From Bacteroidota bacterium (lineage in GTDB: Bacteria > Bacteroidota > Bacteroidia > 2-12-FULL-35-15), in NCBI GenBank assembly GCA_947504725.1, contig CANNHN010000009.1:1-64000 (forward strand): a stretch of DNA of 64,000 nt. The letters are read 5' to 3'. Below the pieces are notes generated by a model. The model searched no databases and had not been told where the DNA came from. It worked only from the letters and a program-made list of their open reading frames with translations. This document shows positions 1 through 64,000 of this stretch, one piece after another; positions within the stretch are counted from its first letter, which is position 1; each line of letters starts with the position of its first letter. Made by a program: the position numbers and the translations under genes.

Positions 1-1016
1 TCTGGACCACCTCTTAAAGTACTTACTTTGGTTAAACTGGAAGTATTAATGTCATAACTAAATCCAATTGCATATTTACCCATTTCAATAAGAGCAGCAA
101 CAATTATCGCATCTTTGTAACGATAATTTACGCCTAAACCAACTGAAGAGCGTTTAACATAGCCCGTATATTTTGAATCATCTTTTAAATAGTATTTAAT
201 CATCAACCCTCCAATAATTTCTTTTTGAGAACCTTGAACTTGACAGATAATACTTGGTACCAAACCAACATTTGAATGCGGTATTCCCATTAATAATCTA
301 CCGTGAATAACGTATTTAGAAAACAATTTTTCGTTTGTTCCTGCTAAGAATTTTTGTTTGGGTTTGTTAATGTGATACATCGCAAATCCAGCGTCTGCTT
401 TAATCTGATTGTTTTCTCCAATCGAAGACTCTTCTTTAGAATAGTTCCACAAAAGTCCAGCTGCAAAATCTGCATAAACAAAACTCTTAGAACCAAACTG
501 TTCTCCATTAGCAATATTTTGGTCATATCCTGTTGTTCCATTGTATTGGTTAGAAAAAACCAATTTAGAATAATCAATCGTTTTTTGAACAACACCACCT
601 TGCAATCCTAAAGAGAAAAAAGAATGTTCTCCCCCTTTAATAAAAGTTGCAAAAGATAAATTTACAAGATTAGTACCCATATTCCCATCACCAGCTTTGT
701 CGCTATAAAGTGAAAGTCCTCCAGATAATCTATTAAAGGATTTTTTAAATGTTCTCGTTTTAAATTGATCCACTTTATCCCAGCTACTTGCTTTGAATTT
801 CATATCAAATGAAGCACCAAATGTTTTATAAGGAACAGTAACACTTCTCCACTGATCTTTATAAATTACAGAAGCTCTCATTACATTCGAAGAACCTGTA
901 AGAGCAGGATTAAGTAAAGAAGGATTTTCGTAGTATTGAGAAAAGTGTAAATCTTGCGAAATAGCACTTGCTGCTAAAACGAAAACCCCTCCAAATATTA
1001 AACTAATTTTTTTCAT
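1..1016 (-). CDS. PorP/SprF-like type IX secretion membrane protein (partial, 3' end outside window)
   Basis: Reading leftward from an ATG at 1014-1016 gives an open frame of 338 codons that runs off the left edge, so the C-terminus is missing. The N-terminus is a signal peptide ending in ISQDLHFSQYY, followed by NPSLLNPALTG. This block is typical of the PorP/SprF family of outer-membrane beta-barrel proteins, which work with the T9SS and gliding machinery and are often paired with large secreted proteins. Alternating glycine and aromatic strands (GGVVQKTIDYSKLVF, GVNYRYKDAIIVAAL) fit a barrel. It begins 38 nt after the stop of the large type B cargo gene and is probably co-transcribed with it. 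Family certain; exact paralogue not assignable. Confidence 0.9.
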   Translation of the reverse strand, partial: MKKISLIFGGVFVLAASAISQDLHFSQYYENPSLLNPALTGSSNVMRASVIYKDQWRSVTVPYKTFGASFDMKFKASSWDKVDQFKTRTFKKSFNRLSGGLSLYSDKAGDGNMGTNLVNLSFATFIKGGEHSFFSLGLQGGVVQKTIDYSKLVFSNQYNGTTGYDQNIANGEQFGSKSFVYADFAAGLLWNYSKEESSIGENNQIKADAGFAMYHINKPKQKFLAGTNEKLFSKYVIHGRLLMGIPHSNVGLVPSIICQVQGSQKEIIGGLMIKYYLKDDSKYTGYVKRSSVGLGVNYRYKDAIIVAALIEMGKYAIGFSYDINTSSLTKVSTLRGGP

Positions 1017-1054
1017 ATGTCAATTTTCTTCCCTTTAATCTTTCGATTATAATA

Positions 1055-3835
1055 TTATCTTACTAGAGAAATGTTTCCTGTTCTGTTTGCTTCAACTGCA
1101 CCCTTTGCACTAGTTGGCAAAGCTCCAGCTGTTTCATAAGTTGCTTTAATAAAATAAACAAACACTGCTGGGTCTAATTGTTTTCCTTTGTAAATTCCAT
1201 CCCAACAGAAATCAGGATCTGCTGATTCAAATACTTTTTCTCCCCAACGATCGAAAATAATTACTTGAAACTTCGAAATACAATCACCCCAACCATCTAA
1301 ACAGAATGCATCATTTACTCCATCATTGTTCGGACTAAATGCATTTGGAACTCCCATATTTCTATTACTAGGACAAGGAATTTCGATATTTACTTTTAAA
1401 CAAGCGCTATCAATACAACCCAACTCTGTAACTACAACACAATACTCTGTAGTTTCAGGAGGTGAAGCAATTGTACTATCACAAGTAGGGCAACTTAAAT
1501 CTGTTGTAGGGCTCCAAGAATACGAAGAAGCACTTCCTCCAGTTGTTGTTGCAAAAATCCATGCTCCATCTCCAACCCAAATTGTTGGGCTCAAACTTAA
1601 TAATATAGAAGGCAATGGGTTTATTGTGAAACTAGCAGTACCAGACCCAGCACCAGCACATGTTGCTGTATCTTGTAAAACGGTATATGTTATTGTGTAT
1701 ACACCAGCAGTGCTTCCTGTAACATCAATTACGCCAGTAACAGGATCAATTACAATTGAAGACGGTCCAGAGAAAACTCCACCTGGAGTAAATCCTGCGC
1801 CCAATACTGGTGTAGATGTTGAATCACTAGCACATACAGAAGGATATGTGAAACTAGTTAATGGAAGAATCTCTGGATTAATTACCAACGTTGTGGTACT
1901 TGTACCAGCTGGTCCGCAACCAGTAGCAGCATAGAAATAAGTAATAGTATAAGTACCAACAGAGCTAGCAGACAAATTCACTGCACCCGTTCCTGAATTA
2001 ATTGATAATCCTGCAGGTGTAGCTGAAAATACGCCACCTGTAGTAAACCCAGCAACAGTAGTTAAAATTGGATTTGATGCTGCAATACAAACCGGAGTTG
2101 TATAAGAAATACCTGTTGTTGGCGGCACCGTAGGGTTAACTATGACTAATTGCGTATCCACTGCAGTACAAGTTCCTACAATAGTATAAGATACAGTAAA
2201 TGTTCCAGCGGTAGTTGGGTCAAAGACTCCAGTTGAACTTATACAAGTTCCGCAAGTAGCACTCCATGTTCCGCCTGTAGATGCAGATGTCATTGTAAAT
2301 GCAGGATCACCAGCACATACAGGAACCGCAGCAGCAATTGTCGGATCAGATCCAGCAACTGTTATCATCATAGTATCAGTTGAGTTACATGAATTAAGAG
2401 TTGTATATGTAATCTGATATGTTCCAGCTCCAGCTAATGAAGGATCAAACACACCAGTGGTTGCATTCAAACATGCACCACACGTTGGAGTAATCGACCA
2501 AGTTCCACCAAGAGAATCGACAACGAATGGGAAAGCAGGATCTGAAACACACATAGGAGGAACCGCAGTAATTAACGGATTGTTACCTCCTCCTGGCGTT
2601 ACCAATACCACAAACGTTAATGTAACAGGATTCACACAAGCATTTAATGGAGTTCCTGTAGCTAAATAAGTTGTAGTACCAGAAGGATTTGCAACAACGG
2701 TTGGCCCTGTTATTGGAGTCAATCCAGCTGTTGGTGTCCATGTCCAAGTATAACTACCAACTGTTGGACCTGTAATTGAAATAGGCACGGGCCCTCCACA
2801 AGTTCTAACTGTATCCACGTATGGTGTACATACTGATGGAGGTGCTGTACTAGAACCAGGATATGTAAAATATAAAGAGTTGTTAATAGCATTATTTGCA
2901 GAAGCTGCATCCAAAATAATTAAGAATTTGAATGTTTCTGTAGCCCCAGGTGCTAAATTTTGAATACGATACGCCAATGAAATTCCTTCATCCTGAGTAT
3001 TTGTAGCTCCTACAGTTTGAGTAAATGTACCAGATGGAGTTACTCCACCAACCCATAAATCGGATGCATCGCGGTTAGAGAATCCACCATAATCTGCTCT
3101 CCAATTTGCTCCAATTGCAGCTAATCCAAGATAAGAGTTCCAAGGTGTAGTCATTACCGCACTAACGTGAGCAAGATTACACAATGATGAAGGAGGATTA
3201 TCCTCAATCGTTTGATTAGTAGTAAATGTACCACTGATAGGTTGATTGTTATCAGGATCTAAGTTTCTATAATAATACATATCTGGAATTGTAGCAGCAG
3301 TATTATTGGTAATAGAAACAGTTGTAGTATAAAATAAATCAGTTGCTTGTAAGAAATAGTTAATTTTAAAGTGAAGGTTTGTACCTGTTGTTGCATCGCC
3401 TTCCCAATCTACATTGTAACAATTAAAAACAGTATTGTGTCCTGTAATTGCTCCATTGATTTGTTGCAAATAAGAACAGTTATTACCTTGAGATGTTGCA
3501 GCACCAGTGCCAATTTCAAAACCCCATCCATTTTCTGGACTACCTGGAGTGAAAAAATCGCCATCATATGCCGATCCAGCCCATCCGTTTAATTGAGGAT
3601 TTGCCATAAATCCGAAAAGTTGATTTCCAGAACGCCAGTGCATACCAGCAGGAACAGGAGAAGCTGTAATATCGATACCTTCATATCCACCTAACCCGTC
3701 AATTCCATATTCAACGCTAACGCCTTGAACATATCTATCAGGACCAACTGGCCAAATTTGTGCAGACAGGTTTGTTTTTGCAAAACAGAACGCTAGGAGT
3801 AGCGCACAACTAAGGAGTAATTTAAATTTTGTCAT
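1055..3835 (-). CDS. Large secreted protein with gliding-motility (T9SS type B) C-terminal domain
   Basis: 926 residues with an N-terminal signal peptide (to about residue 25, ...TNLSAQIW). Residues about 30-310 form an unassigned N-terminal domain. From about 330 to 810 there is a string of Cys-containing beta-sandwich repeats of 70-100 residues, each starting near P.C (such as TPVCIAASNP, YPSVCASDST) and ending in a TYTITY-like strand. The last ~95 residues (VPNAFSPNNDGVNDAF, IFDRWGEKVFES, W.G...G) match the gliding motility-associated C-terminal domain that routes proteins through the T9SS. It is likely a cell-surface or secreted adhesin-like protein. The PorP/SprF gene directly downstream is the usual partner for such cargo. 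The ligand is unknown. Confidence 0.9.
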   Translation of the reverse strand: MTKFKLLLSCALLLAFCFAKTNLSAQIWPVGPDRYVQGVSVEYGIDGLGGYEGIDITASPVPAGMHWRSGNQLFGFMANPQLNGWAGSAYDGDFFTPGSPENGWGFEIGTGAATSQGNNCSYLQQINGAITGHNTVFNCYNVDWEGDATTGTNLHFKINYFLQATDLFYTTTVSITNNTAATIPDMYYYRNLDPDNNQPISGTFTTNQTIEDNPPSSLCNLAHVSAVMTTPWNSYLGLAAIGANWRADYGGFSNRDASDLWVGGVTPSGTFTQTVGATNTQDEGISLAYRIQNLAPGATETFKFLIILDAASANNAINNSLYFTYPGSSTAPPSVCTPYVDTVRTCGGPVPISITGPTVGSYTWTWTPTAGLTPITGPTVVANPSGTTTYLATGTPLNACVNPVTLTFVVLVTPGGGNNPLITAVPPMCVSDPAFPFVVDSLGGTWSITPTCGACLNATTGVFDPSLAGAGTYQITYTTLNSCNSTDTMMITVAGSDPTIAAAVPVCAGDPAFTMTSASTGGTWSATCGTCISSTGVFDPTTAGTFTVSYTIVGTCTAVDTQLVIVNPTVPPTTGISYTTPVCIAASNPILTTVAGFTTGGVFSATPAGLSINSGTGAVNLSASSVGTYTITYFYAATGCGPAGTSTTTLVINPEILPLTSFTYPSVCASDSTSTPVLGAGFTPGGVFSGPSSIVIDPVTGVIDVTGSTAGVYTITYTVLQDTATCAGAGSGTASFTINPLPSILLSLSPTIWVGDGAWIFATTTGGSASSYSWSPTTDLSCPTCDSTIASPPETTEYCVVVTELGCIDSACLKVNIEIPCPSNRNMGVPNAFSPNNDGVNDAFCLDGWGDCISKFQVIIFDRWGEKVFESADPDFCWDGIYKGKQLDPAVFVYFIKATYETAGALPTSAKGAVEANRTGNISLVR

Positions 3836-4246
3836 TTTGTTTTATAATTTAATTTCGACTGTTACATTTCTAAATAAACGAGAGTATACGTACCATAGAT
3901 GCTACAAAATCATATTTAGTTGCACGAATTTATAATAAAATTTTACACTTCTCAAATTTTTATACAACTACTTGATTTGGCGTACTTTAAATGATTAATT
4001 ACATGAATTTATAGGTATTGAAAAATGTTCTATGATCGCGTTCTGATGGTTTTGTAATTGTTAAGGAAACAAAATAGTTGATTTTTTGTTCTTTAAATAT
4101 AAAGAAAATCATTTAATAACTTCATTTTTTCAAGTTCTTTTGATAACCTATAAATAAATTAGAAAAAAGCGAAAGAAGCAATTTTTAATACTAATTTTTT
4201 TGTGTAGGTTTGTTCACGAAAAACAGAAAAATAATTTTTATCTATT
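3836..4246. other. AT-rich divergent intergenic region
   Basis: This 411-bp gap separates the leftward T9SS cargo gene from rightward sdhC. I see no credible coding frame. It holds poly-A/T tracts, a 7-bp hairpin (TTCTTTA-AATA-TAAAGAA, 4089-4106) and a promoter candidate for sdhC at 4205-4212. Promoters for both divergent operons must lie here; the leftward one could not be placed confidently. Confidence 0.6.
4182..4212 (+). promoter_or_regulatory. Candidate Bacteroidota promoter for sdhCAB
   Basis: TAGGTTTG at 4205-4212 matches the -7 consensus TAnnTTTG of the Bacteroidota housekeeping sigma factor. A T-run at 4182-4186, 19 nt upstream, is a weak -33 box. It would place the transcript start near 4219, leaving a leader of roughly 28 nt before the sdhC ATG. 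Confidence 0.35.
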
Positions 4247-4924
4247 ATGAGTAATACCTCTCCAAATTTTATTCAATCATCGCTCGGAAAAAAGTTGCTA
4301 ATGGGCTTAACAGGTCTGTTTTTAATTTCCTTTCTAGTTGTTCACGCAACACTGAACTCGTTTATTTTCGCCATGGATGGTGGCGAATTATTTAACCAGG
4401 GGTGTCTTTTTATGGCTACCAATCCAATAATTCGGATTATCGAAATCGTACTTTTTATTGGTATAATTTTGCACATTGTTCAAGCGTTAATTTTGACGCT
4501 TAAAAATCAAAAAGCTCGTCCGGTAAAATATGCCGTTACAGATGGGAAAGCAAATAGCAAATGGTATTCCCGTTCTATGGGTATTTTGGGTTCATTACTT
4601 TTAATGTTTTTGGTAATTCACTTATCACATTTTTGGGTTGGAACCAAAGCGGCACAATTTGGTGGAACGATTCAGGAGCATAACACCTATTTAGAAATAA
4701 TTGAAGTATTTCACAATCCATTTAATGTATTGATTTATTTATTAGGAGTTATTTCTTTGGGATACCACTTAGCACATGGTTTTCAATCCTCTTTTCAAAC
4801 ATTAGGATTAAATCATCCAAAGTATACACCATTAATTAAAAAGGCTGGTTTGTGGTTTTCAATTCTTATAACTATAGTATTCGCAGCAATGCCACTAGCA
4901 GTTTTTTTTGGTATCGTTAAATAA
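4247..4924 (+). CDS. sdhC: Succinate dehydrogenase cytochrome b subunit (b558 family)
   Basis: 225 residues with five predicted membrane helices (about 17-35, 61-84, 110-130, 158-176, 200-222). It is the membrane anchor of complex II and passes electrons between the iron-sulfur subunit and menaquinone through b hemes. Candidate heme-ligand histidines lie in the helices: H33 (VVHATLN), H76 (ILHIVQA), H125/H128 (VIHLSHFW) and H174/H177 (YHLAHGF). This fits the single-anchor, di-heme b558 type found with sdhA and sdhB in Bacteroidota. It begins the sdhCAB operon, with sdhA 37 nt downstream. The ATG start is preceded by an A-rich stretch without a clear Shine-Dalgarno, normal for this phylum. Confidence 0.95.
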   Translation: MSNTSPNFIQSSLGKKLLMGLTGLFLISFLVVHATLNSFIFAMDGGELFNQGCLFMATNPIIRIIEIVLFIGIILHIVQALILTLKNQKARPVKYAVTDGKANSKWYSRSMGILGSLLLMFLVIHLSHFWVGTKAAQFGGTIQEHNTYLEIIEVFHNPFNVLIYLLGVISLGYHLAHGFQSSFQTLGLNHPKYTPLIKKAGLWFSILITIVFAAMPLAVFFGIVK

Positions 4925-4961
4925 ATCTTCACGTTAAAATCGAAATTAGAATTTTCAAGAT

Positions 4962-6941
4962 ATGTCAAAATTAGATAGTAAAATTCCTGAAGGACCATTG
5001 GAGCAAAAATGGGAGAAGTACAAATCTTCTGTTGCACTTGTTAACCCTGCAAACAAAAGAAGCTTAGAAGTAATCGTTGTTGGTTCCGGATTAGCTGGAG
5101 CATCTGCAGCTTCTTCATTGGCTGAAATGGGTTACAAAGTAAAAGTATTTTGTTTTCAAGATTCTGCAAGAAGAGCGCACTCAATTGCTGCACAAGGTGG
5201 AATCAATGCAGCAAAAAATTATCAGAATGATGGTGATAGTACTTATCGTTTATTTTATGATACTATTAAAGGAGGAGATTATCGTGCACGTGAAGCAAAC
5301 GTCTATCGTTTAGCATCTGTGAGTGCAAACATTATTGATCAGTGTGTGGCGATGGGTGTTCCATTGGCACGTGAATATGGTGGAATGTTGAGTAACCGTT
5401 CATTTGGTGGAACTCAAGTTCAACGGACTTTTTATGCAGCTGGACAAACTGGGCAACAATTATTATTAGGAGCATACAGCGGATTACAACGTCAAGTTGG
5501 ACTAGGAACAATTGAAATGTTTGCACGCCACGAAATGTTGGAAGTGGTAAACATTGAAGGAAAGTGCAGAGGAATTATTGCTCGTGATTTAATTTCTGGA
5601 AAATTAGAACGTCATTTCGGTCACGCAGTTTTATTGTGCACAGGTGGATACGGAAACGTTTTTTACCTTTCAACAAATGCGATGGGGAGCAATGTTACTG
5701 CAGCTTGGAAAGCAACAAAAAAAGGAGCATTTTTCGGAAATCCTTGCTTCACACAAATTCATCCAACTTGTATTCCTGTATCAGGAGATCATCAATCGAA
5801 ATTAACATTGATGAGTGAATCACTTCGTAACGATGGAAGAATTTGGGTTCCGAAAAAACAAGGTGATACTCGTAAAGCAAATGAAATTCCAGAAGAAGAA
5901 AGAGATTATTATTTAGAAAGAAGATATCCTGCATTTGGAAATTTAGTTCCACGTGACGTTGCTTCTCGTGCTGCGAAAGAACGTTGTGATGCTGGATTTG
6001 GAGTTGGGACTTCTAAAATGGCAGTTTACTTAGATTTCAAATCTGCTATTGCACGATACGGACATTCGAAAGCTTTGACACAAGGAATAAATAATCCTTC
6101 TGCACAGCAATTAAAAGATTTTGGAAAACTAGTTGTAGAAGAAAAATACGGAAACTTGTTTGAGATGTACGAACAAATCACCGGAGAAAATCCATACGAA
6201 TTACCAATGCGAATTTATCCAGCAGTACATTATACAATGGGCGGACTTTGGGTTGATTACAATTTGATGACAACGGTTCCTGGATTGTATGCACTTGGCG
6301 AAGCAAATTTTTCTGACCATGGAGCAAACCGACTTGGAGCATCAGCATTGATGCAAGGTTTAGCCGATGGTTATTTTGTTATTCCATATACAATTGGTGC
6401 GTACTTATCAAAAGAAATTGCAACAAAAGCCATCTCAACTGATCACGAAGCATTTGTTTCTGCAGAAAAAGATGCGCAAGGAATCATCGATAAATTATTT
6501 GCAATAAAAGGAACAAAATCTGTTGACCATTTCCACAAACGTTTAGGAAAAATTATGTGGGATAAATGTGGAATGGCTCGTAACGAAAAAGGATTGAAAG
6601 AAGCGATTGCTGAAATACGTACATTGAGAGAAGAGTTTTGGAAAGATGTACGAGTACCAGGATCAGCAAATGATTTTAATCCTGAATTAGAAAAAGCAGG
6701 CAGAGTTGCTGATTTTATTGAGCTTGGAGAATTAATGTGTATGGATGCATTAAATCGTTCTGAATCTTGTGGCGGTCACTTCCGTGAAGAATCACAAACA
6801 GAAGAAGGTGAAGCATTGCGTAAAGATGAAGAGTTCGCATACGTTGCTGCTTGGGAAAACAAAGGCAACCACACTTACGAATTACATAAAGAAGAATTGA
6901 AATTTGAAGCAATTAAAATTGCTGCACGTTCATACAAATAA
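4962..6941 (+). CDS. sdhA: Succinate dehydrogenase flavoprotein subunit
   Basis: 659 residues. It oxidises succinate to fumarate, or the reverse, on covalently bound FAD at the cytoplasmic face of complex II. The dinucleotide-binding motif is [12 protein letters not shown] (39-50). The likely FAD-attachment histidine is H73 in [11 protein letters not shown]. Substrate-site blocks include [26 protein letters not shown] and the C-terminal FAD block [20 protein letters not shown]. Length and sequence fit the flavoprotein that accompanies b558-type anchors. It lies between sdhC and sdhB. A tandem repeat begins right at its stop codon. Confidence 0.97.
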
Positions 6942-6972
6942 ATTTGCCAATTTGGAAATTTGCCAATTTGGA
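6941..6972. repeat. Two tandem copies of a 16-bp unit after sdhA
   Basis: The unit AATTTGCCAATTTGGA occurs twice in tandem, overlapping the last base of the sdhA stop codon. It lies in the 152-bp sdhA-sdhB gap, which is otherwise A-rich. Confidence 0.85.
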
Positions 6973-7050
6973 AATGAAAAAAAATTAAAGACTAAAAAAC
7001 TAAAAACATTGTTTGATAAAATGAAGATTTAGGAATTTCAATTCTAAATA

Positions 7051-7086
7051 ATTTTCAAATTTTCAAATTAATTAATTTTCAAATTA
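7051..7086. repeat. ATTTTCAAA simple repeat before sdhB
   Basis: ATTTTCAAA-type units recur three times just before the sdhB ATG. Together with the 16-mer at 6941 they fill much of the unusually long sdhA-sdhB spacer. Confidence 0.7.
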
Positions 7087-7093
7087 TACAAAT

Positions 7094-7849
7094 ATGAGTG
7101 GAAACATGAATTTGACGCTGAAGATCTGGCGTCAGAAAAACGACAAAGAAACTGGAAAACTAGTTACCTATCCTGTGAAAGATATTTCTCCTGATATGTC
7201 ATTCCTTGAAATGTTTGACGTTTTAAATGAAGAATTAATCACAAAAGGTGATGAGCCAATTGCTTTCGATCACGATTGTCGCGAAGGAATTTGCGGAATG
7301 TGTAGTATGTTTATTAATGGTCGACCTCACGGACCAAAGCGCGGAGTAACAACATGTCAATTACACATGCGTTCGTTCAAAAATGGCGATACCATTGTTG
7401 TTGAACCTTGGAGAGCTGCAGCATTTCCAGTAATAAAAGATTTAACAGTGGATCGTTCTGCATTTGATAGAATTATTTCTAAAGGTGGATTTATTTCTGT
7501 GAATACAGGTAATGCTCAAGATGCAAATAACATTCCTATTCCAAAACCAGATGCAGATGCTTCTTTTGAAGCGGCTGCTTGTATTGGTTGTGGTGCTTGT
7601 GTGGCTACTTGCAAAAATTCATCGGCTATGTTATTTGTCTCTGCAAAAGTTTCTCAACTAGCATTATTACCTCAAGGAAGAGTTGAAGCAACAACACGCG
7701 TAAAAAATATGGTTGCTCAAATGGATGAAGAAGGATTTGGAAATTGTACAAATACTGGTGCTTGCGAAATTGAATGTCCTAAAGGAATTTCATTGGAAAA
7801 TATTGCTCGCATGAATCGCGAATATTTTGTTGCGAATATTAAATCGTAA
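7094..7849 (+). CDS. sdhB: Succinate dehydrogenase iron-sulfur subunit
   Basis: 251 residues. It relays electrons from FAD to the membrane anchor through three clusters. The plant-type [2Fe-2S] ligands are C62, C67, C70 (CREGICGMC) and C88. The C-terminal ferredoxin-like part has C163, C166, C169, C173 ([11 protein letters not shown]) and C218, C224, C228 ([11 protein letters not shown]) for the [4Fe-4S] and [3Fe-4S] clusters. It is the third gene of sdhCAB. A hairpin terminator follows 21 nt after the stop. The start [14 protein letters not shown] is preceded by an A-rich stretch; a second ATG four codons later is a less likely alternative. Confidence 0.96.
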
Positions 7850-7870
7850 TTTTATTTTACATTTTATAGA

Positions 7871-7900
7871 AAACCAATCTCTAAAGAGGTTGGTTTTTTA
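7871..7900 (+). terminator. Intrinsic terminator of sdhCAB
   Basis: Arms AACCAATCTC and GAGGTTGGTT flank a TAAA loop and are followed by a T-run. One U-G wobble is in the stem. It ends the sdh operon, 18 nt before the next ATG. Confidence 0.8.
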
Positions 7901-7918
7901 TTTTATATATTTGATAGA

Positions 7919-8926
7919 ATGAAAAAAACTGTTCAATTATTGTTTTTATTAATCATAGTCACACTTGCTGGGTGCTATATTCCTTCTCATAAAGAAAAAA
8001 CAGATGAGCCACAAGGCTTAGATTATACCATTGTTTCAAGAACACCTCATTGCAATAAAAAATATTTTAAAGTTACAATCGATTCCTCAATTCATTTTTT
8101 AAATATTCGGTTAAATTTAAAAGCAATGAAAGATCTTCCTTTTCCAATTTTCGAAAAAGAAAAAGACACTTTATGTTTAACAGCTTTTAATTTTGATTTT
8201 TATTGTAACAATAAAATTATTGCTTCTGATTTTAACAAAACGCAAGAAACGCAACACTCAAATAATTACTTACGTATCGTCAGAGATAGTTTACAATTTG
8301 TAAGCGATACATTAGAACTTGTTTCAGACAATGAAATTATTTACCAAATTCCATTTTATGCGTTTCATAATTTAAAAAAAGGGAAACAAACAATTGAACT
8401 GCATATCTGGCAAGATACCTTTAAAGGTTATGCACATGATAGCATTTATCAACATGAAAGATTTAGACATTGCAACTATGCAAATAAAAGATTATTCGAC
8501 ACAAAAATAAAATTTGATATTGAAGTTCCAACAATTTATAAAAGCACAGTTATTGGATATGGATTGCAATTGAAAAACGATTCTACTTTTTCTCCTGTTG
8601 GAATGGATAACACCATTTGGAACAGCAGTTATCCAGATATTTATTGGACTCTCAGGTATCCATATTATAGCTTTTATGCTCAAACCGATTATGAAAAATC
8701 TACAGATAGGTATGAAGGTTCTGACACATTTGAATTATATCACTATTATTTAAAAGATAGTATCGGAATTGAAGTGTATGATCACGATGGACTTTCTAAA
8801 GATGACGCAATGGGTTATTGGACAGGCTCAATGGACTTTTTAAGACGTGAACCGAGAAGAAGATTTAGTTTTGGAAATATTGCTTGGTTCGATATTAATA
8901 TTGGGAAGCCGAAAGTGGTGAACTAA
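7919..8926 (+). CDS. Lipoprotein with C2-like C-terminal domain, function unknown
   Basis: 335 residues with a lipoprotein signal peptide; the lipobox LAGC has the acylated Cys at residue 19. Residues 35-200 are beta-rich and not recognised. Residues about 201-330 resemble a C2 beta-sandwich: a YPDIYWTLRY strand (239-248) like the SDPYV.L strand of C2 domains, then IEVYDHDGLSKDDAMGYWTG (285-303) like the acidic calcium loop (V.D.D.....D..G), with D288, D290, D295 and D296. C2 domains usually bind calcium and lipid. It would be anchored in the inner or outer membrane on the periplasmic or surface side. A terminator separates it from sdhB, so it is probably a separate unit. The C2 assignment is inferred from a motif only. 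Confidence 0.75.
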   Translation: MKKTVQLLFLLIIVTLAGCYIPSHKEKTDEPQGLDYTIVSRTPHCNKKYFKVTIDSSIHFLNIRLNLKAMKDLPFPIFEKEKDTLCLTAFNFDFYCNNKIIASDFNKTQETQHSNNYLRIVRDSLQFVSDTLELVSDNEIIYQIPFYAFHNLKKGKQTIELHIWQDTFKGYAHDSIYQHERFRHCNYANKRLFDTKIKFDIEVPTIYKSTVIGYGLQLKNDSTFSPVGMDNTIWNSSYPDIYWTLRYPYYSFYAQTDYEKSTDRYEGSDTFELYHYYLKDSIGIEVYDHDGLSKDDAMGYWTGSMDFLRREPRRRFSFGNIAWFDINIGKPKVVN

Positions 8927-8960
8927 AAAGCCACAGATTCTATTTCGTGAATCTGTGGCT
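8925..8960 (-). terminator. Terminator between convergent genes
   Basis: A perfect 12-bp stem (AGCCACAGATTC / GAATCTGTGGCT, 8929-8960) has an 8-nt loop. Read leftward it is followed by a T5 run, so it mainly serves the leftward rhodanese operon. It may also slow rightward transcripts of the lipoprotein gene, whose stop overlaps the A-run. Confidence 0.75.
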
Positions 8961-8985
8961 AAACTTAAATTTATATTGTATAATA

Positions 8986-9384
8986 TTACTTTTTCTCTAC
9001 AGGAAATCCTTTTTGCAACCACTCTGACAACCCTTTTTCAAGTGTATACACTCTTTTGAATCCGTTTTTTTCCATATATGTAGCGCATTCTGAACTTCTT
9101 CCTCCACCTGCGCAATAGATATAATACGTTTTGTTTTTATCTAATTTATCAATTTGTTTTTCAGAGTCTTGAGCTAAATAATCTAATTGAATTGCGCCTT
9201 TTATGAAGCCTTTTTTTGCTAACTCATCGTTCGTTCTTAAATCGATAACTGTTCCGCCTTTATCATTTGCAATAATTGCTTTGAATCTTTCAGATGAAAG
9301 ATTTGTAACTACTGCATTTTTTGACTGTGCATTGCTCACATGTATTGAAAATAGAGCCACCAATAATAAAATTAATTTTTTCAT
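8986..9384 (-). CDS. Periplasmic single-domain rhodanese
   Basis: 132 residues: a signal peptide (1-19, cleavage after VSNA) and one rhodanese domain. The active-site loop is YCAGGGRS with catalytic C91, and the domain has the usual VIDLRTNDE.....I.GAI block near residues 46-66. Such enzymes carry sulfane sulfur as a cysteine persulfide. It is the last gene of a leftward trio with the MBL-rhodanese fusion (22 nt upstream) and a TauE/SafE permease, which suggests a role in handling sulfane sulfur or sulfite in the envelope. The exact substrate is not shown. Confidence 0.88.
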   Translation of the reverse strand: MKKLILLLVALFSIHVSNAQSKNAVVTNLSSERFKAIIANDKGGTVIDLRTNDELAKKGFIKGAIQLDYLAQDSEKQIDKLDKNKTYYIYCAGGGRSSECATYMEKNGFKRVYTLEKGLSEWLQKGFPVEKK

Positions 9385-9406
9385 GTTTTGTTTTTTTATG
9401 ATTAAT

Positions 9407-10792
9407 TTAAACTACTTCTGGCAACACAAGTTTTATGCCAGTTGCTTTTATTTTTCCCATGCCGCCTAAAACATTCGTGATTTTTTTAAACCCTTTTTGT
9501 TTCATAATGGACGCAGCCATCATAGAACGATAGCCACCAGCACAATGAATAGTGTAATGCGTGTTTTTATCTAAGGTATCTAATTTGCTTTGTAATTGAG
9601 ATAAACAAATGTGATTTGCATTTTCAATCATTCCATCTTCTACTTCTCCTGGCTTTCTAACATCCAGTACATTTGTATCGTCATTTAAATTTGCAACAAA
9701 GGTTTCAGCTGAAACACTTTCAATGCTTTCTGTTTTCTTCCCAGCATTTTGCCATGATGCAATTCCACCATTCACAAAACCTTTTACATTTTCATATCCA
9801 ACACGAGCCAAACGCAAAACTGCTTCTGATTCTTTTCCTTCATCAGTAACTAAAATCAATGTTGCTTTCGGATCTATCAATGCTCCTACCCATGGCGCAT
9901 ACTGCCCGTTTAATCCAATATTGATTGCATTTGGTATAAACCCTTTTTCAAAATCATCTGCTGCGCGCACATCCAAAACCAAAGCTCCTTTGGCAATTTC
10001 AGTTTCAACATCCGCTACAGAAAGGGCTATTGTGTTTTTTTGCAAAACATCATCAATACTATCATACCCTTCTTTATTTAATTTAGCATCCCAAGCAAAA
10101 TAATTTGGAGCTGCGGATAATCCTTCTGTAACTGCTTTTACAAATTCTGCTTTGCTCATGGTTTGCATTGCATAATTCATTTGCTTTTGAGTTCCAATCG
10201 TTGAAAAAGTTTCTTTCCCAATATTTTTGCCGCATGAGGAACCGGCACCATGACCAGGATAAACAATTACATCATCAGCAAGTGGTTTTATTTTTGCATT
10301 CAATGAATCATATAACATACCAGCCAGGTCATCAATTGTTAAATCGCTTTTTATAGCTAAATCAGGGCGACCAACATCTCCAACAAATAAAGTATCTCCG
10401 GTAAAAACAGCATGGTTCTTACCATTTTCATCTATCAATAAAAAGCATGACGACTCCATGGTATGTCCGGGAGTGTGCAGCACTTTCAGTTTCACTTTTC
10501 CGATTGTAAATATTTCTTCGTCCTTTGCAACAATGGTATCATAACCTGTTTTTGCTGTGGGTCCAAATACAATTGAAGAATTTGTTTTACGTGCTAAGTC
10601 GACATGTCCAGAAACAAAATCTGCATGAAAATGTGTTTCAAAAACATATTTGATTTTCGCATTCCTTTTGTTTGCTAATTCAATATAAGGTTCCGTTTCA
10701 CGTAATGGGTCGATGATTGCTACTTCCCCATCCGATTCGATGTAATATGCTGCTTCAGCTAAACATCCAGTATAAAGTTGTTCGATGTACAT
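9407..10792 (-). CDS. MBL-fold hydrolase fused to two rhodanese domains (persulfide dioxygenase-like)
   Basis: 461 residues. Residues 1-245 are a metallo-beta-lactamase fold of the ETHE1/persulfide dioxygenase type: THFHADFVSGH (H54, H56, D58, H63), TPGHTMES and FTGDTLFVGDVGRPDL. Two rhodanese domains follow, at about 255-360 and 365-461. The second has a catalytic Cys in IHCAGGYRS. The first has VTDEGKES at the equivalent loop, with no Cys, so it is probably structural. Known relatives oxidise glutathione or other low-molecular persulfide to sulfite and transfer sulfur. Sulfite export by the neighbouring TauE/SafE protein would complete such a route; this pathway is inferred from gene order. 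Confidence 0.9.
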   Translation of the reverse strand: MYIEQLYTGCLAEAAYYIESDGEVAIIDPLRETEPYIELANKRNAKIKYVFETHFHADFVSGHVDLARKTNSSIVFGPTAKTGYDTIVAKDEEIFTIGKVKLKVLHTPGHTMESSCFLLIDENGKNHAVFTGDTLFVGDVGRPDLAIKSDLTIDDLAGMLYDSLNAKIKPLADDVIVYPGHGAGSSCGKNIGKETFSTIGTQKQMNYAMQTMSKAEFVKAVTEGLSAAPNYFAWDAKLNKEGYDSIDDVLQKNTIALSVADVETEIAKGALVLDVRAADDFEKGFIPNAINIGLNGQYAPWVGALIDPKATLILVTDEGKESEAVLRLARVGYENVKGFVNGGIASWQNAGKKTESIESVSAETFVANLNDDTNVLDVRKPGEVEDGMIENANHICLSQLQSKLDTLDKNTHYTIHCAGGYRSMMAASIMKQKGFKKITNVLGGMGKIKATGIKLVLPEVV

Positions 10793-10843
10793 ACAATTTC
10801 TTTTTGTAAAGGTATAAAATTGATACTCAAATTATTAAACAAA

Positions 10844-11647
10844 TTAACTAAAAAAAAGTTCTTTACTAATGATATAAACTCCCATTACTAAAATAAACCA
10901 TCCAAAGCCAGGCTTTAGCTTTGTACCACTAATATATTTTGAAAGGTAACTTCCTAAAATGATTCCAGAAATTGCAAACCCGGAGAAAATCAAAATAAAA
11001 TTCCAGTTAAACTGATGTTCGCCAAAATCGCTTAAAAAACCGACAGAAGAATTAATAGCGATAATCGCCAAAGAGGTTCCTACTGCCTTCTTCATTGGCA
11101 ACTTCGCCAAAACCACCAATGCCGGAATAATTAAAAAACCACCTCCAGCTCCAACCAATCCTACTAAAATACCAACTAAAAAACCTTGCTGAAAAATTAA
11201 AAAATAACGGTATTGTTCATTGTTATGCTTGTGTAAGTCGATGCGAACGGATGATGGTTTGCGAATCATTGTATACGAAGCAACAATCATCAAAAGGGCT
11301 AAGAGTATCATCAATAATGCACTCTTTGTAATTTCCATCGATCCAATATAAAAAAGATGGTCTGGAATACGATGCAATAAATATTTTCTAGTAAAAAAGA
11401 TACTTATTATGGATGGTATTCCGAATACCAACATGGTGCGCAAACAAATCAAATTGTTTTTCATATAGCGTAACCCGCCAATGAAAGCAGATGCACCAAC
11501 TATAAATAAAGAATAAGAAGTAGCATGCACAGGTTCGACACCTATCAAATAAACCAACACAGGAATAGTAAGAATTGAACCGCCTGCACCAATCAAACCT
11601 AATAAAATGCCAATAAAAATAGCTGCTATATAACCTAAATACTCCAT
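10844..11647 (-). CDS. TauE/SafE family permease (candidate sulfite exporter)
   Basis: 267 residues with about eight membrane helices. The two internal halves each begin with a glycine-rich GAGG block: LLGLIGAGGSILTIPVLVYL at residues 17-36 and LVGLVGAGGGFLIIPALVVL at about 160-180, the family signature. Members export sulfite, sulfoacetate or similar organosulfur anions. It is the first gene of the leftward sulfur operon, 51 nt before the MBL-rhodanese gene, so sulfite or thiosulfate is a reasonable cargo. Confidence 0.88.
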   Translation of the reverse strand: MEYLGYIAAIFIGILLGLIGAGGSILTIPVLVYLIGVEPVHATSYSLFIVGASAFIGGLRYMKNNLICLRTMLVFGIPSIISIFFTRKYLLHRIPDHLFYIGSMEITKSALLMILLALLMIVASYTMIRKPSSVRIDLHKHNNEQYRYFLIFQQGFLVGILVGLVGAGGGFLIIPALVVLAKLPMKKAVGTSLAIIAINSSVGFLSDFGEHQFNWNFILIFSGFAISGIILGSYLSKYISGTKLKPGFGWFILVMGVYIISKELFFS

Positions 11648-11797
11648 TCAACGAAAGTGCTAATTTTTAGTAAAATTACCCGCTATTTTTCCTTATTACT
11701 TATTAACTCTTTTCCACTATTAGTAATTGAATGGAGTATTTTAGACTGCTTTTTTTAAAACCTGCTTGAATTCAGGGATTTTTATAGAGAAAAATGC

Positions 11798-11829
11798 AAA
11801 AAAAAGCCCCGATATATTAGTATCGGGGC
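11798..11829 (-). terminator. Terminator of the acyl-CoA dehydrogenase gene
   Basis: Stem GCCCCGATA / TATCGGGGC with a 6-nt loop. On the leftward strand it is followed by a run of eight Ts (11798-11805). It lies 22 nt after the stop of the dehydrogenase gene. Confidence 0.85.
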
Positions 11830-11850
11830 AATAGCTATTGGAAATTTATA

Positions 11851-13029
11851 CTATTCGAATGCTGCAATTCCTGTAACATCCATTCCTGTAATCAATAAAT
11901 GGATATCATGAGTTCCTTCATAAGTAATAACTGATTCCAAGTTCATCATGTGACGCATAATTGGATATTCACCTGTAATCCCCATTCCTCCGTGGATTTG
12001 ACGTGCTTCACGAGCAATTTGCAAAGCCATATTCACATTGTTACGTTTGCTCATTGAGATTTGAGCAGGTGTTGCACGATTTTCGTTTTTCAAAACACCT
12101 AATCTCCAAGTCAATAATTGAGCTTTAGTAATTTCAGTAATCATTTCAGCCAATTTTTTTTGAGTTAACTGAAAACCTGCGATTGGTCTACCAAACTGGA
12201 TGCGCTCTTTTGAATAACGCAAAGCTGAATCATAACAATCCATTGCTGCTCCGATTGCACCCCAAGCAATACCGTAACGTGCTGAATTTAAGCAACCTAA
12301 TGGTCCTTTCAAGCCTTTTATAGTAGGGAAAATATTCTCTTTTGGAACTTTCACATTGTCAAATACCAATTCGCCTGTTGCACTTGCACGCAGACTCCAT
12401 TTTCCATGTGTTTCTGGAGTTGTAAAACCTTCCATTCCTCTTTCTACAACCATTCCACGAATATCGCCTGCTTCATCTTTCGCCCAAACCACTGCGATAT
12501 CGGCAAATGGTGAGTTGGAAATCCACATTTTTGCACCATTCAACAAATAATGGTCGCCTTTGTCTTTAATATTGGTAATCATCCCGGAAGGATTTGAACC
12601 ATGATCTGGCTCCGTAAGTCCGAAACAGCCCATCATTTCGCCTGTTGCCAACTTTGGAAGATATTTCATTCTTTGTTCTTCTGTTCCATAAGTATAAATC
12701 GGATACATCACCAATGAGCTTTGTACAGATGCTGTTGAACGCAAACCGCTATCACCACGCTCCAGTTCTTGCATAATCAATCCATAAGAAATTTGATCCA
12801 AGCCTGCACCACCATATTTTGTAGGGATGTACGGACCGAATGCTCCAACTTCTGCTAAACCTTTAATCCATTGTTTTGGAAAAGTTGTTGTTTGACATGC
12901 TTCTTCAACAATTGGTGAAACCTCTTTCTTCACCCATGCACGTGCTGTTTCACGAATTAATTTATGTTCGTCTGTCAATAACTCATCCATCAAATAATAA
13001 TCGTGAGCTTCAAATCTATCTGTTGCCAT
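11851..13029 (-). CDS. gcdH: Acyl-CoA dehydrogenase, probably glutaryl-CoA dehydrogenase
   Basis: 392 residues from the ATG at 13027-13029 (MATDRFEAHDYYLMDELL). An in-frame ATG 105 nt upstream gives an extension unlike the family, and the -7 box at 13058-13065 would lie inside it. Domains are the helical N-terminal, beta middle (CFGLTEPDHGSNPSGM) and helical C-terminal parts of FAD acyl-CoA dehydrogenases. The C-terminal block TYEGTHDIHLLITGMDVTGI resembles glutaryl-CoA dehydrogenase, including the catalytic Glu in YEGT. That enzyme converts glutaryl-CoA to crotonyl-CoA in lysine and tryptophan catabolism. A tryptophan dioxygenase gene also occurs in this window, though far away. The gene is monocistronic. 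Confidence 0.88.
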   Translation of the reverse strand: MATDRFEAHDYYLMDELLTDEHKLIRETARAWVKKEVSPIVEEACQTTTFPKQWIKGLAEVGAFGPYIPTKYGGAGLDQISYGLIMQELERGDSGLRSTASVQSSLVMYPIYTYGTEEQRMKYLPKLATGEMMGCFGLTEPDHGSNPSGMITNIKDKGDHYLLNGAKMWISNSPFADIAVVWAKDEAGDIRGMVVERGMEGFTTPETHGKWSLRASATGELVFDNVKVPKENIFPTIKGLKGPLGCLNSARYGIAWGAIGAAMDCYDSALRYSKERIQFGRPIAGFQLTQKKLAEMITEITKAQLLTWRLGVLKNENRATPAQISMSKRNNVNMALQIAREARQIHGGMGITGEYPIMRHMMNLESVITYEGTHDIHLLITGMDVTGIAAFE

Positions 13030-13057
13030 TGTAAATAATTTTAAATTTTTTGCGAAA

Positions 13058-13065
13058 CAAAAGTA
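13058..13065 (-). promoter_or_regulatory. Candidate -7 box for gcdH
   Basis: On the leftward strand this reads TACTTTTG, an exact TAnnTTTG match. The matching -33 position is only AT-rich. It predicts a leader of about 20 nt before the ATG at 13029. Confidence 0.4.
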
Positions 13066-13278
13066 AGTAAATAAATTATATAAAATTGAGTTTTTAGATG
13101 AGGCGGGAATCTCTTGCCCTATTGGTGTTAACATATGCCTATCTCAAAATGCAACATCTACCCATTATAACCGTTAAACTATATAATTGTTGAAAACGTT
13201 TGTTAAAAAGTTTGCAAATCCCATGTTTCATAGGTACTTTAGAAAAGTATATTTATAAAAAAATAAATCTCTCTTGCT

Positions 13279-14730
13279 TTGAACAGACTAAAAAATACAA
13301 CTTCCTTACTCTTAGTAGCACTATTTATAAGTGTATTATTCTCTTACAATTCTGCCGAAGCACAAACAAACACAGGTAATGTTCCTGTAATTGAAAAGTT
13401 TGTTGTGGGTTATAATGATGTTACCAAAATGAAATTTATTGATGATGCTACGCTTTATAGTGAAGGATGGCAAAATTTACCACAACCACAATTCTGGCAA
13501 CAGATTATGAATCTGCCACCCGACTCCGCAATGATTAGTGTAGCTGGAACCAGAAAAATGCTTACCAAAGTTTCTACCAAAGAGTGGAACAAACAATCAG
13601 ACATTCAAAAAAATATTTATAGAGACAGTATTCGTAAAGCAAATAATGTTGCTGACAGCGTTAGCATTCTAGTGACTATTGGGAAAAAAGATTTTTATGA
13701 ATTTAAAAAAGTAATGCCAACCATCAATCGTTCTATTGATGTGTTCAAGCAACATGGTGTTGATCCTTGGTATGCACAAGCAATCTTATTAATTGAGAGT
13801 CCAGGCAAAATGAATACAAAATCTACTGTTGGTGCTAATGGCCCGTTTCAGCTTATGCCTGCAGTTGCACGTAAACAAGGGTTAATTGTAAATAAATCAA
13901 AAGATGAACGTACCGATATTGAAAAATCGGCAATGGGTGCTTCACGTTTGTTGAGCAGAATTTGTATTCCGTATACAAAAGCAATGTTGGATAGCGCACA
14001 TGTTTCATACAACGAAACTGATTTATGGTTCCGACTTTTAGTCCTTCACTCATATCATGCTGGCGCTGGAAATGTGGCTGGAGTTATTAGAAAAATCAAA
14101 CCTACTGAAGGCGGAATGCAATTAATACAAACTGTTTGGCAAACTTCATATGGAGGATTTAAAAATGCATCACAAAATTATTCGCAATTAGCGTTGGCTG
14201 CATTTTGCAATTTCGATCAAATGATAATGGCTAATAAAGATTCGGTTTATTTAATTGATGGAGATAGAATGTACAATTCATATATGTCGTGCAAATGTTT
14301 GCCAACCGATTTATTAGGTTCAACAGACGAGTGCACCTACTTAGGAAATTGCATCACCAAATACGAAAACGACTTTATTGATGGCGTTATTCCTTTCGAT
14401 TATTTTATGTCGAAAGTAAAATCTGTTGAAACTGAATTGAGCGGATTAACTCCGTTTAAATATCCATATAACGATGAACACATTAACGACATTGGATTTA
14501 TTTTACTAAAAGCGCGTAAGACAGAAGAAGCGCATAAACTATTTAAACATACTGAGTTAAAGTATCCAGACTCATGGGCAGTTTACCATGGATTGGGTGA
14601 AACATATCGCCAAATGGGACAAAAAGAGTTGGCACTCACCAACTACAAAAAATCGTTAAAAATCAACCCAAATAACGAGGATAGCCAACGTGCCATGGCT
14701 AAATTAATGGCGAAACCAGCCAAAAAATAA
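13279..14730 (+). CDS. Lytic transglycosylase (SLT domain) with TPR repeats
   Basis: 483 residues from a TTG start; stops lie upstream in frame, and the following hydrophobic segment and AEAQ cleavage site make a good signal peptide. Residues about 155-310 are a goose-type/SLT lysozyme fold. The catalytic Glu is E173 in ILLIESPGKMN, followed by the STVGANGPFQLMP block (182-194) that replaces the usual S..GA.GLMQ.MP. The middle has many Cys/Trp residues. About 405-475 are two TPR-like repeats (LGETYRQMGQKELALTNYKK). It would cleave peptidoglycan glycan strands in the periplasm; the TPRs suggest a partner protein. The dnaG gene follows on the same strand after a repeat-filled gap. Confidence 0.87.
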   Translation: MNRLKNTTSLLLVALFISVLFSYNSAEAQTNTGNVPVIEKFVVGYNDVTKMKFIDDATLYSEGWQNLPQPQFWQQIMNLPPDSAMISVAGTRKMLTKVSTKEWNKQSDIQKNIYRDSIRKANNVADSVSILVTIGKKDFYEFKKVMPTINRSIDVFKQHGVDPWYAQAILLIESPGKMNTKSTVGANGPFQLMPAVARKQGLIVNKSKDERTDIEKSAMGASRLLSRICIPYTKAMLDSAHVSYNETDLWFRLLVLHSYHAGAGNVAGVIRKIKPTEGGMQLIQTVWQTSYGGFKNASQNYSQLALAAFCNFDQMIMANKDSVYLIDGDRMYNSYMSCKCLPTDLLGSTDECTYLGNCITKYENDFIDGVIPFDYFMSKVKSVETELSGLTPFKYPYNDEHINDIGFILLKARKTEEAHKLFKHTELKYPDSWAVYHGLGETYRQMGQKELALTNYKKSLKINPNNEDSQRAMAKLMAKPAKK

Positions 14731-14792
14731 GCCTCTTTCTTAAGCATTTTTTTCGTAAATTAGCCTTCCGTTTGATGGAACGTTCATGACAC

Positions 14793-14833
14793 TTTTGTGT
14801 CCTTTCGAGGATACGCATTTTTGTGTCCTTTCG
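14793..14833. repeat. Direct repeat TTTTGTGTCCTTTCG
   Basis: A 15-mer occurs at 14793-14807 and again at 14819-14833, in the gap between the transglycosylase gene and dnaG. I see no gene in this 284-bp gap; it is built largely from short repeats. Confidence 0.7.
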
Positions 14834-14922
14834 TCCGCAGCGGAGAAAACTAATAAAGCTTGAAGCCAAGAAGAGATTTCCTTAAAGGCAAAAATTAACA
14901 TCATAGTAAAAACAATATATAT

Positions 14923-14992
14923 CTCTCCACTTCGGTCGAGATGACAAAAAGAAAAACGCTCGAAATGACAAGCGAAGAAAGTCGAGATGACA
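14923..14992. repeat. TCGAGATGAC-type REP-like cluster upstream of dnaG
   Basis: Three variants of the word TCGAGATGAC / TCGAAATGAC lie within 70 bp, preceded by CACTTCGG. Similar words occur at 48031-48085 and 53030-53062, and a degenerate one at 17031-17046. Confidence 0.65.
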
Positions 14993-15014
14993 CTATAGGA
15001 ATAAATATTTTTCA

Positions 15015-17012
15015 TTGATACACAAAGAAGACATAGATAAAATTTTTGAAGCTGCTCGTGTAGAGGAAGTAGTTGCTGATTATGTTTCGCTGAAAAAACG
15101 CGGAGCAAATTTAATTGGCTGCTGTCCTTTTCACAATGAGAAGACGCCTTCTTTTTATGTTTCTCCTGCAAAAGGTATTTACAAATGTTTCGGTTGTGGG
15201 AAAGGTGGCAATGCCATCAACTTCATTATGGATCATGATAAGCTGACTTATCCGGATGCTCTTCGCTTTCTTGCAAAAAAATACAACATCGAAATTGTTG
15301 AGGCGGAACAAACCCCTGAACAAATTCAACACAACAACGACAGAGAAAGTTTATTAGTCGTTTCTTCTTTTGCGCAAAAACATTTTTCTGAAAATTTATA
15401 CAATACCGATGAAGGAAAATCCATCGGCTTGGGATATTTTAAAGAACGCGGATTGAGAGAAGACATCATCCAAAAATTTCAATTGGGCTATAGCATCAAT
15501 CAACGAAATGCATTTACAGAAATTGCTGTTGCCACAGGCTACAAAATGGAATACCTGGTAAAATCAGGATTAACCATTGAGTACAAGAATGAAGCAGAAG
15601 TAAATGCAGAGACGGGTGAAATTATTAAAGCTGCTGACACAAAACATGCAGATCGTTTTTGGGGAAGAGTAATGTTTCCGATTCACAATCAAAGCGGAAG
15701 AGTAATTGCATTTGGTGGACGAACTTTACGCACCGATATAAAAACTTCGAAATACGTTAACTCTCCCGAGACAGAAATTTATCACAAGAGTGATGTTTTG
15801 TACGGATTGTATCATTCGAAAAATGCCATTGTAAAAGAAAAATTCTGTTTCCTTGTGGAAGGCTACATGGATGTAATTGCGATGCACCAAGCGGGTGTTG
15901 AGAACGTAGTAGCGAGTAGTGGAACAGCTTTAACGGCAGGTCAAATAAAATTGATCCAACGTTTCACCAACGATATTATTATTTCATATGATGGTGACCA
16001 AGCCGGAATAAATGCTGCATTAAAAGGAATTGATCTTTTGTTGGAAGAAGGAATGAATGTAAAAGTTCTTCTTTTCCCTGATGGTGATGACCCGGATTCG
16101 TATTCTAAAAAAGTAAGCACACAAGACTTAAAAGATTTTATCGTTAACAACGCACAGAATTTTATTTCCTACAAAGCCAATATCTTAACCAAAGGAACCA
16201 ACAACGATCCTTTGAAAAAAGCGGAGGCTATCAAAAAAATTGTAGAAAGCATTGCGTTGATTCCTGATGCCATCTACCGCTCTGTATATGTGAAAGAGTG
16301 CGGCCGCATCATGGAAGTGGATGAACAAATTTTATTGAGTGAGTTAAATAAAATCAGAAGTAAAAACTTTAACGATAAGAGAAACAATCCACAACAACAA
16401 AATCAAGTTGCTCCAGAAGAAGAATTTGTTCTCCCTGAAAAGAAAGAACATACCATTGCGGATGCAGAGCACCAAGAAAGAGATATTATTCGGTTGCTAA
16501 TAAATTTCGGAGCTGCAATTGTTAAAGTAGATAGTCAGAATGAAGCAGGCGAAGATGTGGAAGTGGATGTTTCTGTTGCATATTTATTAACACATGAATT
16601 ACAAAGCGATAATGTTGTTATCGATAATCTATTATACAACTCTGTCTTCAATGAATTTGCGCAGCATATAGAAAAAGATGTTGTTCCCGACACCAATTAT
16701 TTCATCAGTCACGAAAACTCCGCCATCTGTTCTCTTACGATAGATTTGATAAGCAGTCCGTATGCCCTTTCCAACTGGGAACAGCATGGAATTTTTCCAA
16801 CCAAGGAAGAAGAAGTTTTAAAGCGTTCGGTTTACAATGCAATTTATGCGTTGAAGAGTCGCAAGATTGAAATGATGATCTATGATAATCAAAAACGTTT
16901 AAAAGAAAACCCGCCAGAGGAGGAAATGATGGCCTTGATGGCAACTCAACAATCCTTATTAGAAGCAAAAAAAGTTTTTAATACTATGTTGGGGAGGATT
17001 GTAGTGAAATAG
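15015..17012 (+). CDS. dnaG: DNA primase
   Basis: 665 residues. The TTG start gives MIHKEDIDKIFEAARVEEVV, the expected family N-terminus. The CHC2 zinc ribbon is C37, H40, C58, C61 (CCPFHNEKTPSFYVS and YKCFGCGKGG). A TOPRIM domain at about 275-380 holds the acidic residues in FLVEGYMDVIAMHQAG and ISYDGDQAG. The C-terminal third is the DnaB-interacting region and carries a Q/N/P-rich linker near residues 455-470. It makes RNA primers at the replication fork. There is no usual rpsU-dnaG-rpoD macro-operon here: the gene stands alone between repeats. Confidence 0.97.
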   Translation: MIHKEDIDKIFEAARVEEVVADYVSLKKRGANLIGCCPFHNEKTPSFYVSPAKGIYKCFGCGKGGNAINFIMDHDKLTYPDALRFLAKKYNIEIVEAEQTPEQIQHNNDRESLLVVSSFAQKHFSENLYNTDEGKSIGLGYFKERGLREDIIQKFQLGYSINQRNAFTEIAVATGYKMEYLVKSGLTIEYKNEAEVNAETGEIIKAADTKHADRFWGRVMFPIHNQSGRVIAFGGRTLRTDIKTSKYVNSPETEIYHKSDVLYGLYHSKNAIVKEKFCFLVEGYMDVIAMHQAGVENVVASSGTALTAGQIKLIQRFTNDIIISYDGDQAGINAALKGIDLLLEEGMNVKVLLFPDGDDPDSYSKKVSTQDLKDFIVNNAQNFISYKANILTKGTNNDPLKKAEAIKKIVESIALIPDAIYRSVYVKECGRIMEVDEQILLSELNKIRSKNFNDKRNNPQQQNQVAPEEEFVLPEKKEHTIADAEHQERDIIRLLINFGAAIVKVDSQNEAGEDVEVDVSVAYLLTHELQSDNVVIDNLLYNSVFNEFAQHIEKDVVPDTNYFISHENSAICSLTIDLISSPYALSNWEQHGIFPTKEEEVLKRSVYNAIYALKSRKIEMMIYDNQKRLKENPPEEEMMALMATQQSLLEAKKVFNTMLGRIVVK

Positions 17013-17014
17013 AA

Positions 17015-17046
17015 CCCCGAATATCTCGGGGCAGGCTGCGGATGAC
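17015..17046. repeat. GC-rich hairpin repeat after dnaG
   Basis: A short palindrome CCCCGA-ATATC-TCGGGG (17015-17031) is followed by GCTGCGGATGACG, a degenerate form of the TCGAGATGAC word. It could also act as the dnaG terminator, but it has no following T-run. Confidence 0.5.
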
Positions 17047-17099
17047 GCGAAAAAAAGGGATTAAAACGAATTTTTATTTTTTGTTATTCGTAGTAAATT

Positions 17100-17579
17100 C
17101 TAATCCCAATCAAAATCACTACCGCCATTACCATTTGAAGAGCCCATATCTTTTGTAGCAAACGGAAGCTTAGCATATGTTCCTACACAATGAAAATTAG
17201 TTTTGTCAATTCGTCTATATCTATAATCCAGTCCGACAAAATAGTTCACCCAACCTGTAGCTTGAAAACCTAAATGTGCTTCGCGCTCCACTTTGTTAAA
17301 TTCGAAAACCGGACCAAGGGAAATACCGGCAACACCAACTCCTGTTTGCACTTCACTGTATAACCGAAAACGTTTTTTTGAGAACTCTACTCCGCCATCT
17401 ATACTATAAGGAACATTTTTTATATTCCAATAAGCGACTTCTATTGCAAATGAGAAATGTCGTTTTTCACCACCAAAATTATAGTGAAGCATTGGGCCAA
17501 TTGTCCAAACGGATTGTGCTAAAGTTTTGAAACTAAAACTTATTGTAAATAAGGTTAATATTAGGAGTATTCGTTTCAT
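17100..17579 (-). CDS. Small secreted protein, probably outer-membrane beta-barrel, function unknown
   Basis: 159 residues from the ATG at 17577-17579, chosen because it starts a clear signal peptide (MKRILLILTLFTISFSFKTLAQ). The mature part alternates polar and aromatic or hydrophobic residues (AIEVAYWNIKNVPYSI, FRLYSEVQTGVGVAGISLG, GWVNYFVGLDYRYRRI), which fits a small beta-barrel of about six to eight strands. It ends in a glycine/serine/aspartate-rich tail after KDMGSS. I recognise no specific family. It lies downstream of recJ in the opposite orientation to dnaG. Confidence 0.7.
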   Translation of the reverse strand: MKRILLILTLFTISFSFKTLAQSVWTIGPMLHYNFGGEKRHFSFAIEVAYWNIKNVPYSIDGGVEFSKKRFRLYSEVQTGVGVAGISLGPVFEFNKVEREAHLGFQATGWVNYFVGLDYRYRRIDKTNFHCVGTYAKLPFATKDMGSSNGNGGSDFDWD

Positions 17580-17689
17580 TATAAAGTTTCCATCTGCTTG
17601 TTTATTAAGATGACAAGAACATCTATTATCAAATTTAATCTTAATCAATGAAATATACAAAAAATTCGGGCGTTTGATTTATGAACTCC

Positions 17690-19405
17690 CTACTCCAGCT
17701 TCATATCCTTCACATTCATCTGTAAAGAAACATTTCCATTGTATTCGTTTTCTTCAATGGCATAACAAGAACTGAATGTTCTCTTCCTCAAGATTGCATC
17801 AAAATGTTGTGCTTGTGAAAAGGCAATCGCTGAAAAAGTTTCTTTTGGTTTTTCTGCAGATTGAATATCCATTTTCAAATGGTTGTTTCCTACAATGCGC
17901 ACATAGCCTTTGTCGATAAGGTTTTTACTCATGAATACAGGCGACATATTTCCTGGACCAAATGGTTCGAACTGTTTTAGGATGCGGAAAAATTTGGGTG
18001 TGATGTCGGATAATTTTAATTCGGCATCAATGGCAATTTCTGGAATCAGCATGTGATCTTTGATGGTTGCAGAAACTACTTCTTCAAATCTTTGTTGAAA
18101 GGCTGCAAGGTTTTCTAATTTCATGGAGAGGCCTGCAGCATATTTATGTCCACCAAATTGCTCTAGCAAATCGGAACATGCTTCAATGGCATCGTATACA
18201 TCAAAATCTTTTACCGAACGAGCAGAACCGGTTGCCATTCCATTCGACTCCGTAAGAACGATTGTCGGGCGATAATATCTTTCTATTAGTCGAGAAGCCA
18301 CAATCCCAATAACACCTTTGTGCCAATCAGGATGAAACAAAACAGTTGATTTACGATTTATTAATTCTTCACTTTCGTCAATCATACTAAATGCATGTTG
18401 TGTGATGCTAACATCCAAGACTCTGCGTTCAGTGTTGGAAGTATTGATATTTATTCCAGAGGTTTTTGCATCAGCATGATTATCGGAAACCAAAAGTGCA
18501 ACCGCATTTCTTCCTGTTTCAATTCTCCCTGCAGCATTTATACGCGGACCAACGGTGAACACCAATTCGTTCATCGTTACTTCTTTTTTGATGTTCGCTA
18601 AATCCAAAATGGCTTTTATTCCTTTGCGTGGATTTTTATTGATTTGTTCCAATCCGAAATAACACAAAGCACGGTTTTCTCCAACAATGGGAACCAAATC
18701 CGAAGCGATGGAAATAGCAGTTAAATCAAGGTATTGCGTTAATTCAGAAAAAGGAATATTATTTTTTTGAGCATAGGCTTGAACCAATTTAAATCCAACT
18801 CCACAGCCACATAATTCGTCAAAAGGATAAGTACAGTCGTTACGTTTCGGATCTAAAATCGCAACTGCTTTCGGAAGTGTATCGCCTGGGCGATGGTGAT
18901 CACAAATAATAAAATCGATGTTGCGTTCATTCGCATAATCTACTTTATCAATTGCTTTTATTCCACAATCGAGTGCAATAATTAATGAGAAATTATTTTC
19001 TTTCGCGAAATCAATTCCCATAAAAGAGATTCCATAACCTTCAGCATATCTGTCTGGAATGTAGTATTCCACAAGCCCTTCCGACTCAGGTAAACTTTTC
19101 AAAAATGAATATACGAGAGAAACAGCTGTAGTTCCATCCACATCGTAATCGCCAAACACAAGAATTTTTTCTTTGTTGGAAATTGCTTTTTCCAAACGGG
19201 CAATGGCAATATCCATATCCTTCATTAAAAAAGGATCATGCAAATCGTCTAAAGAAGGTCGGAAAAATTTTTTCGCTTCGTCATACGTTTTAATATCACG
19301 TTGTACTAGCAAACTCGCCAACACCTTTTCAATCTTCAATTCTTCAGCCAGTTGATTTACAACTTTCTCATCAGCACTTGAATTTATACTCCACCGTTTT
19401 TCCAT
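17690..19405 (-). CDS. recJ: Single-stranded-DNA-specific exonuclease RecJ
   Basis: 571 residues. DHH phosphoesterase motifs are present: GDYDVDGT (85-92), ALDCGIK (144-150) and the signature CDHHRPGD (168-175). A DHHA1 domain with GGHKYAAG follows at about 410-430, and the OB-like C-terminal region ends in ...VSLQMNVKDMKLE. It degrades ssDNA 5' to 3' in mismatch repair and recombination. Length matches the family. The gene is divergent from the CotH-like gene, with a MITE-like repeat between them. Confidence 0.97.
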   Translation of the reverse strand: MEKRWSINSSADEKVVNQLAEELKIEKVLASLLVQRDIKTYDEAKKFFRPSLDDLHDPFLMKDMDIAIARLEKAISNKEKILVFGDYDVDGTTAVSLVYSFLKSLPESEGLVEYYIPDRYAEGYGISFMGIDFAKENNFSLIIALDCGIKAIDKVDYANERNIDFIICDHHRPGDTLPKAVAILDPKRNDCTYPFDELCGCGVGFKLVQAYAQKNNIPFSELTQYLDLTAISIASDLVPIVGENRALCYFGLEQINKNPRKGIKAILDLANIKKEVTMNELVFTVGPRINAAGRIETGRNAVALLVSDNHADAKTSGININTSNTERRVLDVSITQHAFSMIDESEELINRKSTVLFHPDWHKGVIGIVASRLIERYYRPTIVLTESNGMATGSARSVKDFDVYDAIEACSDLLEQFGGHKYAAGLSMKLENLAAFQQRFEEVVSATIKDHMLIPEIAIDAELKLSDITPKFFRILKQFEPFGPGNMSPVFMSKNLIDKGYVRIVGNNHLKMDIQSAEKPKETFSAIAFSQAQHFDAILRKRTFSSCYAIEENEYNGNVSLQMNVKDMKLE

Positions 19406-19429
19406 ATTATCTTCTTAGTTCACTATGTG

Positions 19430-19580
19430 AAAAATTTAAACACATAGACACATAGTTTTTTTACTTATTTTTTCATCCATAGATGAAGCAAGCTTCATTA
19501 CATAAAATCTCTCTGCGAAAAAATTTATTTTTCTCGACCCAACTCCTTTTTCTATGTTTCTATGTGTTAAAACCTTTTTT
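19430..19580. repeat. MITE-like element, CACATAG family, copy 1
   Basis: The left end reads AAATTTAAACACATAGACAC and the right end is its imperfect inverse (TTCTATGTTTCTATGTGTTA). Inside are a 7-bp palindrome ATGAAGC-AA-GCTTCAT and the AT block GAAAAAATTTATTTTTCT. It lies between the divergent recJ and CotH-like genes. Confidence 0.85.
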
Positions 19581-19668
19581 GCTTGTCTTCAAAAGTACTA
19601 CAATCACCATTATTATAACCTATTGGTAATTTGTAAACTTTAAGTTACTTTAGTGTAAAATTAAGGAA

Positions 19669-21744
19669 ATGAAAAAGATTACCCTGCTAACAATTTTAGT
19701 ATTCTCAATATTAATTGGAAAATCGCAAACCTATACCAGCAGTGCTGGCGGACTAATTCCTGATGGTGGACCGATGGTAAATTTCCCTATGACTGTGTCG
19801 GGATTGAGTCCAGCTACGATTGATACTATTTTTGGTATCGAGACCATTTGTTTTAATATTGTTCACCCTTGGGTAGCCGATTTAAATATTTCTTTGCAAT
19901 CACCCGATGGAACCATTGTCGATTTATCAGTTGCCAATGGCGGCAGTGGTGATGATTATATTAATACGTGTTTAAATGCATTTGCTGCAAATTCTATTGT
20001 AACAGAAAATGCTCCTTTCACTGGAACCTTCCGTCCACAAGGGTTTATTGGTGCTTTTAATAATGGCCAAAATGCAAACGGTGTTTGGCAATTATTGATT
20101 GAAGATACTTACGGAGCGGATGTAGGAAATTTAATTGACTGGAGCATTACTTTTGGAAACACTCCTGCCTTTCCATTTAATTTCACTTCTTCCAACTTAC
20201 CAATATTTGTTATTAACACAGGCGGAATGGCAATTCCTAATGAACCTAAGTTAGCTGCACAAATGGGAATTATTTACAACGGTGTTGGTGTAAGAAATTA
20301 TTTGACAGACCCACATAACAATTATAATAATAAAATAGGAATTGAAACACGTGGTTCTAGTTCTTCTGGATTTCCGCAAAAAACGTATGGTTTCGAAACA
20401 CGTGATATTCTTGGAGTAAAAAAAGATACCATCTTAATGGGAATGCCAGAAGAACATGATTGGATTTTGTATGCTCCTTACGATGATAAAACGTGTATGC
20501 GAAATGTTTTGACGTATGACATTGCAAATAAAACGGGTAGATACGCATCTCGCACAGCTTTTTGTGAATTGGTAATAAACGGACAATATCAAGGTATTTA
20601 TGTTTTGATGGAAAAAGTAAAACGAGATTCAAACCGTGTTAGCATAGCAAAACTTGATCCTATAGAAATTAGTGGAGATGATTTAACGGGTGGTTACATT
20701 ATAAAAGTAGACAGAAATGACGGCCCCGGAACGTATTGGACTTCACCTTATCTTGCTGCAGATGGCTCAAACGTAGACTTTGTTCATGTTTATCCTGAAG
20801 GGGATGTTATTGTTGCCCAACAAAGAAATTATATCATGGCTTATGTGGATACCGTGGAAGATGTTTTGGCTAGTCCTACGTTTAATGATCCAGTTAATGG
20901 TTATTCAAAATACATTGGAGTAAATACATTCATTGATTATTTTATTTTAAATGAAGTAAGTAAAAATGTGGATGGTTATCGCTTGAGTACATTTTTTTAC
21001 AAAGACAAACAAAGTAAAGGTGGCAAGTTGAAAGCTGGTCCGGCATGGGATTTTAACCTAGCATGGTGGAATGCGGATTATTGTGGTGGGGATGTCACAA
21101 ATGGCTGGGCTTATGATATCGGAGCTATTTGTCCAGGTGGTTGGCAACCCAATTTTTGGTGGGCACGTTTATTACAAGATCCTTATTATGTAGCTCAGTT
21201 GCATTGCAGATGGGATGAATTAAGGCTAACAACATTAAGCATTCCTGTTTTAAATAATTATGTGGATTCGTTAGCAGCTTATTTAGATGAAGCACAAGGT
21301 CGTCATTTCACAGCATGGCCAATTTTAGGAATGTATACTTGGCCAAATCCAAGTCCTATTCCGGCAGATTATCCTGGAGAAATTACGGCTATTAAAACTT
21401 GGATCAACGATAGAATTTTATGGATGGATGCAAATTTGCCAGGGACATGTAATGTTGGAGTAAACGAAAATGTTTTGACGGAGCACAATTTTAATGTTTA
21501 TCCGAATCCATTTTCAAGTACTTTAAAAATGAGTTTTTATTTACCAAGTACAGAAACTATAAAAATTGAGCTGACAGATGTGATGGGAAGAATAGTGAAA
21601 CAAATTGAGCAAAAAGAATATTCCGAAGGTGAAAATATCATCGAAATTGACTTGAATTCAACAACCCTGAAAAACGGGATGTATCTCTTAAATATTGTTA
21701 CAAATAAGGGGATTTTAGTAAAAAAGGTGACTAAAATGGAGTAA
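19669..21744 (+). CDS. Secreted CotH-like protein with P-domain and T9SS sorting domain
   Basis: 691 residues with a signal peptide (1-19). Residues about 45-165 look like a proprotein-convertase P-domain (CFNIVHPWVADLNISLQSPD, NANGVWQLLIEDTYGADVG). Residues about 180-530 match the CotH kinase fold: the GSSSSGFPQKTYGFE block, RNVLTYDIANKTGRYASRT, YQGIYVLMEKVKRDSNRV, and GPAWDFNLAWWN with the likely metal-binding Asp. Relatives phosphorylate spore-coat protein or bind cellulosome components. The last ~80 residues (FNVYPNPFSSTLKMSFYL...NGMYLLNIVTNKGILVKKV) are a type A T9SS sorting domain, so the protein is exported to the surface or medium. The substrate is unknown. Confidence 0.88.
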   Translation: MKKITLLTILVFSILIGKSQTYTSSAGGLIPDGGPMVNFPMTVSGLSPATIDTIFGIETICFNIVHPWVADLNISLQSPDGTIVDLSVANGGSGDDYINTCLNAFAANSIVTENAPFTGTFRPQGFIGAFNNGQNANGVWQLLIEDTYGADVGNLIDWSITFGNTPAFPFNFTSSNLPIFVINTGGMAIPNEPKLAAQMGIIYNGVGVRNYLTDPHNNYNNKIGIETRGSSSSGFPQKTYGFETRDILGVKKDTILMGMPEEHDWILYAPYDDKTCMRNVLTYDIANKTGRYASRTAFCELVINGQYQGIYVLMEKVKRDSNRVSIAKLDPIEISGDDLTGGYIIKVDRNDGPGTYWTSPYLAADGSNVDFVHVYPEGDVIVAQQRNYIMAYVDTVEDVLASPTFNDPVNGYSKYIGVNTFIDYFILNEVSKNVDGYRLSTFFYKDKQSKGGKLKAGPAWDFNLAWWNADYCGGDVTNGWAYDIGAICPGGWQPNFWWARLLQDPYYVAQLHCRWDELRLTTLSIPVLNNYVDSLAAYLDEAQGRHFTAWPILGMYTWPNPSPIPADYPGEITAIKTWINDRILWMDANLPGTCNVGVNENVLTEHNFNVYPNPFSSTLKMSFYLPSTETIKIELTDVMGRIVKQIEQKEYSEGENIIEIDLNSTTLKNGMYLLNIVTNKGILVKKVTKME

Positions 21745-21764
21745 AATACCTCATTCTAGGTATT
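21745..21764 (+). other. Short hairpin directly after the CotH-like gene
   Basis: Arms AATACCT / AGGTATT with a 6-nt loop begin at the first base after the stop codon. No T-run follows, so a role in termination is only possible. Confidence 0.35.
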
Positions 21765-21801
21765 GAGTTCCCGGCTATATTTACCCAATTTTGTAGGGTA
21801 A

Positions 21802-21972
21802 ATGAATACTGCACCAAACATCTATAATATTCAAAAAGCCATTACGGAAGAAATGGGTTGCAATCTATGGAGTTTCTATCCAGAAACGATGGAATGTAAA
21901 AAACTGAAGAAAAAATGTTGCAAAAATTTCAAAAAAGAAAAACGTTGTAAGCGTTGTCCGATGCATTCTTAA
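21802..21972 (+). CDS. 56-residue Cys/Lys-rich small protein, unrecognised
   Basis: The frame runs from ATG at 21802 to TAA, 56 residues. The N-terminal half is neutral (MNTAPNIYNIQKAITEEMGC). The C-terminal half is very basic with paired cysteines: C32, C39, C40, C49 and C52, after C20 (CKKLKKKCCKNFKKEKRCKR). No signal peptide is evident. The pattern could fit a small zinc- or nucleic-acid-binding protein or a metallothionein-like peptide, but I recognise no family. It lies 57 nt after the CotH-like gene on the same strand and before a repeat element. Coding status rests on composition and the clean frame. Confidence 0.5.
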   Translation: MNTAPNIYNIQKAITEEMGCNLWSFYPETMECKKLKKKCCKNFKKEKRCKRCPMHS

Positions 21973-22037
21973 TACTTCTCCTTTTCATCATTTTCCTGAA
22001 ACACCTTAACCATTTATATTTAGTTTCGTAAATAAAG

Positions 22038-22267
22038 GTTTAAACACATAGACAAATAGTTTTAAAAGAAAAGGTATGGTGTGCTAGGGGATAGAAAAAT
22101 AAATTTTTTTCACAGAGAGATCTCTATGTCCATGAAGCTTGCTTCATCTATTCTGTTTTAAATACCCAAGAAGACGAACATGTTATTGAGTAGTAGTACT
22201 GAATAAAAGAAAAAACTAAAATATTGCGACACCTATAAAAACTATGTGTCTATGTGTTAAATTTTTT
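22038..22267. repeat. MITE-like element, CACATAG family, copy 2
   Basis: Left end GTTTAAACACATAGACAAAT and right end ACTATGTGTCTATGTGTTAA are inverse to each other. The interior contains GAAAAATAAATTTTTTT and ATGAAGC-TT-GCTTCAT, the reverse complement of blocks in copy 1, so this copy is in the opposite orientation. The longest copy at 230 bp, it occupies most of the gap between the small Cys-rich gene and the MORN-repeat gene. Confidence 0.85.
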
Positions 22268-22291
22268 CTGCGGCCTAAGAATCACCAAAGG

Positions 22292-23053
22292 CTACTTTTT
22301 CAACTCTCCGTTTTTATACTTTTTCACTTTAATCACTTTCCCGTTTTCATCTATCTCTTTCCAGTCTCCTTCTTTTTTACCGTGAATATACTTTCCTGTA
22401 ATCATTAATTTTTCATTTTCAAAATATTCTTTGTATTCACCTTCTTCTAGATTATTGATAAATTTTACTTCCGAATTTACTTTCCCGTTTTTGTAAAATG
22501 CTTTCTGAGTTCCTTCTAATAAACCATTTTTATAATTATACTCGATACTCACTTGCCCTTCAGGATAATACCATTTCGCTATACCATCACGCACATTCTT
22601 TTTATAAGAACCTTCTTCTTGAATTTTCCCATCAGAGTAATAGATTTTTTTCGACCCATCCAAGACACCCATTTTAAATTCGGTTTCAGATTTCAGCTTC
22701 GCATTTGAATGATAAGTAACGCTTTTCCCATTTAACGTATCATTTAAATATGTTTCTTTCAAAAAATTATACCCCGACTTATCGATAATCAAATAAACGC
22801 CATTTAACTTTCCGTTTTTGTATTGTCCAATATTACTAACCACACCATTTGCATGATAACAAACCCATTGTCCGTCTTTTGTTCCATCTTCATAATTACC
22901 GAAACATTCGCTTTGTCCAACTTTTTCTTTCCACAAACCCACTTTTTTTCCGGCATTGTTTGTTTTGTTTGTATCAGCTAATACAAAAGATGTTGCGTTC
23001 ACAGAATAGGTGAAGCAGATAATGGAAATAAATAATAGAATTTTAGTTTTCAT
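22292..23053 (-). CDS. Secreted MORN-repeat (YwqK-type) protein
   Basis: 253 residues with a signal peptide (1-20). The rest is a row of about eight MORN-variant repeats of ~23 residues with the pattern Y.NGK..G....Y...G....E (examples: YHANGVVSNIGQYKNGKLNG, YYPEGQVSIEYNYKNGLLEG, HGKKEGDWKEIDENGKVI). Such proteins are often auto-annotated as YwqK-family antitoxins, but no toxin gene is adjacent and a signal peptide argues for an envelope role. It is the last gene of the leftward run M28 peptidase-rsmI-corA. A second, shorter MORN lipoprotein lies at 40363-40824. Confidence 0.85.
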   Translation of the reverse strand: MKTKILLFISIICFTYSVNATSFVLADTNKTNNAGKKVGLWKEKVGQSECFGNYEDGTKDGQWVCYHANGVVSNIGQYKNGKLNGVYLIIDKSGYNFLKETYLNDTLNGKSVTYHSNAKLKSETEFKMGVLDGSKKIYYSDGKIQEEGSYKKNVRDGIAKWYYPEGQVSIEYNYKNGLLEGTQKAFYKNGKVNSEVKFINNLEEGEYKEYFENEKLMITGKYIHGKKEGDWKEIDENGKVIKVKKYKNGELKK

Positions 23054-23095
23054 TTTAAATATAGGATTACTCTAATAGCTTTTAAATTTTCTAAA

Positions 23096-24154
23096 TTACA
23101 ACCATTTCTTTTTTCTAAAATACATCACCATTGAAATCATCATCACTAACATTATAACCCATGCAAATGTATATCCCCAGGCATGTCCCCACTTGCTATG
23201 AATTTCAGGCATAAACTCAAAATTCATTCCATATACACCAGCAACAAACGTAACAGGAACAAATATAGTGGTGATGATTGTTAACACTTTCATTACCTCA
23301 TTCATTTTATTACTCACACTCGACAGGTAAATATCCATCATACCGGAAAGCAAATCGCGATACGTTTCCACAGTATCTATTACACGGATGGTATGATCAT
23401 GTACATCTCGTAAATAAATGTCAGTAGTTGGTTTTATAAAATTCGTTTCACTTCTCTCCATATTGTTAATCAATTCACGCATCGGCCAAACAGATTTTCT
23501 TAAGTGAATCATTTCGCGTTTCATAGCATGTAATTGATGCATCGTTTCTTTTGAAGGATCAATAATTAATTCTTCTTCCAACACTTCTATTCGATCACCA
23601 ATTTTTTCAAGAATCCCAAAATAACAATCCACCACAGCATCTATCAACGCGTAAGCTAAATAATCCGCTCCCATTTTACGGATGCGGCCTTTTCCTAAAC
23701 GGATTCTATTTCTGATTAAATCAAATGCATCTCCACCTTGCGCTTCCTGAAACGAAATCACCATTCCATCCATCAACACTACCGTCAATTGCTCCGATTG
23801 TAATTCAGTATCGTAATAAAGCATTTTAATAATAGCAACAACGTAGTTGTCGTAATCTTCAAACTTAGGACGCTGATTTGTGTTTACAATATCTTCCAAA
23901 GTAAGCGGATGAATATTAAATCGCTTGCCAACAGCTTCCACAAATTCAACATTGTGAATTCCGTCTACATTAATCCATCTTACCATATTATGATCAACAT
24001 GATCCAAACATTCTGAGAGATCATAAAATTCTTTTTCAATAAATTCAGTATCGTTGAATTCAATCAAAGAGAGTTTTACACGTTCGGTTTGTTTGTCACC
24101 GAAATAAACTAAAGTTCCCGGAGGCGCACCTGTTTTGTTAGTTTTATTTACCAT
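23096..24154 (-). CDS. corA: Magnesium/cobalt transporter CorA
   Basis: 352 residues. A large cytoplasmic domain comes first; two C-terminal membrane helices follow at about 288-308 and 325-345. The selectivity motif YGMNFEFMPE follows the first helix, with E/W residues in the periplasmic loop (HSKWGHAWGY). It forms a pentameric Mg2+ or Co2+ channel in the inner membrane. It lies 15 nt downstream of rsmI, in the same leftward run. Confidence 0.95.
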   Translation of the reverse strand: MVNKTNKTGAPPGTLVYFGDKQTERVKLSLIEFNDTEFIEKEFYDLSECLDHVDHNMVRWINVDGIHNVEFVEAVGKRFNIHPLTLEDIVNTNQRPKFEDYDNYVVAIIKMLYYDTELQSEQLTVVLMDGMVISFQEAQGGDAFDLIRNRIRLGKGRIRKMGADYLAYALIDAVVDCYFGILEKIGDRIEVLEEELIIDPSKETMHQLHAMKREMIHLRKSVWPMRELINNMERSETNFIKPTTDIYLRDVHDHTIRVIDTVETYRDLLSGMMDIYLSSVSNKMNEVMKVLTIITTIFVPVTFVAGVYGMNFEFMPEIHSKWGHAWGYTFAWVIMLVMMISMVMYFRKKKWL

Positions 24155-24169
24155 TGTACAATGTTTTTA

Positions 24170-24889
24170 TTATTCTTCTTCTTCAAGTTTACTGTTCTTT
24201 CCCTTGCCTTTATTCTCCTTAGTTTTATTTCCTTCTATAACAATCACAATTTCTCCTTTTACGGTTTTTGTTTTGAAATAATCAGCAAGCTCTTTTAATG
24301 TTCCTCTTTTGTTTTCTTCAAACATTTTTGATAATTCTCGAGAAACAGAAGCATTTCTATCTGCTCCAAAAAATTCAATAAATTGCTCCAGTGCTTTTAC
24401 CAAACGATGTGGCGATTCATAAAAAACCATCGTGCGTGATTCATTCACCAATGCTTTTATTTTTGTCTGACGTCCTTTTTTTGTTGGAAGAAAACCTTCG
24501 AAACAAAATGTATCGGTAGGCAAACCTGAATTCACTAATGCAGGGACGAATGCAGTTGCGCCTGGCAAACATTCCACTTCAATTCCTTTTGCAATACATT
24601 CACGAATCAATAAAAATCCTGGATCAGAAATCCCAGGAGTTCCAGCATCTGTTATCAAGGCAATTTTTTCGCCATTTGCAATACGCTCCGAAATAATCTC
24701 AACCGTTTTATGTTCATTGTGCATGTGATGTGCAAACATCTTTTTGTCAATGTTCAAATGTTTCAATAATATTCCTGACTTACGAGTATCTTCTGCTAAA
24801 ATCAAATCCACTTCTTTCAAAATCCGTATCGCTCGAAGTGTAATGTCTTCAAGGTTTCCAATGGGTGTGGGGACTATGTATAGTTTCAT
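24170..24889 (-). CDS. rsmI: 16S rRNA (cytidine-1402-2'-O)-methyltransferase
   Basis: 239 residues. Tetrapyrrole methylase fold with the family signatures YIVPTPIGNLEDITLRA (4-20), LAEDTRKSG, ALITDAGTPGISDPG and the PGATAFVPALVNSGLP loop. It methylates the ribose of C1402 in the decoding centre. The C-terminus is a Lys/Glu-rich tail beyond about residue 222, slightly longer than usual. It lies between the M28 peptidase and corA on the same strand. Confidence 0.96.
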   Translation of the reverse strand: MKLYIVPTPIGNLEDITLRAIRILKEVDLILAEDTRKSGILLKHLNIDKKMFAHHMHNEHKTVEIISERIANGEKIALITDAGTPGISDPGFLLIRECIAKGIEVECLPGATAFVPALVNSGLPTDTFCFEGFLPTKKGRQTKIKALVNESRTMVFYESPHRLVKALEQFIEFFGADRNASVSRELSKMFEENKRGTLKELADYFKTKTVKGEIVIVIEGNKTKENKGKGKNSKLEEEE

Positions 24890-24917
24890 ATCGTGCTTTT
24901 CTGCGTTCCTATTCTAT

Positions 24918-26237
24918 TTATTGTTGTAAACTCTCCCCAAACTTCGTAATCAATTTAAACATATTTTCAAATTCATTCAAAGGTAATGTTTCTGGTCTAT
25001 CATAAATATCGTGGTAGGCCTTTATTCCACCCATCGAATATATAAAAAACGCTTTTACTCCTTTTTCAGAAAAATGATAATGATCGCTGTTGGCCGACTT
25101 CCCTCTAATCTTTACGTCTTTGATAAATTTATTTTCTGTGTTGATTGCTTTCAACTTGTCAAACTCCTTTTGAAACACTGTTCCATTCACCACTGTTATT
25201 CCTTCTTCTCCTGTTCCCATAATATCCATATTGAAAACAAATTTTATATTTTTTAATGGAAACAAAGGGTTTTCTGTGTAATATTTTGAGCCTAATAATC
25301 CTACTTCTTCTCCACAAAAAGCCATAAATGCGATAGAATATTTTGGTTTATTTTCTGGCTTTGAATAATACGTTGCAAGGTTCAGTAACATTGCACAACC
25401 GCTGGCATTGTCGTTAGCTCCAGGAAAATAAACATCTTTTCCCATTTGTCCAAGGTGGTCATAGTGAGCTGAATAAACAATAAAAGAATCAGGATAAACC
25501 GAACCTTGAATGTAACCGATTACGTTTTGAGATTGATGGTTGGGAACAAATTGACTTTTATTAGATAAATTAATATAGCACATTTTAGTTTTATCAATTT
25601 TTTTTCTCAATGTATCATCAATCAATATTTCAATAGATGGGTAAGTATTTACTTTTTGAGAACACGTCCAAGTAAGTTTTTTATCATTTACGATTGCTAT
25701 TCCATAAGCTCCATAATTGTTTGCTTTCATAAAATCAAATAGTTTCAATTTATCAGCATTCGTAACACCATGTGGATCTATAATTATCCATTTATTATTA
25801 AACCTTCTACTAGTGAATTTTTTCATCAAATCCAACGAGTTCACCGTAGCGCTATCAAACCATACAGCTTGTAGTTTTTTTTGTTTAATAATTGATGGAC
25901 AACCAGCTGAAACCAAATAATTTTTTCCAGGCACCCAAACTCCATCTATGTATTTAGTGATTAAAACTGGACTTTCATTAGGAAAAGTATTTATGGCAAA
26001 ATTCATCTTCTGATAATAATCTTCATCAAATGATTTTAATTCGATTTTTTTAAACTCATTTTTCAGGTAATTTGCAGCAATGCTATCTCCGCCATTCACA
26101 TAACCTCTTCCATGCATGCTTTGAGAAGCCATTGTGTCAACAATCTTACGAGCGTAAGTGTAAACTTCTTGGGAGAAGATGGAAGATGTAAGATGGCAAA
26201 TGGAAAATGTAAGGAGTAGCTTTTTTAACAAAGACAT
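24918..26237 (-). CDS. Secreted M28-family metallopeptidase
   Basis: 439 residues with a signal peptide (1-22). The zinc aminopeptidase domain is C-terminal, about 235-439. Metal ligands are visible in SAHYDHLGQMG (His), GANDNASGCAML (bridging Asp), AFCGEEVGLLGS (catalytic and ligand Glu), an Asp in NMDIMG and a His in SDHYHFSEKGV. A PA-like insert may occupy about 115-215. It likely trims peptides in the periplasm or outside the cell. The signal peptide is encoded by a simple repeat of the kind found between genes (26171-26214). It starts the run with rsmI and corA. Confidence 0.9.
   Translation of the reverse strand: MSLLKKLLLTFSICHLTSSIFSQEVYTYARKIVDTMASQSMHGRGYVNGGDSIAANYLKNEFKKIELKSFDEDYYQKMNFAINTFPNESPVLITKYIDGVWVPGKNYLVSAGCPSIIKQKKLQAVWFDSATVNSLDLMKKFTSRRFNNKWIIIDPHGVTNADKLKLFDFMKANNYGAYGIAIVNDKKLTWTCSQKVNTYPSIEILIDDTLRKKIDKTKMCYINLSNKSQFVPNHQSQNVIGYIQGSVYPDSFIVYSAHYDHLGQMGKDVYFPGANDNASGCAMLLNLATYYSKPENKPKYSIAFMAFCGEEVGLLGSKYYTENPLFPLKNIKFVFNMDIMGTGEEGITVVNGTVFQKEFDKLKAINTENKFIKDVKIRGKSANSDHYHFSEKGVKAFFIYSMGGIKAYHDIYDRPETLPLNEFENMFKLITKFGESLQQ
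26171..26214. repeat. Simple repeat encoding the M28 signal peptide
   Basis: On the coding strand it reads as CCATCTTACATCTTCCATCT-like units. The same words make up the intergenic repeat at 26305-26371. The translated product is the hydrophobic stretch TFSICHLTSSIFSQ. Confidence 0.7.
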
Positions 26238-26304
26238 AGACGAAATTTAATACTTGATCATCATTTTAAAATAACGGGATGCTTAATAGTCATATGATTT
26301 AATG

Positions 26305-26371
26305 CCATTTTCCTTCACACATCAACCATCATACATCTTCCATCATATACATCTTCCATCATACCTCATAC
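26305..26371. repeat. CATCTTCCATCATA simple repeat
   Basis: CATCTTCCATCATA occurs twice in tandem, flanked by degenerate CATC words, in the gap between the unknown 208-residue protein gene and the M28 peptidase gene. Confidence 0.8.
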
Positions 26372-26373
26372 AT

Positions 26374-27000
26374 TTAACTGTAACGTCTATCCACCAAATC
26401 AACCAACTGTTTTACGGTTTCCTTTTCCATATCCCATTCATACAATTGCTGTAAGTTGCTAAAATAGTCCATTGCGGATTCTAAACTTCCAGCTCCGTTT
26501 AATTGTTGAATGGCAATATTATATTCTTGCATGTTACCTTCAAACAAATCATTTGCAAATAAAAATTTATCATTCAAGCCAATTGCTTTCGTTAAATCTT
26601 GAATGGATGGTTTTTGAATTTTATTTGGCACAACCACAACAGGTTTCTCTTCTTTTTTATCAACCTTCTTTTCCTGTTTTGGTTTTTCGGCTACATTTAA
26701 AATTTCACTTCCGAACAAATCAATCGGTTTTTCAGAAACTACAGGTTTCACCACTTCTTGTTTTATCTCAACTTTTGGAGTTTCTTCAACAGGTATTGAT
26801 ATAGTAGTATTTTGACCAATTTCTCCATTTGAATTCAAATGATTAAAAACAATGGATTTTTGGTATAATTTCTCGATTTTATGCAGAATTAATTCTAGTT
26901 CAACCTGCGGAATATGCTTATTGTCGCCAATATTATCGGAATGCTCCTTAATGTTATTAATCAATGCAGCTATCTCTTTTCTAATGGTGGACTTGTCCAT
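26374..27000 (-). CDS. Conserved-looking protein of unknown function
   Basis: 208 residues with no signal peptide or membrane segment. Residues 1-60 are helical (MDKSTIRKEIAALINNIKEH). Residues about 65-140 are a low-complexity P/V/K/E-rich linker. Residues about 143-208 form a second helical module (IQDLTKAIGLNDKFLFANDL, ending VKQLVDLVDRRYS). The layout suggests two interaction modules on a flexible tether. I do not recognise a named family. It is followed leftward by repeats and then the M28 peptidase gene, and is divergent from tdk. Confidence 0.7.
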   Translation of the reverse strand: MDKSTIRKEIAALINNIKEHSDNIGDNKHIPQVELELILHKIEKLYQKSIVFNHLNSNGEIGQNTTISIPVEETPKVEIKQEVVKPVVSEKPIDLFGSEILNVAEKPKQEKKVDKKEEKPVVVVPNKIQKPSIQDLTKAIGLNDKFLFANDLFEGNMQEYNIAIQQLNGAGSLESAMDYFSNLQQLYEWDMEKETVKQLVDLVDRRYS

Positions 27001-27100
27001 GACTTTATTTTACTTGGTTAAAAAACAAAACGCTTTTTTGACTAAATTTGTTGCATACTAAAACAAGGATTTTATGTAAAAAAAATCTGTAGTTTTAGAT

Positions 27101-27122
27101 GCCCCGTGCAACGACACGGGGT
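27101..27122. repeat. GC-rich palindrome between divergent genes
   Basis: CCCCGTG-CAACGA-CACGGGG forms a 7-bp stem in an otherwise very AT-rich gap between the 208-residue protein gene (leftward) and tdk (rightward). As both flanking genes start here, it is unlikely to be their terminator. Confidence 0.6.
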
Positions 27123-27208
27123 CTTATTTTGAATACAAACTTATTCTGAATAAAAATACATTAAAATTGCCAATATTTAAATAAGATTTTTCAAACAAAA
27201 TCAACAGC

Positions 27209-27781
27209 ATGTTCCTCGAAAATACGATTCATCCGAATAAACGCAAAGGCTCTATTGAAGTCATTTGTGGCTCTATGTTTTCGGGGAAGACGGAGGAGCT
27301 TATCCGGAGAATGAAACGGGCACAATACGCCAAACAAAAAGTAGAAATTTTTAAACCCGAAATTGATACCCGTTACGATGCCGTAAAAGTGGTTTCACAT
27401 GAAGGAAATTCCATTCATTCAACTCCAGTTCCAGCTTCCTCCCATATTTTGCTCTTGGCAGATGATGTAGAAGTAGTTGGAATTGACGAAGCGCAATTTT
27501 TTGATGCGGGTTTGGTAGATGTCTGTAATCAACTTGCAAACAGTGGTGTTCGTGTGATTGTTGCCGGATTGGATATGGATTATTTAGGAAAACCTTTCGG
27601 ACCAATGCCTGCATTATTATCCATTGCCGAACATGTTACCAAAGTACACGCTATTTGTATGCGTTGCGGAAACATTGCAAATCATTCACATCGCATTACA
27701 GATGAGGACGCACTTGTGTTATTAGGCGAAACAACCAATTATGAACCTCTTTGCCGAGATTGCTTTACTGAAGCAAAATAA
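27209..27781 (+). CDS. tdk: Thymidine kinase
   Basis: 190 residues, type II (TK1-like) family. The P-loop is [11 protein letters not shown] (21-31); Walker B and lasso elements are [11 protein letters not shown] near 94-104. The zinc site is CMRCGN with CRDCF near the C-terminus. It phosphorylates thymidine for salvage. It is followed after 6 nt by the murF-alr fusion, so the two are translated from one transcript. Confidence 0.96.
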
Positions 27782-27787
27782 TAAACG

Positions 27788-30271
27788 ATGAACTACTCTA
27801 TCTCCGCAATTTCTTCAGTAATCAATGGAACTATTCATGGGAATATCAATTCCAGTGCTACTGTAAAAAACTTATTAATTGATAGTCGTAAACTTTCCAA
27901 CGCAGATACTTCTTTATTTTTCGCAATAAAAGGTGAACGCCACGATGGACATGCATACCTAATAGAACTTTTCGAAAAAGGTGTTCGTCAATTTGTTGTT
28001 TCTGCTTTACCAAATAACATTTCCGATTTTGATGCCGCTAGCTTTATTTTAGTTAACGATACACTTCTTGCATTACAACAGCTTTGTGCTTACCACCGTC
28101 AACAATTCAAAATTCCTGTTGTCGGAATAACTGGAAGTAACGGAAAAACCATAGTTAAAGAATGGCTGTATCAATTAATGCGTGAAGATAAAAATATTGT
28201 ACGCAGCCCAAAAAGCTTCAACTCACAAGTTGGTGTTCCTCTTTCTGTTTGGCAAATTTCAAAAGAACATGATTTAGCAATTTTCGAAGCTGGTATTTCT
28301 AAACCAAAAGAAATGCGTTTGCTCGAAAATATTATCCAACCTACAATTGGCGTTATTACTAACATCGGACAAGCACACGATGAAAATTTCGAAAACCAAA
28401 AACAAAAAGTATGTGAAAAACTAAAATTGTTTTTGAATTCAGAAGTGTTGATTTATTGTAAAGATTATTTATCCATTCAAGATGAAATAACTAACAACAA
28501 ATCTTTTTCCGAAGCTAAATTTTTCACCTGGTCGAAAAAATTACGTGCTGATTTGTTAATTGGTAGAATTACAAAAAACGAAACAGATACCGAAATTCAA
28601 GGTGTTTATAAAAATGATTTCATCCGTATCACTATTCCTTTTACTGATGAAGCAAGTATTGAAAACACCATTCATTGCTGGGCAACAATGCTGTATTTGG
28701 GATACGAAAACACTGTGATAACTGAACGAATGAGGTTCTTGAGTCCAGTTGCAATGCGACTTGAACTAAAAGAAGGAATCAACAATTGTTCTATTATAAA
28801 TGATAGTTATAATTCGGATTTAGGTTCTTTGGCTATTGCTTTGGATTTCTTAAACCAGCAAAAACAGCATCCTAAGAAAACACTAATCCTTTCAGATATT
28901 TTACAAAGCGGGCAAAATGATGCAACACTTTACAAGGAAGTTGCTGAGCTGATTCACAAAAAAGGAATTTCACGTTTGATTGGAATTGGAGAAGGAATTT
29001 CTTCACAATCCAATCAGTTCAATTGCGAAAAAAGTTTTTTCAAATCAACAACCGATTTTATACAACAGTTCAATAATTCCTTTTTCAGAGATGAAACAAT
29101 TCTCTTAAAAGGAGCTCGTATATTCAGTTTCGAGGCTATCAGCAAAATTATTCAACAGAAAGCTCACGAAACCGTTTTAGAAATAAATTTAAATGCAATC
29201 GTTCACAACTTAAATTACTACCGTTCCAAATTAAAAGCGGACACCAAAGTAATGGCAATGGTAAAAGCATTTTCTTACGGAAGTGGAAGTTTTGAAATAG
29301 CCAATATTCTTCAGTTTCATCGTGTGGATTATTTGGCAGTTGCTTATGCAGATGAAGGAATTGAATTACGCAAAGCAGGAATCACCATGCCAATTATGGT
29401 AATGAATCCCGAAGAACAAAGTTATGATGCAATGATTCAATACAACCTTGAACCTGAAATTTACAGTTTCAGAGTATTGAGTCTGTTTGAAGAAACCTTA
29501 AAACGCAGCGAGCGAAACAATGTACAACCCATTCCTATTCACATTAAGCTGGATACTGGAATGCACCGTTTGGGCTTTGATGCAGAAGAAGTAAATGAAT
29601 TGATTGTTAGAATCAGCAACAACAAACATCTTACAATAAAATCTGTTTTTTCTCATTTAGCAGCGAGTGATGAATCGGAGCACGATGATTTCACTTGGCA
29701 ACAAATCAAGAAATTGAATGCGATGAGTGAAAAAATAAAATCGCATTTTAATTATCAAATCTTAAAACATATTTTAAATTCAGCAGGAATTTCTCGTTTC
29801 CCCGATGCACAATTTGAAATGGTGAGATTAGGAATTGGTTTGTACGGAATTGGAGCAAATAAAACCGAACAAGCACAATTACAAAATGTGAGTACTTTAA
29901 AAACTAGCATCTCACAAATAAAAAATATTCCAGCAAAAGAAACCATCGGTTACAGCAGAAAAGGTGTTGCAACTCGCGACATACAAATTGCGACTGTACC
30001 AATTGGTTATGCAGATGGATTGAGCCGTAAACTCAGCAACGGGGCTGGAAAAATGATTGTGAAAGGAAAAGAAGCACCCATCATCGGAAATGTATGCATG
30101 GATATGTGTATGATTGACATCACCGATATTCAAGCAAACGAAAATGATGAAGTGATTATTTTTGGCGACTTAAATCCAATCACCGAAGTAGCGAAAGACA
30201 TTGGAACAATTCCTTATGAAGTATTGACGAATGTTTCGAGAAGAGTGAAGCGGGTTTATTATCAGGAGTAA
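27788..30271 (+). CDS. murF-alr: Bifunctional MurF ligase / alanine racemase
   Basis: 827 residues. Residues 1-450 are UDP-MurNAc-tripeptide:D-Ala-D-Ala ligase: P-loop GITGSNGKT (113-121) and the central VITNIGQAHDENF block. Residues about 455-827 are a PLP alanine racemase: the PLP lysine in AMVKAFSYGSG, the catalytic Tyr in TIGYSRKG, and PIGYADGLSRK plus IGNVCMDMCMIDIT. The fusion makes D-Ala and adds the dipeptide to the peptidoglycan precursor, and is characteristic of Bacteroidota. Note that IVKEW replaces the more usual T.KE after the P-loop. Its stop abuts the stop of meaB on the other strand, with no space for a terminator. Confidence 0.95.
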   Translation: MNYSISAISSVINGTIHGNINSSATVKNLLIDSRKLSNADTSLFFAIKGERHDGHAYLIELFEKGVRQFVVSALPNNISDFDAASFILVNDTLLALQQLCAYHRQQFKIPVVGITGSNGKTIVKEWLYQLMREDKNIVRSPKSFNSQVGVPLSVWQISKEHDLAIFEAGISKPKEMRLLENIIQPTIGVITNIGQAHDENFENQKQKVCEKLKLFLNSEVLIYCKDYLSIQDEITNNKSFSEAKFFTWSKKLRADLLIGRITKNETDTEIQGVYKNDFIRITIPFTDEASIENTIHCWATMLYLGYENTVITERMRFLSPVAMRLELKEGINNCSIINDSYNSDLGSLAIALDFLNQQKQHPKKTLILSDILQSGQNDATLYKEVAELIHKKGISRLIGIGEGISSQSNQFNCEKSFFKSTTDFIQQFNNSFFRDETILLKGARIFSFEAISKIIQQKAHETVLEINLNAIVHNLNYYRSKLKADTKVMAMVKAFSYGSGSFEIANILQFHRVDYLAVAYADEGIELRKAGITMPIMVMNPEEQSYDAMIQYNLEPEIYSFRVLSLFEETLKRSERNNVQPIPIHIKLDTGMHRLGFDAEEVNELIVRISNNKHLTIKSVFSHLAASDESEHDDFTWQQIKKLNAMSEKIKSHFNYQILKHILNSAGISRFPDAQFEMVRLGIGLYGIGANKTEQAQLQNVSTLKTSISQIKNIPAKETIGYSRKGVATRDIQIATVPIGYADGLSRKLSNGAGKMIVKGKEAPIIGNVCMDMCMIDITDIQANENDEVIIFGDLNPITEVAKDIGTIPYEVLTNVSRRVKRVYYQE

Positions 30272-31174
30272 CTATTTCAAACTCCGAACAAACGCATACA
30301 AATTAAAATCCTCTTTCTTCAACTCCACATCAATCTGTTTTTGCAAATCCATTTTAGAAACACCCTTCATCTTTTTATTCTGAATCAAACGATACGCTTT
30401 TTCAGCAAGTAAATAAGAACGTTTTGTATTTACGCCAACTTTGTTGTGTTTATCAATCGCTTCAATCAATTCATCTACTCCTTCTCCTTTTGTAGCAATT
30501 CCTTTTATTACAGGAATATTCCATTCGTTCGCCATTTTTGAATGTACTAACTGAATAATATTTTTGATAAATGTATTCGCTCCGTCTCTGTCCGATTTGT
30601 TCACCACAAATACATCCGCAATTTCCATGATTCCCGATTTAATCGCCTGCACATCGTCACCTGATTCTGGAACCAAAACTAAAACAGTTGTATCTGCCAA
30701 ACCAACTACTTCCACTTCACTTTGTCCGACACCCACCGTTTCTACAAAAATATAATCAAAGGAAAAAGCACGCATCACATCCACAATCTCAATTGTTTTT
30801 GCAGACAATCCACCCAATGAACCACGAGTTGCTATCGAACGAATAAACACTTTATCATTATTGAAATGCTCTGCCATTCGTAATCTATCACCCAACAAAG
30901 AGCCATAATTAAATGGAGATGTTGGATCAATCGCAAGTATCCCTACCGACTTATTTTGAGTAGTGAGTTTTTTAATTACAGAATTTATTAATGTGCTTTT
31001 TCCAGCACCTGGAGGACCAGTAACACCAACAACAGGAGTATTCGAATTGAATTTTAAAGATGTGAGAATTTCCTCATAACCTTCCAGCTCATTTTCAACA
31101 ATGGTAATACAACGCGCCAATGCTTTTTCATCGCCTTGCTGTAATAGTTTTATGAGTGTTTGGGTAGTTGACAT
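30272..31174 (-). CDS. meaB: Methylmalonyl-CoA mutase-associated GTPase MeaB
   Basis: 300 residues, a G3E/SIMIBI-type P-loop GTPase. Motifs: GVTGPPGAGKSTLIN (G1), AIDPTSPFNYGSLLGDR, the ETVGVGQSEVEV switch and VVNKSD (G4). MeaB protects and reloads adenosylcobalamin-dependent methylmalonyl-CoA mutase. The mutase genes are not in this window. It is convergent with murF-alr at zero spacing and divergent from a glycosyltransferase, with a MITE-like repeat in between. Confidence 0.95.
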   Translation of the reverse strand: MSTTQTLIKLLQQGDEKALARCITIVENELEGYEEILTSLKFNSNTPVVGVTGPPGAGKSTLINSVIKKLTTQNKSVGILAIDPTSPFNYGSLLGDRLRMAEHFNNDKVFIRSIATRGSLGGLSAKTIEIVDVMRAFSFDYIFVETVGVGQSEVEVVGLADTTVLVLVPESGDDVQAIKSGIMEIADVFVVNKSDRDGANTFIKNIIQLVHSKMANEWNIPVIKGIATKGEGVDELIEAIDKHNKVGVNTKRSYLLAEKAYRLIQNKKMKGVSKMDLQKQIDVELKKEDFNLYAFVRSLK

Positions 31175-31198
31175 TTTAACAAAGATAGTACTAAATGT

Positions 31199-31342
31199 GA
31201 AAATTTAAACACATAGACACATAGTTTTTAAAGGCGCTGTGCTTTACATAGCCATTATAAAGTACGCGCATAGGTCTATTTGTAAAAATTTATTTTTCTA
31301 TGACATTCTTCCTTTCTATGTGCCTATGTGTTTAAATTTTTG
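31199..31342. repeat. MITE-like element, CACATAG family, copy 3
   Basis: Left end AAATTTAAACACATAGACAC; right end CTATGTGCCTATGTGTTTAA, nearly perfect inverse. The right half holds AAAAATTTATTTTTCT as in copy 1, so copies 1 and 3 share orientation. Its last bases (TTTTTG, 31337-31342) form the -33 box of the promoter for the glycosyltransferase gene. Confidence 0.85.
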
Positions 31343-31369
31343 TGTGTAAAGCTATTAGTGTTACTTTTG
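31339..31369 (+). promoter_or_regulatory. Promoter of the glycosyltransferase gene, -33 box in repeat
   Basis: TTTG (31339-31342), 19 bp, then TACTTTTG (31362-31369). Both boxes and the spacing match the Bacteroidota consensus TTTG-N19-21-TAnnTTTG. The predicted start is near 31376, 13 nt before the ATG. Confidence 0.6.
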
Positions 31370-31388
31370 CATAACTAATAACACCCAA

Positions 31389-32141
31389 ATGCCACAACTA
31401 TCCGTTGTCATTATTACGTTTAATGAAGAAAAAAACATTAGTCGCTGCCTCGAATCTATTCAGGGAATTGCGGATGATGTGGTGATATTGGATTCCTTTT
31501 CTACCGATGCTACGGAAAGTATTTCTAAAAAATACAATGTGAATTTCATTTCCCGAAAATGGGAAGGCTATTCAGCATCAAAGAACTTCGCGAACGCACA
31601 AGCAAAATACGATTGGGTTTTATCTTTAGATGCCGATGAAGCATTATCTGAAGAATTAATAAAATCAATCTTAAAAGCAAAAGAAGGTAAAGAATTAAAG
31701 ACGTACAAATTTCACCGACTAACAAATTATTGCGGTTCATGGATAAAACATTGCGGCTGGTATCCTGATACAAAAATCAGAATCTTCGATAGAAGAATTA
31801 CCAAATGGGAAGGAATAATTCACGAGAAGTTAGTAATAGACTCCAAACAAGAGGCCATTCTACTAAATGGTGATTGTCTGCATTACAGTTACTACACTAT
31901 AGAGCAACATCATTTACAAGTAGAAAAGTTTTCTACGCTTGCTGCACAAAATTTATTTGAAAAAGGGAAACAAGCTTCTGTATTGCAATTGTGGTTAAGC
32001 CCAATTGTAAAATTTATCAGCGACTACTTTTTTAAACTAGGAATTTTAGACGGAGCTGCAGGATTTACTATTTGCAAGATTTCTGCTAAACATTCTTATT
32101 TGAAATATAAGAAGTTGATGGAATTGAGCTCAAAAAATTAA
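31389..32141 (+). CDS. Family 2 glycosyltransferase (KdtX/WaaE-like)
   Basis: 250 residues, GT-A fold. The N-terminus SVVIITFNEEKNISRCLESI is the nucleotide-sugar binding start. LSLDADEALSEEL carries the DxD-like metal motif. HCGWYPDTKIRIFDRR and the HEKLV block resemble the LPS-core glycosyltransferases of the KdtX/WaaE group, cytoplasmic enzymes adding a sugar to lipid A-core. It overlaps by 4 nt, convergently, the gene of an O-antigen ligase-like protein, which supports a cell-surface glycan role. The sugar is unknown. Confidence 0.88.
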   Translation: MPQLSVVIITFNEEKNISRCLESIQGIADDVVILDSFSTDATESISKKYNVNFISRKWEGYSASKNFANAQAKYDWVLSLDADEALSEELIKSILKAKEGKELKTYKFHRLTNYCGSWIKHCGWYPDTKIRIFDRRITKWEGIIHEKLVIDSKQEAILLNGDCLHYSYYTIEQHHLQVEKFSTLAAQNLFEKGKQASVLQLWLSPIVKFISDYFFKLGILDGAAGFTICKISAKHSYLKYKKLMELSSKN

Positions 32142-33706
32142 TCCTTCCTGTTAAACACAAACAAGAAAAAAGAATTAAAGAAAGCATAGAAAGTAACTCC
32201 TGCCTGAGATTCGAGTGTGTCTTCTGTTAAAAAGGAAATGATGGCGATTAATAAAAAACTGATGTATAGATAATCAAACGTTTTTCCCATCAACACCATC
32301 GGGTAAATAAGTGTAATTAAAAACCAAATCAATCCAACTACTCCAAATGCTACTGTAATAGATAAATATTGATTATGTGAACGCAATCTTGATTCTTTTG
32401 CAAGTGGCGAATTCATTTTATCATATTGTTGTTCAAATGCTGTTTTTATATCTCCAGCTCCCACTCCGAAAACAACATTGTCTTTAATAATTCCTATAGC
32501 AGTTTTCCAAAACTCAAACCGTTGCGTTAATGAATGTCCGCTTGGGTCTCCAGTAATTTTATACATATCCAGTTCCCAGGCTATTTCATGCAATCTCCTT
32601 TTTAAACTCGAAATATTTTGATAATTGACATTTACAACTCCTCTTTCGATTGCTTTTACTTCATCATCAGAAAGCGACTCAACAGCATCTGCATCTTTTC
32701 TTAATCCTTTAGAGGCTAAAAATCGAACTAGAGTATAATTAAGCGGATTGCCTTTTAAATCATTTTCTAAAAATTTTAGATTACTTCTTTGATTCCAAGA
32801 TTCTTCCAATTCTTGATTACAAAAGTAAACCCAAATATAATGTCCATTTTCAGTTAATTGTCCTGTCAAAACATGTTGGTAGGCATTTCCTCTCGAAGTG
32901 GTCAATTCCAATTTTGAGAAATCCAATTTTTCAGGTTCTGGAATTCCTTTGTTAATTTGATTAGCGAAATAGAAAATTGTTATTCCAATTAATGTTACAA
33001 TTGCAAAACCAGAATACTTAACCCTTCTTTTAGGTGAAGCTATAATTGAAAAAAGTGTAATTATAAGTATTGCAAAACAAAATGCAACAAGACCAGTGAT
33101 AGATTCTGTAATAACTAAAAAGGAGATTAACCATAATGGTATTACAACCCAGATAATTTTATAAATTGGTTTTAATTGCTTGTAAAAAAAGTATCCCGAA
33201 ATAAACATGGCAATACAAATCAATAAGGCAAAACGAATATGTGAAATAAAAACCGAAACACTTCTTATATCAACTAGTTCCCGATGAATAAAGCCCGTTA
33301 GAATAAGAGTACTAATAATTGTTCCCAAAATAATTGCAGCAACAAAAAATTGCAAGATTGCATCAATTGCTTTTTTAGAAAGCGGTTTCGAAGTAGACAA
33401 TATTATTGGCAGAATAAAAAGTGGCATTTTTATTCTGATATCTTTCATTGCATATTCAAAATCGGTTGTATAAATTAAACCAAGAAGATGAAGCAAAAAA
33501 AGTGAACATATAATTAAAGCTGGTTTATTTTTAAAAAAGAAAAAGAATTTGTTTTTTAGGTTTCCTTCGAGAAGAAAATTGCAAGCTAAAATAATTTGAG
33601 AGAGGCTCATCAAAAATTTAGATAGCGGCATTCCTATCACCAATAAAATTAAGGCGAAAATATAAACGTAAGTATGGTACTTTTCAGGGAGTAGCGATTT
33701 CCTCAT
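32138..33706 (-). CDS. O-antigen ligase-like (Wzy_C family) membrane protein
   Basis: 522 residues with about eleven membrane helices, in two blocks (about 12-260 and 440-515). Between them is a large, charged periplasmic loop (about 265-430) with many Trp/Arg residues. The loop ends in FGVGAGDIKTAFEQQYDKMN and LRSHNQYLSITVAFGV, where the H of SHNQYL is the conserved His of the WaaL/Wzy_C family. Members transfer or polymerise undecaprenyl-linked glycans on the periplasmic side. It may act on LPS O-antigen or on a protein glycan. It is convergent with the glycosyltransferase gene. Confidence 0.85.
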   Translation of the reverse strand: MRKSLLPEKYHTYVYIFALILLVIGMPLSKFLMSLSQIILACNFLLEGNLKNKFFFFFKNKPALIICSLFLLHLLGLIYTTDFEYAMKDIRIKMPLFILPIILSTSKPLSKKAIDAILQFFVAAIILGTIISTLILTGFIHRELVDIRSVSVFISHIRFALLICIAMFISGYFFYKQLKPIYKIIWVVIPLWLISFLVITESITGLVAFCFAILIITLFSIIASPKRRVKYSGFAIVTLIGITIFYFANQINKGIPEPEKLDFSKLELTTSRGNAYQHVLTGQLTENGHYIWVYFCNQELEESWNQRSNLKFLENDLKGNPLNYTLVRFLASKGLRKDADAVESLSDDEVKAIERGVVNVNYQNISSLKRRLHEIAWELDMYKITGDPSGHSLTQRFEFWKTAIGIIKDNVVFGVGAGDIKTAFEQQYDKMNSPLAKESRLRSHNQYLSITVAFGVVGLIWFLITLIYPMVLMGKTFDYLYISFLLIAIISFLTEDTLESQAGVTFYAFFNSFFLFVFNRKD

Positions 33707-33794
33707 AACTCTAATTGCAACGCAAATATTGCAAATAAATTGTGTTTAAATACAAAAAAATGTCCACTTAGTGTAGAAGGGCCTAGTTCTCTTT

Positions 33795-35510
33795 CTACTT
33801 CTTTTGATTCTTCCCTTTTTCCGGGTTGTACAGGGGCTTATCGGTCGTACCTACAGTTGTTAAAATCTTATTGTATTTTTCGACATCACCTAACAAAGCA
33901 AAGGCTTCAGTTAGTTCTTGATCATCTTTCAAAGAAGCTTCCAATCGTCCATTTTGAAAATAGTAACGAGATGCAATTTCTTCTTCTAAAAACTGTTTGA
34001 TTTCAGGCTTATACTTTATCAAATCTTCTTTTTTGTTATGCGTGATTTTTGCTTTTAATGCTTCAATATCTGCACCAATCAAGTCAATCGATTTGTCATT
34101 TTTTGCATCATCTTTAAAAGCTTCTAACGCTTTTTCTGTTTTCGTTTTGTAATCGTATTCTTTATCGTTTAAGTAAGAAACAAAGTCATCATATTCAGCA
34201 TCTGTTAATTTAAATTCCTTAGCAGGAGCAATGCTAGTATGTGAAATACGATATTTTGTAGCATAATTGAACACTAAATTTTTTGTAACTAAGCTCCCGA
34301 GAATACTGCTATACTTTTGAGGCTCAACAGCTATGTCAGGCGCAACACCTCCGCCATCATAAACAATTCTTCCATTTCTTGTTTTGAATGCTGTAATTAA
34401 AGAATCTGCAACTTTATCTACGCTTCCATCTTCATTGCGATGAGAATAATCTAACGCTTGAATACATCTCCCGCTGGGTGTATAATATTTTGCAACTGTT
34501 ACTTTTAATTGAGCATTATAGCTTAAAGGACGAGTTTGTTGAACCAGCCCTTTTCCATATGAGCGTTGCCCGATTACAACCCCTCTGTCCAAATCTTGAA
34601 TAGAACCAGAAACGATTTCAGATGCTGAAGCAGAACCTCTATCAACCAGAACAATAATTGGAATTGCTACATCAATTGGTGTATTTGTTCCTTTGTAAAC
34701 TTTATCCCAATCTTTTACTTTTCCTCGTGTACTCACAATTTCTACACCTTTCTCTTCAAAAAGATTAACAATATCAATAGCTTCTTTTAATAATCCACCA
34801 GGATTCCCACGCAAATCCAATATCAAGGATTTAAACTCTGTGTTTTTTTTCAAATCAAGTAGCGCAGCTTTTACTTCGGCCGAAGCATTTTCTGTAAAAC
34901 CAGTAAGCTTTATATAACCAACATTTTTTGAAAGCATACCAGCATACGGAACACTTTTAATTTTTATTTCTTCTCGTCCGATTGATTTTTCAATTGGTTT
35001 TGCTTCACCCTCTCTTTCAATTAATAATTTAATAGTTGTGTTTGCTTGGCCTTTTAAATACTTGCTGATGTCATCCGTTTTTTTACCTTTCACATCAATA
35101 TCATTCACTTTTAAAAGTCTGTCACCAGCACGTAGATCAGCCTTTTGTGCCGGGAATCCTTCGTAGGGTTCTGATATAACAACATAGTCGCCAACTTCAC
35201 GAACGAGTGCTCCAATTCCTCCATATTGTCCGGTTGTCATATAACGATAATCTTCAATTTCAGATTCAGGAATAAAATTGGTGTACGGATCAAGTGACCC
35301 AAGCATATCATCGATTCCTTTTTTCATTAAATCGCCTGGATTTGTTTCATCCACATAATAAATGTTCAGCTCACGAAACAAGGTTGCGAAAATATCGAGG
35401 TTCTTAGAAACTTCAAAAAAGTTATCTACGAAGCTATATGAAACCAAAGCATATCCTGAAATTACAACTGCAATGATTAGCAATTTGAACTTTGAAATTA
35501 TTTTTTTCAT
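33795..35510 (-). CDS. S41 C-terminal processing peptidase
   Basis: 571 residues from the ATG at 35508-35510 (MKKIISKFKLLIIAVVISGY), which opens a signal anchor; an in-frame upstream start adds 17 residues without a signal and overlaps the yidD 3' end. A PDZ domain lies at about 80-165 (GGIGALVREVGDYVVISEP). The S41 domain is at about 175-350, with the catalytic Ser in VDRGSASASEIVSG and the Lys in QRSYGKGLVQQTR. It is a periplasmic Ser-Lys protease for proteins with exposed C-termini. Last gene of the run DUF4271-hemD-rnpA-yidD. Confidence 0.94.
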   Translation of the reverse strand: MKKIISKFKLLIIAVVISGYALVSYSFVDNFFEVSKNLDIFATLFRELNIYYVDETNPGDLMKKGIDDMLGSLDPYTNFIPESEIEDYRYMTTGQYGGIGALVREVGDYVVISEPYEGFPAQKADLRAGDRLLKVNDIDVKGKKTDDISKYLKGQANTTIKLLIEREGEAKPIEKSIGREEIKIKSVPYAGMLSKNVGYIKLTGFTENASAEVKAALLDLKKNTEFKSLILDLRGNPGGLLKEAIDIVNLFEEKGVEIVSTRGKVKDWDKVYKGTNTPIDVAIPIIVLVDRGSASASEIVSGSIQDLDRGVVIGQRSYGKGLVQQTRPLSYNAQLKVTVAKYYTPSGRCIQALDYSHRNEDGSVDKVADSLITAFKTRNGRIVYDGGGVAPDIAVEPQKYSSILGSLVTKNLVFNYATKYRISHTSIAPAKEFKLTDAEYDDFVSYLNDKEYDYKTKTEKALEAFKDDAKNDKSIDLIGADIEALKAKITHNKKEDLIKYKPEIKQFLEEEIASRYYFQNGRLEASLKDDQELTEAFALLGDVEKYNKILTTVGTTDKPLYNPEKGKNQKK

Positions 35511-35538
35511 TGTATTTTTTTTAAACTTTGAACTTATT

Positions 35539-35769
35539 CTAAGGTACCGGATCATGACCATGTCCTCCCCAAGGATGACATTTTGAAATTCTTTTTATTG
35601 TTAAACCAAAACCTTTTAAAAATCCATGTTTTTTAAATGCTTCTATTCCGTATTGAGAACAAGAAGGATCAAATCTACATGCTGGACCTAATAATGGAGA
35701 AACGGTATATTGATACAATTTTATTATTCCAATAAACAAATAACTAAAAGGTGCACTTATCCATTTCAT
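35539..35769 (-). CDS. yidD: Membrane protein insertion efficiency factor YidD
   Basis: 76 residues. It has the family signature [20 protein letters not shown], then Y..EA...HG and the C-terminal [13 protein letters not shown]. It assists YidC-dependent membrane insertion. Its start overlaps the rnpA stop by 4 nt, the classical rnpA-yidD coupling. Confidence 0.96.
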
Positions 35770-36161
35770 TTTGCAACTACTTGTTTACTTAAACGATCCA
35801 ATGCTTCTTTTAATTTTAATTCTAGTTCTTTAAATTCAATTTTACTTTTTGCTGTATAAACGATGAGCACAATAATATTTTTACCTTCCTGTCCAACAGG
35901 TAGTTTTTCCAACACATCATATACCTTTTGTTTTTCCTTTCGGTATATTTCTCTTGTTTGTCGCTTTAATTTATTTCTATCTACAGCTTTTTTAAAAGAA
36001 CGTTTAGGAACGCTTATGACAACTTTAATTGGCGCAGTACTTTCTGGTATTGGCAACCAAGTAATTCTATAAGGTGAATGATTGAAAGATTTGCCAGTTT
36101 CAATCAATCGATCAATTAATATCTTACTGCATAAACGTTCGTTTTTTGAAAAAGTTTGCAT
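35766..36161 (-). CDS. rnpA: Ribonuclease P protein component
   Basis: 131 residues. The N-terminus has [15 protein letters not shown]; the central RNA-binding helix is [19 protein letters not shown], a variant of the RNR motif (R.NKLKR instead of RNRIKR). It forms RNase P with the rnpB RNA to mature tRNA 5' ends. The gene is not next to rpmH/dnaA here. It is coupled to yidD by an ATGA-type overlap and preceded, with a gap of 81 nt, by hemD. Confidence 0.94.
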
Positions 36162-36242
36162 TGCAAGTATAAAAGTAATTTAAATAATTAGTTCGCACAA
36201 TAACATTGTGGAGGAAGTAATATAAAGTATGTTAAATGGGAA

Positions 36243-37019
36243 TTACTTTGCTTTATTTGCTGCGGTGATGTATTGTTCCAAAGCCATTGTCATAGATGGG
36301 GCTTTTGGACTAGGGGCGTGTATATCTAAATTCAAACCTGCTTCTTTTACCGCCTTTTCAGTAGTAGGTCCAAAACAAGCTATTCGCGTTTTATTTTGCT
36401 TGAATTTAGGGAAATTTTTAAAAAGCGATCGTATCCCAGCAGGAGTAAAAAACACTAAAATGTCATAATTCACATCCGCTAAATCACTCAAATTAGCTGC
36501 TACTGTGCGAAACATAACTGCTTTTGTATATTTAATTTTCGCCTCATCCAGCTTATCAGCAATTTCCTCTTTCGCAATATCGGAACATGGCAATAAAAAA
36601 TTCTCTTGTTTGTGTTTTTTAATTACATCCATTAAATCTGTGACCGTTTGTTTTCCATGGAAAATTTTACGTTTACGATAAAGAACGTATTTCTGTAAAT
36701 AAAATGCTGTAGATTCTGAAACACAAAAATATTTCATTGTTTCAGGAACAGTCACACGCATTTCTTGACACATTCTAAAGTAATGATCAACAGCATTTCT
36801 GCTCGTCATAATAACTGCAGTATGCTCAGAAATATTTACTTTATCTTTTCTGAAGTCTTGAGAAGAAACGCCCTCAATTTGAATAAACGGACGAAAATCG
36901 ATTTTGACATTGCATTTTTTTGCAAGGTCCAAATACGGAGACTTATCACCCTCAGGTTTTGGCTGTGAAACAAGTAAAGTTTTAACTTTCAATTTTGTGC
37001 GTTTAAGTGAAACAAACAA
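36243..37019 (-). CDS. hemD: Uroporphyrinogen-III synthase
   Basis: 258 residues as drawn, from the ATG at 37019. A TTG nine codons later (36992) would give the N-terminus MKVKTLLVSQPKP, which fits the family better, so the true start may be there. The two-lobe fold is supported by TAVIMTSRNAVDHYFRMC (lobe 2), LPCSDIAKEEIADKL and the ILVFFTPAGIRSLFKNFP block. It closes hydroxymethylbilane to uroporphyrinogen III in heme synthesis. It follows the DUF4271 gene at a short distance. Confidence 0.9.
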   Translation of the reverse strand: MFVSLKRTKLKVKTLLVSQPKPEGDKSPYLDLAKKCNVKIDFRPFIQIEGVSSQDFRKDKVNISEHTAVIMTSRNAVDHYFRMCQEMRVTVPETMKYFCVSESTAFYLQKYVLYRKRKIFHGKQTVTDLMDVIKKHKQENFLLPCSDIAKEEIADKLDEAKIKYTKAVMFRTVAANLSDLADVNYDILVFFTPAGIRSLFKNFPKFKQNKTRIACFGPTTEKAVKEAGLNLDIHAPSPKAPSMTMALEQYITAANKAK

Positions 37020-37043
37020 AATAAATACCCCTTTTATGCTTTG

Positions 37044-37829
37044 CTAATTAAAGTTTTTCATAAACAACTTAACTATAATTACAAATGGCAGTATTTCAAG
37101 GGTGCAAAGATATAAAAATAAATAGAATTTGGAAACTCTAATGCTATTTGCACCAATCATCACACCACGTAAAACCCTGATTAACAGCAACAAAACAAAA
37201 ACACTGATTCCAGAATATATAAAAATCAATGGTGAAACATCTTTTATGAAGGCCATACATACAACAATCGGGAGTAAAAACAACCCTAAAATGTTACAAA
37301 ACAAGAATATCATGAGCGAATAATCCCCACTTTCCTTTTGATTTTGAAAAATAAAACCAAAAAATCTGACTAAAAGAATTTTTATTCCATACGCCAAACA
37401 AATAGTAATCAAAATCTTAAAGAAAAACAGGACTTCATTTCCTTCCATATAGCCATAATATTCTGCTGTTAGGTAGAGAAACAAGGAAAAAGAAACGACA
37501 AATAAAATGGAAAGAAAAATGGCAACTCTGTTTCCTAATGAAAGCTCTTCTCGGCTCGACTGGTTTGTTAAACGTGTAATATAAAATGCTTTCATTACTT
37601 GATTTAATCTTTTTCGGTTTGTAGCGTAAAGCCAAACAAATAAAACAAATGAAAATAATAATATACTCGCTACACCAAAATCGAAATCAGTAAAATGTAT
37701 CTGTGGTTTTTCCGATGTTTTGTGGAGTAAATGGCCTTCAAAAAGTGATGTAGTCGTGCTTGTGTCTGCATTTACAGAGACAGAAACAGAATCGTGAGAT
37801 TTTATAATATGAGCAGCTAATGTTGACAA
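37044..37829 (-). CDS. DUF4271 membrane protein
   Basis: 261 residues from a TTG start (no in-frame ATG fits). Residues 1-45 are a polar N-terminal segment; six or seven membrane helices follow from about residue 51. The block LTNQSSREELSLGNR lies between the first and second helices. The order DUF4271-hemD is, to my knowledge, common in Bacteroidota. Function unknown; proximity to hemD, rnpA and yidD suggests only a housekeeping envelope role. Confidence 0.85.
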   Translation of the reverse strand: MSTLAAHIIKSHDSVSVSVNADTSTTTSLFEGHLLHKTSEKPQIHFTDFDFGVASILLFSFVLFVWLYATNRKRLNQVMKAFYITRLTNQSSREELSLGNRVAIFLSILFVVSFSLFLYLTAEYYGYMEGNEVLFFFKILITICLAYGIKILLVRFFGFIFQNQKESGDYSLMIFLFCNILGLFLLPIVVCMAFIKDVSPLIFIYSGISVFVLLLLIRVLRGVMIGANSIRVSKFYLFLYLCTLEILPFVIIVKLFMKNFN

Positions 37830-37857
37830 ATCGCTGTAAATGTAATGAATTCAATGC

Positions 37858-37890
37858 AAAAAAAAGGTTGTTCATTTGAACAACCTTTTT
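37858..37890 (-). terminator. Strong terminator of the cytochrome-YceI-DUF5777 operon
   Basis: A perfect palindrome AAAAAGGTTGTTC-ATTT-GAACAACCTTTTT with flanking A/T runs on both sides. It lies 16 nt beyond the DUF5777 stop and could work on either strand; DUF5777 is the likely client. Confidence 0.9.
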
Positions 37891-37906
37891 AAATCTTTAG
37901 AAAATC

Positions 37907-38878
37907 TTATTTATGTTTTTTCTTACCACCTAAACTAAATACTCTGGAAATGTTAAATCCGAATTTAAATCCGCCTTTCAACCAGCTGTCTGTAGTATTA
38001 GGAATGTAATTGTTTTCGATAATCCCAGAAGCATTTGTAAAATTCAAATGAAATACGTGTCCCCCTGTTTCAATTTCAATTCCCAATGCCAATGGATTGT
38101 AAAATGGATTTGCAGTATTGTTTGTACGATAATCCGAAAATGTATAATAGTAATCAGCAATAATTCCAACTCGCTTCGTAATCATAAAACGAAAACCACC
38201 ACCCATAGAAATTAAATCATTGGTTTCAGAAGCAGCATTGTCTGCATTTATACTTCCTAATACGTAATTTCTATGCTGATACGTAGGAGTTAATTGCATG
38301 GAAAAGCGCCATCCAAATTTACGAGCAATCAGCAATTGTGTTGTGTAGGCAAAACGATGAATATCATTTTGTTTAAATTCAGGATTTACAACCATTCCAC
38401 TATAAAACAAACTTGCTTCTTGAGGATTATAACTTACATCAGCATAAATAGCTAATGAAAGTGGAATATGATTGTCTTTCGTTTGGTTTAAAATTCGATA
38501 TTTTACCGATCCATCAATTAACTCCGCTTGTTTACTTCTTGCAACTCCAAGTGTTAAGTTATCTGTAATTCCAAAATCAAACCCTATTCGTATATCTGAA
38601 GAATTATCAAAACCATAAAGTTGATGTCCACCTCCACCACTCTGTTTACCAATATTTCCAAAACGATGACCAACACTAAAGTCCATCGTTTTCTTTTTTA
38701 CAGTTTCTGTAGATTGCATATTAATAATCTTGGTTCCTTTGAAAGTTGCACTTACTTTCTCATGTATTTTGGGACCACTAGCAGAATCAAGTAATGCCAA
38801 CATATCATCTTGAGCAATTAATAAAGTGCAAGACAAGATGAAGCTAAAAAATAAAAACGTTTTTTTTGTAAGTATCAT
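37907..38878 (-). CDS. DUF5777 family outer-membrane beta-barrel protein
   Basis: 323 residues with a signal peptide (1-22). The N-terminal block KGTKIINMQSTETVKKKTMD, then FSVGHRFGNIG...GGGGHQLYGFDNSSDIRIGFDFGITDNL... identifies the family. The remainder alternates barrel strands (SLAIYADVSYNP, FRFMITKRVGIIADYYYTFS) and ends with a basic tail. Its start lies 3 nt after the YceI stop, so the two are certainly co-transcribed. The function is not established; association with c-type cytochromes suggests a role in envelope electron transfer or metabolite uptake. Confidence 0.88.
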   Translation of the reverse strand: MILTKKTFLFFSFILSCTLLIAQDDMLALLDSASGPKIHEKVSATFKGTKIINMQSTETVKKKTMDFSVGHRFGNIGKQSGGGGHQLYGFDNSSDIRIGFDFGITDNLTLGVARSKQAELIDGSVKYRILNQTKDNHIPLSLAIYADVSYNPQEASLFYSGMVVNPEFKQNDIHRFAYTTQLLIARKFGWRFSMQLTPTYQHRNYVLGSINADNAASETNDLISMGGGFRFMITKRVGIIADYYYTFSDYRTNNTANPFYNPLALGIEIETGGHVFHLNFTNASGIIENNYIPNTTDSWLKGGFKFGFNISRVFSLGGKKKHK

Positions 38879-38881
38879 AAA

Positions 38882-39433
38882 TTAATTCTTTTTAATTGGA
38901 CTCATTACTGCGTTTAATTTCACATCCACATCCTCAGCAATATTTTGAATGTATAAACTTGGAACTTTGATTTTATAATCAGCAACGTGTACTTTAAATT
39001 TAGATGAAATGGAAATTTCTCCACCTTTAACAGTAACTACACCATTAATGGTTATTTCTTTATCAACACCGTGCATCGACATTTTTCCAGTAACGGTAAC
39101 TTTTTGTTCTCCGTCTTTTGTAAAATCCACTTTCTCGTTTATTTTTCCCTTGAAAGTAGTTGTTGGATATTTTTCACTCTCCATATAATTTTCATTGAAG
39201 TGTTCTTGCATCAATGGTTTTTCAAACATAAATGCTGTGTTCGTAATTGCAATTTGAACATCATTAGTAGAAGTATTCAAAAATGTTTTAGGAACTTTAG
39301 CGATTGCCTCAATATTCTCGAGTGGAGAAGCTGAAAAGAAACTTACTTCACACGTTTTTGCGACATAAATTTGTGCAAAAACGGAAGAAGTAATTGCAAT
39401 TGCAGTAAATGACAATAGTAGTTTTTTGAACAT
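38882..39433 (-). CDS. YceI family periplasmic protein
   Basis: 183 residues with a signal peptide (1-20, ...SSVFA). The YceI lipocalin-like barrel is shown by the start CEVSFFSASPLENIEA, the IAITNTAFMFEKPLMQEHFNE... block (x-F-x-M-x-EHFN) and GKMSMHGVDKEITINGVV. The fold binds polyisoprenoids such as quinones in characterised members. It lies between the cytochrome lipoproteins and DUF5777. Confidence 0.92.
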   Translation of the reverse strand: MFKKLLLSFTAIAITSSVFAQIYVAKTCEVSFFSASPLENIEAIAKVPKTFLNTSTNDVQIAITNTAFMFEKPLMQEHFNENYMESEKYPTTTFKGKINEKVDFTKDGEQKVTVTGKMSMHGVDKEITINGVVTVKGGEISISSKFKVHVADYKIKVPSLYIQNIAEDVDVKLNAVMSPIKKN

Positions 39434-39502
39434 GTCTTTAAGTTTTTGTTTTTGTTTAAATAATATCTATAATGCTATTAATTGCACTCTATAATTGTGC
39501 CA

Positions 39503-39841
39503 TTAATTGTTAAGTGCCCCTTGCTCCATCCAACACTTAAGTTTTCCTAACTCATTTTCTGGAAGTGCAGGTCCTCCCTGAGGCATTTCCTTAGTAATAA
39601 ACACTTTTGATTTGAAAATGCCACTTTCAACTTTTGTTTTTAAAACAGCATAATCCGTTAAGTTCCCATCTAAACTACCAACTCCATGACAACCACCACA
39701 TCTCAATGAAATAATCGTATCAACGTCAGCTGAATAGGATACTGGCGATAAACAATCGGAAGAAATTGCCTCAGACTTTTCAAAAGTACAAGAGGAGTAA
39801 AGTAATATTGAAAACGTAGCAATCAAAAATATTCTTTTCAT
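39503..39841 (-). CDS. c-type cytochrome lipoprotein (paralogue B)
   Basis: 112 residues from the ATG at 39839-39841, which starts a lipoprotein signal (MKRIFLIATFSILLYSSC). The mature protein has one heme c motif, CGGCH, and a likely distal Met in KEMPQGGPAL. It ends in LGKLKCWMEQGALNN. It is a clear paralogue of the next upstream gene, with the shared SCTFEK sequence and C.W.EQGA.NN tail. It is a membrane-anchored electron carrier on the periplasmic or outer face. Confidence 0.9.
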   Translation of the reverse strand: MKRIFLIATFSILLYSSCTFEKSEAISSDCLSPVSYSADVDTIISLRCGGCHGVGSLDGNLTDYAVLKTKVESGIFKSKVFITKEMPQGGPALPENELGKLKCWMEQGALNN

Positions 39842-39917
39842 GTTATTTATTTTTCGATACACAAATATAGAATAATATTAAAATAAATCACCATTTAAGA
39901 CATTATCAATTCTCAAT

Positions 39918-40268
39918 CTAATTATTAGGCGCTCCTTGTTCTATCCAACATCTTAACATAGATTTTTCTGCTTCAGTAAGTTGATCATAACCAATAGGAG
40001 CCATGTCTTTTTTATTAAAAACACGATCAACCACACTTCCATCATTAACTTTCTCCTGTAAAAGGGAAAAATCAGTGAAATCACCGCCATTCATATAGGA
40101 AGGAACATTCGAATGACACGTCACACATTTGGCATCGATAAACGGCTTTATATCTGTTGAATAATACATTGTAGTGTTACAGCCTGCTGGAAGCGGAACC
40201 GCTTTTTCGAAAGTACAAGAAGTTATCGCCAAAGCTGATACAATTGTAAGTAGGAGTAGTTTTCGCAT
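39918..40268 (-). CDS. c-type cytochrome lipoprotein (paralogue A)
   Basis: 116 residues from the ATG at 40266-40268 (MRKLLLLTIVSALAITSC, lipobox ITSC). The heme motif is CVTCH, in DIKPFIDAKCVTCHSNVP; the distal ligand is probably the Met in KKDMAPIG. Tail LRCWIEQGAPNN. It is homologous along its whole length to the paralogue 76 nt downstream, a tandem duplication. The two may transfer electrons in series or have different partners. Confidence 0.9.
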   Translation of the reverse strand: MRKLLLLTIVSALAITSCTFEKAVPLPAGCNTTMYYSTDIKPFIDAKCVTCHSNVPSYMNGGDFTDFSLLQEKVNDGSVVDRVFNKKDMAPIGYDQLTEAEKSMLRCWIEQGAPNN

Positions 40269-40362
40269 GTTGTTGTTTTTGTTTGAACAAAGATAAAACA
40301 AGCTTAAAATTTGGGATAGGACAATTAATGGCTGGTATGGTATAATTTACCTTAATTCCTTT

Positions 40363-40824
40363 TTACTTAGCTCCGGCAGGCAGATCGTTGTCTTTTCTGG
40401 CTACTTCTTCACCCATCTCATTCCAATATGTCCATTTTCCACTTTCAACATCATTCTTATAAAATCCTTCGTATCGTTTTTTGCCATTTTCATACCAAGT
40501 GGTTGTTTTGCCATTTTTTATTCCTGCCTCAAATGTCGTTTCGCTCCATTGCAATCCATTTTCATAAAAGCTTTTCCACAATCCTTCTCTTTTTCCATCT
40601 TTCATCATTCCATGCATTTTAACTTTTCCATTTGGATGCTTAATTATGCTCTCGCCATTTTGTGTAGTATCTTGCTTGCCGACAATTGTAAATCTAGTAG
40701 AATCGTGATTAACATAAGGTTCCACTTTTGAGACAGACCCCTTTTTTTCTTCGGCTTGATTGGAGCATGAAATTAAGCCTATAATAAACATAGATATAAA
40801 AGTAATTTTCGTTTTCATCTTCAT
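40363..40824 (-). CDS. MORN-repeat lipoprotein
   Basis: 153 residues; lipoprotein signal with lipobox LISC (C20). The second ATG two codons on (MKTKITFISM) is an equally good start. Four MORN-variant repeats fill about 65-140 (HPNGKVKMHGMMKDGKREGL, YENGLQWSETTFEAGIKNGK, YENGKKRYEGFYKNDVESGK). It overlaps the polyprenyl synthase stop by 1 nt, so translation is coupled. Probably a surface or periplasmic scaffold; partner unknown. Confidence 0.87.
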   Translation of the reverse strand: MKMKTKITFISMFIIGLISCSNQAEEKKGSVSKVEPYVNHDSTRFTIVGKQDTTQNGESIIKHPNGKVKMHGMMKDGKREGLWKSFYENGLQWSETTFEAGIKNGKTTTWYENGKKRYEGFYKNDVESGKWTYWNEMGEEVARKDNDLPAGAK

Positions 40825-41795
40825 TAATTTTTACGTTCTGTTGTATATTTTACTAGCCCTTCCAAAGATGCTCTTGATGAATTTTCCGAAAAAGTAGAAA
40901 GCAATTGTAACGCAATACTTTTATACTCATTCATTTTGGTTTCAGCATATTGAATTCCACCACTCTTAATAACGAAATCAATTACTTCAGCAACTTTTTT
41001 AGGATTATTATTGTTGTTTTTTACAATATTAATGATTCTTCTTTTTTCGAGATAAGTAGCATTATTTAATGCAAATATCAGAGGCAATGTCATCTTTTTT
41101 TCTTTTATATCAATCCCTGTTGGCTTTCCGATATTTGACCCATCTCCATAATCAAACAAGTCGTCTTTTATCTGAAATGCAATTCCAACAGCCTCTCCGA
41201 AGGATCGCATTTGTTCAATTATTTTTTCATCCTTTGTAACTGATGCCGCTCCGCAAGCACAACATGATGCTATTAAGGATGCTGTTTTTTTACGAATAAT
41301 ATCAAAATAAACGGCTTCATCAATATCTAGTTTTCTTGCTTTTTCAATTTGCAACAACTCCCCTTCACTCATCTCTCTAACGGCATTGGAAACTAATCCT
41401 AACAAATGATAATCTTTGTTGTCGACCGAAAGAAGTAAACCACGCGACAATAAAAAATCTCCTACCAAAACTGCAATTTTGTTTTTCCACAATGCATTTA
41501 CAGAAAAAAATCCTCTACGTTCATTTGAATCATCCACCACATCATCGTGCACCAATGTTGCTGTATGTAGCAGCTCAATCAAGGAAGCAGCGCGATAGGT
41601 AGATTCATTCATTTCACCAACCAACTTTGCCGACAAAAAAACAAACATTGGTCGCAACTGTTTTCCTTTTCGCTTTACAATGTAATGTGTGATTTTATCC
41701 AACAACGGAACCGAACTTTTCATTGAAGCTTTAAACTTCAATTCAAATTCAGCCATTTCATTTTTAATCGGTGCTTTTATTTCGTCTACTGTCAT
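40824..41795 (-). CDS. Polyprenyl diphosphate synthase
   Basis: 323 residues, all-alpha trans-prenyltransferase. First Asp-rich motif LVHDDVVDDSNERRG (D84, D85, D88), second QIKDDLFDYGDG, with GKQLRPMFV near 44-52 and the KKMTLPLI block. It makes a long-chain all-trans prenyl diphosphate, probably for menaquinone. Product length cannot be read with certainty. It is 38 nt downstream of rlmN and coupled to the MORN lipoprotein gene. Confidence 0.94.
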   Translation of the reverse strand: MTVDEIKAPIKNEMAEFELKFKASMKSSVPLLDKITHYIVKRKGKQLRPMFVFLSAKLVGEMNESTYRAASLIELLHTATLVHDDVVDDSNERRGFFSVNALWKNKIAVLVGDFLLSRGLLLSVDNKDYHLLGLVSNAVREMSEGELLQIEKARKLDIDEAVYFDIIRKKTASLIASCCACGAASVTKDEKIIEQMRSFGEAVGIAFQIKDDLFDYGDGSNIGKPTGIDIKEKKMTLPLIFALNNATYLEKRRIINIVKNNNNNPKKVAEVIDFVIKSGGIQYAETKMNEYKSIALQLLSTFSENSSRASLEGLVKYTTERKN

Positions 41796-41833
41796 ATTCT
41801 TTCCCTTGACTCTAGTTTAGGGCAATAAATTTG

Positions 41834-42910
41834 TTACTTTACAACTTTAAATTTTCTTTGCTCAAATCCTTCTTTGTTCTTATTTGCTAATTGTCCGCAC
41901 GCTGCATCAATGTCTTTTCCTCTGCTTCTTCTAACGTTTACAATTATATTTTTACTTTCTAAATACTTGGCAAATGCATCTAATCGCTCCGTTGTGGTCT
42001 GCTGAAATTCGCCATCATCAATCGGATTGTATTCAATAATATTTACTTTGCAAGGAATGTGTTTGCAGAATTTTGCTAAATCTTGCGCATCTTCCAGGCT
42101 ATCATTAAAATCCTTAAACGCAATATACTCATACGTTACACGCGTTCCTGTTTTTTCATAAAAGTACTTCAATGCCTCTGCCAACGCATCTAAAGAATTG
42201 CTTTCGTTAATTGGCATGATGTGATTTCTTTTTGCATCGTTGGCTGCATGCAATGATAATGCTAAATTAAATTTTACACCATCATCACCTAATTTCATTA
42301 TCATTTTAGAAACACCTGCTGTACTTATGGTAATACGTTGTGGCGACATGTTCAATCCTTCCGGTGAAGTTATCTTATGAACCGAATCTAAAACGTTTTT
42401 ATAATTCAGCAATGGTTCACCCATTCCCATGTATACGATATTGGTAAGCGGAGTATTGTATTTTTCTTCTGCCTGATTTTTTATCAAAACAACTTGATCA
42501 TAAATTTCATCCGCATTCAAATTTCTCAAACGTTCTAATTTTCCTGTTGCGCAAAATTTACAAGTTAAACTACAACCTACTTGAGAAGAAATGCACGCAG
42601 TCATACGAGTCGTACTAGGAATCAAAACTCCTTCAACAATATTACTGTCATAAAGCTTAAAAGCATTTTTGATGGTGCGGTCTTTGCTAATTTGCATATC
42701 GTCCACTTTCACCGCATTAATCACAAAATGTTTGTCGAGTAATTCGCGAGTAGATTTTGAAAGGTTGGTCATTTCCTCAAAGGTGATAGCCGACTTTTTC
42801 CAAAGCCATTCATAAACTTGTTTAGCCCGAAAAGCCTGATCACCATTTTCTATAAAAACAGCTTTTAGTTCTTCGAGTGAAAGTGCCCGTATGTCTTTCT
42901 TTGATTCCAT
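41834..42910 (-). CDS. rlmN: 23S rRNA (adenine-2503-C2)-methyltransferase
   Basis: 358 residues from the ATG at 42908-42910 (MESKKDIRALSLEEL); an upstream in-frame ATG would add 12 hydrophobic residues unlike the family. Radical SAM cluster cysteines C113, C117, C120 (GCSLTCKFCATG). The blocks YMGMGEPLLNY, RITISTAGVS and LALSLHAANDAKRN are typical, and the C-terminal methyl-carrying Cys is in DIDAACGQLA. It methylates A2503 of 23S rRNA and A37 of some tRNAs. Confidence 0.96.
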   Translation of the reverse strand: MESKKDIRALSLEELKAVFIENGDQAFRAKQVYEWLWKKSAITFEEMTNLSKSTRELLDKHFVINAVKVDDMQISKDRTIKNAFKLYDSNIVEGVLIPSTTRMTACISSQVGCSLTCKFCATGKLERLRNLNADEIYDQVVLIKNQAEEKYNTPLTNIVYMGMGEPLLNYKNVLDSVHKITSPEGLNMSPQRITISTAGVSKMIMKLGDDGVKFNLALSLHAANDAKRNHIMPINESNSLDALAEALKYFYEKTGTRVTYEYIAFKDFNDSLEDAQDLAKFCKHIPCKVNIIEYNPIDDGEFQQTTTERLDAFAKYLESKNIIVNVRRSRGKDIDAACGQLANKNKEGFEQRKFKVVK

Positions 42911-42952
42911 TTGACTGAAGAACAAATTTACGAATAATATATTCATAAAAAG

Positions 42953-42989
42953 AGCTTTATAATTTCGTAAATTCGTACTTTATAAAGCT
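42953..42989. promoter_or_regulatory. Inverted repeat between divergent rlmN and amidohydrolase genes
   Basis: Arms AGCTTTATAA (42953-42962) and TTATAAAGCT (42980-42989) with a 17-bp spacer that itself contains a direct repeat ATTTCGTAA/ATTCGTAC. The right arm ends 4 nt before the amidohydrolase ATG, so it may be an operator or a repeat. Confidence 0.4.
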
Positions 42990-42993
42990 ATTT

Positions 42994-44181
42994 ATGCGTA
43001 AAATATCTGCTGATTATATTTTCCCAATTTCATCTGAACCAATCAAAAATGGTGTTATCACTATTGAAGATGACGGAACAATCATAGATGTACAAGGTAA
43101 TAATCAAAATGCTTCAGAGCACTATGAAGGAATAATTTGCCCAGGATTTATAAACACGCATTGTCATTTAGAGCTTTCCCATATGAGAACTCAGATTTCT
43201 GAAAAGGCAGGAATGATGCAATTTATTAAAGAGATATTGAGTAAACGTTCCTCATTTTCGGAGGAAGAAATTCAAAGCGCTATTGCTGATGCTGATGCCG
43301 AAATGATAAAAAATGGAATTGTAGCTGTTGGTGACATTTCAAATAACAATGATTCCTTCAAGCAAAAATCAACAAGCTCTATTTTCTACCACACTTTTCT
43401 TGAAGTATTCGATTTTAATCCAGATAAAGCAAAGGAAACTTTCGAAGCTGCAAAAAAATTAAGCACCCAACTTTCAACTTTGAACTTTGAACTTTCTAAC
43501 TCCATTGTTCCACATGCTCCCTATTCGGTTTCTGAAAAACTATTCCGATTAATTGCTGAAGAAGCTGTAAAGAAAAATTCCATCATCACCATTCACAATC
43601 AAGAAAGTTTGGCTGAAAGCGAATTGTTTATTTCTCAATCTGGGCGAATGTTTGAAGCTTTTTCAAGAATGGGAATTAATATGGAGTTAATTCCTAAAAC
43701 TGGACTCAATTCATTACGAACTACACTTCCTAAATTGCCTATATCACAAAAAATACTTTTTGTCCACAATACATTTACAACGAAAGAAGATTTGCAATGG
43801 GTAAAAAAGTATCAAGTATCAAGTATCAAGTATCAAGATCTATACTGGTGTAGCTGCCCAAATGCTAATCTTTATATCGAAAGTAAATTACCGGATTACG
43901 ATTTATTCATCGAAGAAAATTTGAATGTTACAATAGGAACAGACAGTCTAGCTTCCAATTGGAGCTTATCGATTTTAGATGAGCTGAAAACAATTGCAAA
44001 ATACTATCCGCAAATTCCTTTGCAAACATTGCTTACCTGGGCAACAAAAAATGGTGCTAAATTTTTAGAATTAGATCAACTGGGAACAATTGAAAAAGGA
44101 AAAAAACCAGGATTAAATTTATTGAAAAATGTGGCTGGGATGAAGGTTACTGAAAAGACAGAAGTGCTAAAACTAGTTTAA
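42994..44181 (+). CDS. Amidohydrolase family protein (cytosine deaminase/chlorohydrolase-like)
   Basis: 395 residues. Metal-site motifs: INTHCHLELSHM (about 52-63), PHAPYSVS with its metal His, TIHNQES, and a terminal Asp in IGTDSLASN. This matches amino-hydrolases that deaminate nucleosides or heterocycles; aminodeoxyfutalosine deaminase in menaquinone synthesis is one possibility, but the substrate cannot be assigned. Two simple repeats lie in frame: one encodes STQLSTLNFELSNS (43469-43496), the other KKYQVSSIKYQ (43807-43837). The frame stays intact. Its stop overlaps the ispD stop by 4 nt, convergently. Confidence 0.87.
   Translation: MRKISADYIFPISSEPIKNGVITIEDDGTIIDVQGNNQNASEHYEGIICPGFINTHCHLELSHMRTQISEKAGMMQFIKEILSKRSSFSEEEIQSAIADADAEMIKNGIVAVGDISNNNDSFKQKSTSSIFYHTFLEVFDFNPDKAKETFEAAKKLSTQLSTLNFELSNSIVPHAPYSVSEKLFRLIAEEAVKKNSIITIHNQESLAESELFISQSGRMFEAFSRMGINMELIPKTGLNSLRTTLPKLPISQKILFVHNTFTTKEDLQWVKKYQVSSIKYQDLYWCSCPNANLYIESKLPDYDLFIEENLNVTIGTDSLASNWSLSILDELKTIAKYYPQIPLQTLLTWATKNGAKFLELDQLGTIEKGKKPGLNLLKNVAGMKVTEKTEVLKLV
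43469..43496. repeat. In-frame repeat CAACTTTGAACTTTGAACTTT inside the amidohydrolase gene
   Basis: A run of heptamer-like (CAACTTT/GAACTTT) units sits in the coding sequence. It translates to a Ser/Thr/Leu-rich loop just before the conserved PHAPYS motif. Confidence 0.75.
43807..43837. repeat. Heptamer AAGTATC x4 inside the amidohydrolase gene
   Basis: AAGTATC occurs four times in tandem, plus AAG. Three heptamers make 21 nt, so units cycle through all frames but the whole tract keeps the frame open. It encodes KYQVSSIKYQ. Confidence 0.85.
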
Positions 44182-44840
44182 TTCATCAATGATTCGGCCA
44201 CTTTCAAATCCAGCTCCGTAGTTATCTTTATATTTTCTCGATTGCCATCAATCAAACTTATCTTTTCTCCGAATGCTTCTAAAACAGTTGCATCGTCAGT
44301 AAATTCAGGTTTGTATTCTTTCAAAAATGCTTTTTTTATCAAATCAGAATGAAAACATTGAGGTGTTTGAATAATGGAATAATGCGTGCGATCAACAGCA
44401 CAACTTTCTTTCCCTTTTAAATATCTGATTGAATCATTTAAAGGAATTGCTGGTGAAGCATTCCCTCTCACCTCTGCTGTTTCAAATGCGTTCATGATTG
44501 TTTGTTTACTTACTAATGGTCGAGCTGCATCATGAATGCCAACAACACAAGCATCAGGAACAAGAGCTAAGCCATTTTTTACAGAATGATACCGCGTTTC
44601 CCCTCCATCGATTAATTGATGGTGAATTTTAAAATCATGTTTTTCACAAAGATTTTTCCAATCATCGTTTAACGATTTTTCTAAAACAACAATCACAGAA
44701 ATATCAGAAAAAGTAGAAGTGAACTTTTCAATCGTATGCATCAAAATAGGTTTCCCTTTCAACTCAATAAACTGCTTAGGAATAGCATTATTCATGCGAC
44801 TCCCAGTTCCTCCTGCTACTATGATAACGTATTTCTTCAA
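44178..44840 (-). CDS. ispD: 2-C-methyl-D-erythritol 4-phosphate cytidylyltransferase
   Basis: 220 residues. Signature VAGGTGSRMNNAIPKQF (7-23) with the CTP-binding GGTGSRM, GIHDAARPLVS near 100-110 and the catalytic Lys/Arg set around TPQCFHSDLIKKAF. Third step of the MEP isoprenoid pathway. It follows queA leftward after a 78-nt gap. Confidence 0.95.
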   Translation of the reverse strand: MKKYVIIVAGGTGSRMNNAIPKQFIELKGKPILMHTIEKFTSTFSDISVIVVLEKSLNDDWKNLCEKHDFKIHHQLIDGGETRYHSVKNGLALVPDACVVGIHDAARPLVSKQTIMNAFETAEVRGNASPAIPLNDSIRYLKGKESCAVDRTHYSIIQTPQCFHSDLIKKAFLKEYKPEFTDDATVLEAFGEKISLIDGNRENIKITTELDLKVAESLMN

Positions 44841-44859
44841 AGTTTATATGCCATAAAAA

Positions 44860-44903
44860 ATGGTTGATAATTATTGCAATTCCTTCCAACAACTATCAAC
44901 CAT
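44860..44903. repeat. Inverted repeat between queA and ispD
   Basis: Arms ATGGTTGATA and TATCAACCAT with a 24-nt spacer; the right arm continues into CATCAACT words. It may be a weak processing or termination site between queA and ispD. Confidence 0.5.
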
Positions 44904-44918
44904 CAACTAATAAATATA

Positions 44919-45968
44919 TTAAAGGATTAACATTGCGTCTCCGTAAGTATAAAAGTTATACTTTTCTTTGATTGCTTCTTTGTATGCTTTCATCATCAAA
45001 TCGTATCCACCAAATGCACAAACCATCATCAATAAAGTAGATTCTGGAGTATGGAAATTTGTAATCATACAATTCGCTACACTGAAATCATACGGAGGAA
45101 AAATAAATTTGTTTGTCCAACCATCATACGGCTTAACAAATCCATCTGTACTTACCGATGTTTCGATCGCACGCATAGAAGTTGTTCCCACACAACATAC
45201 TTTCTTTTTTGTTTCACGTGCTGAATTGATAATTTTACAATCTTTATCAGAAATGTAAGCTTGCTCCGAATCCATTTTGTGTTTCGTCAAATCTTCTACT
45301 TCTACAGTTCTGAATGTTCCTAATCCAACATGTAACGTAACATTTGCAAAATTTACACCTTTCAATTCAAGACGTTTCAATAGTTCACGACTAAAGTGCA
45401 AACCTGCTGTTGGCGCAGCCACAGCTCCTTCATTTTTTGCATAAACAGTTTGGTAACGTTCCTTATCTTCTTCCGTTGGTACGCGCTTAATATATTTTGG
45501 CAATGGCGTTTCTCCCATATCGTTTAATGTTTTACGAAATTCTTCGTAAGAACCATCAAACAAAAATCTCAATGTTCGTCCACGCGATGTAGTGTTATCA
45601 ATAACTTCAGCTACTAATGTGTCGTCATCTCCAAAATAAAGCTTATTTCCTATACGAATTTTACGAGCTGGGTCAACTAATACATCCCATAAACGACTTT
45701 CTGCATTTAACTCTCTTAACAAGAACACTTCAATTTTTGCTCCTGTTTTTTCTTTGTTTCCATACATACGCGCTGGAAAAACCTTTGTATCATTCAAAAT
45801 CATGCAATCACCATCCCCGAAATAACTCAATACATCTTTAAACTGCTTGTGTTCAATTTTTCCTGTTTTGCGGTTAACAACCATCAATCGTGCTTCGTCA
45901 CGTGTTTTTGCAGGGGTTTCAGCAATTAATTCTTTTGGTAAATTAAATTTAAACTGTGATAATTTCAT
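44919..45968 (-). CDS. queA: tRNA preQ1 34 S-adenosylmethionine ribosyltransferase-isomerase
   Basis: 349 residues. Signatures: [18 protein letters not shown] near 15-32, [32 protein letters not shown] and [16 protein letters not shown]. It adds the epoxycyclopentane to preQ1 in tRNA during queuosine synthesis. It follows a promoter candidate at 46075-46105 after an AT-rich leader of about 100 nt. Confidence 0.96.
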
Positions 45969-46074
45969 ATATTTTTTGTTTTGAGTAAGAAGTCTGGAAT
46001 GACGGAAGCAGAACGCTCAGGTTATTTCATAAATCTTACGGGATTTACTTATATGTTTTTGATTAACAAGGGTG

Positions 46075-46105
46075 CAAAAGTAAGCTATTGTAGAGGCGTT
46101 GTCAA
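46075..46105 (-). promoter_or_regulatory. Promoter candidate for queA
   Basis: Read leftward: TTG (46105-46103), 20 bp, TACTTTTG (46082-46075). Both boxes match the Bacteroidota consensus. Predicted leader about 100 nt. Confidence 0.5.
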
Positions 46106-46149
46106 TGAAAATCGTGTTTATTTTGCTTATTGATTGATTTGCAGCACCT

Positions 46150-46863
46150 TTAGGAAGGGATATCAGATTTTAAACTCTGCTCAAAATCCTCAATACTCAT
46201 CGCATCTTCTAATCTATATTCTCCAATTCTTGTTCTGCACAAAGCAATTAAATGTGCACCACTTTTTAAAGCCAAGCCAAAATCTCTTGCCAATGAACGA
46301 ATATAGGTTCCTTTGGAGCAAACCACTCTAAAATCGACTTCAGGCAAAGCGATCCGAGTGATTTCAAATATTGAAATCGTAATTTCTTTTGGTTTTATCT
46401 CTGCTGTTTCACCAGCTCTTGCAATATCATATGCTCTTTTACCGCCAATTTTTATTGCTGAATATAGCGGAGGGGTTTGTTGAATTGTTCCAGTAAACTG
46501 TTTGGTAGTTTCTTTTATCAATTCATCCGTAATGTGATCAATAGGATAAGTTGCATCAATTTCTTTTTCCAAATCAAAACAAGCTGTTGTTGCACCAATA
46601 TAAAATGTGCCTGTATATTCTTTTTCTTGAGCTTGATAACTCTCAATATTTTTTGTCTGTTTACCTGTACAAACAATCAACAAACCAGTTGCAAGAGGAT
46701 CCAACGTTCCGGCATGACCAATTTTTGGTTGCACTTTTTTACCATCTAAAATTAACGAAGGATGATTTTTGATTAACCATTTCATTTTATTCACCACTTG
46801 AAAGGATGTCCATTTAAGTGGTTTATGAATGAGTAGGACTTCTCCTGTTCTGAAATCGGTCAT
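46150..46863 (-). CDS. truB: tRNA pseudouridine(55) synthase
   Basis: 237 residues. The catalytic Asp is D55 in GHAGTLDPLATGLLIVC; N-terminal DKPxGxTS motif is present as HKPLKWTSFQVV, and KGTYIRSLARDFG is the RNA-binding block. It modifies U55 of tRNA. The gene starts 5 nt after the uppP stop. Confidence 0.96.
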   Translation of the reverse strand: MTDFRTGEVLLIHKPLKWTSFQVVNKMKWLIKNHPSLILDGKKVQPKIGHAGTLDPLATGLLIVCTGKQTKNIESYQAQEKEYTGTFYIGATTACFDLEKEIDATYPIDHITDELIKETTKQFTGTIQQTPPLYSAIKIGGKRAYDIARAGETAEIKPKEITISIFEITRIALPEVDFRVVCSKGTYIRSLARDFGLALKSGAHLIALCRTRIGEYRLEDAMSIEDFEQSLKSDIPS

Positions 46864-46868
46864 TAAAT

Positions 46869-47660
46869 TTATGGAGTAAGTTGCAGACCAGTGCTAAGTG
46901 CATACGCTAAAAACAATGCACCAAGTATGATTCGGTAGTATCCGAAATGTTTGAATCCGTATTTATTCAAGAACGCAATGAATCCTTTAATTGCAAGAAG
47001 TGCAACAATAAAAGCAACAAATCCACCTAACAATAAAATGGCAATGTCTTCACTATGAATATTATCTTTCTCTTTTAACAAATCGTACCCCGATGCAGCA
47101 AACATGGTTGGTATCGCTAGTAAAAAAGAAAACTCCGCTGCTTGTTTGCGATCAAATCCTGCAAACACTCCTCCGAATATTGTTGCTGCTGCACGAGAAA
47201 CACCTGGCACCATCGACACACATTGTATCAATCCAATTTTGAGTGCTCCTAAATAACTTATGTCTTCGACATGTTTATACTCCGATTGTTTTTTCTCTGT
47301 CCATTTATCCAACAAAATCAAAACTACTCCACCCACAATTAATGAAATACTAACCGTAAACGGATTGAACAAATAATGTTTGATGGCTTTGTATGCAAAG
47401 AATCCGATAATTCCTGTAGGAAGAAATGCAACTCCTAATTTTAAATAAATATCTATGCCGACAAAAAAACGTTTGAAGTACATAAATACCACAGCCATAA
47501 TTGCACCCAGCTGAATCACAATCTCAAAAGTTTTTGCAAATTCTTTGTCCTGAATGTTCATCAACGAATCAGCTAAAATCATATGCCCAGTTGAAGACAC
47601 AGGTAGAAACTCTGTTATTCCTTCAATGATGGCAATAATAATAGCTTGTAGATAAGTCAT
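46869..47660 (-). CDS. uppP: Undecaprenyl-diphosphate phosphatase
   Basis: 263 residues, seven or eight membrane helices. Catalytic motifs are EGITEFLPVSSTGHMIL (13-29) and the P-loop-like PGVSRAAATI. It recycles the lipid carrier for peptidoglycan and O-antigen. A palindromic repeat (47681-47713) occupies most of the 54-nt gap to the upstream DUF3098 gene. Confidence 0.96.
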   Translation of the reverse strand: MTYLQAIIIAIIEGITEFLPVSSTGHMILADSLMNIQDKEFAKTFEIVIQLGAIMAVVFMYFKRFFVGIDIYLKLGVAFLPTGIIGFFAYKAIKHYLFNPFTVSISLIVGGVVLILLDKWTEKKQSEYKHVEDISYLGALKIGLIQCVSMVPGVSRAAATIFGGVFAGFDRKQAAEFSFLLAIPTMFAASGYDLLKEKDNIHSEDIAILLLGGFVAFIVALLAIKGFIAFLNKYGFKHFGYYRIILGALFLAYALSTGLQLTP

Positions 47661-47680
47661 GAAATTGTAATTGAAAACAA

Positions 47681-47713
47681 CTCCCTCTCCTTTGGAGAGG
47701 GTTGGGGTGAGGT
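47681..47713. repeat. GC-rich palindromic cassette between DUF3098 and uppP
   Basis: CCCTCTCCTTTGGAGAGGG (8-bp stem) followed by TTGGGGTGAGGT. It is the same element that occurs three times inside leuS, differing by TT for CC in the tail. It ends 2 nt before the DUF3098 stop codon. Confidence 0.9.
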
Positions 47714-47714
47714 A

Positions 47715-47960
47715 TTAGTGTTTCGATTTTTTCATGATGGCATAAAGCACCACTACAAAACCAGTCAATATAACAATAGGAGATAAAGTAATTCGTCTGA
47801 AACTAAAAATTTCATCTGCATTGAACTCATTTGGATTTTCTGAGCCTCCGCCAACCATCAACATATAACCAATAGCAACTATTACTACGCCAACAATTAG
47901 AATACGATAGTTTTCTTTTGTGAAAGCAAAACCTGGTTGTTTTTTTGATTCTTTACTCAT
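47715..47960 (-). CDS. DUF3098 small membrane protein
   Basis: 81 residues with two membrane helices (about 20-37 and 57-75) and a GGGSENPNEFNADEIFSFRR loop between them. Family known from Bacteroidota, usually beside ftsX and uppP as here. Possibly linked to cell-envelope growth or division; no mechanism can be read. Confidence 0.88.
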   Translation of the reverse strand: MSKESKKQPGFAFTKENYRILIVGVVIVAIGYMLMVGGGSENPNEFNADEIFSFRRITLSPIVILTGFVVVLYAIMKKSKH

Positions 47961-47982
47961 TGTGATGAATTATTTAGTGAGG

Positions 47983-47990
47983 CAAATGTA
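47983..47990 (-). promoter_or_regulatory. Candidate -7 box for DUF3098-uppP-truB
   Basis: Leftward TACATTTG is an exact TAnnTTTG match, 22 nt before the DUF3098 start. The -33 position is poorly matched. Confidence 0.35.
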
Positions 47991-48030
47991 ATAAAATTTG
48001 CCGAAAAAGGATGTTAAAAAAAGTGAACTT

Positions 48031-48085
48031 CTCGTCCCTCGACTCCGCTCGGGATGACCTCCCTTCGGTCGCGCTCGAAGTGACA
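48031..48085. repeat. REP-like GACTCCGCTCGGGATGAC cluster
   Basis: Contains CTCGACTCCGCTCGGGATGA and CTTCGGTCGCGCTCGAAGTG, two inverted/variant units of the same family as at 14923-14992. It lies between ftsX and DUF3098. Confidence 0.75.
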
Positions 48086-48101
48086 AAAAGGAATGTCTAT
48101 T

Positions 48102-48971
48102 TTAATAATACAATTCGTCCGATTTTAGTCGCAAATACTTGCGAACCGCCAAAGATGTACTAATCCAGGAGATAACAATGCCCAATAGAATCACGATTCC
48201 AAACAAGGATGCCAGCATATTTGGATCCTGCAACTCAGCCAATTCAGGCAACTGCTTTTGAAGAAAATAAAGGAACCCAATCAACATTCCGATAGCGATT
48301 CCCGCTCCGTAAATACCATGTCGAATACCTTTCAGCACAAATGGCAATCGAATAAATCCTTGGGTTGCACCCACCAATTGCATCGTTTTTATAATAAAAC
48401 GTTTGCTGTAAATGGATAAACGAATGGTGTTGTTTATCAATGCCAGAGCAATAAACATCAACACACTACTGATAATTAAAACCCATAAACTCAAGGTATT
48501 TACATTCTCGTTGATGCTATTTACAAGGGATTTTTGATAAATCACTTCCTTTACCAGATTTGTTGCCAACAAATCACTTTCTATCCAAGCCAAACTATCT
48601 GCATTGGCATAGTCTGCTTTCAATTTTACTGAAATGGAGGCCGACAAAGGATTAAATCCTAAAAAGTCGATAAAATCCTCACCAATATCTTCTTGTAATT
48701 TCTTTGCTGCTTCTTCTTTAGAGATGGACTGTGTCGACTTTACATAATCCGAAGCGTCTAATGTTTTGATTAAATGTTGAACATCCACTTCCTTCGCATT
48801 GTCATTGATAACAACCTGTACACCTATGTTTTCCTTGAAATTATCAGATAATTTTCGGGTATTTAAGATGATAATTCCCAACAATCCCAGCATGAACAAT
48901 ACCAGTGAAAGACTCACTACTGTTGTGATGGAAGACCCCGTTAATCTGCGTTTTGAATATTTATCCGACAC
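48102..48971 (-). CDS. ftsX: Cell division protein FtsX (ABC transporter permease)
   Basis: 289 residues. One N-terminal membrane helix (about 18-35), a periplasmic domain with the AKEVDVQHLIKTLDAS region, and three C-terminal helices (about 163-185, 215-235, 255-275). The final FtsX block is ISTSLAVRKYLRLKSDELYY. With FtsE it activates peptidoglycan hydrolases at the septum. ftsE is not adjacent. Confidence 0.94.
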   Translation of the reverse strand: MSDKYSKRRLTGSSITTVVSLSLVLFMLGLLGIIILNTRKLSDNFKENIGVQVVINDNAKEVDVQHLIKTLDASDYVKSTQSISKEEAAKKLQEDIGEDFIDFLGFNPLSASISVKLKADYANADSLAWIESDLLATNLVKEVIYQKSLVNSINENVNTLSLWVLIISSVLMFIALALINNTIRLSIYSKRFIIKTMQLVGATQGFIRLPFVLKGIRHGIYGAGIAIGMLIGFLYFLQKQLPELAELQDPNMLASLFGIVILLGIVISWISTSLAVRKYLRLKSDELYY

Positions 48972-49162
48972 TTATTGAATGTTGATTGATGATTTATGAA
49001 TGTTGAATTCTTAAGTTCTGATTGCTAAATTATCTTTAAAGCAAGCACAAATTCAACCTTCTATAAATTGAAATAAACAATCAAACGTTAATAACCTTGC
49101 CCCATTTACAAATTCCCACCTATTTCGTATATTCGCTCCTCAAAATTTTGAATAATAACACA

Positions 49163-51949
49163 ATGGAATACAATTTCAGAGAAGTAGAAAAGAAGTGGCA
49201 AGCATACTGGGCAAAGAACAAAACCTTTCGTCCAGAAGAAAAATCATCTAAACCAAAATACTACGTTTTGGATATGTTTCCGTATCCAAGTGGAGCAGGT
49301 TTGCACGTTGGTCATCCATTGGGTTACATTGCTTCTGATATTTTTGCACGCTACAAACGTTTGAAAGGATTCAACGTATTGCATCCAATGGGTTACGATT
49401 CATTTGGTTTGCCTGCTGAACAATATGCAATTCAAACCGGACAGCATCCTGAAATCACTACAAAAACAAACATCGCACGTTACCGCGAACAATTAGATAA
49501 AATTGGATTTTCGTTTGACTGGGACCGAGAAGTAAGAACTTCAAATCCTGATTATTATAAATGGACACAATGGATTTTTATTCAGCTTTTTAATTCCTGG
49601 TACAATCCAACTACGAACAAAGCCGAGAACATCTCAACACTAATTGAACAGTTTCGGAGCGGCTCCCTCTCCTTTGGAGAGGGCCGGGGTGAGGTCTGGG
49701 ATGCTCTTTCGGAAAAAGAAAAGTCTGATATTTTACTAGAACATCGTCTTGCATACTTGAGTGATACGATGGTGAACTGGTGCCCTCAATTGGGAACTGT
49801 ATTAGCGAATGAAGAAGTGAAAGACGGAGTTTCGGAGCGTGGCGGATATCCTGTTGAACGCAAGTTGATGAAGCAATGGAGTTTGCGAATCACTGCTTAT
49901 GCAGAGAGATTACTGAATGATTTAGAGGGCATTGATTGGACTGAATCCATCAAAGAAGCACAACGCAATTGGATTGGAAAATCAGAAGGCACTAGTCTTC
50001 GTTTTGCAATCGCCCCCTCTCCTTCAGGAGAGGGCCGGGGTGAGGCAGAGATTGAAGTATTTACTACTCGTCCTGATACTGTTTTCGGAGTTTCTTTTGT
50101 AACGCTTGCTCCGGAGCATGAATTAGTTGCTCAATTGACAACACCTCAACAAAAAAATGCGGTGGAAGAATACATCACGTTTGCAAAAAACAGAAGTGAA
50201 CGTGAACGAATGGCGGATGTAAAAAAGATCACTGGCGTTTTTACTGGAGCATATGTACTTCATCCATTCACTGGAAAACAAATTCCAATTTGGTTAGGTG
50301 ATTACGTTTTAGCTGGTTACGGAACTGGCGCAGTAATGGCTGTTCCTGGACATGATTCACGCGATTACGCTTTTGCTAAACATTTTGATTTACCAATTAT
50401 TGAAGTAGTTGCAGGTGGCGATTTATCAAAAGAATCTTATGATGCGAAAGAAGGAAAATTAATTAATTCTGATTTCTTAAACGGTCTCGAAGTGAAAGAT
50501 GCCGTTAAAAAAGCGATTGCAAAAATTGAAGAACAAGGATTAGGAAAAGGAAAAACAAATTTTCGTTTGCGTGATGCGATTTTTGGTCGCCAACGTTATT
50601 GGGGAGAACCAATTCCTGTTTATTATGAAAACGGAATTCCAAAAGTATTGGATGAAAAAGAATTGCCACTTATACTTCCTGAAGTAGATAAATATCTTCC
50701 TACAGAAACAGGTGAACCACCATTGGCAAGAGCAACAAATTGGCGTTACTCTTCTCCCTCTCCTTCAGGAGAGGGCCGGGGTGAGGTACACGAATACGAA
50801 TATTCCACCATGCCTGGATGGGCTGGTTCATCTTGGTATTTCTTGCGTTACATGGATGCTCACAATGAAAAAGAATTTGTATCCAAAGACGCTGCTAACT
50901 ATTGGCAGAATGTGGATTTATACATTGGTGGTGCAGAGCACGCAACCGGACATTTATTGTACGTACGTTTCTGGACAAAATTTCTGAATGATTTAGGATT
51001 AATTCCTGTAAGTGAACCAGCGAAGAAGTTGATTAATCAAGGGATGATTCAAGGGGTGAGTAGTTTTGTGTATAGATTAGGAACATCGAATAAATATGTT
51101 TCTTTCGGTTTAAAAAAAGATTATGATGTTACTCCGCTTCATGTTGATGTGAACATTGTAAATAATAATGTTCTTGATATTGAAGCTTTCAAAAATTGGA
51201 GAGAAGAAAATAAAAACGCAGAATTTATTTTAGAAGATGGAAAATACATCTGCGGAAGCGAAGTAGAAAAAATGTCCAAATCTAAATGGAATGTGGTTTC
51301 ACCAGACTTAATTGTTGAACAACAAGGTGCTGATTGTCTTCGCTTATACGAAATGTTTCTTGGTCCGTTAGAACAAAGCAAACCATGGAATACCAGCGGA
51401 ATTAGTGGTGTTAGCAACTTCATCCGTAAGCTTTGGAGATTGTATCACAACGGTGAAGCATTAAATGTTTCTGATGAAGCTTCAACAAAACCAGAATTAA
51501 AAGCGCTACATAAAACCATCAAAAAAATCGCTTATGATATTGAGAATTTTTCTTTCAATACTTCTGTGAGTAATTTTATGATTTGTGTAAATGAATTGAC
51601 CGATTTAAAATGCAACAAACGTGAAATATTGGAACCACTTGCAATCATCATCGCTCCGTATGCACCACACATTGCAGAAGAACTTTGGAGTAAGCTGGGA
51701 CATACCACAAGTGTTTCTTACGCTACATTTCCAGAATTAAACGAATCGTATTTAGTAGAAAGCGCGTTTAGTTATCCTGTTTCTTTCAATGGAAAAACAC
51801 GTTTCTTTCAAGAGTATGATTTGTCGTTAACCAAGGAACAAATTGAAAAAGAAGTATTGGCTTTGGAACAAACACAAAAATATCTGGAAGGAAAGACCCC
51901 GAAAAAGATAATTGTGGTACATAATAAGATTGTAAATATCGTCATTTAG
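49163..51949 (+). CDS. leuS: Leucine-tRNA ligase with three embedded repeat cassettes
   Basis: 928 residues from ATG 49163 ([16 protein letters not shown]); an in-frame upstream ATG adds 22 unlikely residues. Class Ia catalytic motifs: HIGH as [10 protein letters not shown] and KMSKS as EKMSKSKWN. The CP1 editing domain (about 275-520) has [11 protein letters not shown] and [15 protein letters not shown]. An anticodon-binding domain and a C-terminal tail follow. Three GC-rich cassettes lie in frame at residues about 167-178, 284-294 and 531-541, each giving (S/P)SxGEGRGE. They fall just after the catalytic N-terminal region, at the start of the editing domain and just past it, probably on surface loops. 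All core motifs are intact, so the enzyme is probably active. Confidence 0.97.
49663..49695 (+). repeat. Palindromic cassette 1 inside leuS
   Basis: CCCTCTCCTTTGGAGAGGG plus CCGGGGTGAGGT. It translates in the leuS frame as [11 protein letters not shown]. The stem sequence is identical to the intergenic copy at 47681-47713. Confidence 0.92.
50013..50045 (+). repeat. Palindromic cassette 2 inside leuS
   Basis: CCCTCTCCTTCAGGAGAGGG plus CCGGGGTGAGG, translated [11 protein letters not shown]. Its 31-bp core is identical to cassette 3. The loop change TTT to TTCA extends the stem by one pair. Confidence 0.92.
50754..50787 (+). repeat. Palindromic cassette 3 inside leuS
   Basis: Same 31-bp core as cassette 2, 741 bp downstream, in the same reading frame: [11 protein letters not shown]. 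It lies shortly before the conserved [17 protein letters not shown] block. Confidence 0.92.
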
Positions 51950-52002
51950 ATCAAAAAATGGTGGTTTTTGATTAAAAAAGCATCCTTTTGCTTCTTTTTT
52001 TG
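51950..52002 (+). terminator. Weak terminator candidate of leuS
   Basis: Two AT-rich hairpins follow the stop: ATCAAAAA / TTTTTGAT and AAAGCA / TGCTT followed by T7. Either could end the leuS transcript. Confidence 0.4.
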
Positions 52003-52099
52003 CGCTTTTTGATGAAAAAGACCAAAAATGAACGATCCACGATTTTGTTTAAAACACTCACAACAATTCCTAACAAATCTCGTATATAAATAAGCGGTT

Positions 52100-52114
52100 T
52101 GGCACAGCGTTTGA
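52100..52114 (+). promoter_or_regulatory. Sigma-54-like promoter of the DUF3108 gene
   Basis: TGGCAC-AGCGT-TTGA: the -24 GG (52101-52102) and the -12 GA (52113-52114) are separated by exactly 10 bp, as in sigma-54 promoters, where the -12 is normally GC. Predicted start near 52125, about 19 nt before the ATG. Confidence 0.5.
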
Positions 52115-52143
52115 AATAGACTTAATGTCTAAAACTTAAGAAC

Positions 52144-52968
52144 ATGAAAAAGTTTGTTTTAATAGGAACAGTAACAATGATTGCAGGTATCATTTGTTTA
52201 TCATTTGAGACAGATCAATTGCCATCAATCGAAAACAACGGTCCGGTGAAAGAGCTTCCTGTCATCAATAACGAAGCATTTAAACGTGGAGAAATGTTGA
52301 CGTTTCGTATGCACTACGGAATTATAGAAGCAGGTGTTGCCACACTTGGAATTACAGAAGAAGTAAAAGAAATTGCAGGAAGAACAACTTACCATGTTGT
52401 TGGTTTAGGTGAATCTAGAGGTGCTTTTGATCTTTTCTTTAAAGTGCGCGATCGTTACGAAACATATATTGACGATAAGTCGATTGTGCCTTGGATCTTT
52501 TTAAGACATGTAAACGAAGGAGGATATAAAATTGACCAGAGTTATGTGTTTAATCACTACAGCGAAAAAGTAAATGTTGGAAACAATGAGATGTACAACA
52601 TTGAACCGAATATGCAAGACATGTTATCTGCATTTTATGCTGCTAGAAATTTAGATTTAGGTGCTGCAAAACCTGGAGAAATATATTCTATCAACTGTTT
52701 CATGGACAAAGAAGTTTGGCCAATGAAAGTAAAATTTATCGGACGCGAAACAATCACTACCGGACTTGGAACTTTCAAATGCTTGAAATACCGACCGATT
52801 GTACAAAAGGGACGGGTATTCAAACACGAAGAAGATTTAAATGTTTGGATTACGGACGACAAAAATCACATTCCAATTTTAGGACAAGCAAATGTATTGG
52901 TTGGTTCAATCAAAGCAGAATTAAAATCCTACAAAGGATTAGCACATCCGATTGCCAAGGTGAATTAA
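52144..52968 (+). CDS. DUF3108 domain-containing protein
   Basis: 274 residues with an N-terminal signal or anchor helix (MKKFVLIGTVTMIAGIICLS). The DUF3108 domain is at about 45-250: FKRGEMLTFRMHYGIIEAGV, YHVVGLGESRGAFDLFFKVRDRYETYID and VWITDDKNHIPILGQANV. Usually a periplasmic or secreted protein of unknown role, beta-rich. The gene is monocistronic between a sigma-54-like promoter and a strong terminator. Confidence 0.87.
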   Translation: MKKFVLIGTVTMIAGIICLSFETDQLPSIENNGPVKELPVINNEAFKRGEMLTFRMHYGIIEAGVATLGITEEVKEIAGRTTYHVVGLGESRGAFDLFFKVRDRYETYIDDKSIVPWIFLRHVNEGGYKIDQSYVFNHYSEKVNVGNNEMYNIEPNMQDMLSAFYAARNLDLGAAKPGEIYSINCFMDKEVWPMKVKFIGRETITTGLGTFKCLKYRPIVQKGRVFKHEEDLNVWITDDKNHIPILGQANVLVGSIKAELKSYKGLAHPIAKVN

Positions 52969-52986
52969 GCAACATCCCCATAAGCG

Positions 52987-53017
52987 AAAACGCCATTCTA
53001 AAAGAGTGGCGTTTTTT
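52987..53017 (+). terminator. Terminator of the DUF3108 gene
   Basis: Arms AAAACGCCA-TTCT and AGAG-TGGCGTTTT around an AAA loop, followed by a T6 run. Confidence 0.85.
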
Positions 53018-53029
53018 ATTCCCAGCTCC

Positions 53030-53062
53030 CGTCATCCTGAGCTTAGTTGAAGGACAGGGAGA
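53030..53062. repeat. REP-like CGTCATCCTGAGC repeat
   Basis: CCGTCATCCTGAGCTTAGTT followed by GAAGGACAGGG, related to the TCGAGATGAC group in reverse orientation. It lies between the DUF3108 and tryptophan dioxygenase genes. Confidence 0.6.
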
Positions 53063-53144
53063 AAGGTGCGGTCTGACAACTATCATATTTTATAATTATA
53101 AGGTTTTAACTATCTTGCACCTGAAATAACAAAAATGCCGAACA

Positions 53145-54116
53145 ATGGAATTAAAACCTGAAATAGTAGATCGTATTAAATTGTTGGATGAGAAATTCCA
53201 AGCCATGGGACAAGACCTTTCCTCATACCTAGACGGATTGTTGTATGCAGATTATTTAACCTATTGGGATTATATTCATCTCGACACACTTTTAAGTTTA
53301 CAAAGCCCGAAAACACAAATACCTGATGAAGAAATTTTTATCATGTACCATCAAATAACTGAATTGTATTTTAAACTTTGTTTACACGAATACAAACAAA
53401 TTGCAGAAAAGAAAGACATCGATGTAAAATTCTTTTCCGATCGCATTGGTCGGATCAACCGTTATTTCGAAGGATTGATTTCTTCTTTTGACATCATGGT
53501 GGATGGAATGGATCCAAAACAATTTTTGAAATTCAGAATGAGTTTGTTGCCAGCAAGTGGATTTCAATCGGGGCAATATCGTATGATAGAAATTTGTTCT
53601 ACTACTTTTAAAAATTTAGTTGCGAAAGATATTCGTCCAACTTTTTCAGATGATGTGAATGATGCACAAATTGAAAAAATGTATGAACACATTTATTGGA
53701 AAGCAGGCGCAACAGAGCTTGCAACTGGTAAAAAAACATTGACGCTTGTTCAGTTCGAAGAAAAATATCAAAAAATATTTATTGACTTAGCGAAAAAATT
53801 CAAGACTGGAAATTTATTAGCCATCTACAAATCGCTGTCAGCTGAAGATCAAAAAAACGAAAAATTAATTTTAGCATTGCGTCAAATGGATGTGAATGTA
53901 AACATCAATTGGCCGCTATCACATTATAAATCTGCGGTGCGCTATCTACAAAAAGACCCTGAAGATATTGCCGCTACAGGTGGAACAAACTGGCAAAAAT
54001 ATTTACCCCCTCGTTTTCAAAAGCGTATTTTTTATCCTGAATTATGGAATGATCAAGAAGTAGATGAGTGGGGAAAAAGTTGGGTAAAGAGTGTTGCTTT
54101 CGGTAGCCCCTCCTAG
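53145..54116 (+). CDS. kynA: Tryptophan 2,3-dioxygenase
   Basis: 323 residues, heme enzyme of the TDO family. Signatures: YLTYWDYIHLDTLLSLQ (about 38-54), YHQITELYFKLCLHEYKQI, LLPASGFQSGQYRMIE and the GATELATGK loop. It opens the indole ring of tryptophan to N-formylkynurenine. The C-terminus (FGSPS) and stop codon come from a repeat element shared with the convergent gene. Other kynurenine genes are not here. Confidence 0.92.
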   Translation: MELKPEIVDRIKLLDEKFQAMGQDLSSYLDGLLYADYLTYWDYIHLDTLLSLQSPKTQIPDEEIFIMYHQITELYFKLCLHEYKQIAEKKDIDVKFFSDRIGRINRYFEGLISSFDIMVDGMDPKQFLKFRMSLLPASGFQSGQYRMIEICSTTFKNLVAKDIRPTFSDDVNDAQIEKMYEHIYWKAGATELATGKKTLTLVQFEEKYQKIFIDLAKKFKTGNLLAIYKSLSAEDQKNEKLILALRQMDVNVNINWPLSHYKSAVRYLQKDPEDIAATGGTNWQKYLPPRFQKRIFYPELWNDQEVDEWGKSWVKSVAFGSPS

Positions 54117-54201
54117 CCTCCCCTGAAGGGGAGGAATAAAAAACCACATTTTTTACGTATTACCCTTTCCCCTTTAGGGGAGAGGATGAAGGAGTGGGGC
54201 T
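54105..54201. repeat. Inverted pair of palindromic repeats at a convergent gene junction
   Basis: The 97-bp unit begins AGCCCC and ends GGGGCT. The left half is CCTCCCCTGAAGGGGAGG; the right half, read in reverse, is CCTCTCCCCTAAAGGGGAAA. The left half supplies the stop codon of the dioxygenase gene; the right half encodes the C-terminal SPTPSSSPLKGKG and stop of the DAHP synthase gene. Confidence 0.88.
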
Positions 54202-55290
54202 CACTTTATTCATTACATCCGTTTGTCTACGGATAGATTCATCGTGTATCAATTGATACAACCCTTTAATGAAATCTTTAGGAAGTCCCATGGCATCTGC
54301 ATTTGACAGACTTCTTTCAATTAATTTTTTCCAATGAGTTACTTGTAGAATTGTTACATTGTTATCGCGTTTGTATTCTCCTATTTGAGTTGAGACAGCC
54401 ATTCGTTTTGCAAGCAACTCTAATAATTCATTGTCAAGTTTTTGAATAAGGCAACGTAACTCTTCTAACTTTGATTGCAACTCTAAATTTTCAACAGAAG
54501 CCGAACGGATTTGTAAATCAGAAATAATTTCTTTTAACTCAAATGGAGTCACTTGTTGTTTGGCATCACTCAAGGCTAAACTTGGGTTCCGATGAGTTTC
54601 AATCATCAAACCATCCATATCCATATCCATTGCTTTTTGTGATAGATAAGGAATTAGTTCGGGGGTTCCACCAATGTGAGAGGGATCACAAAAAACGGGT
54701 AATTCCGGACAAGTTGCTTTAAGTTCAATTGCCAATTCCCATTTCGGAGAATTGCGGAATGGTCCGTTATCATAAGAATGAAAACCACGATGAATGGCTG
54801 CTAATTTTTTAATCCCTGCATTATTTACTCTTTCCAAAGCGCCCAACCACAATTGCAAATCGGGATACATCGGATTTTTTACAAAGACAGGAATATCAAC
54901 TCCTTTTAACGCATCTGCAATTTCTTGAACAGAAAAAGGATTCACGGTTGTACGTGCACCAATCCATAAAATATCGATTCCTGCTTTTAAGGATTTTTCA
55001 ACGTGATCAGCAGTTGCTACTTCTGTTGCAGTTAATAATCTAGTTTGTTGTTTTACTAACTTCATCCACTCTAACCCAATATCACCAACCCCTTCGAAGG
55101 TATTCGGACGCGTACGAGGTTTCCAAATTCCTGCACGAAAAATAGCGTTTGGATAAAATGTAGCAATGCTTTTTGCTGTCTCCAATAGTTGCTCTTCACT
55201 TTCAGCACTGCACGGACCGGCAATTAATCCCGGTTTGGAATAGTTCGGAAACCAGTCTTTTAAAGGAATTATATTTAGTTCTAATTTCAA
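54160..55290 (-). CDS. Bifunctional DAHP synthase / chorismate mutase
   Basis: 376 residues from the TTG at 55290 (MKLELNIIPLKDWFPNY). A GTG at 55308, six codons upstream, is open but lies inside a repeat, so TTG is preferred. DAHP synthase domain about 15-270: GLIAGPCSAES, FRAGIWKPRTRP, LWIGARTTVNPF, AIHRGFHSY and CDPSHIGG. The chorismate mutase (AroQ type II) domain is C-terminal, LRCLIQKLDNELLELLAKRM...IGEYK. It starts and branches aromatic synthesis. The last 13 residues (SPTPSSSPLKGKG) are encoded by a repeat. Confidence 0.93.
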   Translation of the reverse strand: MKLELNIIPLKDWFPNYSKPGLIAGPCSAESEEQLLETAKSIATFYPNAIFRAGIWKPRTRPNTFEGVGDIGLEWMKLVKQQTRLLTATEVATADHVEKSLKAGIDILWIGARTTVNPFSVQEIADALKGVDIPVFVKNPMYPDLQLWLGALERVNNAGIKKLAAIHRGFHSYDNGPFRNSPKWELAIELKATCPELPVFCDPSHIGGTPELIPYLSQKAMDMDMDGLMIETHRNPSLALSDAKQQVTPFELKEIISDLQIRSASVENLELQSKLEELRCLIQKLDNELLELLAKRMAVSTQIGEYKRDNNVTILQVTHWKKLIERSLSNADAMGLPKDFIKGLYQLIHDESIRRQTDVMNKVSPTPSSSPLKGKG

Positions 55291-55303
55291 ATCATATAAA
55301 TTT

Positions 55304-55373
55304 ACCACTAAAGCACTTAGTTCACAAAGAAAATAAATAAAAAATTTCTACGTGTCCTTAGTGTCTTAGTGGT
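55304..55373. repeat. CACTAAG-type inverted-repeat element
   Basis: ACCACTAAAGCACTTAG on the left and CTTAGTGTCTTAGTGGT on the right, nearly perfect inverse, around a 36-bp AT-rich centre. Same architecture as the CACATAG family but a different sequence. It fills the gap between the deoxyhypusine-like gene and the DAHP synthase gene. Confidence 0.85.
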
Positions 55374-55380
55374 GAAAAGC

Positions 55381-56355
55381 TTACCATCCAAGTATCCATG
55401 CAAACATCAATGGTGCAACTATGGTCGCATCACTTTCCACAATAAATTTAGGAGTATGGATGTCTAATTTCCCCCACGTAATTTTTTCGTTTGGAACTGC
55501 TCCGGAATAAGAACCGTAGCTGGTTGTAGAATCCGAAATCTGACAGAAATAACTCCAAAAAGGCACATCAGTCATTTCCATATCTTGATACAACATCGGC
55601 ACAACGCAGATTGGAAAATCTCCCGCAATACCTCCACCAATTTGGAAGAAACCAACCCCTTTTCCACCTGAATTTGCAGGATACCATTCCGCCAACCAAG
55701 CCATGTATTCAATACCAGACTTCATTGTTGACGCTTTAATTTCTTTTTTAATCACATACGAAGCAAAGATGTTTCCCATGGTAGAATCTTCCCAACCAGG
55801 AACAACCATTGGCAAATTACGCTCCGCAGCAGCAAGCATCCACGAATCTTTCGGATCAATTTCATAATATTGTTGTAATTCTCCGCTTAATAAAATTTTG
55901 TACATAAATTCATGAGGGAAAAAACGTTCTCCTTTATCATCTGCATCTTTCCATATTTTATGAATGTGCTTTTGCAATCTACGGAAAGCTTCTTCCTCCG
56001 GAATACAAGTATCCGTAACACGGTTGTAATGATTTTCTAACAAATCCCATTCGTCTTGAGGAGATAAATCTCTATAATTAGGAACACGTTTATAATGAGA
56101 ATGCGCCACCAAATTCATGATATCTTCTTCCAAATTGGCTCCCGTACAAGAAATAATGTCAATTTTCCCTTGGCGAATCATTTCTGCTAAAGATTTACCC
56201 AATTCAGCTGTGCTCATAGCACCAGCAAGAGTAACCATCATTTTACCTCCTTCAGTTAAATGGGTTTCATATCCTTTTGCTGCATCCACCAAAGCAGCTG
56301 CATTAAAGTGTTTATAGTGTTTTTCAATAAAGTTTGAAATAGGTCCTTTGCTCAT
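55381..56355 (-). CDS. Deoxyhypusine synthase-like protein
   Basis: 324 residues. Homology to eukaryotic/archaeal deoxyhypusine synthase is visible in MVTLAGAMSTAELGKSLAEM, IISCTGANLEEDIM and the C-terminal block ITWGKLDI......ESDATIVAPL. The lysine of WGK (K296) is in the position of the catalytic lysine that forms the enzyme-aminobutyl intermediate. Bacteria lack eIF5A, so the acceptor is probably different; a polyamine such as homospermidine is one option. The gene has its own promoter and follows a gap that also carries a leader RNA in the other direction. Confidence 0.9.
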   Translation of the reverse strand: MSKGPISNFIEKHYKHFNAAALVDAAKGYETHLTEGGKMMVTLAGAMSTAELGKSLAEMIRQGKIDIISCTGANLEEDIMNLVAHSHYKRVPNYRDLSPQDEWDLLENHYNRVTDTCIPEEEAFRRLQKHIHKIWKDADDKGERFFPHEFMYKILLSGELQQYYEIDPKDSWMLAAAERNLPMVVPGWEDSTMGNIFASYVIKKEIKASTMKSGIEYMAWLAEWYPANSGGKGVGFFQIGGGIAGDFPICVVPMLYQDMEMTDVPFWSYFCQISDSTTSYGSYSGAVPNEKITWGKLDIHTPKFIVESDATIVAPLMFAWILGW

Positions 56356-56392
56356 GATTCGTTTAGTTTATATATATTATAGTATAGGGATG

Positions 56393-56400
56393 CAAAAGTA
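56393..56400 (-). promoter_or_regulatory. Candidate -7 box for the deoxyhypusine synthase-like gene
   Basis: Leftward TACTTTTG, an exact TAnnTTTG match, followed by CATCCC. The -33 is weak. Predicted leader about 30 nt. Confidence 0.4.
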
Positions 56401-56483
56401 AGAGATAATTAAAAATATCACGCTACTAATGTAAAAAATATGTTACCTGTTCATTATCTGTTAATTACTATTGAAAACTGCAA

Positions 56484-56513
56484 TTGACATCTTAAAAAAA
56501 GGTTGTACATTTG
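56484..56513 (+). promoter_or_regulatory. Promoter of the lamin-tail gene
   Basis: TTG (56484-56486), 19 bp, TACATTTG (56506-56513). Both boxes and the spacing fit. Transcription would begin near 56520. Confidence 0.6.
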
Positions 56514-56530
56514 TCGCGTAAAATTTATTA

Positions 56531-56595
56531 AAGAAGCGAACACCCTACAATCCCTAAGTTCTTCGGGACGAAACCGCTCAATCAGGTACAAAACC
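56531..56595 (+). ncRNA. Possible structured leader RNA, unknown class
   Basis: Within the ~95-nt leader, a GC-richer segment could fold: AGCG (56535) with CGCT (56575), enclosing TCCC (56551) / GGGA (56565), and CCT (56544) could pair outside with AGG (56584), giving a pseudoknot. It may be a cis-regulatory RNA of the sort described as Bacteroidota leaders; I cannot identify the class. This is inference from pairing by eye. Confidence 0.3.
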
Positions 56596-56615
56596 ATATT
56601 TTAAAACTTAACAAA

Positions 56616-57521
56616 ATGAAAAAACTATTACTTTCAGTTTTCGCGTTGGCTATTTACTCGGCTTCAAGCGCACAGTGCAATGAGCTTTTTATTTCGGAAT
56701 ATGTAGACGGAACAGGAAACGACAAGGCACTAGAAATTTTTAATCCAACTCCTAACCCAATTAATTTAACTGGGTACTCTTTAAATCGTTACTCAAATGG
56801 AGCAACAACATTTACTGCAGGTGGAACATTAAATTTAACAGGAACAATTGCTTCGGGACAAGCATTTGTAATCGTAAACGGACAAACGGTAACAAGTGGT
56901 ACTTCCCCAGCTTGTAGCCCAGCTTTACAAGCCTTAGCTGATTTATTAGATGGAGTTTACCCAGCACCTACTTATATGAATGGTGATGATGCAATTACTT
57001 TGGAAAAAGCAGGACTAAAATTGGACATCATCGGAAAAATTGGTGAAGACCCAGGTGCTAGCTGGACAGATGTATTTCCTTTCAATGATGCAGCAGGGGC
57101 TTATTGGACAAAAGATCATACTTTACAAAGAAAAGCAAGTGTTACAGGTGGTGTTACTACTAATCCAACTGCATTTGATCCAACAATACAATGGGATTCG
57201 TTACCAGAAAACACTTGGACTGGATTAGGAAGTCATGCTTGCTCTTGCCCAACAGCAGGAATTAATGAAGTCGATAATTCTATTTCTGTGATTGTTTATC
57301 CAAACCCTTCTAACTTAGATTATTTCAACATTTCAACGTCAGAAGTAATTATCACTGCTCAAGTGTTTAATACAATTGGACAAGAAGTTGTTGCAAAACA
57401 AGGAAACAAAAATGATAAAGCAATGATGATTGAAACAACTGAACTTTCAAAAGGAGTTTATTTTGTGAAAGTATCATTTGAAAAAGGAAAATCCACTGTT
57501 GTAAAATACTCTAAACAGTAA
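56616..57521 (+). CDS. Secreted lamin-tail domain protein with T9SS sorting domain
   Basis: 301 residues with a signal peptide (1-19). Residues about 20-190 are a lamin-tail (LTD) domain: CNELFISEYVDGTGNDKALE, then NLTGYSLNRYSNG. The same domain precedes the catalytic part in some extracellular nucleases. Residues about 225-301 are a type A T9SS sorting domain (VIVYPNPSN, LSKGVYFVKVSFEKGKST). No catalytic domain is present. It lies upstream of a TonB-dependent receptor and a secreted endonuclease I on the same strand, and may bind DNA or the cell surface. Confidence 0.86.
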   Translation: MKKLLLSVFALAIYSASSAQCNELFISEYVDGTGNDKALEIFNPTPNPINLTGYSLNRYSNGATTFTAGGTLNLTGTIASGQAFVIVNGQTVTSGTSPACSPALQALADLLDGVYPAPTYMNGDDAITLEKAGLKLDIIGKIGEDPGASWTDVFPFNDAAGAYWTKDHTLQRKASVTGGVTTNPTAFDPTIQWDSLPENTWTGLGSHACSCPTAGINEVDNSISVIVYPNPSNLDYFNISTSEVIITAQVFNTIGQEVVAKQGNKNDKAMMIETTELSKGVYFVKVSFEKGKSTVVKYSKQ

Positions 57522-57533
57522 TTTTAAAAATAG

Positions 57534-57571
57534 AAACTGCTAAGGTTTAAACATGCCTTAGCAGTTTTTTT
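57534..57571 (+). terminator. Terminator after the lamin-tail gene
   Basis: Arms AAACTGCTAAGG and CCTTAGCAGTTT with a 10-nt loop and T-run. It lies only 15 nt before the next ATG, so it may attenuate rather than fully stop transcription into the receptor gene. Confidence 0.85.
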
Positions 57572-57585
57572 ATTTATCATTTTCC

Positions 57586-60321
57586 ATGAAAAAAGTTTGC
57601 CTACTCCTCTTTGCTGTCTTTTTTAATCTTTCCATTTTTGCTCAATCGGGTGAAATAAAAGGTGTTGTAAAAGATGTTACTACTGGTGAAACAGTAGTAG
57701 GTGCTAGCATTTTAGTAGCGGAAGGGAAAGTTGCAATTACAGACATCAATGGAAATTATTCTATAAAAGTAGATTCTGGTTCATATACTATTTCAATTTC
57801 TTATGTTGGTTTTGAACCTCAGAAACAAAAAATAAAAGTTGGCAGAAAACCGGTTGTTGTAAATTTTGCATTGGAAACAAAAACACTTAACGAAGTGGAA
57901 GTAGTTGCCGATGTTGCAAAAACAAGAGATACCCCTATTGCCTTTTCTACCATTTCAACAAAACAAATTCAAGAAGAACTTGGTTCTCGTGATTTACCAA
58001 TGCTTTTAAATTCCACTCCCGGTGCATATGCAACGGAGTCAGGTGGAGGAAGCGGAGATTCACGTGTAAACATTCGAGGATTTGATCAAAGAAACATTGC
58101 AGTGATGGTTGATGGTGTTCCAGTAAATGATATGGAAAACGGACAAGTATATTGGAGTAATTGGGATGGATTAGGAGACATTACAAGAACAATGCAAGTT
58201 CAAAGAGGACTTGGTGCTTCAAAACTTGCTATTGCTTCAGTAGGTGGCACAATGAATATTATTACAAAAGGTATTGATTCAAAAAAAGAAATCAGTATTA
58301 AACAAGAAGTAATGAGTGATCTTACTTATAAAACTGGAATTGGTTTTAATACAGGACAATTAAAAGGTGGCTGGGGAATTACAGGTGCGGCAACACGAAA
58401 AGCGGGTGATGGCTATATCGATCAAACATGGGTGGAAGCATATTCATATTTTTTAAAGATTCAGAAACGTGTTGGAAAACACTTAATCAGCTTAAGTGGA
58501 AATGGTGCTCCTCAGCGTCACGGACAAAGAGCATTGGGTTCTCTTTTCCCTTTGTACAATGCAAAGTTTGCTGAAAGTCTTGGTATTAATTCCGACAGTG
58601 TATTAAACGTATTACAAACTACTGAGCAAGGAAGAAGATACAATCCATATTGGGGGACATTAGACGACAAACCTTTTAATGATCGTGTCAACTATTTTCA
58701 CAAACCACAATTCAATCTTTCGCATTTTTGGAACATCAATAAAAAATTATATCTCTCTACAATCGCCTACACATCAATTGGAAAAGGTGGAGGAACAAGA
58801 TTGCTTAATAGCGTTCCTGCTGATAAAATTACAGGTCAAATTGATTTTGATGCAATCTATGATATCAATGCTTCCAACATTGATGGACTTTATAGCTCTA
58901 CTTTACATAAATCTACAAACATCATTCAAAGTTCTGTCAACAACCATTTCTGGTACGGTGCTTTATCTTCTTTAAGTTATCAGATTGATACCGCTTGGTC
59001 AGCATTGATAGGAATTGATGCACGCTACTATAAAGGAATTCATTATACAGAAGTATATGATTTATTAGGTGGCGATTATTATGAAAACCATACAGACCCC
59101 AATCAGCCAGGAGGAACATTTTTAGGCGATCCTAATTTTCAGTATCAGATGAAACGCAAAGGAGATAAAATTTTGCGTAACTATGAAGGAACTGTAATGT
59201 GGGGAGGAGCATTTGGACAAGTAGAATACAAAAAAAAGAAGTGGAGCGCATTTGCTACAGGTAGCGTTTCAGAAACAGGATACCAACGAAAAGATTACTA
59301 CAAGAAAAAAGATATTGTTTTATCTGATACCACTTTAATACAAGCGGTCGGTTTTCAAGACACCGTAACATATAATGGAACACAATACACATCAGATTCT
59401 CCGGAAGCTAAAACGTCAATAACAGAACGCAAATGGTTCCTTGGTTATACAATAAAAGCGGGAGCAAATTATAATATCAATGCTCATCACAATGTATATT
59501 TGAATACAGGTTTTTTAAAACTGGCACCTAAATTTGATTTGGTTTTTACAACTGCAAATATTGAAAACCCAAAAGCTAAAAGACAAGAAGTTGTTTCTCT
59601 GGAATTAGGATATGGTTATAAAAACAAATTATTTGCAGCAAATGTAAACGTTTACTATACCGACTGGAAAAATAAACCACTTTCTGATTTTCCAACAATT
59701 CGTATTGCTTCAAACGAATATTATTATAATACGAACGGATTAAATCAAAATCACAAAGGAATTGAATTAGATTTTGTTTCTAGATATTTTAGAAATATAG
59801 AAATTGAAGGCTTAGCCTCTTTTGGAGATTGGACTGTGAACACATCTGATGAAATTTATTTATTTGACATAAATACCGATTTACCTGAAGACACCATTCA
59901 ATTTAGTGCTCAAGGCGTGCATGTGGGTGACGCGGCACAAATACAATTAGGTGGAAGCGTGAGATATGAAATTGTAAAAAACTTTTATGTAAAAGCAAGA
60001 TATACGTATTTCACAAAAAATTATTCGAAATATAATTTGTTGGATTTACAAGTAACATACTTATCAAGTGGAGCAATAAAAACAGATAACCGCGATAGAG
60101 AATCATGGAAGATGCCAGATTATGGATTATTAGATTTATTTGCTGGTTATAATTTCAAATATTGGAAATTACGTATTAATATTTCTGCTGGTGTTACAAA
60201 CGCTTTAAACACAATGTACATCAGTGATGCTTTAAACAATTACAGTTTTGATGCAACTACTGCAACAGGATTTATTGGAATGGGAACACGTTTTAACGCA
60301 GGATTAAAAATTACTTTTTAA
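57586..60321 (+). CDS. TonB-dependent receptor
   Basis: 911 residues with a signal peptide (1-19). Domains: carboxypeptidase-like regulatory domain (about 22-105, GVVKDVTTGETVVGASILV), TonB plug (about 115-230, DSRVNIRGFDQRNIAVMVDG, LGASKLAIASVGGTMNIIT) and a beta-barrel to the C-terminus ending in a terminal Phe (TRFNAGLKITF). It imports a scarce substrate across the outer membrane with TonB-ExbBD. No SusD partner follows, which argues against a glycan system. Downstream by 23 nt is a secreted nuclease, so nucleic-acid-derived phosphate or nucleotides are a possible substrate. Confidence 0.93.
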   Translation: MKKVCLLLFAVFFNLSIFAQSGEIKGVVKDVTTGETVVGASILVAEGKVAITDINGNYSIKVDSGSYTISISYVGFEPQKQKIKVGRKPVVVNFALETKTLNEVEVVADVAKTRDTPIAFSTISTKQIQEELGSRDLPMLLNSTPGAYATESGGGSGDSRVNIRGFDQRNIAVMVDGVPVNDMENGQVYWSNWDGLGDITRTMQVQRGLGASKLAIASVGGTMNIITKGIDSKKEISIKQEVMSDLTYKTGIGFNTGQLKGGWGITGAATRKAGDGYIDQTWVEAYSYFLKIQKRVGKHLISLSGNGAPQRHGQRALGSLFPLYNAKFAESLGINSDSVLNVLQTTEQGRRYNPYWGTLDDKPFNDRVNYFHKPQFNLSHFWNINKKLYLSTIAYTSIGKGGGTRLLNSVPADKITGQIDFDAIYDINASNIDGLYSSTLHKSTNIIQSSVNNHFWYGALSSLSYQIDTAWSALIGIDARYYKGIHYTEVYDLLGGDYYENHTDPNQPGGTFLGDPNFQYQMKRKGDKILRNYEGTVMWGGAFGQVEYKKKKWSAFATGSVSETGYQRKDYYKKKDIVLSDTTLIQAVGFQDTVTYNGTQYTSDSPEAKTSITERKWFLGYTIKAGANYNINAHHNVYLNTGFLKLAPKFDLVFTTANIENPKAKRQEVVSLELGYGYKNKLFAANVNVYYTDWKNKPLSDFPTIRIASNEYYYNTNGLNQNHKGIELDFVSRYFRNIEIEGLASFGDWTVNTSDEIYLFDINTDLPEDTIQFSAQGVHVGDAAQIQLGGSVRYEIVKNFYVKARYTYFTKNYSKYNLLDLQVTYLSSGAIKTDNRDRESWKMPDYGLLDLFAGYNFKYWKLRINISAGVTNALNTMYISDALNNYSFDATTATGFIGMGTRFNAGLKITF

Positions 60322-60344
60322 ACAAAACACTAAAATTACTCAAA

Positions 60345-62546
60345 ATGAAGAAAATTATTTTTGCATTACTTTTTGTTTTAACAGCAAATGTAAATGCTAT
60401 TGCACAAGCAATATTACCAACTACTTGGAGCTTTACCACAACTGGTTTGCCAACAGGCTGGACACAAACAGGAACCGCTTTTTACACAGCTTCGGGTGCA
60501 ACTCCTCCTGCTTGTAAATTTGATAACACGGGCGATATGGTTACAATTAATTTTGCAAGTAACCCTGGTAACTTAACATACTACATCGCAGGAAATAGTT
60601 TTGCAGGTGGAACATTTTTAGTGGAAGAATCTGTGACTGGTGCAGTGTGGACAACCTTACACACTTTTACTACAATGCCTGCAGGAACTTATACTTTGTT
60701 TACAGATGTTCCTGCAAGTGCTAGTAGATATATTCGTTTTAATTATTCGAATAAAGTTACTGGAAACGTTGGATTAGATGACGTAACAATTGCTGCTGGA
60801 GCTGCTGGTCCAGCACAAGAAATAAATGTAAAACAAGGAACAGCTACTATTGTGAATGGTGGAACATATTCTGCAAGCTCTCCTGTAAGTACATTGTTAC
60901 CTACTACGTTTACAATTGAAAATTTAGGAACAACAAATACACTAAATGTTGCATCCGTAAACATTACTGGTCCTGCAGCCTCTGATTTTACAGTAGGTTC
61001 GGCACCAACAACAATTGCAGCATTAAGTACAGGAAATTTAGTAATTAACTTTACACCTTCTGTTGCAGGAACAAGAAATGCAGTTATTACAATCAATAGT
61101 GATGATACCGATGAACCTGCATATGTAATTAACTTCAATGGTATTGGTGGTTCTTTCGCAACAGAACCAACTGCACAATCTACTTCTTTAACTTTTTCAA
61201 GTATTAAATCATATCGCTTCACAGGCACATTTACTTCAGCAGTAGGTTCGCCTGACGGATACATTGTATTGCGCAGAACAGGTTCTGCTGTAGCAGATAT
61301 TCCAGCAGATGGAACGGTTTATCAACGTGGTGATGTAATCGGAAGTTCAAGTGTGCTAATGAGTGGAACAGGAACTACATTTGCTCCGTTAAATATTGTT
61401 GCAAGCACCAATTATCATTTTGCAGTTTTCACATACAATGGAACGGGGTCTTTCAGAAATTATTTAACAGCCTCGCCTCTAACAGCAATGGCAACTTCTT
61501 CTGGTTCTATGCAACCTGTATCTTATTACAGCACTGTTTCGACAGCAAGTGCATCATTTGTTACTGATTTACACAATAAAATAAATCCGCATACACAACA
61601 ATTTTATAGCAACTACGGAACAAAACTAGTTGCGCTTTTTGCTGCGCGCGATACGATAGGCGATCAACGAGTACTAACATGTGTATACAGCGGACAAGAG
61701 CAAGTTTATACCGAACCATTTGATTGGACATCAAATGATTTCAGCCGTGAGCACACCTATTGTCACAACTGGATGCCAACAAATCCTGCATCCGGTTTGC
61801 CTGAGTACGATGACTACCATCATTTATTCCCAACCAATCAATCAGATGCAAATGCTGTTCGCAGTAATTATCCTTTAGGAGAAGTTGTAACGGCATCATA
61901 TACGTATTTAGGATGTAAATTAGGAACAGATGCAAGTGGAAATATTGTATTTGAACCTCGTGATGCACAAAAAGGAGATGCTGCTCGCGCTTTGTTTTAT
62001 GAGGCAACTTGTTACAATGGAGTTAGTGGAAACAACTGGTCGTTTCCAAATCCTATTAGCGGAACAATTCCTTATGGTCAGGATCAAAATCTTTTGAAAA
62101 GATGGCATTACCAAGATCCTCCATCATCTTACGAAATTGCTCGTAACGATTTTGTGGACTCCTTACAAAACAACCGAAATCCATTTGTAGATAGTGTTCA
62201 ATATGCTTGTTACATTGATTTTACAACAATGACAAAAATTAGTGGAATGCCGGCACCATGCAATACCGCTAGCATTGCAGATTACAACACAAACAACGAT
62301 TTGATTTCTTTTGCTCCGAATCCAAACAATGGAACATTTACAACTTACTATACTTCTGCTAAAGAACAAAAGGTAAGCATGAAATTGTTTGATGTAACAG
62401 GAAGAATTGTTTACACAGATGAATTAAAAGTAAACACTGGATCAAATTCTATTCAAATGAAAATAGAAGATTTAAATAAAGGCATTTATCTTTTTGAGTT
62501 TACCACCCAAAGGGGTAAACAAGTTGTGAAGTTGGTGATTGATTAA
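60345..62546 (+). CDS. Secreted endonuclease I with T9SS sorting domain
   Basis: 733 residues with a signal peptide (1-20). Residues about 25-150 are a beta-sandwich; about 160-270 match a choice-of-anchor D type immunoglobulin-like domain (INFTPSVAGTRNAVITINSD). The nuclease domain (about 395-640) has the His-Me finger of the EndA/NucM type: SREHTYCHNWMP, DYHHLFPTNQSDANAVRSNY. The sorting domain is at about 655-733 (SFAPNPNNGTFTTYY). It degrades extracellular DNA or RNA. Follows the TonB receptor by 23 nt. Confidence 0.93.
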   Translation: MKKIIFALLFVLTANVNAIAQAILPTTWSFTTTGLPTGWTQTGTAFYTASGATPPACKFDNTGDMVTINFASNPGNLTYYIAGNSFAGGTFLVEESVTGAVWTTLHTFTTMPAGTYTLFTDVPASASRYIRFNYSNKVTGNVGLDDVTIAAGAAGPAQEINVKQGTATIVNGGTYSASSPVSTLLPTTFTIENLGTTNTLNVASVNITGPAASDFTVGSAPTTIAALSTGNLVINFTPSVAGTRNAVITINSDDTDEPAYVINFNGIGGSFATEPTAQSTSLTFSSIKSYRFTGTFTSAVGSPDGYIVLRRTGSAVADIPADGTVYQRGDVIGSSSVLMSGTGTTFAPLNIVASTNYHFAVFTYNGTGSFRNYLTASPLTAMATSSGSMQPVSYYSTVSTASASFVTDLHNKINPHTQQFYSNYGTKLVALFAARDTIGDQRVLTCVYSGQEQVYTEPFDWTSNDFSREHTYCHNWMPTNPASGLPEYDDYHHLFPTNQSDANAVRSNYPLGEVVTASYTYLGCKLGTDASGNIVFEPRDAQKGDAARALFYEATCYNGVSGNNWSFPNPISGTIPYGQDQNLLKRWHYQDPPSSYEIARNDFVDSLQNNRNPFVDSVQYACYIDFTTMTKISGMPAPCNTASIADYNTNNDLISFAPNPNNGTFTTYYTSAKEQKVSMKLFDVTGRIVYTDELKVNTGSNSIQMKIEDLNKGIYLFEFTTQRGKQVVKLVID

Positions 62547-62568
62547 ATTTTAGGTTAAATTGAGAGAG

Positions 62569-62601
62569 AAACGTCATGCAGCAATGTGTGGCGTTTTTTT
62601 A
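62569..62601 (+). terminator. Terminator of the receptor-nuclease operon
   Basis: AAACGTCATGCA-GCAA-TGTGTGGCGTTT, 12 pairs with three G-T wobbles, followed by a T-run. Confidence 0.8.
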
Positions 62602-62616
62602 TTTGCAACCACAAAA

Positions 62617-62775
62617 AAAATTTAAACACATAGACACATAGTTTGTTATAGGTGTTAAAGGGTTACATAAAAACACATAGGCAAAAAATCGTTAACGATT
62701 TTTGCCTATGCGTGCCTTTTAAGCGTGAAGTACGTAAACTTCTTTTTTTCTATGTCTCTATGTGTTTAAAAAAAT
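62617..62775. repeat. MITE-like element, CACATAG family, copy 4
   Basis: Left end AAAATTTAAACACATAGACA; right end TCTATGTCTCTATGTGTTTA. The interior holds a 35-bp near-perfect palindrome (62676-62710) centred on GTTAAC, with arms CATAGGCAAAAAATCG and CGATTTTTGCCTATG. It lies between the convergent nuclease and hydrolase genes, ending next to the hydrolase stop. Confidence 0.85.
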
Positions 62776-63561
62776 TTATTTTATGAATTTAATCACACTT
62801 TCAAAAAACTCTTTTGGTTTTTCTGCATGCAACCAATGTCCTGCTCCTTCTATAGTTTCGAGAACACTATTTGGAAATAATTCTTGTATTAAATTAATGT
62901 CCTCATTCAAAACATAATTGGAATTTTCACCACGCAAAAAAAATGTCGACACATCACATACAATACCAACAGGAATAGCATCTCCAACGTGTTCTACATT
63001 TTGCCCAACATTTTCTATTTGTTGAATAATTACTTTTAAATTAAATCGCCACGCCATTTCGGTCTCATCAATCCAAAAAATATTTTTTAATAAAAATTGT
63101 TTCGTGCCAAAATCAGAAATGAATTTTGATAACACTTCATCCACTTCTTTTCTTGTTTTCACAATATTAAAATCAACAGCTTGCAAAGCTTGTAAAACCC
63201 CTTGATGATGCATCGGATAATATTTCGGAGCAATGTCTGCAATAATTAGTTTATCTAAATATTCGGGATGGTCAATTGCAAATTGCATGGCAGTTTTTCC
63301 ACCCATGGAATGTCCGAGCAAAATCACATTTTTTAATTGATTCTCTTTTATTAATTCAAGAATGTCTTCACTCATTGATTTATAATCCCAAACATCACTA
63401 TGCGGAGAAAGACCATGATTTCGCTGATCCACCGTATATACTTCAAAGCCCTTTTCCGAAAATTGTTTGGCAAGTGTATTCCAATTATCACTCTGCCCGA
63501 ATAATCCGTGCAAAATAATTAAGGGTTGCCCTTCTCCTAACTTTCTATAGAATAATTTCAT
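62776..63561 (-). CDS. Alpha/beta-hydrolase
   Basis: 261 residues. Nucleophile S85 in the elbow LLGHSMGGKT, oxyanion HGLFGQSDNW (18-27), catalytic His in the C-terminal IEGAGHWLHAEKP and an Asp before it. Similar to YbfF-type esterases (LHGLFG...NW, DQRNHGLSPHS). No signal peptide, so cytoplasmic. Substrate unknown. Downstream of pdxJ on the same strand. Confidence 0.9.
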   Translation of the reverse strand: MKLFYRKLGEGQPLIILHGLFGQSDNWNTLAKQFSEKGFEVYTVDQRNHGLSPHSDVWDYKSMSEDILELIKENQLKNVILLGHSMGGKTAMQFAIDHPEYLDKLIIADIAPKYYPMHHQGVLQALQAVDFNIVKTRKEVDEVLSKFISDFGTKQFLLKNIFWIDETEMAWRFNLKVIIQQIENVGQNVEHVGDAIPVGIVCDVSTFFLRGENSNYVLNEDINLIQELFPNSVLETIEGAGHWLHAEKPKEFFESVIKFIK

Positions 63562-63616
63562 AAAATAAATTTATTCCGTTTCCCTTCCTTCTTCACTCTG
63601 GAGAATGGATCACGCA

Positions 63617-64000
63617 TTAGCGGGACGGATAAGGTACCAGTTCTCTCAAATACAACTGTATTGTATTCTCTAATCCAAGATATAAACTATCCGATATCAA
63701 TGCATGACCGATAGATACTTCTAAAAGTCCTTCAACATTTTTTGCGAAATAATTTAAATTCTGCAAACTCAAATCATGTCCAGCATTTATTCCCAAGCCC
63801 AATTCATTTGCTTTTTTTGCCGCAACAATAAAAGGAGCAATTGCTTTTTCTTTGTTTACAAAAAAGTTTTTCGCATACGATTCGGTATACAATTCTATTC
63901 TATCTGTCCCTGTTAATGCTGCCCCTTCAATCATTTTCACATCTGCATCCACAAAAATGGAAGTACGAATTCCTGCTTTTTTAAAAATAGAAATTATTTC
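63617..64000 (-). CDS. pdxJ: Pyridoxine 5'-phosphate synthase (partial, 5' end outside window)
   Basis: The open frame runs from the right edge to the stop at 63617; 127 codons of the C-terminal half are visible, so the start is beyond the window. KKAGIRTSIFVDAD, GTDRIELYTESYA, GLGINAGHDLSLQNL and EVSIGHALISDSLYLGLENT match the PdxJ TIM barrel. It joins 3-amino-2-oxopropyl phosphate and deoxyxylulose phosphate into the vitamin B6 ring. The hydrolase gene follows 55 nt downstream. Confidence 0.94.
   Translation of the reverse strand, partial: EIISIFKKAGIRTSIFVDADVKMIEGAALTGTDRIELYTESYAKNFFVNKEKAIAPFIVAAKKANELGLGINAGHDLSLQNLNYFAKNVEGLLEVSIGHALISDSLYLGLENTIQLYLRELVPYPSR

Follow-up and report, generated by a model that had tools for sequence, protein, structure and literature searches.

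The locus lies in a stretch of 64,000 nucleotides (the window) on contig C9 of a freshwater Bacteroidota genome of 3.4 Mb (43 contigs, 99.6% complete), here called G000. Two genes diverge from a spacer at 31175-31388 that holds one copy, copy 3, of a MITE-like repeat. The gene on the plus strand encodes a family 2 glycosyltransferase (PF00535, 74.5 bits against a cut-off of 23.3), and its neighbour on the minus strand encodes the GTPase MeaB (PF03308, 264.9 bits; TIGR00750 over its cut-off). Given that an O-antigen ligase gene (PF04932) adjoins the glycosyltransferase gene on the opposite strand, the label "LPS-type" attached to the latter by an earlier, sequence-only reading of this DNA is plausible. 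The features of the locus are as follows.

30272 to 31174, minus strand: meaB GTPase gene, 300 aa, the divergent neighbour
31180 to 31187, minus strand: TATCTTTG, -7 box for the divergent gene meaB, lying 5 nt ahead of its ATG (TAnnTTTG in 20/20 genomes)
31200 to 31341, no strand: MITE-like inverted-repeat element, copy 3, ~142 bp, delimited by arms and extended pairing
31204 to 31224, plus strand: left arm of copy 3, TTTAAACACATAGACACATAG, pairing with the right arm
31316 to 31336, minus strand: right arm of copy 3, reverse complement TTTAAACACATAGGCACATAG, pairing with the left arm
31337 to 31342, plus strand: TTTTTG, candidate -33 box of the glycosyltransferase promoter, from the own-genome spacing preference
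31340 to 31357, plus strand: 18-nt stretch, in G000 only among element-bearing relatives, placement ambiguous by a few nt
31362 to 31369, plus strand: TACTTTTG, ancestral -7 box of the glycosyltransferase promoter (TAnnTTTG in 18/20 genomes)
31389 to 32141, plus strand: family 2 glycosyltransferase gene, 250 aa

Promoters of the Sigma-ABfr type in Bacteroidota follow the pattern TTTG / TAnnTTTG, as described in sections of PMC7366714, PMC6847099 and PMC9723704. The -7 box TACTTTTG fits TAnnTTTG (TAHHTTTG), and a TTTG precedes it at a favoured spacing. The geometry given by the sequence-only reading is accurate: TTTTTG at 31337-31342 is followed by a 19-bp gap (31343-31361), by TACTTTTG at 31362-31369 and by the ATG at 31389, and the 19 nt between box and ATG fall within the 13-20 nt that it had named. 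For F. johnsoniae, part of PMC6847099 reports a transcript start 4-5 nt after the -7 box and a -33 motif that is hardly evident. By that rule the start is predicted at 31374-31375, near the 31376 proposed earlier.

Copy 3 contains no ORF of at least 80 aa, and its hairpin, folded as DNA, reaches -28.5 kcal/mol (z -7.47 against shuffles). When searched with an exact 17-nt pattern, the TTTAAACACATAGACACATAG arms were found at 24 loci in G000 (42 matches), with 30 matches in G041, 10 in G003, 9 each in G007 and G016, 10 in the genome of L059 and 1 in G006; the same pattern gave 0 matches in G001, G018, G010 and the genome of L058. Short, with terminal inverted repeats, no coding capacity and many copies, the element has these traits of a MITE. 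By eye, no exact direct repeat was seen flanking the copies, and the compact G041 allele is too different to place the joint. Judged by the exact arm pattern only, no longer copy with the same ends was seen in G000, where nearly all arms pair within ~100-500 bp. We rejected identity with a RAYT-mobilised REPIN because the Y1 transposase (PF01797) has 0 matches in G000 despite the 24 element loci; it is found in G003, G007 and G041. A recognised structured RNA was rejected as well: the sole Rfam match in 30200-32200, mir-3149, scored 25.2 bits (E 0.07) where the gathering score is 100, and we read it as chance on an AT-rich hairpin.

The other copies in the window differ in setting. At 19425-19597, copy 1 lies between a minus-strand TACTTTTG (~19590-19597) and the ORF at 17690-19405, and may therefore sit in the 5' leader of that gene; by eye, no such element occurs at this site in G003, G007 or G041. 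Copy 2 (22039-22262) is also found in G041 and is absent at the same site in G003 and G007, the former holding other repeat-like DNA there. Within copy 4, at 62673-62713, there is another, internal inverted repeat whose arms are 15 nt long. At the copy 3 site, the arms (31204-31224, 31316-31336) show paired changes between species when compared with G003, G007 and L059; one position is C-G in G000, A-T in G003 and G-C in L059, and is unpaired in G007. Across these alignments it looks as if the arms were often kept complementary between species.

We compared the divergent meaB/glycosyltransferase pair in 20 genomes: G000, 15 of the 19 loci with meaB upstream, and G004, G011, G014 and G005. Left out were L080, L087, L107 and L135 (meaB 59-65% identical, spacers too diverged) and the more distant or differently arranged G013, G030, G036 and G029; G013 keeps GATAATTTTAGTACTTTTG upstream of the gene, without meaB directly beside it. 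The meaB -7 box is present in all 20 genomes and the glycosyltransferase -7 box in 18, G000 included and most of them without the element; the two lacking it are L059 and G009. Among 13 compact, element-free spacers, 11 have the two -7 boxes facing each other across 14-15 bp in the form CAAATATA-N14/15-TACTTTTG, with a near-invariant AT-rich core, GATAATTTTA, between them. The two deviants are G001, with 10 bp, and G009, with a degenerate box. Since the 11 rows are mutually related, they do not stand for 11 independent events; the glycosyltransferases of these compact-promoter relatives are ~55-90% identical to that of G000. A TTTG at 19 bp occurs in 1 of the 18 box-bearing genomes, namely G000, and G001 has one at 22 bp. 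In another lineage, G016 (L057), a different repeat-like sequence has entered the spacer before position 1501 and left both -7 boxes intact.

The closest of these comparisons is G041 (CAMCUO010000002.1), with 96% amino-acid identity to G000 in MeaB and 90% in the glycosyltransferase. Its spacer is compact (55 bp), carries the -7 box and lacks a TTTG at 19 bp. In both gene trees G041 groups with G000 and G003 (meaB 99/97, GT 86/84), and other members of the wider group around these three carry the element or a remnant. Being compact yet nested among element carriers, G041 has undergone either a precise loss of the element or the acquisition of a compact allele. The sequence-only reading had left it undecided whether the element made or altered the promoter. 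With a -7 box that is old, and a TTTG at 19 bp confined to G000 among the genomes compared, the sequences support a change to an existing promoter and do not support its creation by the element: the box predates the element and is common to element-free relatives, including the very close G041, and copy 3 lies within what those relatives have as a putative promoter of two closely facing boxes. A conserved TTTG in element-free relatives, which that reading had named as evidence against itself, was not found at 19 bp.

A homologous element occupies the same place in G003, G007 and L059, with its right end abutting the -7 box, and 18 alignment columns of G000 are missing from all three. G006 and L058 keep only a right-arm remnant, and their spacers end in the same short junction. 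G003 and G007 lack a TTTG at 19 bp because their element abuts the -7 box; the short junction in the other element-bearing relatives means that insertion alone places no -33 box, and that the extra G000 stretch does. The 12-nt core of this stretch has no second copy in the 1.14 Mb scanned. These results bear on the claims that TTTTTG is the end of copy 3 and that the element donates the -33 box. Among 43 aligned arms (22 G000 copies), the sequence outside the arm is an A/T-run and then no fixed base, so the outermost run of copy 3 is element-like, but the next position, read outward, is G in only 7 of the 43. Donation of the box by the element is supported only in part: the T-run can be credited to the element, but the G is unconserved, the last TTG aligns within the lineage-specific stretch, and the distance is 19 bp only by virtue of 16-18 nt that the other element-bearing relatives lack. 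We also discarded the idea that the element supplies -33 boxes as a rule. From G000 and G041, 87 arm-like ends were taken, a count that keeps several with 4-5 mismatches that are probably spurious; a TAnnTTTG pointing outward lies no more than 70 bp away from 10 of them, and of these 10 the copy 3 end has a TTTG at 17-23 bp and the remaining 9 have none.

To place the 19-bp spacing in its genomic context, we scanned the window and 800 kb of G000 (864 kb), where a crude rule called 666 ORFs of at least 100 aa, 497 of them with at least 30 nt free upstream. TAnnTTTG boxes upstream of ORFs numbered 157 in the sense direction, against 45 antisense and a shuffle mean of 29.6 (864 kb). A TTTG stands at exactly 19 bp from 9 of the 157 boxes, the copy 3 case among them, and at 20 bp from 6; outside 16-23 bp the background over the 157 boxes is 1.31 per position (~0.8%). 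The sum at 19-20 bp is therefore 15/157, where ~2.6 would be expected from other positions, and this ~six-fold over-representation takes the match beyond wishful reading. A smaller set of 46 boxes, from the window and three relatives' contigs, has the same peak (1 at 19 bp, 4 at 20 bp). Since only 21 of the 157 boxes have a TTTG at 17-23 bp, it is optional in G000. A -33 TTTG is genuine in this genome, though confined to a minority of boxes, and 19 bp is its commonest spacing. Setting the 8 other cases at 19 bp against the 1.31 expected, a working -33 box at that distance is favoured over chance by roughly six to one, a figure in which the several element ends that could have been picked are uncounted.

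An upstream profile built from 142 other own-genome promoters scored the 12 nt beside the -7 box at 2.70 for the compact allele, 1.98 for G003, G007 and G006, and -0.12 for G000; the AT-rich block beside the box is gone from the G000 allele. Over the whole 40 nt, G000 falls at the 24th percentile of own-genome promoters, G041 at the 41st, and G003 and G007 at the 87th. In F. johnsoniae, AT-rich motifs near -18 and -28 are described in part of PMC6847099 as more pronounced than any -33 motif. Taken with these motifs, the profile scores imply that the G000 allele lost the more general feature and holds an optional one. A compensating -33 box would fit this result; a better promoter in G000, judged by the general profile, would not.

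The explanation we prefer, with confidence evenly divided for and against it, is a fusion promoter at the element end, with a candidate -33 box taking the place of AT-rich sequence upstream. A non-coding inverted-repeat element occupies the short meaB/glycosyltransferase spacer, a compact two-way promoter in related genomes, and has moved the two -7 boxes 174 bp apart with both intact. In G000, the terminal T-run of the element and the G that follows make up TTTTTG, and 16-18 nt of lineage-specific sequence keep it at a distance of exactly 19 bp to the ancestral -7 box. With the AT-rich sequence lost, the main sigma factor may now contact this TTTG at -33 instead, and the glycosyltransferase gene would then be read from a fusion promoter clear of that of meaB. 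Comparison of the alleles establishes that the putative promoter was split, that its -7 box is old and that, of the genomes compared, G000 alone has a TTTG at 19 bp. The fusion promoter is favoured by the box in 18/20 genomes, the TTTG at 19 bp in 1/18, the 19-20 bp peak, the compact element-free relatives and the lost AT-rich block. Against it, the -33 TTTG is optional, relatives manage without one, the profile percentile of G000 is below those of G003 and G007, and a single TTTG at one spacing may be chance, at ~0.8% per position with several element ends to pick from.

The last point leads to an alternative that we take seriously while leaning somewhat against it, namely that the TTTG at 19 bp is coincidental, transcription needs no more than the ancestral -7 box with the AT-rich DNA around it, and the element is a tolerated passenger. 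Consistent with this, 17 of the 18 box-bearing genomes have no TTTG at 19 bp (that of G001 being at 22 bp), 136 of the 157 own-genome boxes have none at 17-23 bp, and the same is true of all 9 other element ends that have a box pointing outward no more than 70 bp away. However, 19 bp is the commonest spacing in G000, with 8 other cases against 1.31 expected, and the AT-rich block is missing from the G000 allele. A different question is which junction came first. The G000 junction may be the older one, with 16 nt lost between two GTG triplets in the other element-bearing lineages and the original spacing kept in G000; by eye, the extra stretch has GTG at both sides and its end resembles the TTTTAG of the compact spacer. 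We find this doubtful, if still a reasonable possibility: the short junction in the G007/L059 and G006/L058 pairs would need separate losses or exchange. G003 adds no independent witness, because it has a 74-nt identical block in common with G007.

That block, which runs from the right part of the element to the ATG and ends at G000 position 31392, contrasts with flanking genes that are 81% (meaB) and 75% (glycosyltransferase) identical between G003 and G007, and it probably reflects exchange of a promoter block. More generally, the intergenic block may move between related species by recombination, so that the promoter would be exchanged as a cassette, whether or not this includes the element. 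The identity of the 74 nt and the compact spacer of G041, which nonetheless groups with element-bearing G000 and G003, bring this explanation to just short of an even chance. The genomes are few, exact excision in G041 is possible, and some of the identity, though scarcely that within the element, could come from selection acting on the block. Cassette swapping and the fusion promoter can both be true. A broader version, in which the spacer is a recurrent switching site, would have different repeats breaking the ancestral two-way promoter in several lineages and uncoupling the genes, a -33 box re-formed from the element end in G000, and promoter blocks crossing species by recombination; we consider it unlikely.

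The locus provides a before-and-after comparison made by nature: close relatives have the two genes with a compact two-way promoter, and G000 has them with an element-split one. It allows a test of how far the optional Bacteroidota -33 box counts where the -7 box has lost its neighbouring AT-rich sequence, and of whether divergent genes are uncoupled by small repeats.

Fusion (hybrid) promoters at the ends of insertion sequences are reviewed in PMC9330008, part of which notes that the Bacteroides consensus makes element-driven promoter formation host-dependent. As in those fusion promoters, here the element end would give the upstream box and resident DNA the start-proximal box; unlike in them, the -7 box already belonged to a conserved promoter, the element is non-coding and the promoter is putative. 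The BrickBuilt MITE of Porphyromonas gingivalis, for segments of which promoter activity is reported in part of PMC4596501, is likewise a non-coding, inverted-repeat, intergenic, multi-copy element of a Bacteroidota species. As described there, it differs in its 23-nt tandem repeats, its promoters in leader and tail and its other terminal repeats, whereas here there is no more than a candidate -33 box, and that at an end of copy 3 alone. Like Sigma-ABfr type promoters, that of the glycosyltransferase gene has both boxes, at a spacing enriched in G000; unlike them, its -33 box is of a kind that is optional in G000 and is absent at 19 bp from the same promoter in relatives. On these comparisons, we regard the G000 locus as a further candidate of a known kind, a fusion promoter at an element end, and not as a new system.

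Follow-up and report, generated by a model that had tools for sequence, protein, structure and literature searches.

G/C-rich intrastrand triplex motifs have been described in 3610 copies from 262 proteobacterial genomes (PMC4666352). In vitro the motif folds into a stable class II triplex; in vivo it left no footprint, and in Escherichia coli it shows neither promoter nor terminator activity (PMC4666352). The E. coli copies are always intergenic and lie in variable surrounding sequence, with no mobility genes seen (PMC4666352). DUF559 has been assigned to the EDxHD family of Vsr-like homing endonucleases (PMC9403480). These enzymes (the I-Bth0305I family) resemble the system described here in their nuclease fold, their selfish spread and their insertion in conserved genes. 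A Vsr-like DUF559 protein has been studied in Caulobacter (PMC12907096), and DUF559 segments are recombination hotspots in Legionella (PMC12308824). A further comparison is provided by the REP/RAYT systems, where a short palindromic repeat is likewise associated with a nuclease gene that has copies of the repeat on both sides, and where many solo copies exist, some of them in genes. RAYT proteins are thought to move or copy REPs, and serve here as a model for the role of DUF559. Rickettsia palindromic elements (RPE) are also short palindromic DNA found in frame within unrelated protein genes. They are known only from Rickettsiales; as far as is known their sequence is unrelated to that of the triplex repeat, and no DUF559 partner has been described for them.

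The repeat considered here is a hairpin followed by a G-rich tail, the mirror image of its purine arm, and its letters identify its family as the intrastrand triplex motif TM_ECO/PIT of Holder et al. 2015 (PMC4666352). The layout is the same and the letters are nearly so, with a C-rich arm, a loop, a GGAGAGGG arm, 2-3 nt and GGGGTGAGG, and in both cases copy number varies and inverted pairs occur (PMC4666352). The arms are 9 nt long in E. coli K-12 as opposed to 8 nt here, and the K-12 copies are strictly intergenic and without mobility genes (PMC4666352), whereas the present repeat also occurs in frame within genes and together with DUF559. Unlike the EDxHD homing endonucleases, the DUF559 units are bounded by inverted triplex hairpins and contain no intron, intein or splicing domain, so that the nuclease stays in the host protein. 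REP/RAYT systems rely on a Y1 HUH transposase that is unrelated to the Vsr-like nuclease, and the triplex repeat has a triplex tail and lacks the GTAG or CGTC tag of REPs (PMC3733652). No report linking DUF559 to triplex repeats or to in-frame insertion was found in the literature searched, which lay mostly outside subscription journals.

Repeat copies near uppP, in leuS and across genomes

The window (the whole 64,000-nt stretch of DNA that was analysed) carries the 33-nt cassette CTCCCTCTCCTTTGGAGAGGGTTGGGGTGAGGT between the DUF3098 stop codon (47715) and the uppP ATG (47660), both genes being on the minus strand; in the sense of the uppP mRNA this copy is in pyrimidine-first orientation. 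The original prediction had described it as a near-twin of a cassette within leuS, and the two indeed differ only by TT for CC (Table 1). The ITxF class II rule for intrastrand triplexes calls for a pyrimidine arm, a purine arm and a mirror third strand of at least 6 nt, with loops of 1-6 nt and at most one mismatch. The window copies have 8-nt arms, loops of 3 and 3 nt, and a single A-to-T position in the third strand, which the rule permits. The uppP-side copy departs from the strict TM_ECO consensus, CCCTCNCCC N3-6 GGGNGAGGG N3 GGGNGAGGG with 9-nt stems, at the ninth base of each stem, and the 9-nt-stem form was found in other phyla. All three leuS copies are in the same frame, those at sites 2 and 3 having a loop slightly unlike that at site 1.

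Table 1. Positions of the repeats and adjoining genes in the window
Feature	Position	Strand	Remarks
Triplex-motif repeat, uppP-side copy	47681..47713	+	CT, pyrimidine arm, loop, purine arm, third strand, T
Pyrimidine arm of uppP-side copy	47683..47690
Loop of uppP-side copy	47691..47693
Purine arm of uppP-side copy	47694..47701
Third strand of uppP-side copy	within 47704..47712
Solo triplex repeat, leuS site 1	49663..49695	+	in frame, reads as 11-aa peptide
Solo triplex repeat, leuS site 2	50014..50046	+	in frame, 10-aa peptide; full repeat-DUF559-repeat unit here in relatives
Solo triplex repeat, leuS site 3	50755..50787	+	in frame, 12-aa peptide
leuS	49163..51949	+	928-aa frame, open across all three repeats
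uppP (undecaprenyl-diphosphatase)	46869..47660	-	start codon 20 nt from the uppP-side copy
DUF3098-type small membrane protein	47715..47960	-	name from the original prediction, given from sequence alone

The pattern GGAGAGGGNNGGGGTGAGG has 14 exact matches in the genome from which the window derives, and 24 with up to two mismatches, as against 2 for a reversed control pattern. Across 36 congeneric genomes there are 85 exact copies (0-14 per genome) and no control matches; the copies are not due to chance. The original prediction took the element for a repeat of DNA and not of protein, tolerated in both coding and intergenic positions, and a classification of all these copies agrees: 38 of the 85 copies are intergenic, 18 lie at ORF ends and 29 are within long ORFs, the last group departing from the 'always intergenic' property of TM_ECO. 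The internal copies, which lie in ORFs of 250 codons or more and no closer than 45 codons to either end, are in several frames and on both strands. Their hosts, named by reading the translations, include leuS (four sites), priA, ileS, valS, gpmI and mnmG.

A strong frame bias, which the same prediction had proposed to look for, is present in that 26 of the 29 internal copies share one codon register. Seventeen are read in the sense direction as the 11-aa peptide and nine in antisense as LTPTLSKGEGV, which is the same register on the opposite strand; the other open registers account for the remaining three. Against a crude null in which two of five open frames are allowed, the binomial p is ~4e-8 for 29 copies and 2e-5 for ~21 distinct sites. 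Because five of the six frames of the repeat are free of stops, stop codons alone do not explain the bias.

Near-identical motifs were found in contigs labelled Pseudomonadota, Bacteroidota, Verrucomicrobiota, Chloroflexota, Omnitrophota, WOR-3/Stahlbacteria, Armatimonadota, Planctomycetota, Acidobacteriota, Myxococcota, Desulfobacterota, Caldithrix and Gastranaerophilales, many of which are MAGs, so that single cases may be contamination. Among loci L054-L291, triplex repeats form 55 pairs with a spacing below 200 bp, 47 of them inverted, an arrangement that resembles bacterial interspersed mosaic elements. At randomly drawn loci most repeat pairs are closer than 200 bp; of 19 pairs spaced by 200-1500 bp, four have DUF559 in their longest ORF, and at a fifth locus (L190) DUF559 lies in the gap between the repeats. 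A CGGAGC box 5' of the repeat was considered as a general feature and rejected, being present at only 8 of 72 solo and 18 of 95 flank motifs, and is at best a weak lead.

DUF559 genes flanked by triplex motifs

Triplex motifs flank DUF559 (Vsr-like) endonuclease genes across bacteria, an association that is new. For this comparison the motif was generalized to arms of at least 7 nt and a tail identical to the mirror image of the purine arm, where A could be read as A or T, and a locus was counted if such a motif lay in one or both of the 260-bp flanks of DUF559. Within the genus, 55 of 60 DUF559 loci have such a motif, 37 of them on both sides, against 6 of 272 control windows. Motifs were counted in the same way in genomes of other phyla chosen by the presence of the repeat (20/26 versus 0/123 controls), in an evenly drawn sample of 118 genomes from the window's phylum (22/29 versus 3/133) and in an evenly drawn sample from the class of a Pseudomonas genome (14/19 versus 4/88). 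Fisher p values per flank range from 1e-14 to 1e-56, with control windows taken from the same loci as the DUF559 genes and with loci of the related genus genomes not fully independent. Some DUF559 genes have no detectable triplex motif in their flanks.

Where both flanks carry a motif, the order is inverted in 39 of 43 pairs in the genus, and the class sample contains both orders (7 inverted and 6 direct pairs). The variant of the motif differs from locus to locus, but within a locus the two flanks agree: the left and the right purine arm have a 7-mer in common in 49 of 55 pairs, as compared with a mean of 16 and a maximum of 27 in 2000 shuffles. DUF559 is present in 31 of the 36 genus genomes, where its counts correlate with those of the repeat (rho 0.63), and in the phylum sample of 118 genomes the presence of the exact repeat is weakly linked to that of DUF559 (11/61 versus 4/57, p 0.098). 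The genome of the window has three DUF559 genes, one inside acs (contig C7, a 782-aa frame), one on C15 and one on C3; none is flanked by the exact variant seen in the window, and other variants are found instead.

The third strand covaries with the hairpin. Pyrimidine/purine hairpins gathered with no condition on the tail numbered 105 in DUF559 flanks and 8 in controls. A mirror third strand with at most one mismatch follows 102 of the 105 flank hairpins, which comprise 26 distinct arms, and the match is perfect in 93. Tails differ from the arms of other variants by a mean of 1.57 mismatches and from their own by 0.16, a value reached by none of 200 swap sets. The control hairpins are few and five of the eight also have a perfect tail, and so they may be solo repeats. 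Covariation over 26 variants provides comparative evidence for selection on the triplex fold, and not on the hairpin alone.

Filled and empty sites in host genes

An alignment of leuS from 30 genomes revealed three sites that are occupied differently among relatives. At site 2, G034 and G020 have an in-frame insert of ~145 aa between inverted triplex repeats that was identified as DUF559 (PF04480, E 1e-34). Measured between common markers, this site spans 93 nt when empty (G003, G027, G031 and others), 108-114 nt when it holds a solo repeat (G000, G018, G030) and 510-639 nt when it holds a full unit (G034, G006, G020, G025). What remains in the solo state matches the right-hand end of a full unit, as would be expected if everything else had been lost. 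In the genus DUF559 is often found within very long open frames, namely those of metH (two sites), acs, leuS and ileS; these four genes contain whole repeat-DUF559-repeat units in frame, and relatives have empty sites. The acs gene is filled in four genomes and is an uninterrupted ORF of 630-656 aa in most relatives; in G014 and G011 its unit has third strands at both ends and lies between FQY and VYWCTAD, where it replaces a loop of 2-4 residues.

Unlike a homing endonuclease embedded in a self-splicing intein or intron, the two leuS inserts that were scanned contain only DUF559 and repeat peptides in a continuous ORF. No further domain was seen beside these in the 152-aa acs insert, and no target duplication was recognised. 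The conserved E, DF and ExDGxxH residues of DUF559, a domain with a relative in PDB entry 3hrl, are kept in both in-frame and free copies. Where synonymous sites are unsaturated, dN/dS of the inserted domains is 0.06-0.15; this purifying selection and the retention of catalytic residues imply that the inserted nuclease is maintained. An AlphaFold model of the Acs-DUF559 fusion from the genome of the window had a poor pLDDT of 47 and was set aside. Elsewhere (among loci L449-L477, L578 and L591), DUF559 also occurs in long frames of apparent type I restriction-modification genes; other families of the class have it at sites 2 and 3 of leuS.

A candidate mobile element and alternative explanations

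The solo copies are probably the non-autonomous ends of a DUF559 mobile element, whose terminal repeat would be the cassette seen in the window; that the DUF559-linked repeat has been mobilised at all we infer from filled and empty sites. The cassette would be a short mobile hairpin whose G-rich tail can supply the third strand of an intrastrand triplex, and the complete unit would consist of inverted triplex hairpins on either side of the element's only gene, the DUF559 endonuclease (Vsr-like, PD-(D/E)XK/EDxHD). Insertion could occur in intergenic DNA or in protein genes, where selection on the host gene would leave only the frame-keeping events, so that the host protein would acquire an additional loop, made of the endonuclease (~150 aa) or of a bare repeat (~11 aa). 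DUF559 may recognise the folded repeat, either as a single strand or as an extruded hairpin, and cut DNA to move or copy it, and solo repeats may be moved in trans or be remnants after gene loss. The evidence points to a selfish mobile element that enters essential genes without breaking their frame. On balance we lean toward a separate class of bacterial mobile element, present in many phyla, with inverted intrastrand-triplex ends, a Vsr-like DUF559 nuclease as sole gene and in-frame invasion of essential genes followed by translation with the host protein, and such a class would be the source of the TM/PIT repeats.

DUF559 is assigned to the EDxHD homing endonucleases (PMC9403480), and gene-less compact inverted pairs are common. 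Both observations would suit a homing-type endonuclease that settles by pre-existing triplex repeats, the repeats themselves having spread otherwise. This history is unlikely, as the acs units of G014 and G011 are not framed by the halves of a split repeat but terminate on each side in a complete repeat of a single variant, and variants match per unit. Mobilisation by a Y1 (HUH) transposase in the manner of REP/RAYT is extremely improbable. REPs are similarly palindromic, are 20-40 bp long and occur singly or in inverted pairs, sometimes in genes (PMC3733652), but Y1_Tnp (PF01797) is absent from the window's genome (99.6% completeness), a motif scan found Y1 in none of 291 loci, and the flank profiles of the repeat, with CT at the 5' end and GAGGT at the 3' end, show no GTAG or CGTC tag.

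Holder et al. 2015 proposed that the triplex stalls replication and so induces local change with no dedicated enzyme, and both the variability near E. coli copies and the stability of the triplex in vitro (PMC4666352) favor such an instability motif; as an account of the present repeats it is very unlikely, because it leaves the DUF559 association, the matched variants and the in-frame units unexplained. Equally doubtful is a regulatory RNA or DNA hairpin retained for its function, for example in the uppP leader. A hairpin just upstream of uppP had been predicted and does fold (DNA, -8.4/-8.2 kcal/mol, z ~ -2.4), but other copies are scattered on both strands and inside genes. A regulatory role for the uppP hairpin is not supported, given that only 3 of 10 relatives compared have the copy (G000, G014 and G015, the other seven lacking it) and that the E. 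coli motifs are without published promoter or terminator activity (PMC4666352).

Catalogues of TM/PIT repeats cover hundreds of genomes but assign them neither a function nor an enzyme. With a specific nuclease as partner, the matter is open to direct experiment, including in E. coli K-12, where ycjD adjoins a TM. Nuclease domains translated within LeuRS, acetyl-CoA synthetase or methionine synthase would be an unusual route of persistence for a selfish gene, and in-frame nuclease insertion would be a source of new domain insertions. The K-12 ycjD product is a DUF559 protein (E 1e-49), and TM no. 9 of Holder lies 167 bp from the end of the gene, an adjacency that goes unmentioned in that paper (PMC4666352). 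The gene is carried by 3365 of 5426 E. coli genomes. In two strains that lack it (NZ_CP038363.1 and NZ_CP059840.2) similarity to K-12 ends 43 bp short of the TM, and the interval from fabI to the place where ycjD would be expected contains a TetR regulator and an RND efflux operon.

Other repeats are present in and around these genes. The gap between an ftsX-like gene and the DUF3098 gene in the window (48036-48086) contains a different repeat (CCCTCGACTCCGCTCGGGATGAC...). A sequence similar in type, GTCATCCTGAGCGGAGTCGAAGGAC, lies in frame inside a triplex-repeat hairpin of leuS in G009, and another repeat of that type breaks, again in frame, the left acs hairpin of G027. At leuS site 1 a third family, read as FKVQSSKFKV, replaces the triplex repeat in frame in G028, G027, G013, G030 and G002, so that leuS is a hot spot where repeats from several families sit in frame. 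Four pairs of inverted TTTAAACACATAGACACATAG repeats, ~135-230 bp apart, were also seen in the window at 19430-19571, 22034-22261, 31199-31335 and 62616-62769, and look like small MITE-like units.
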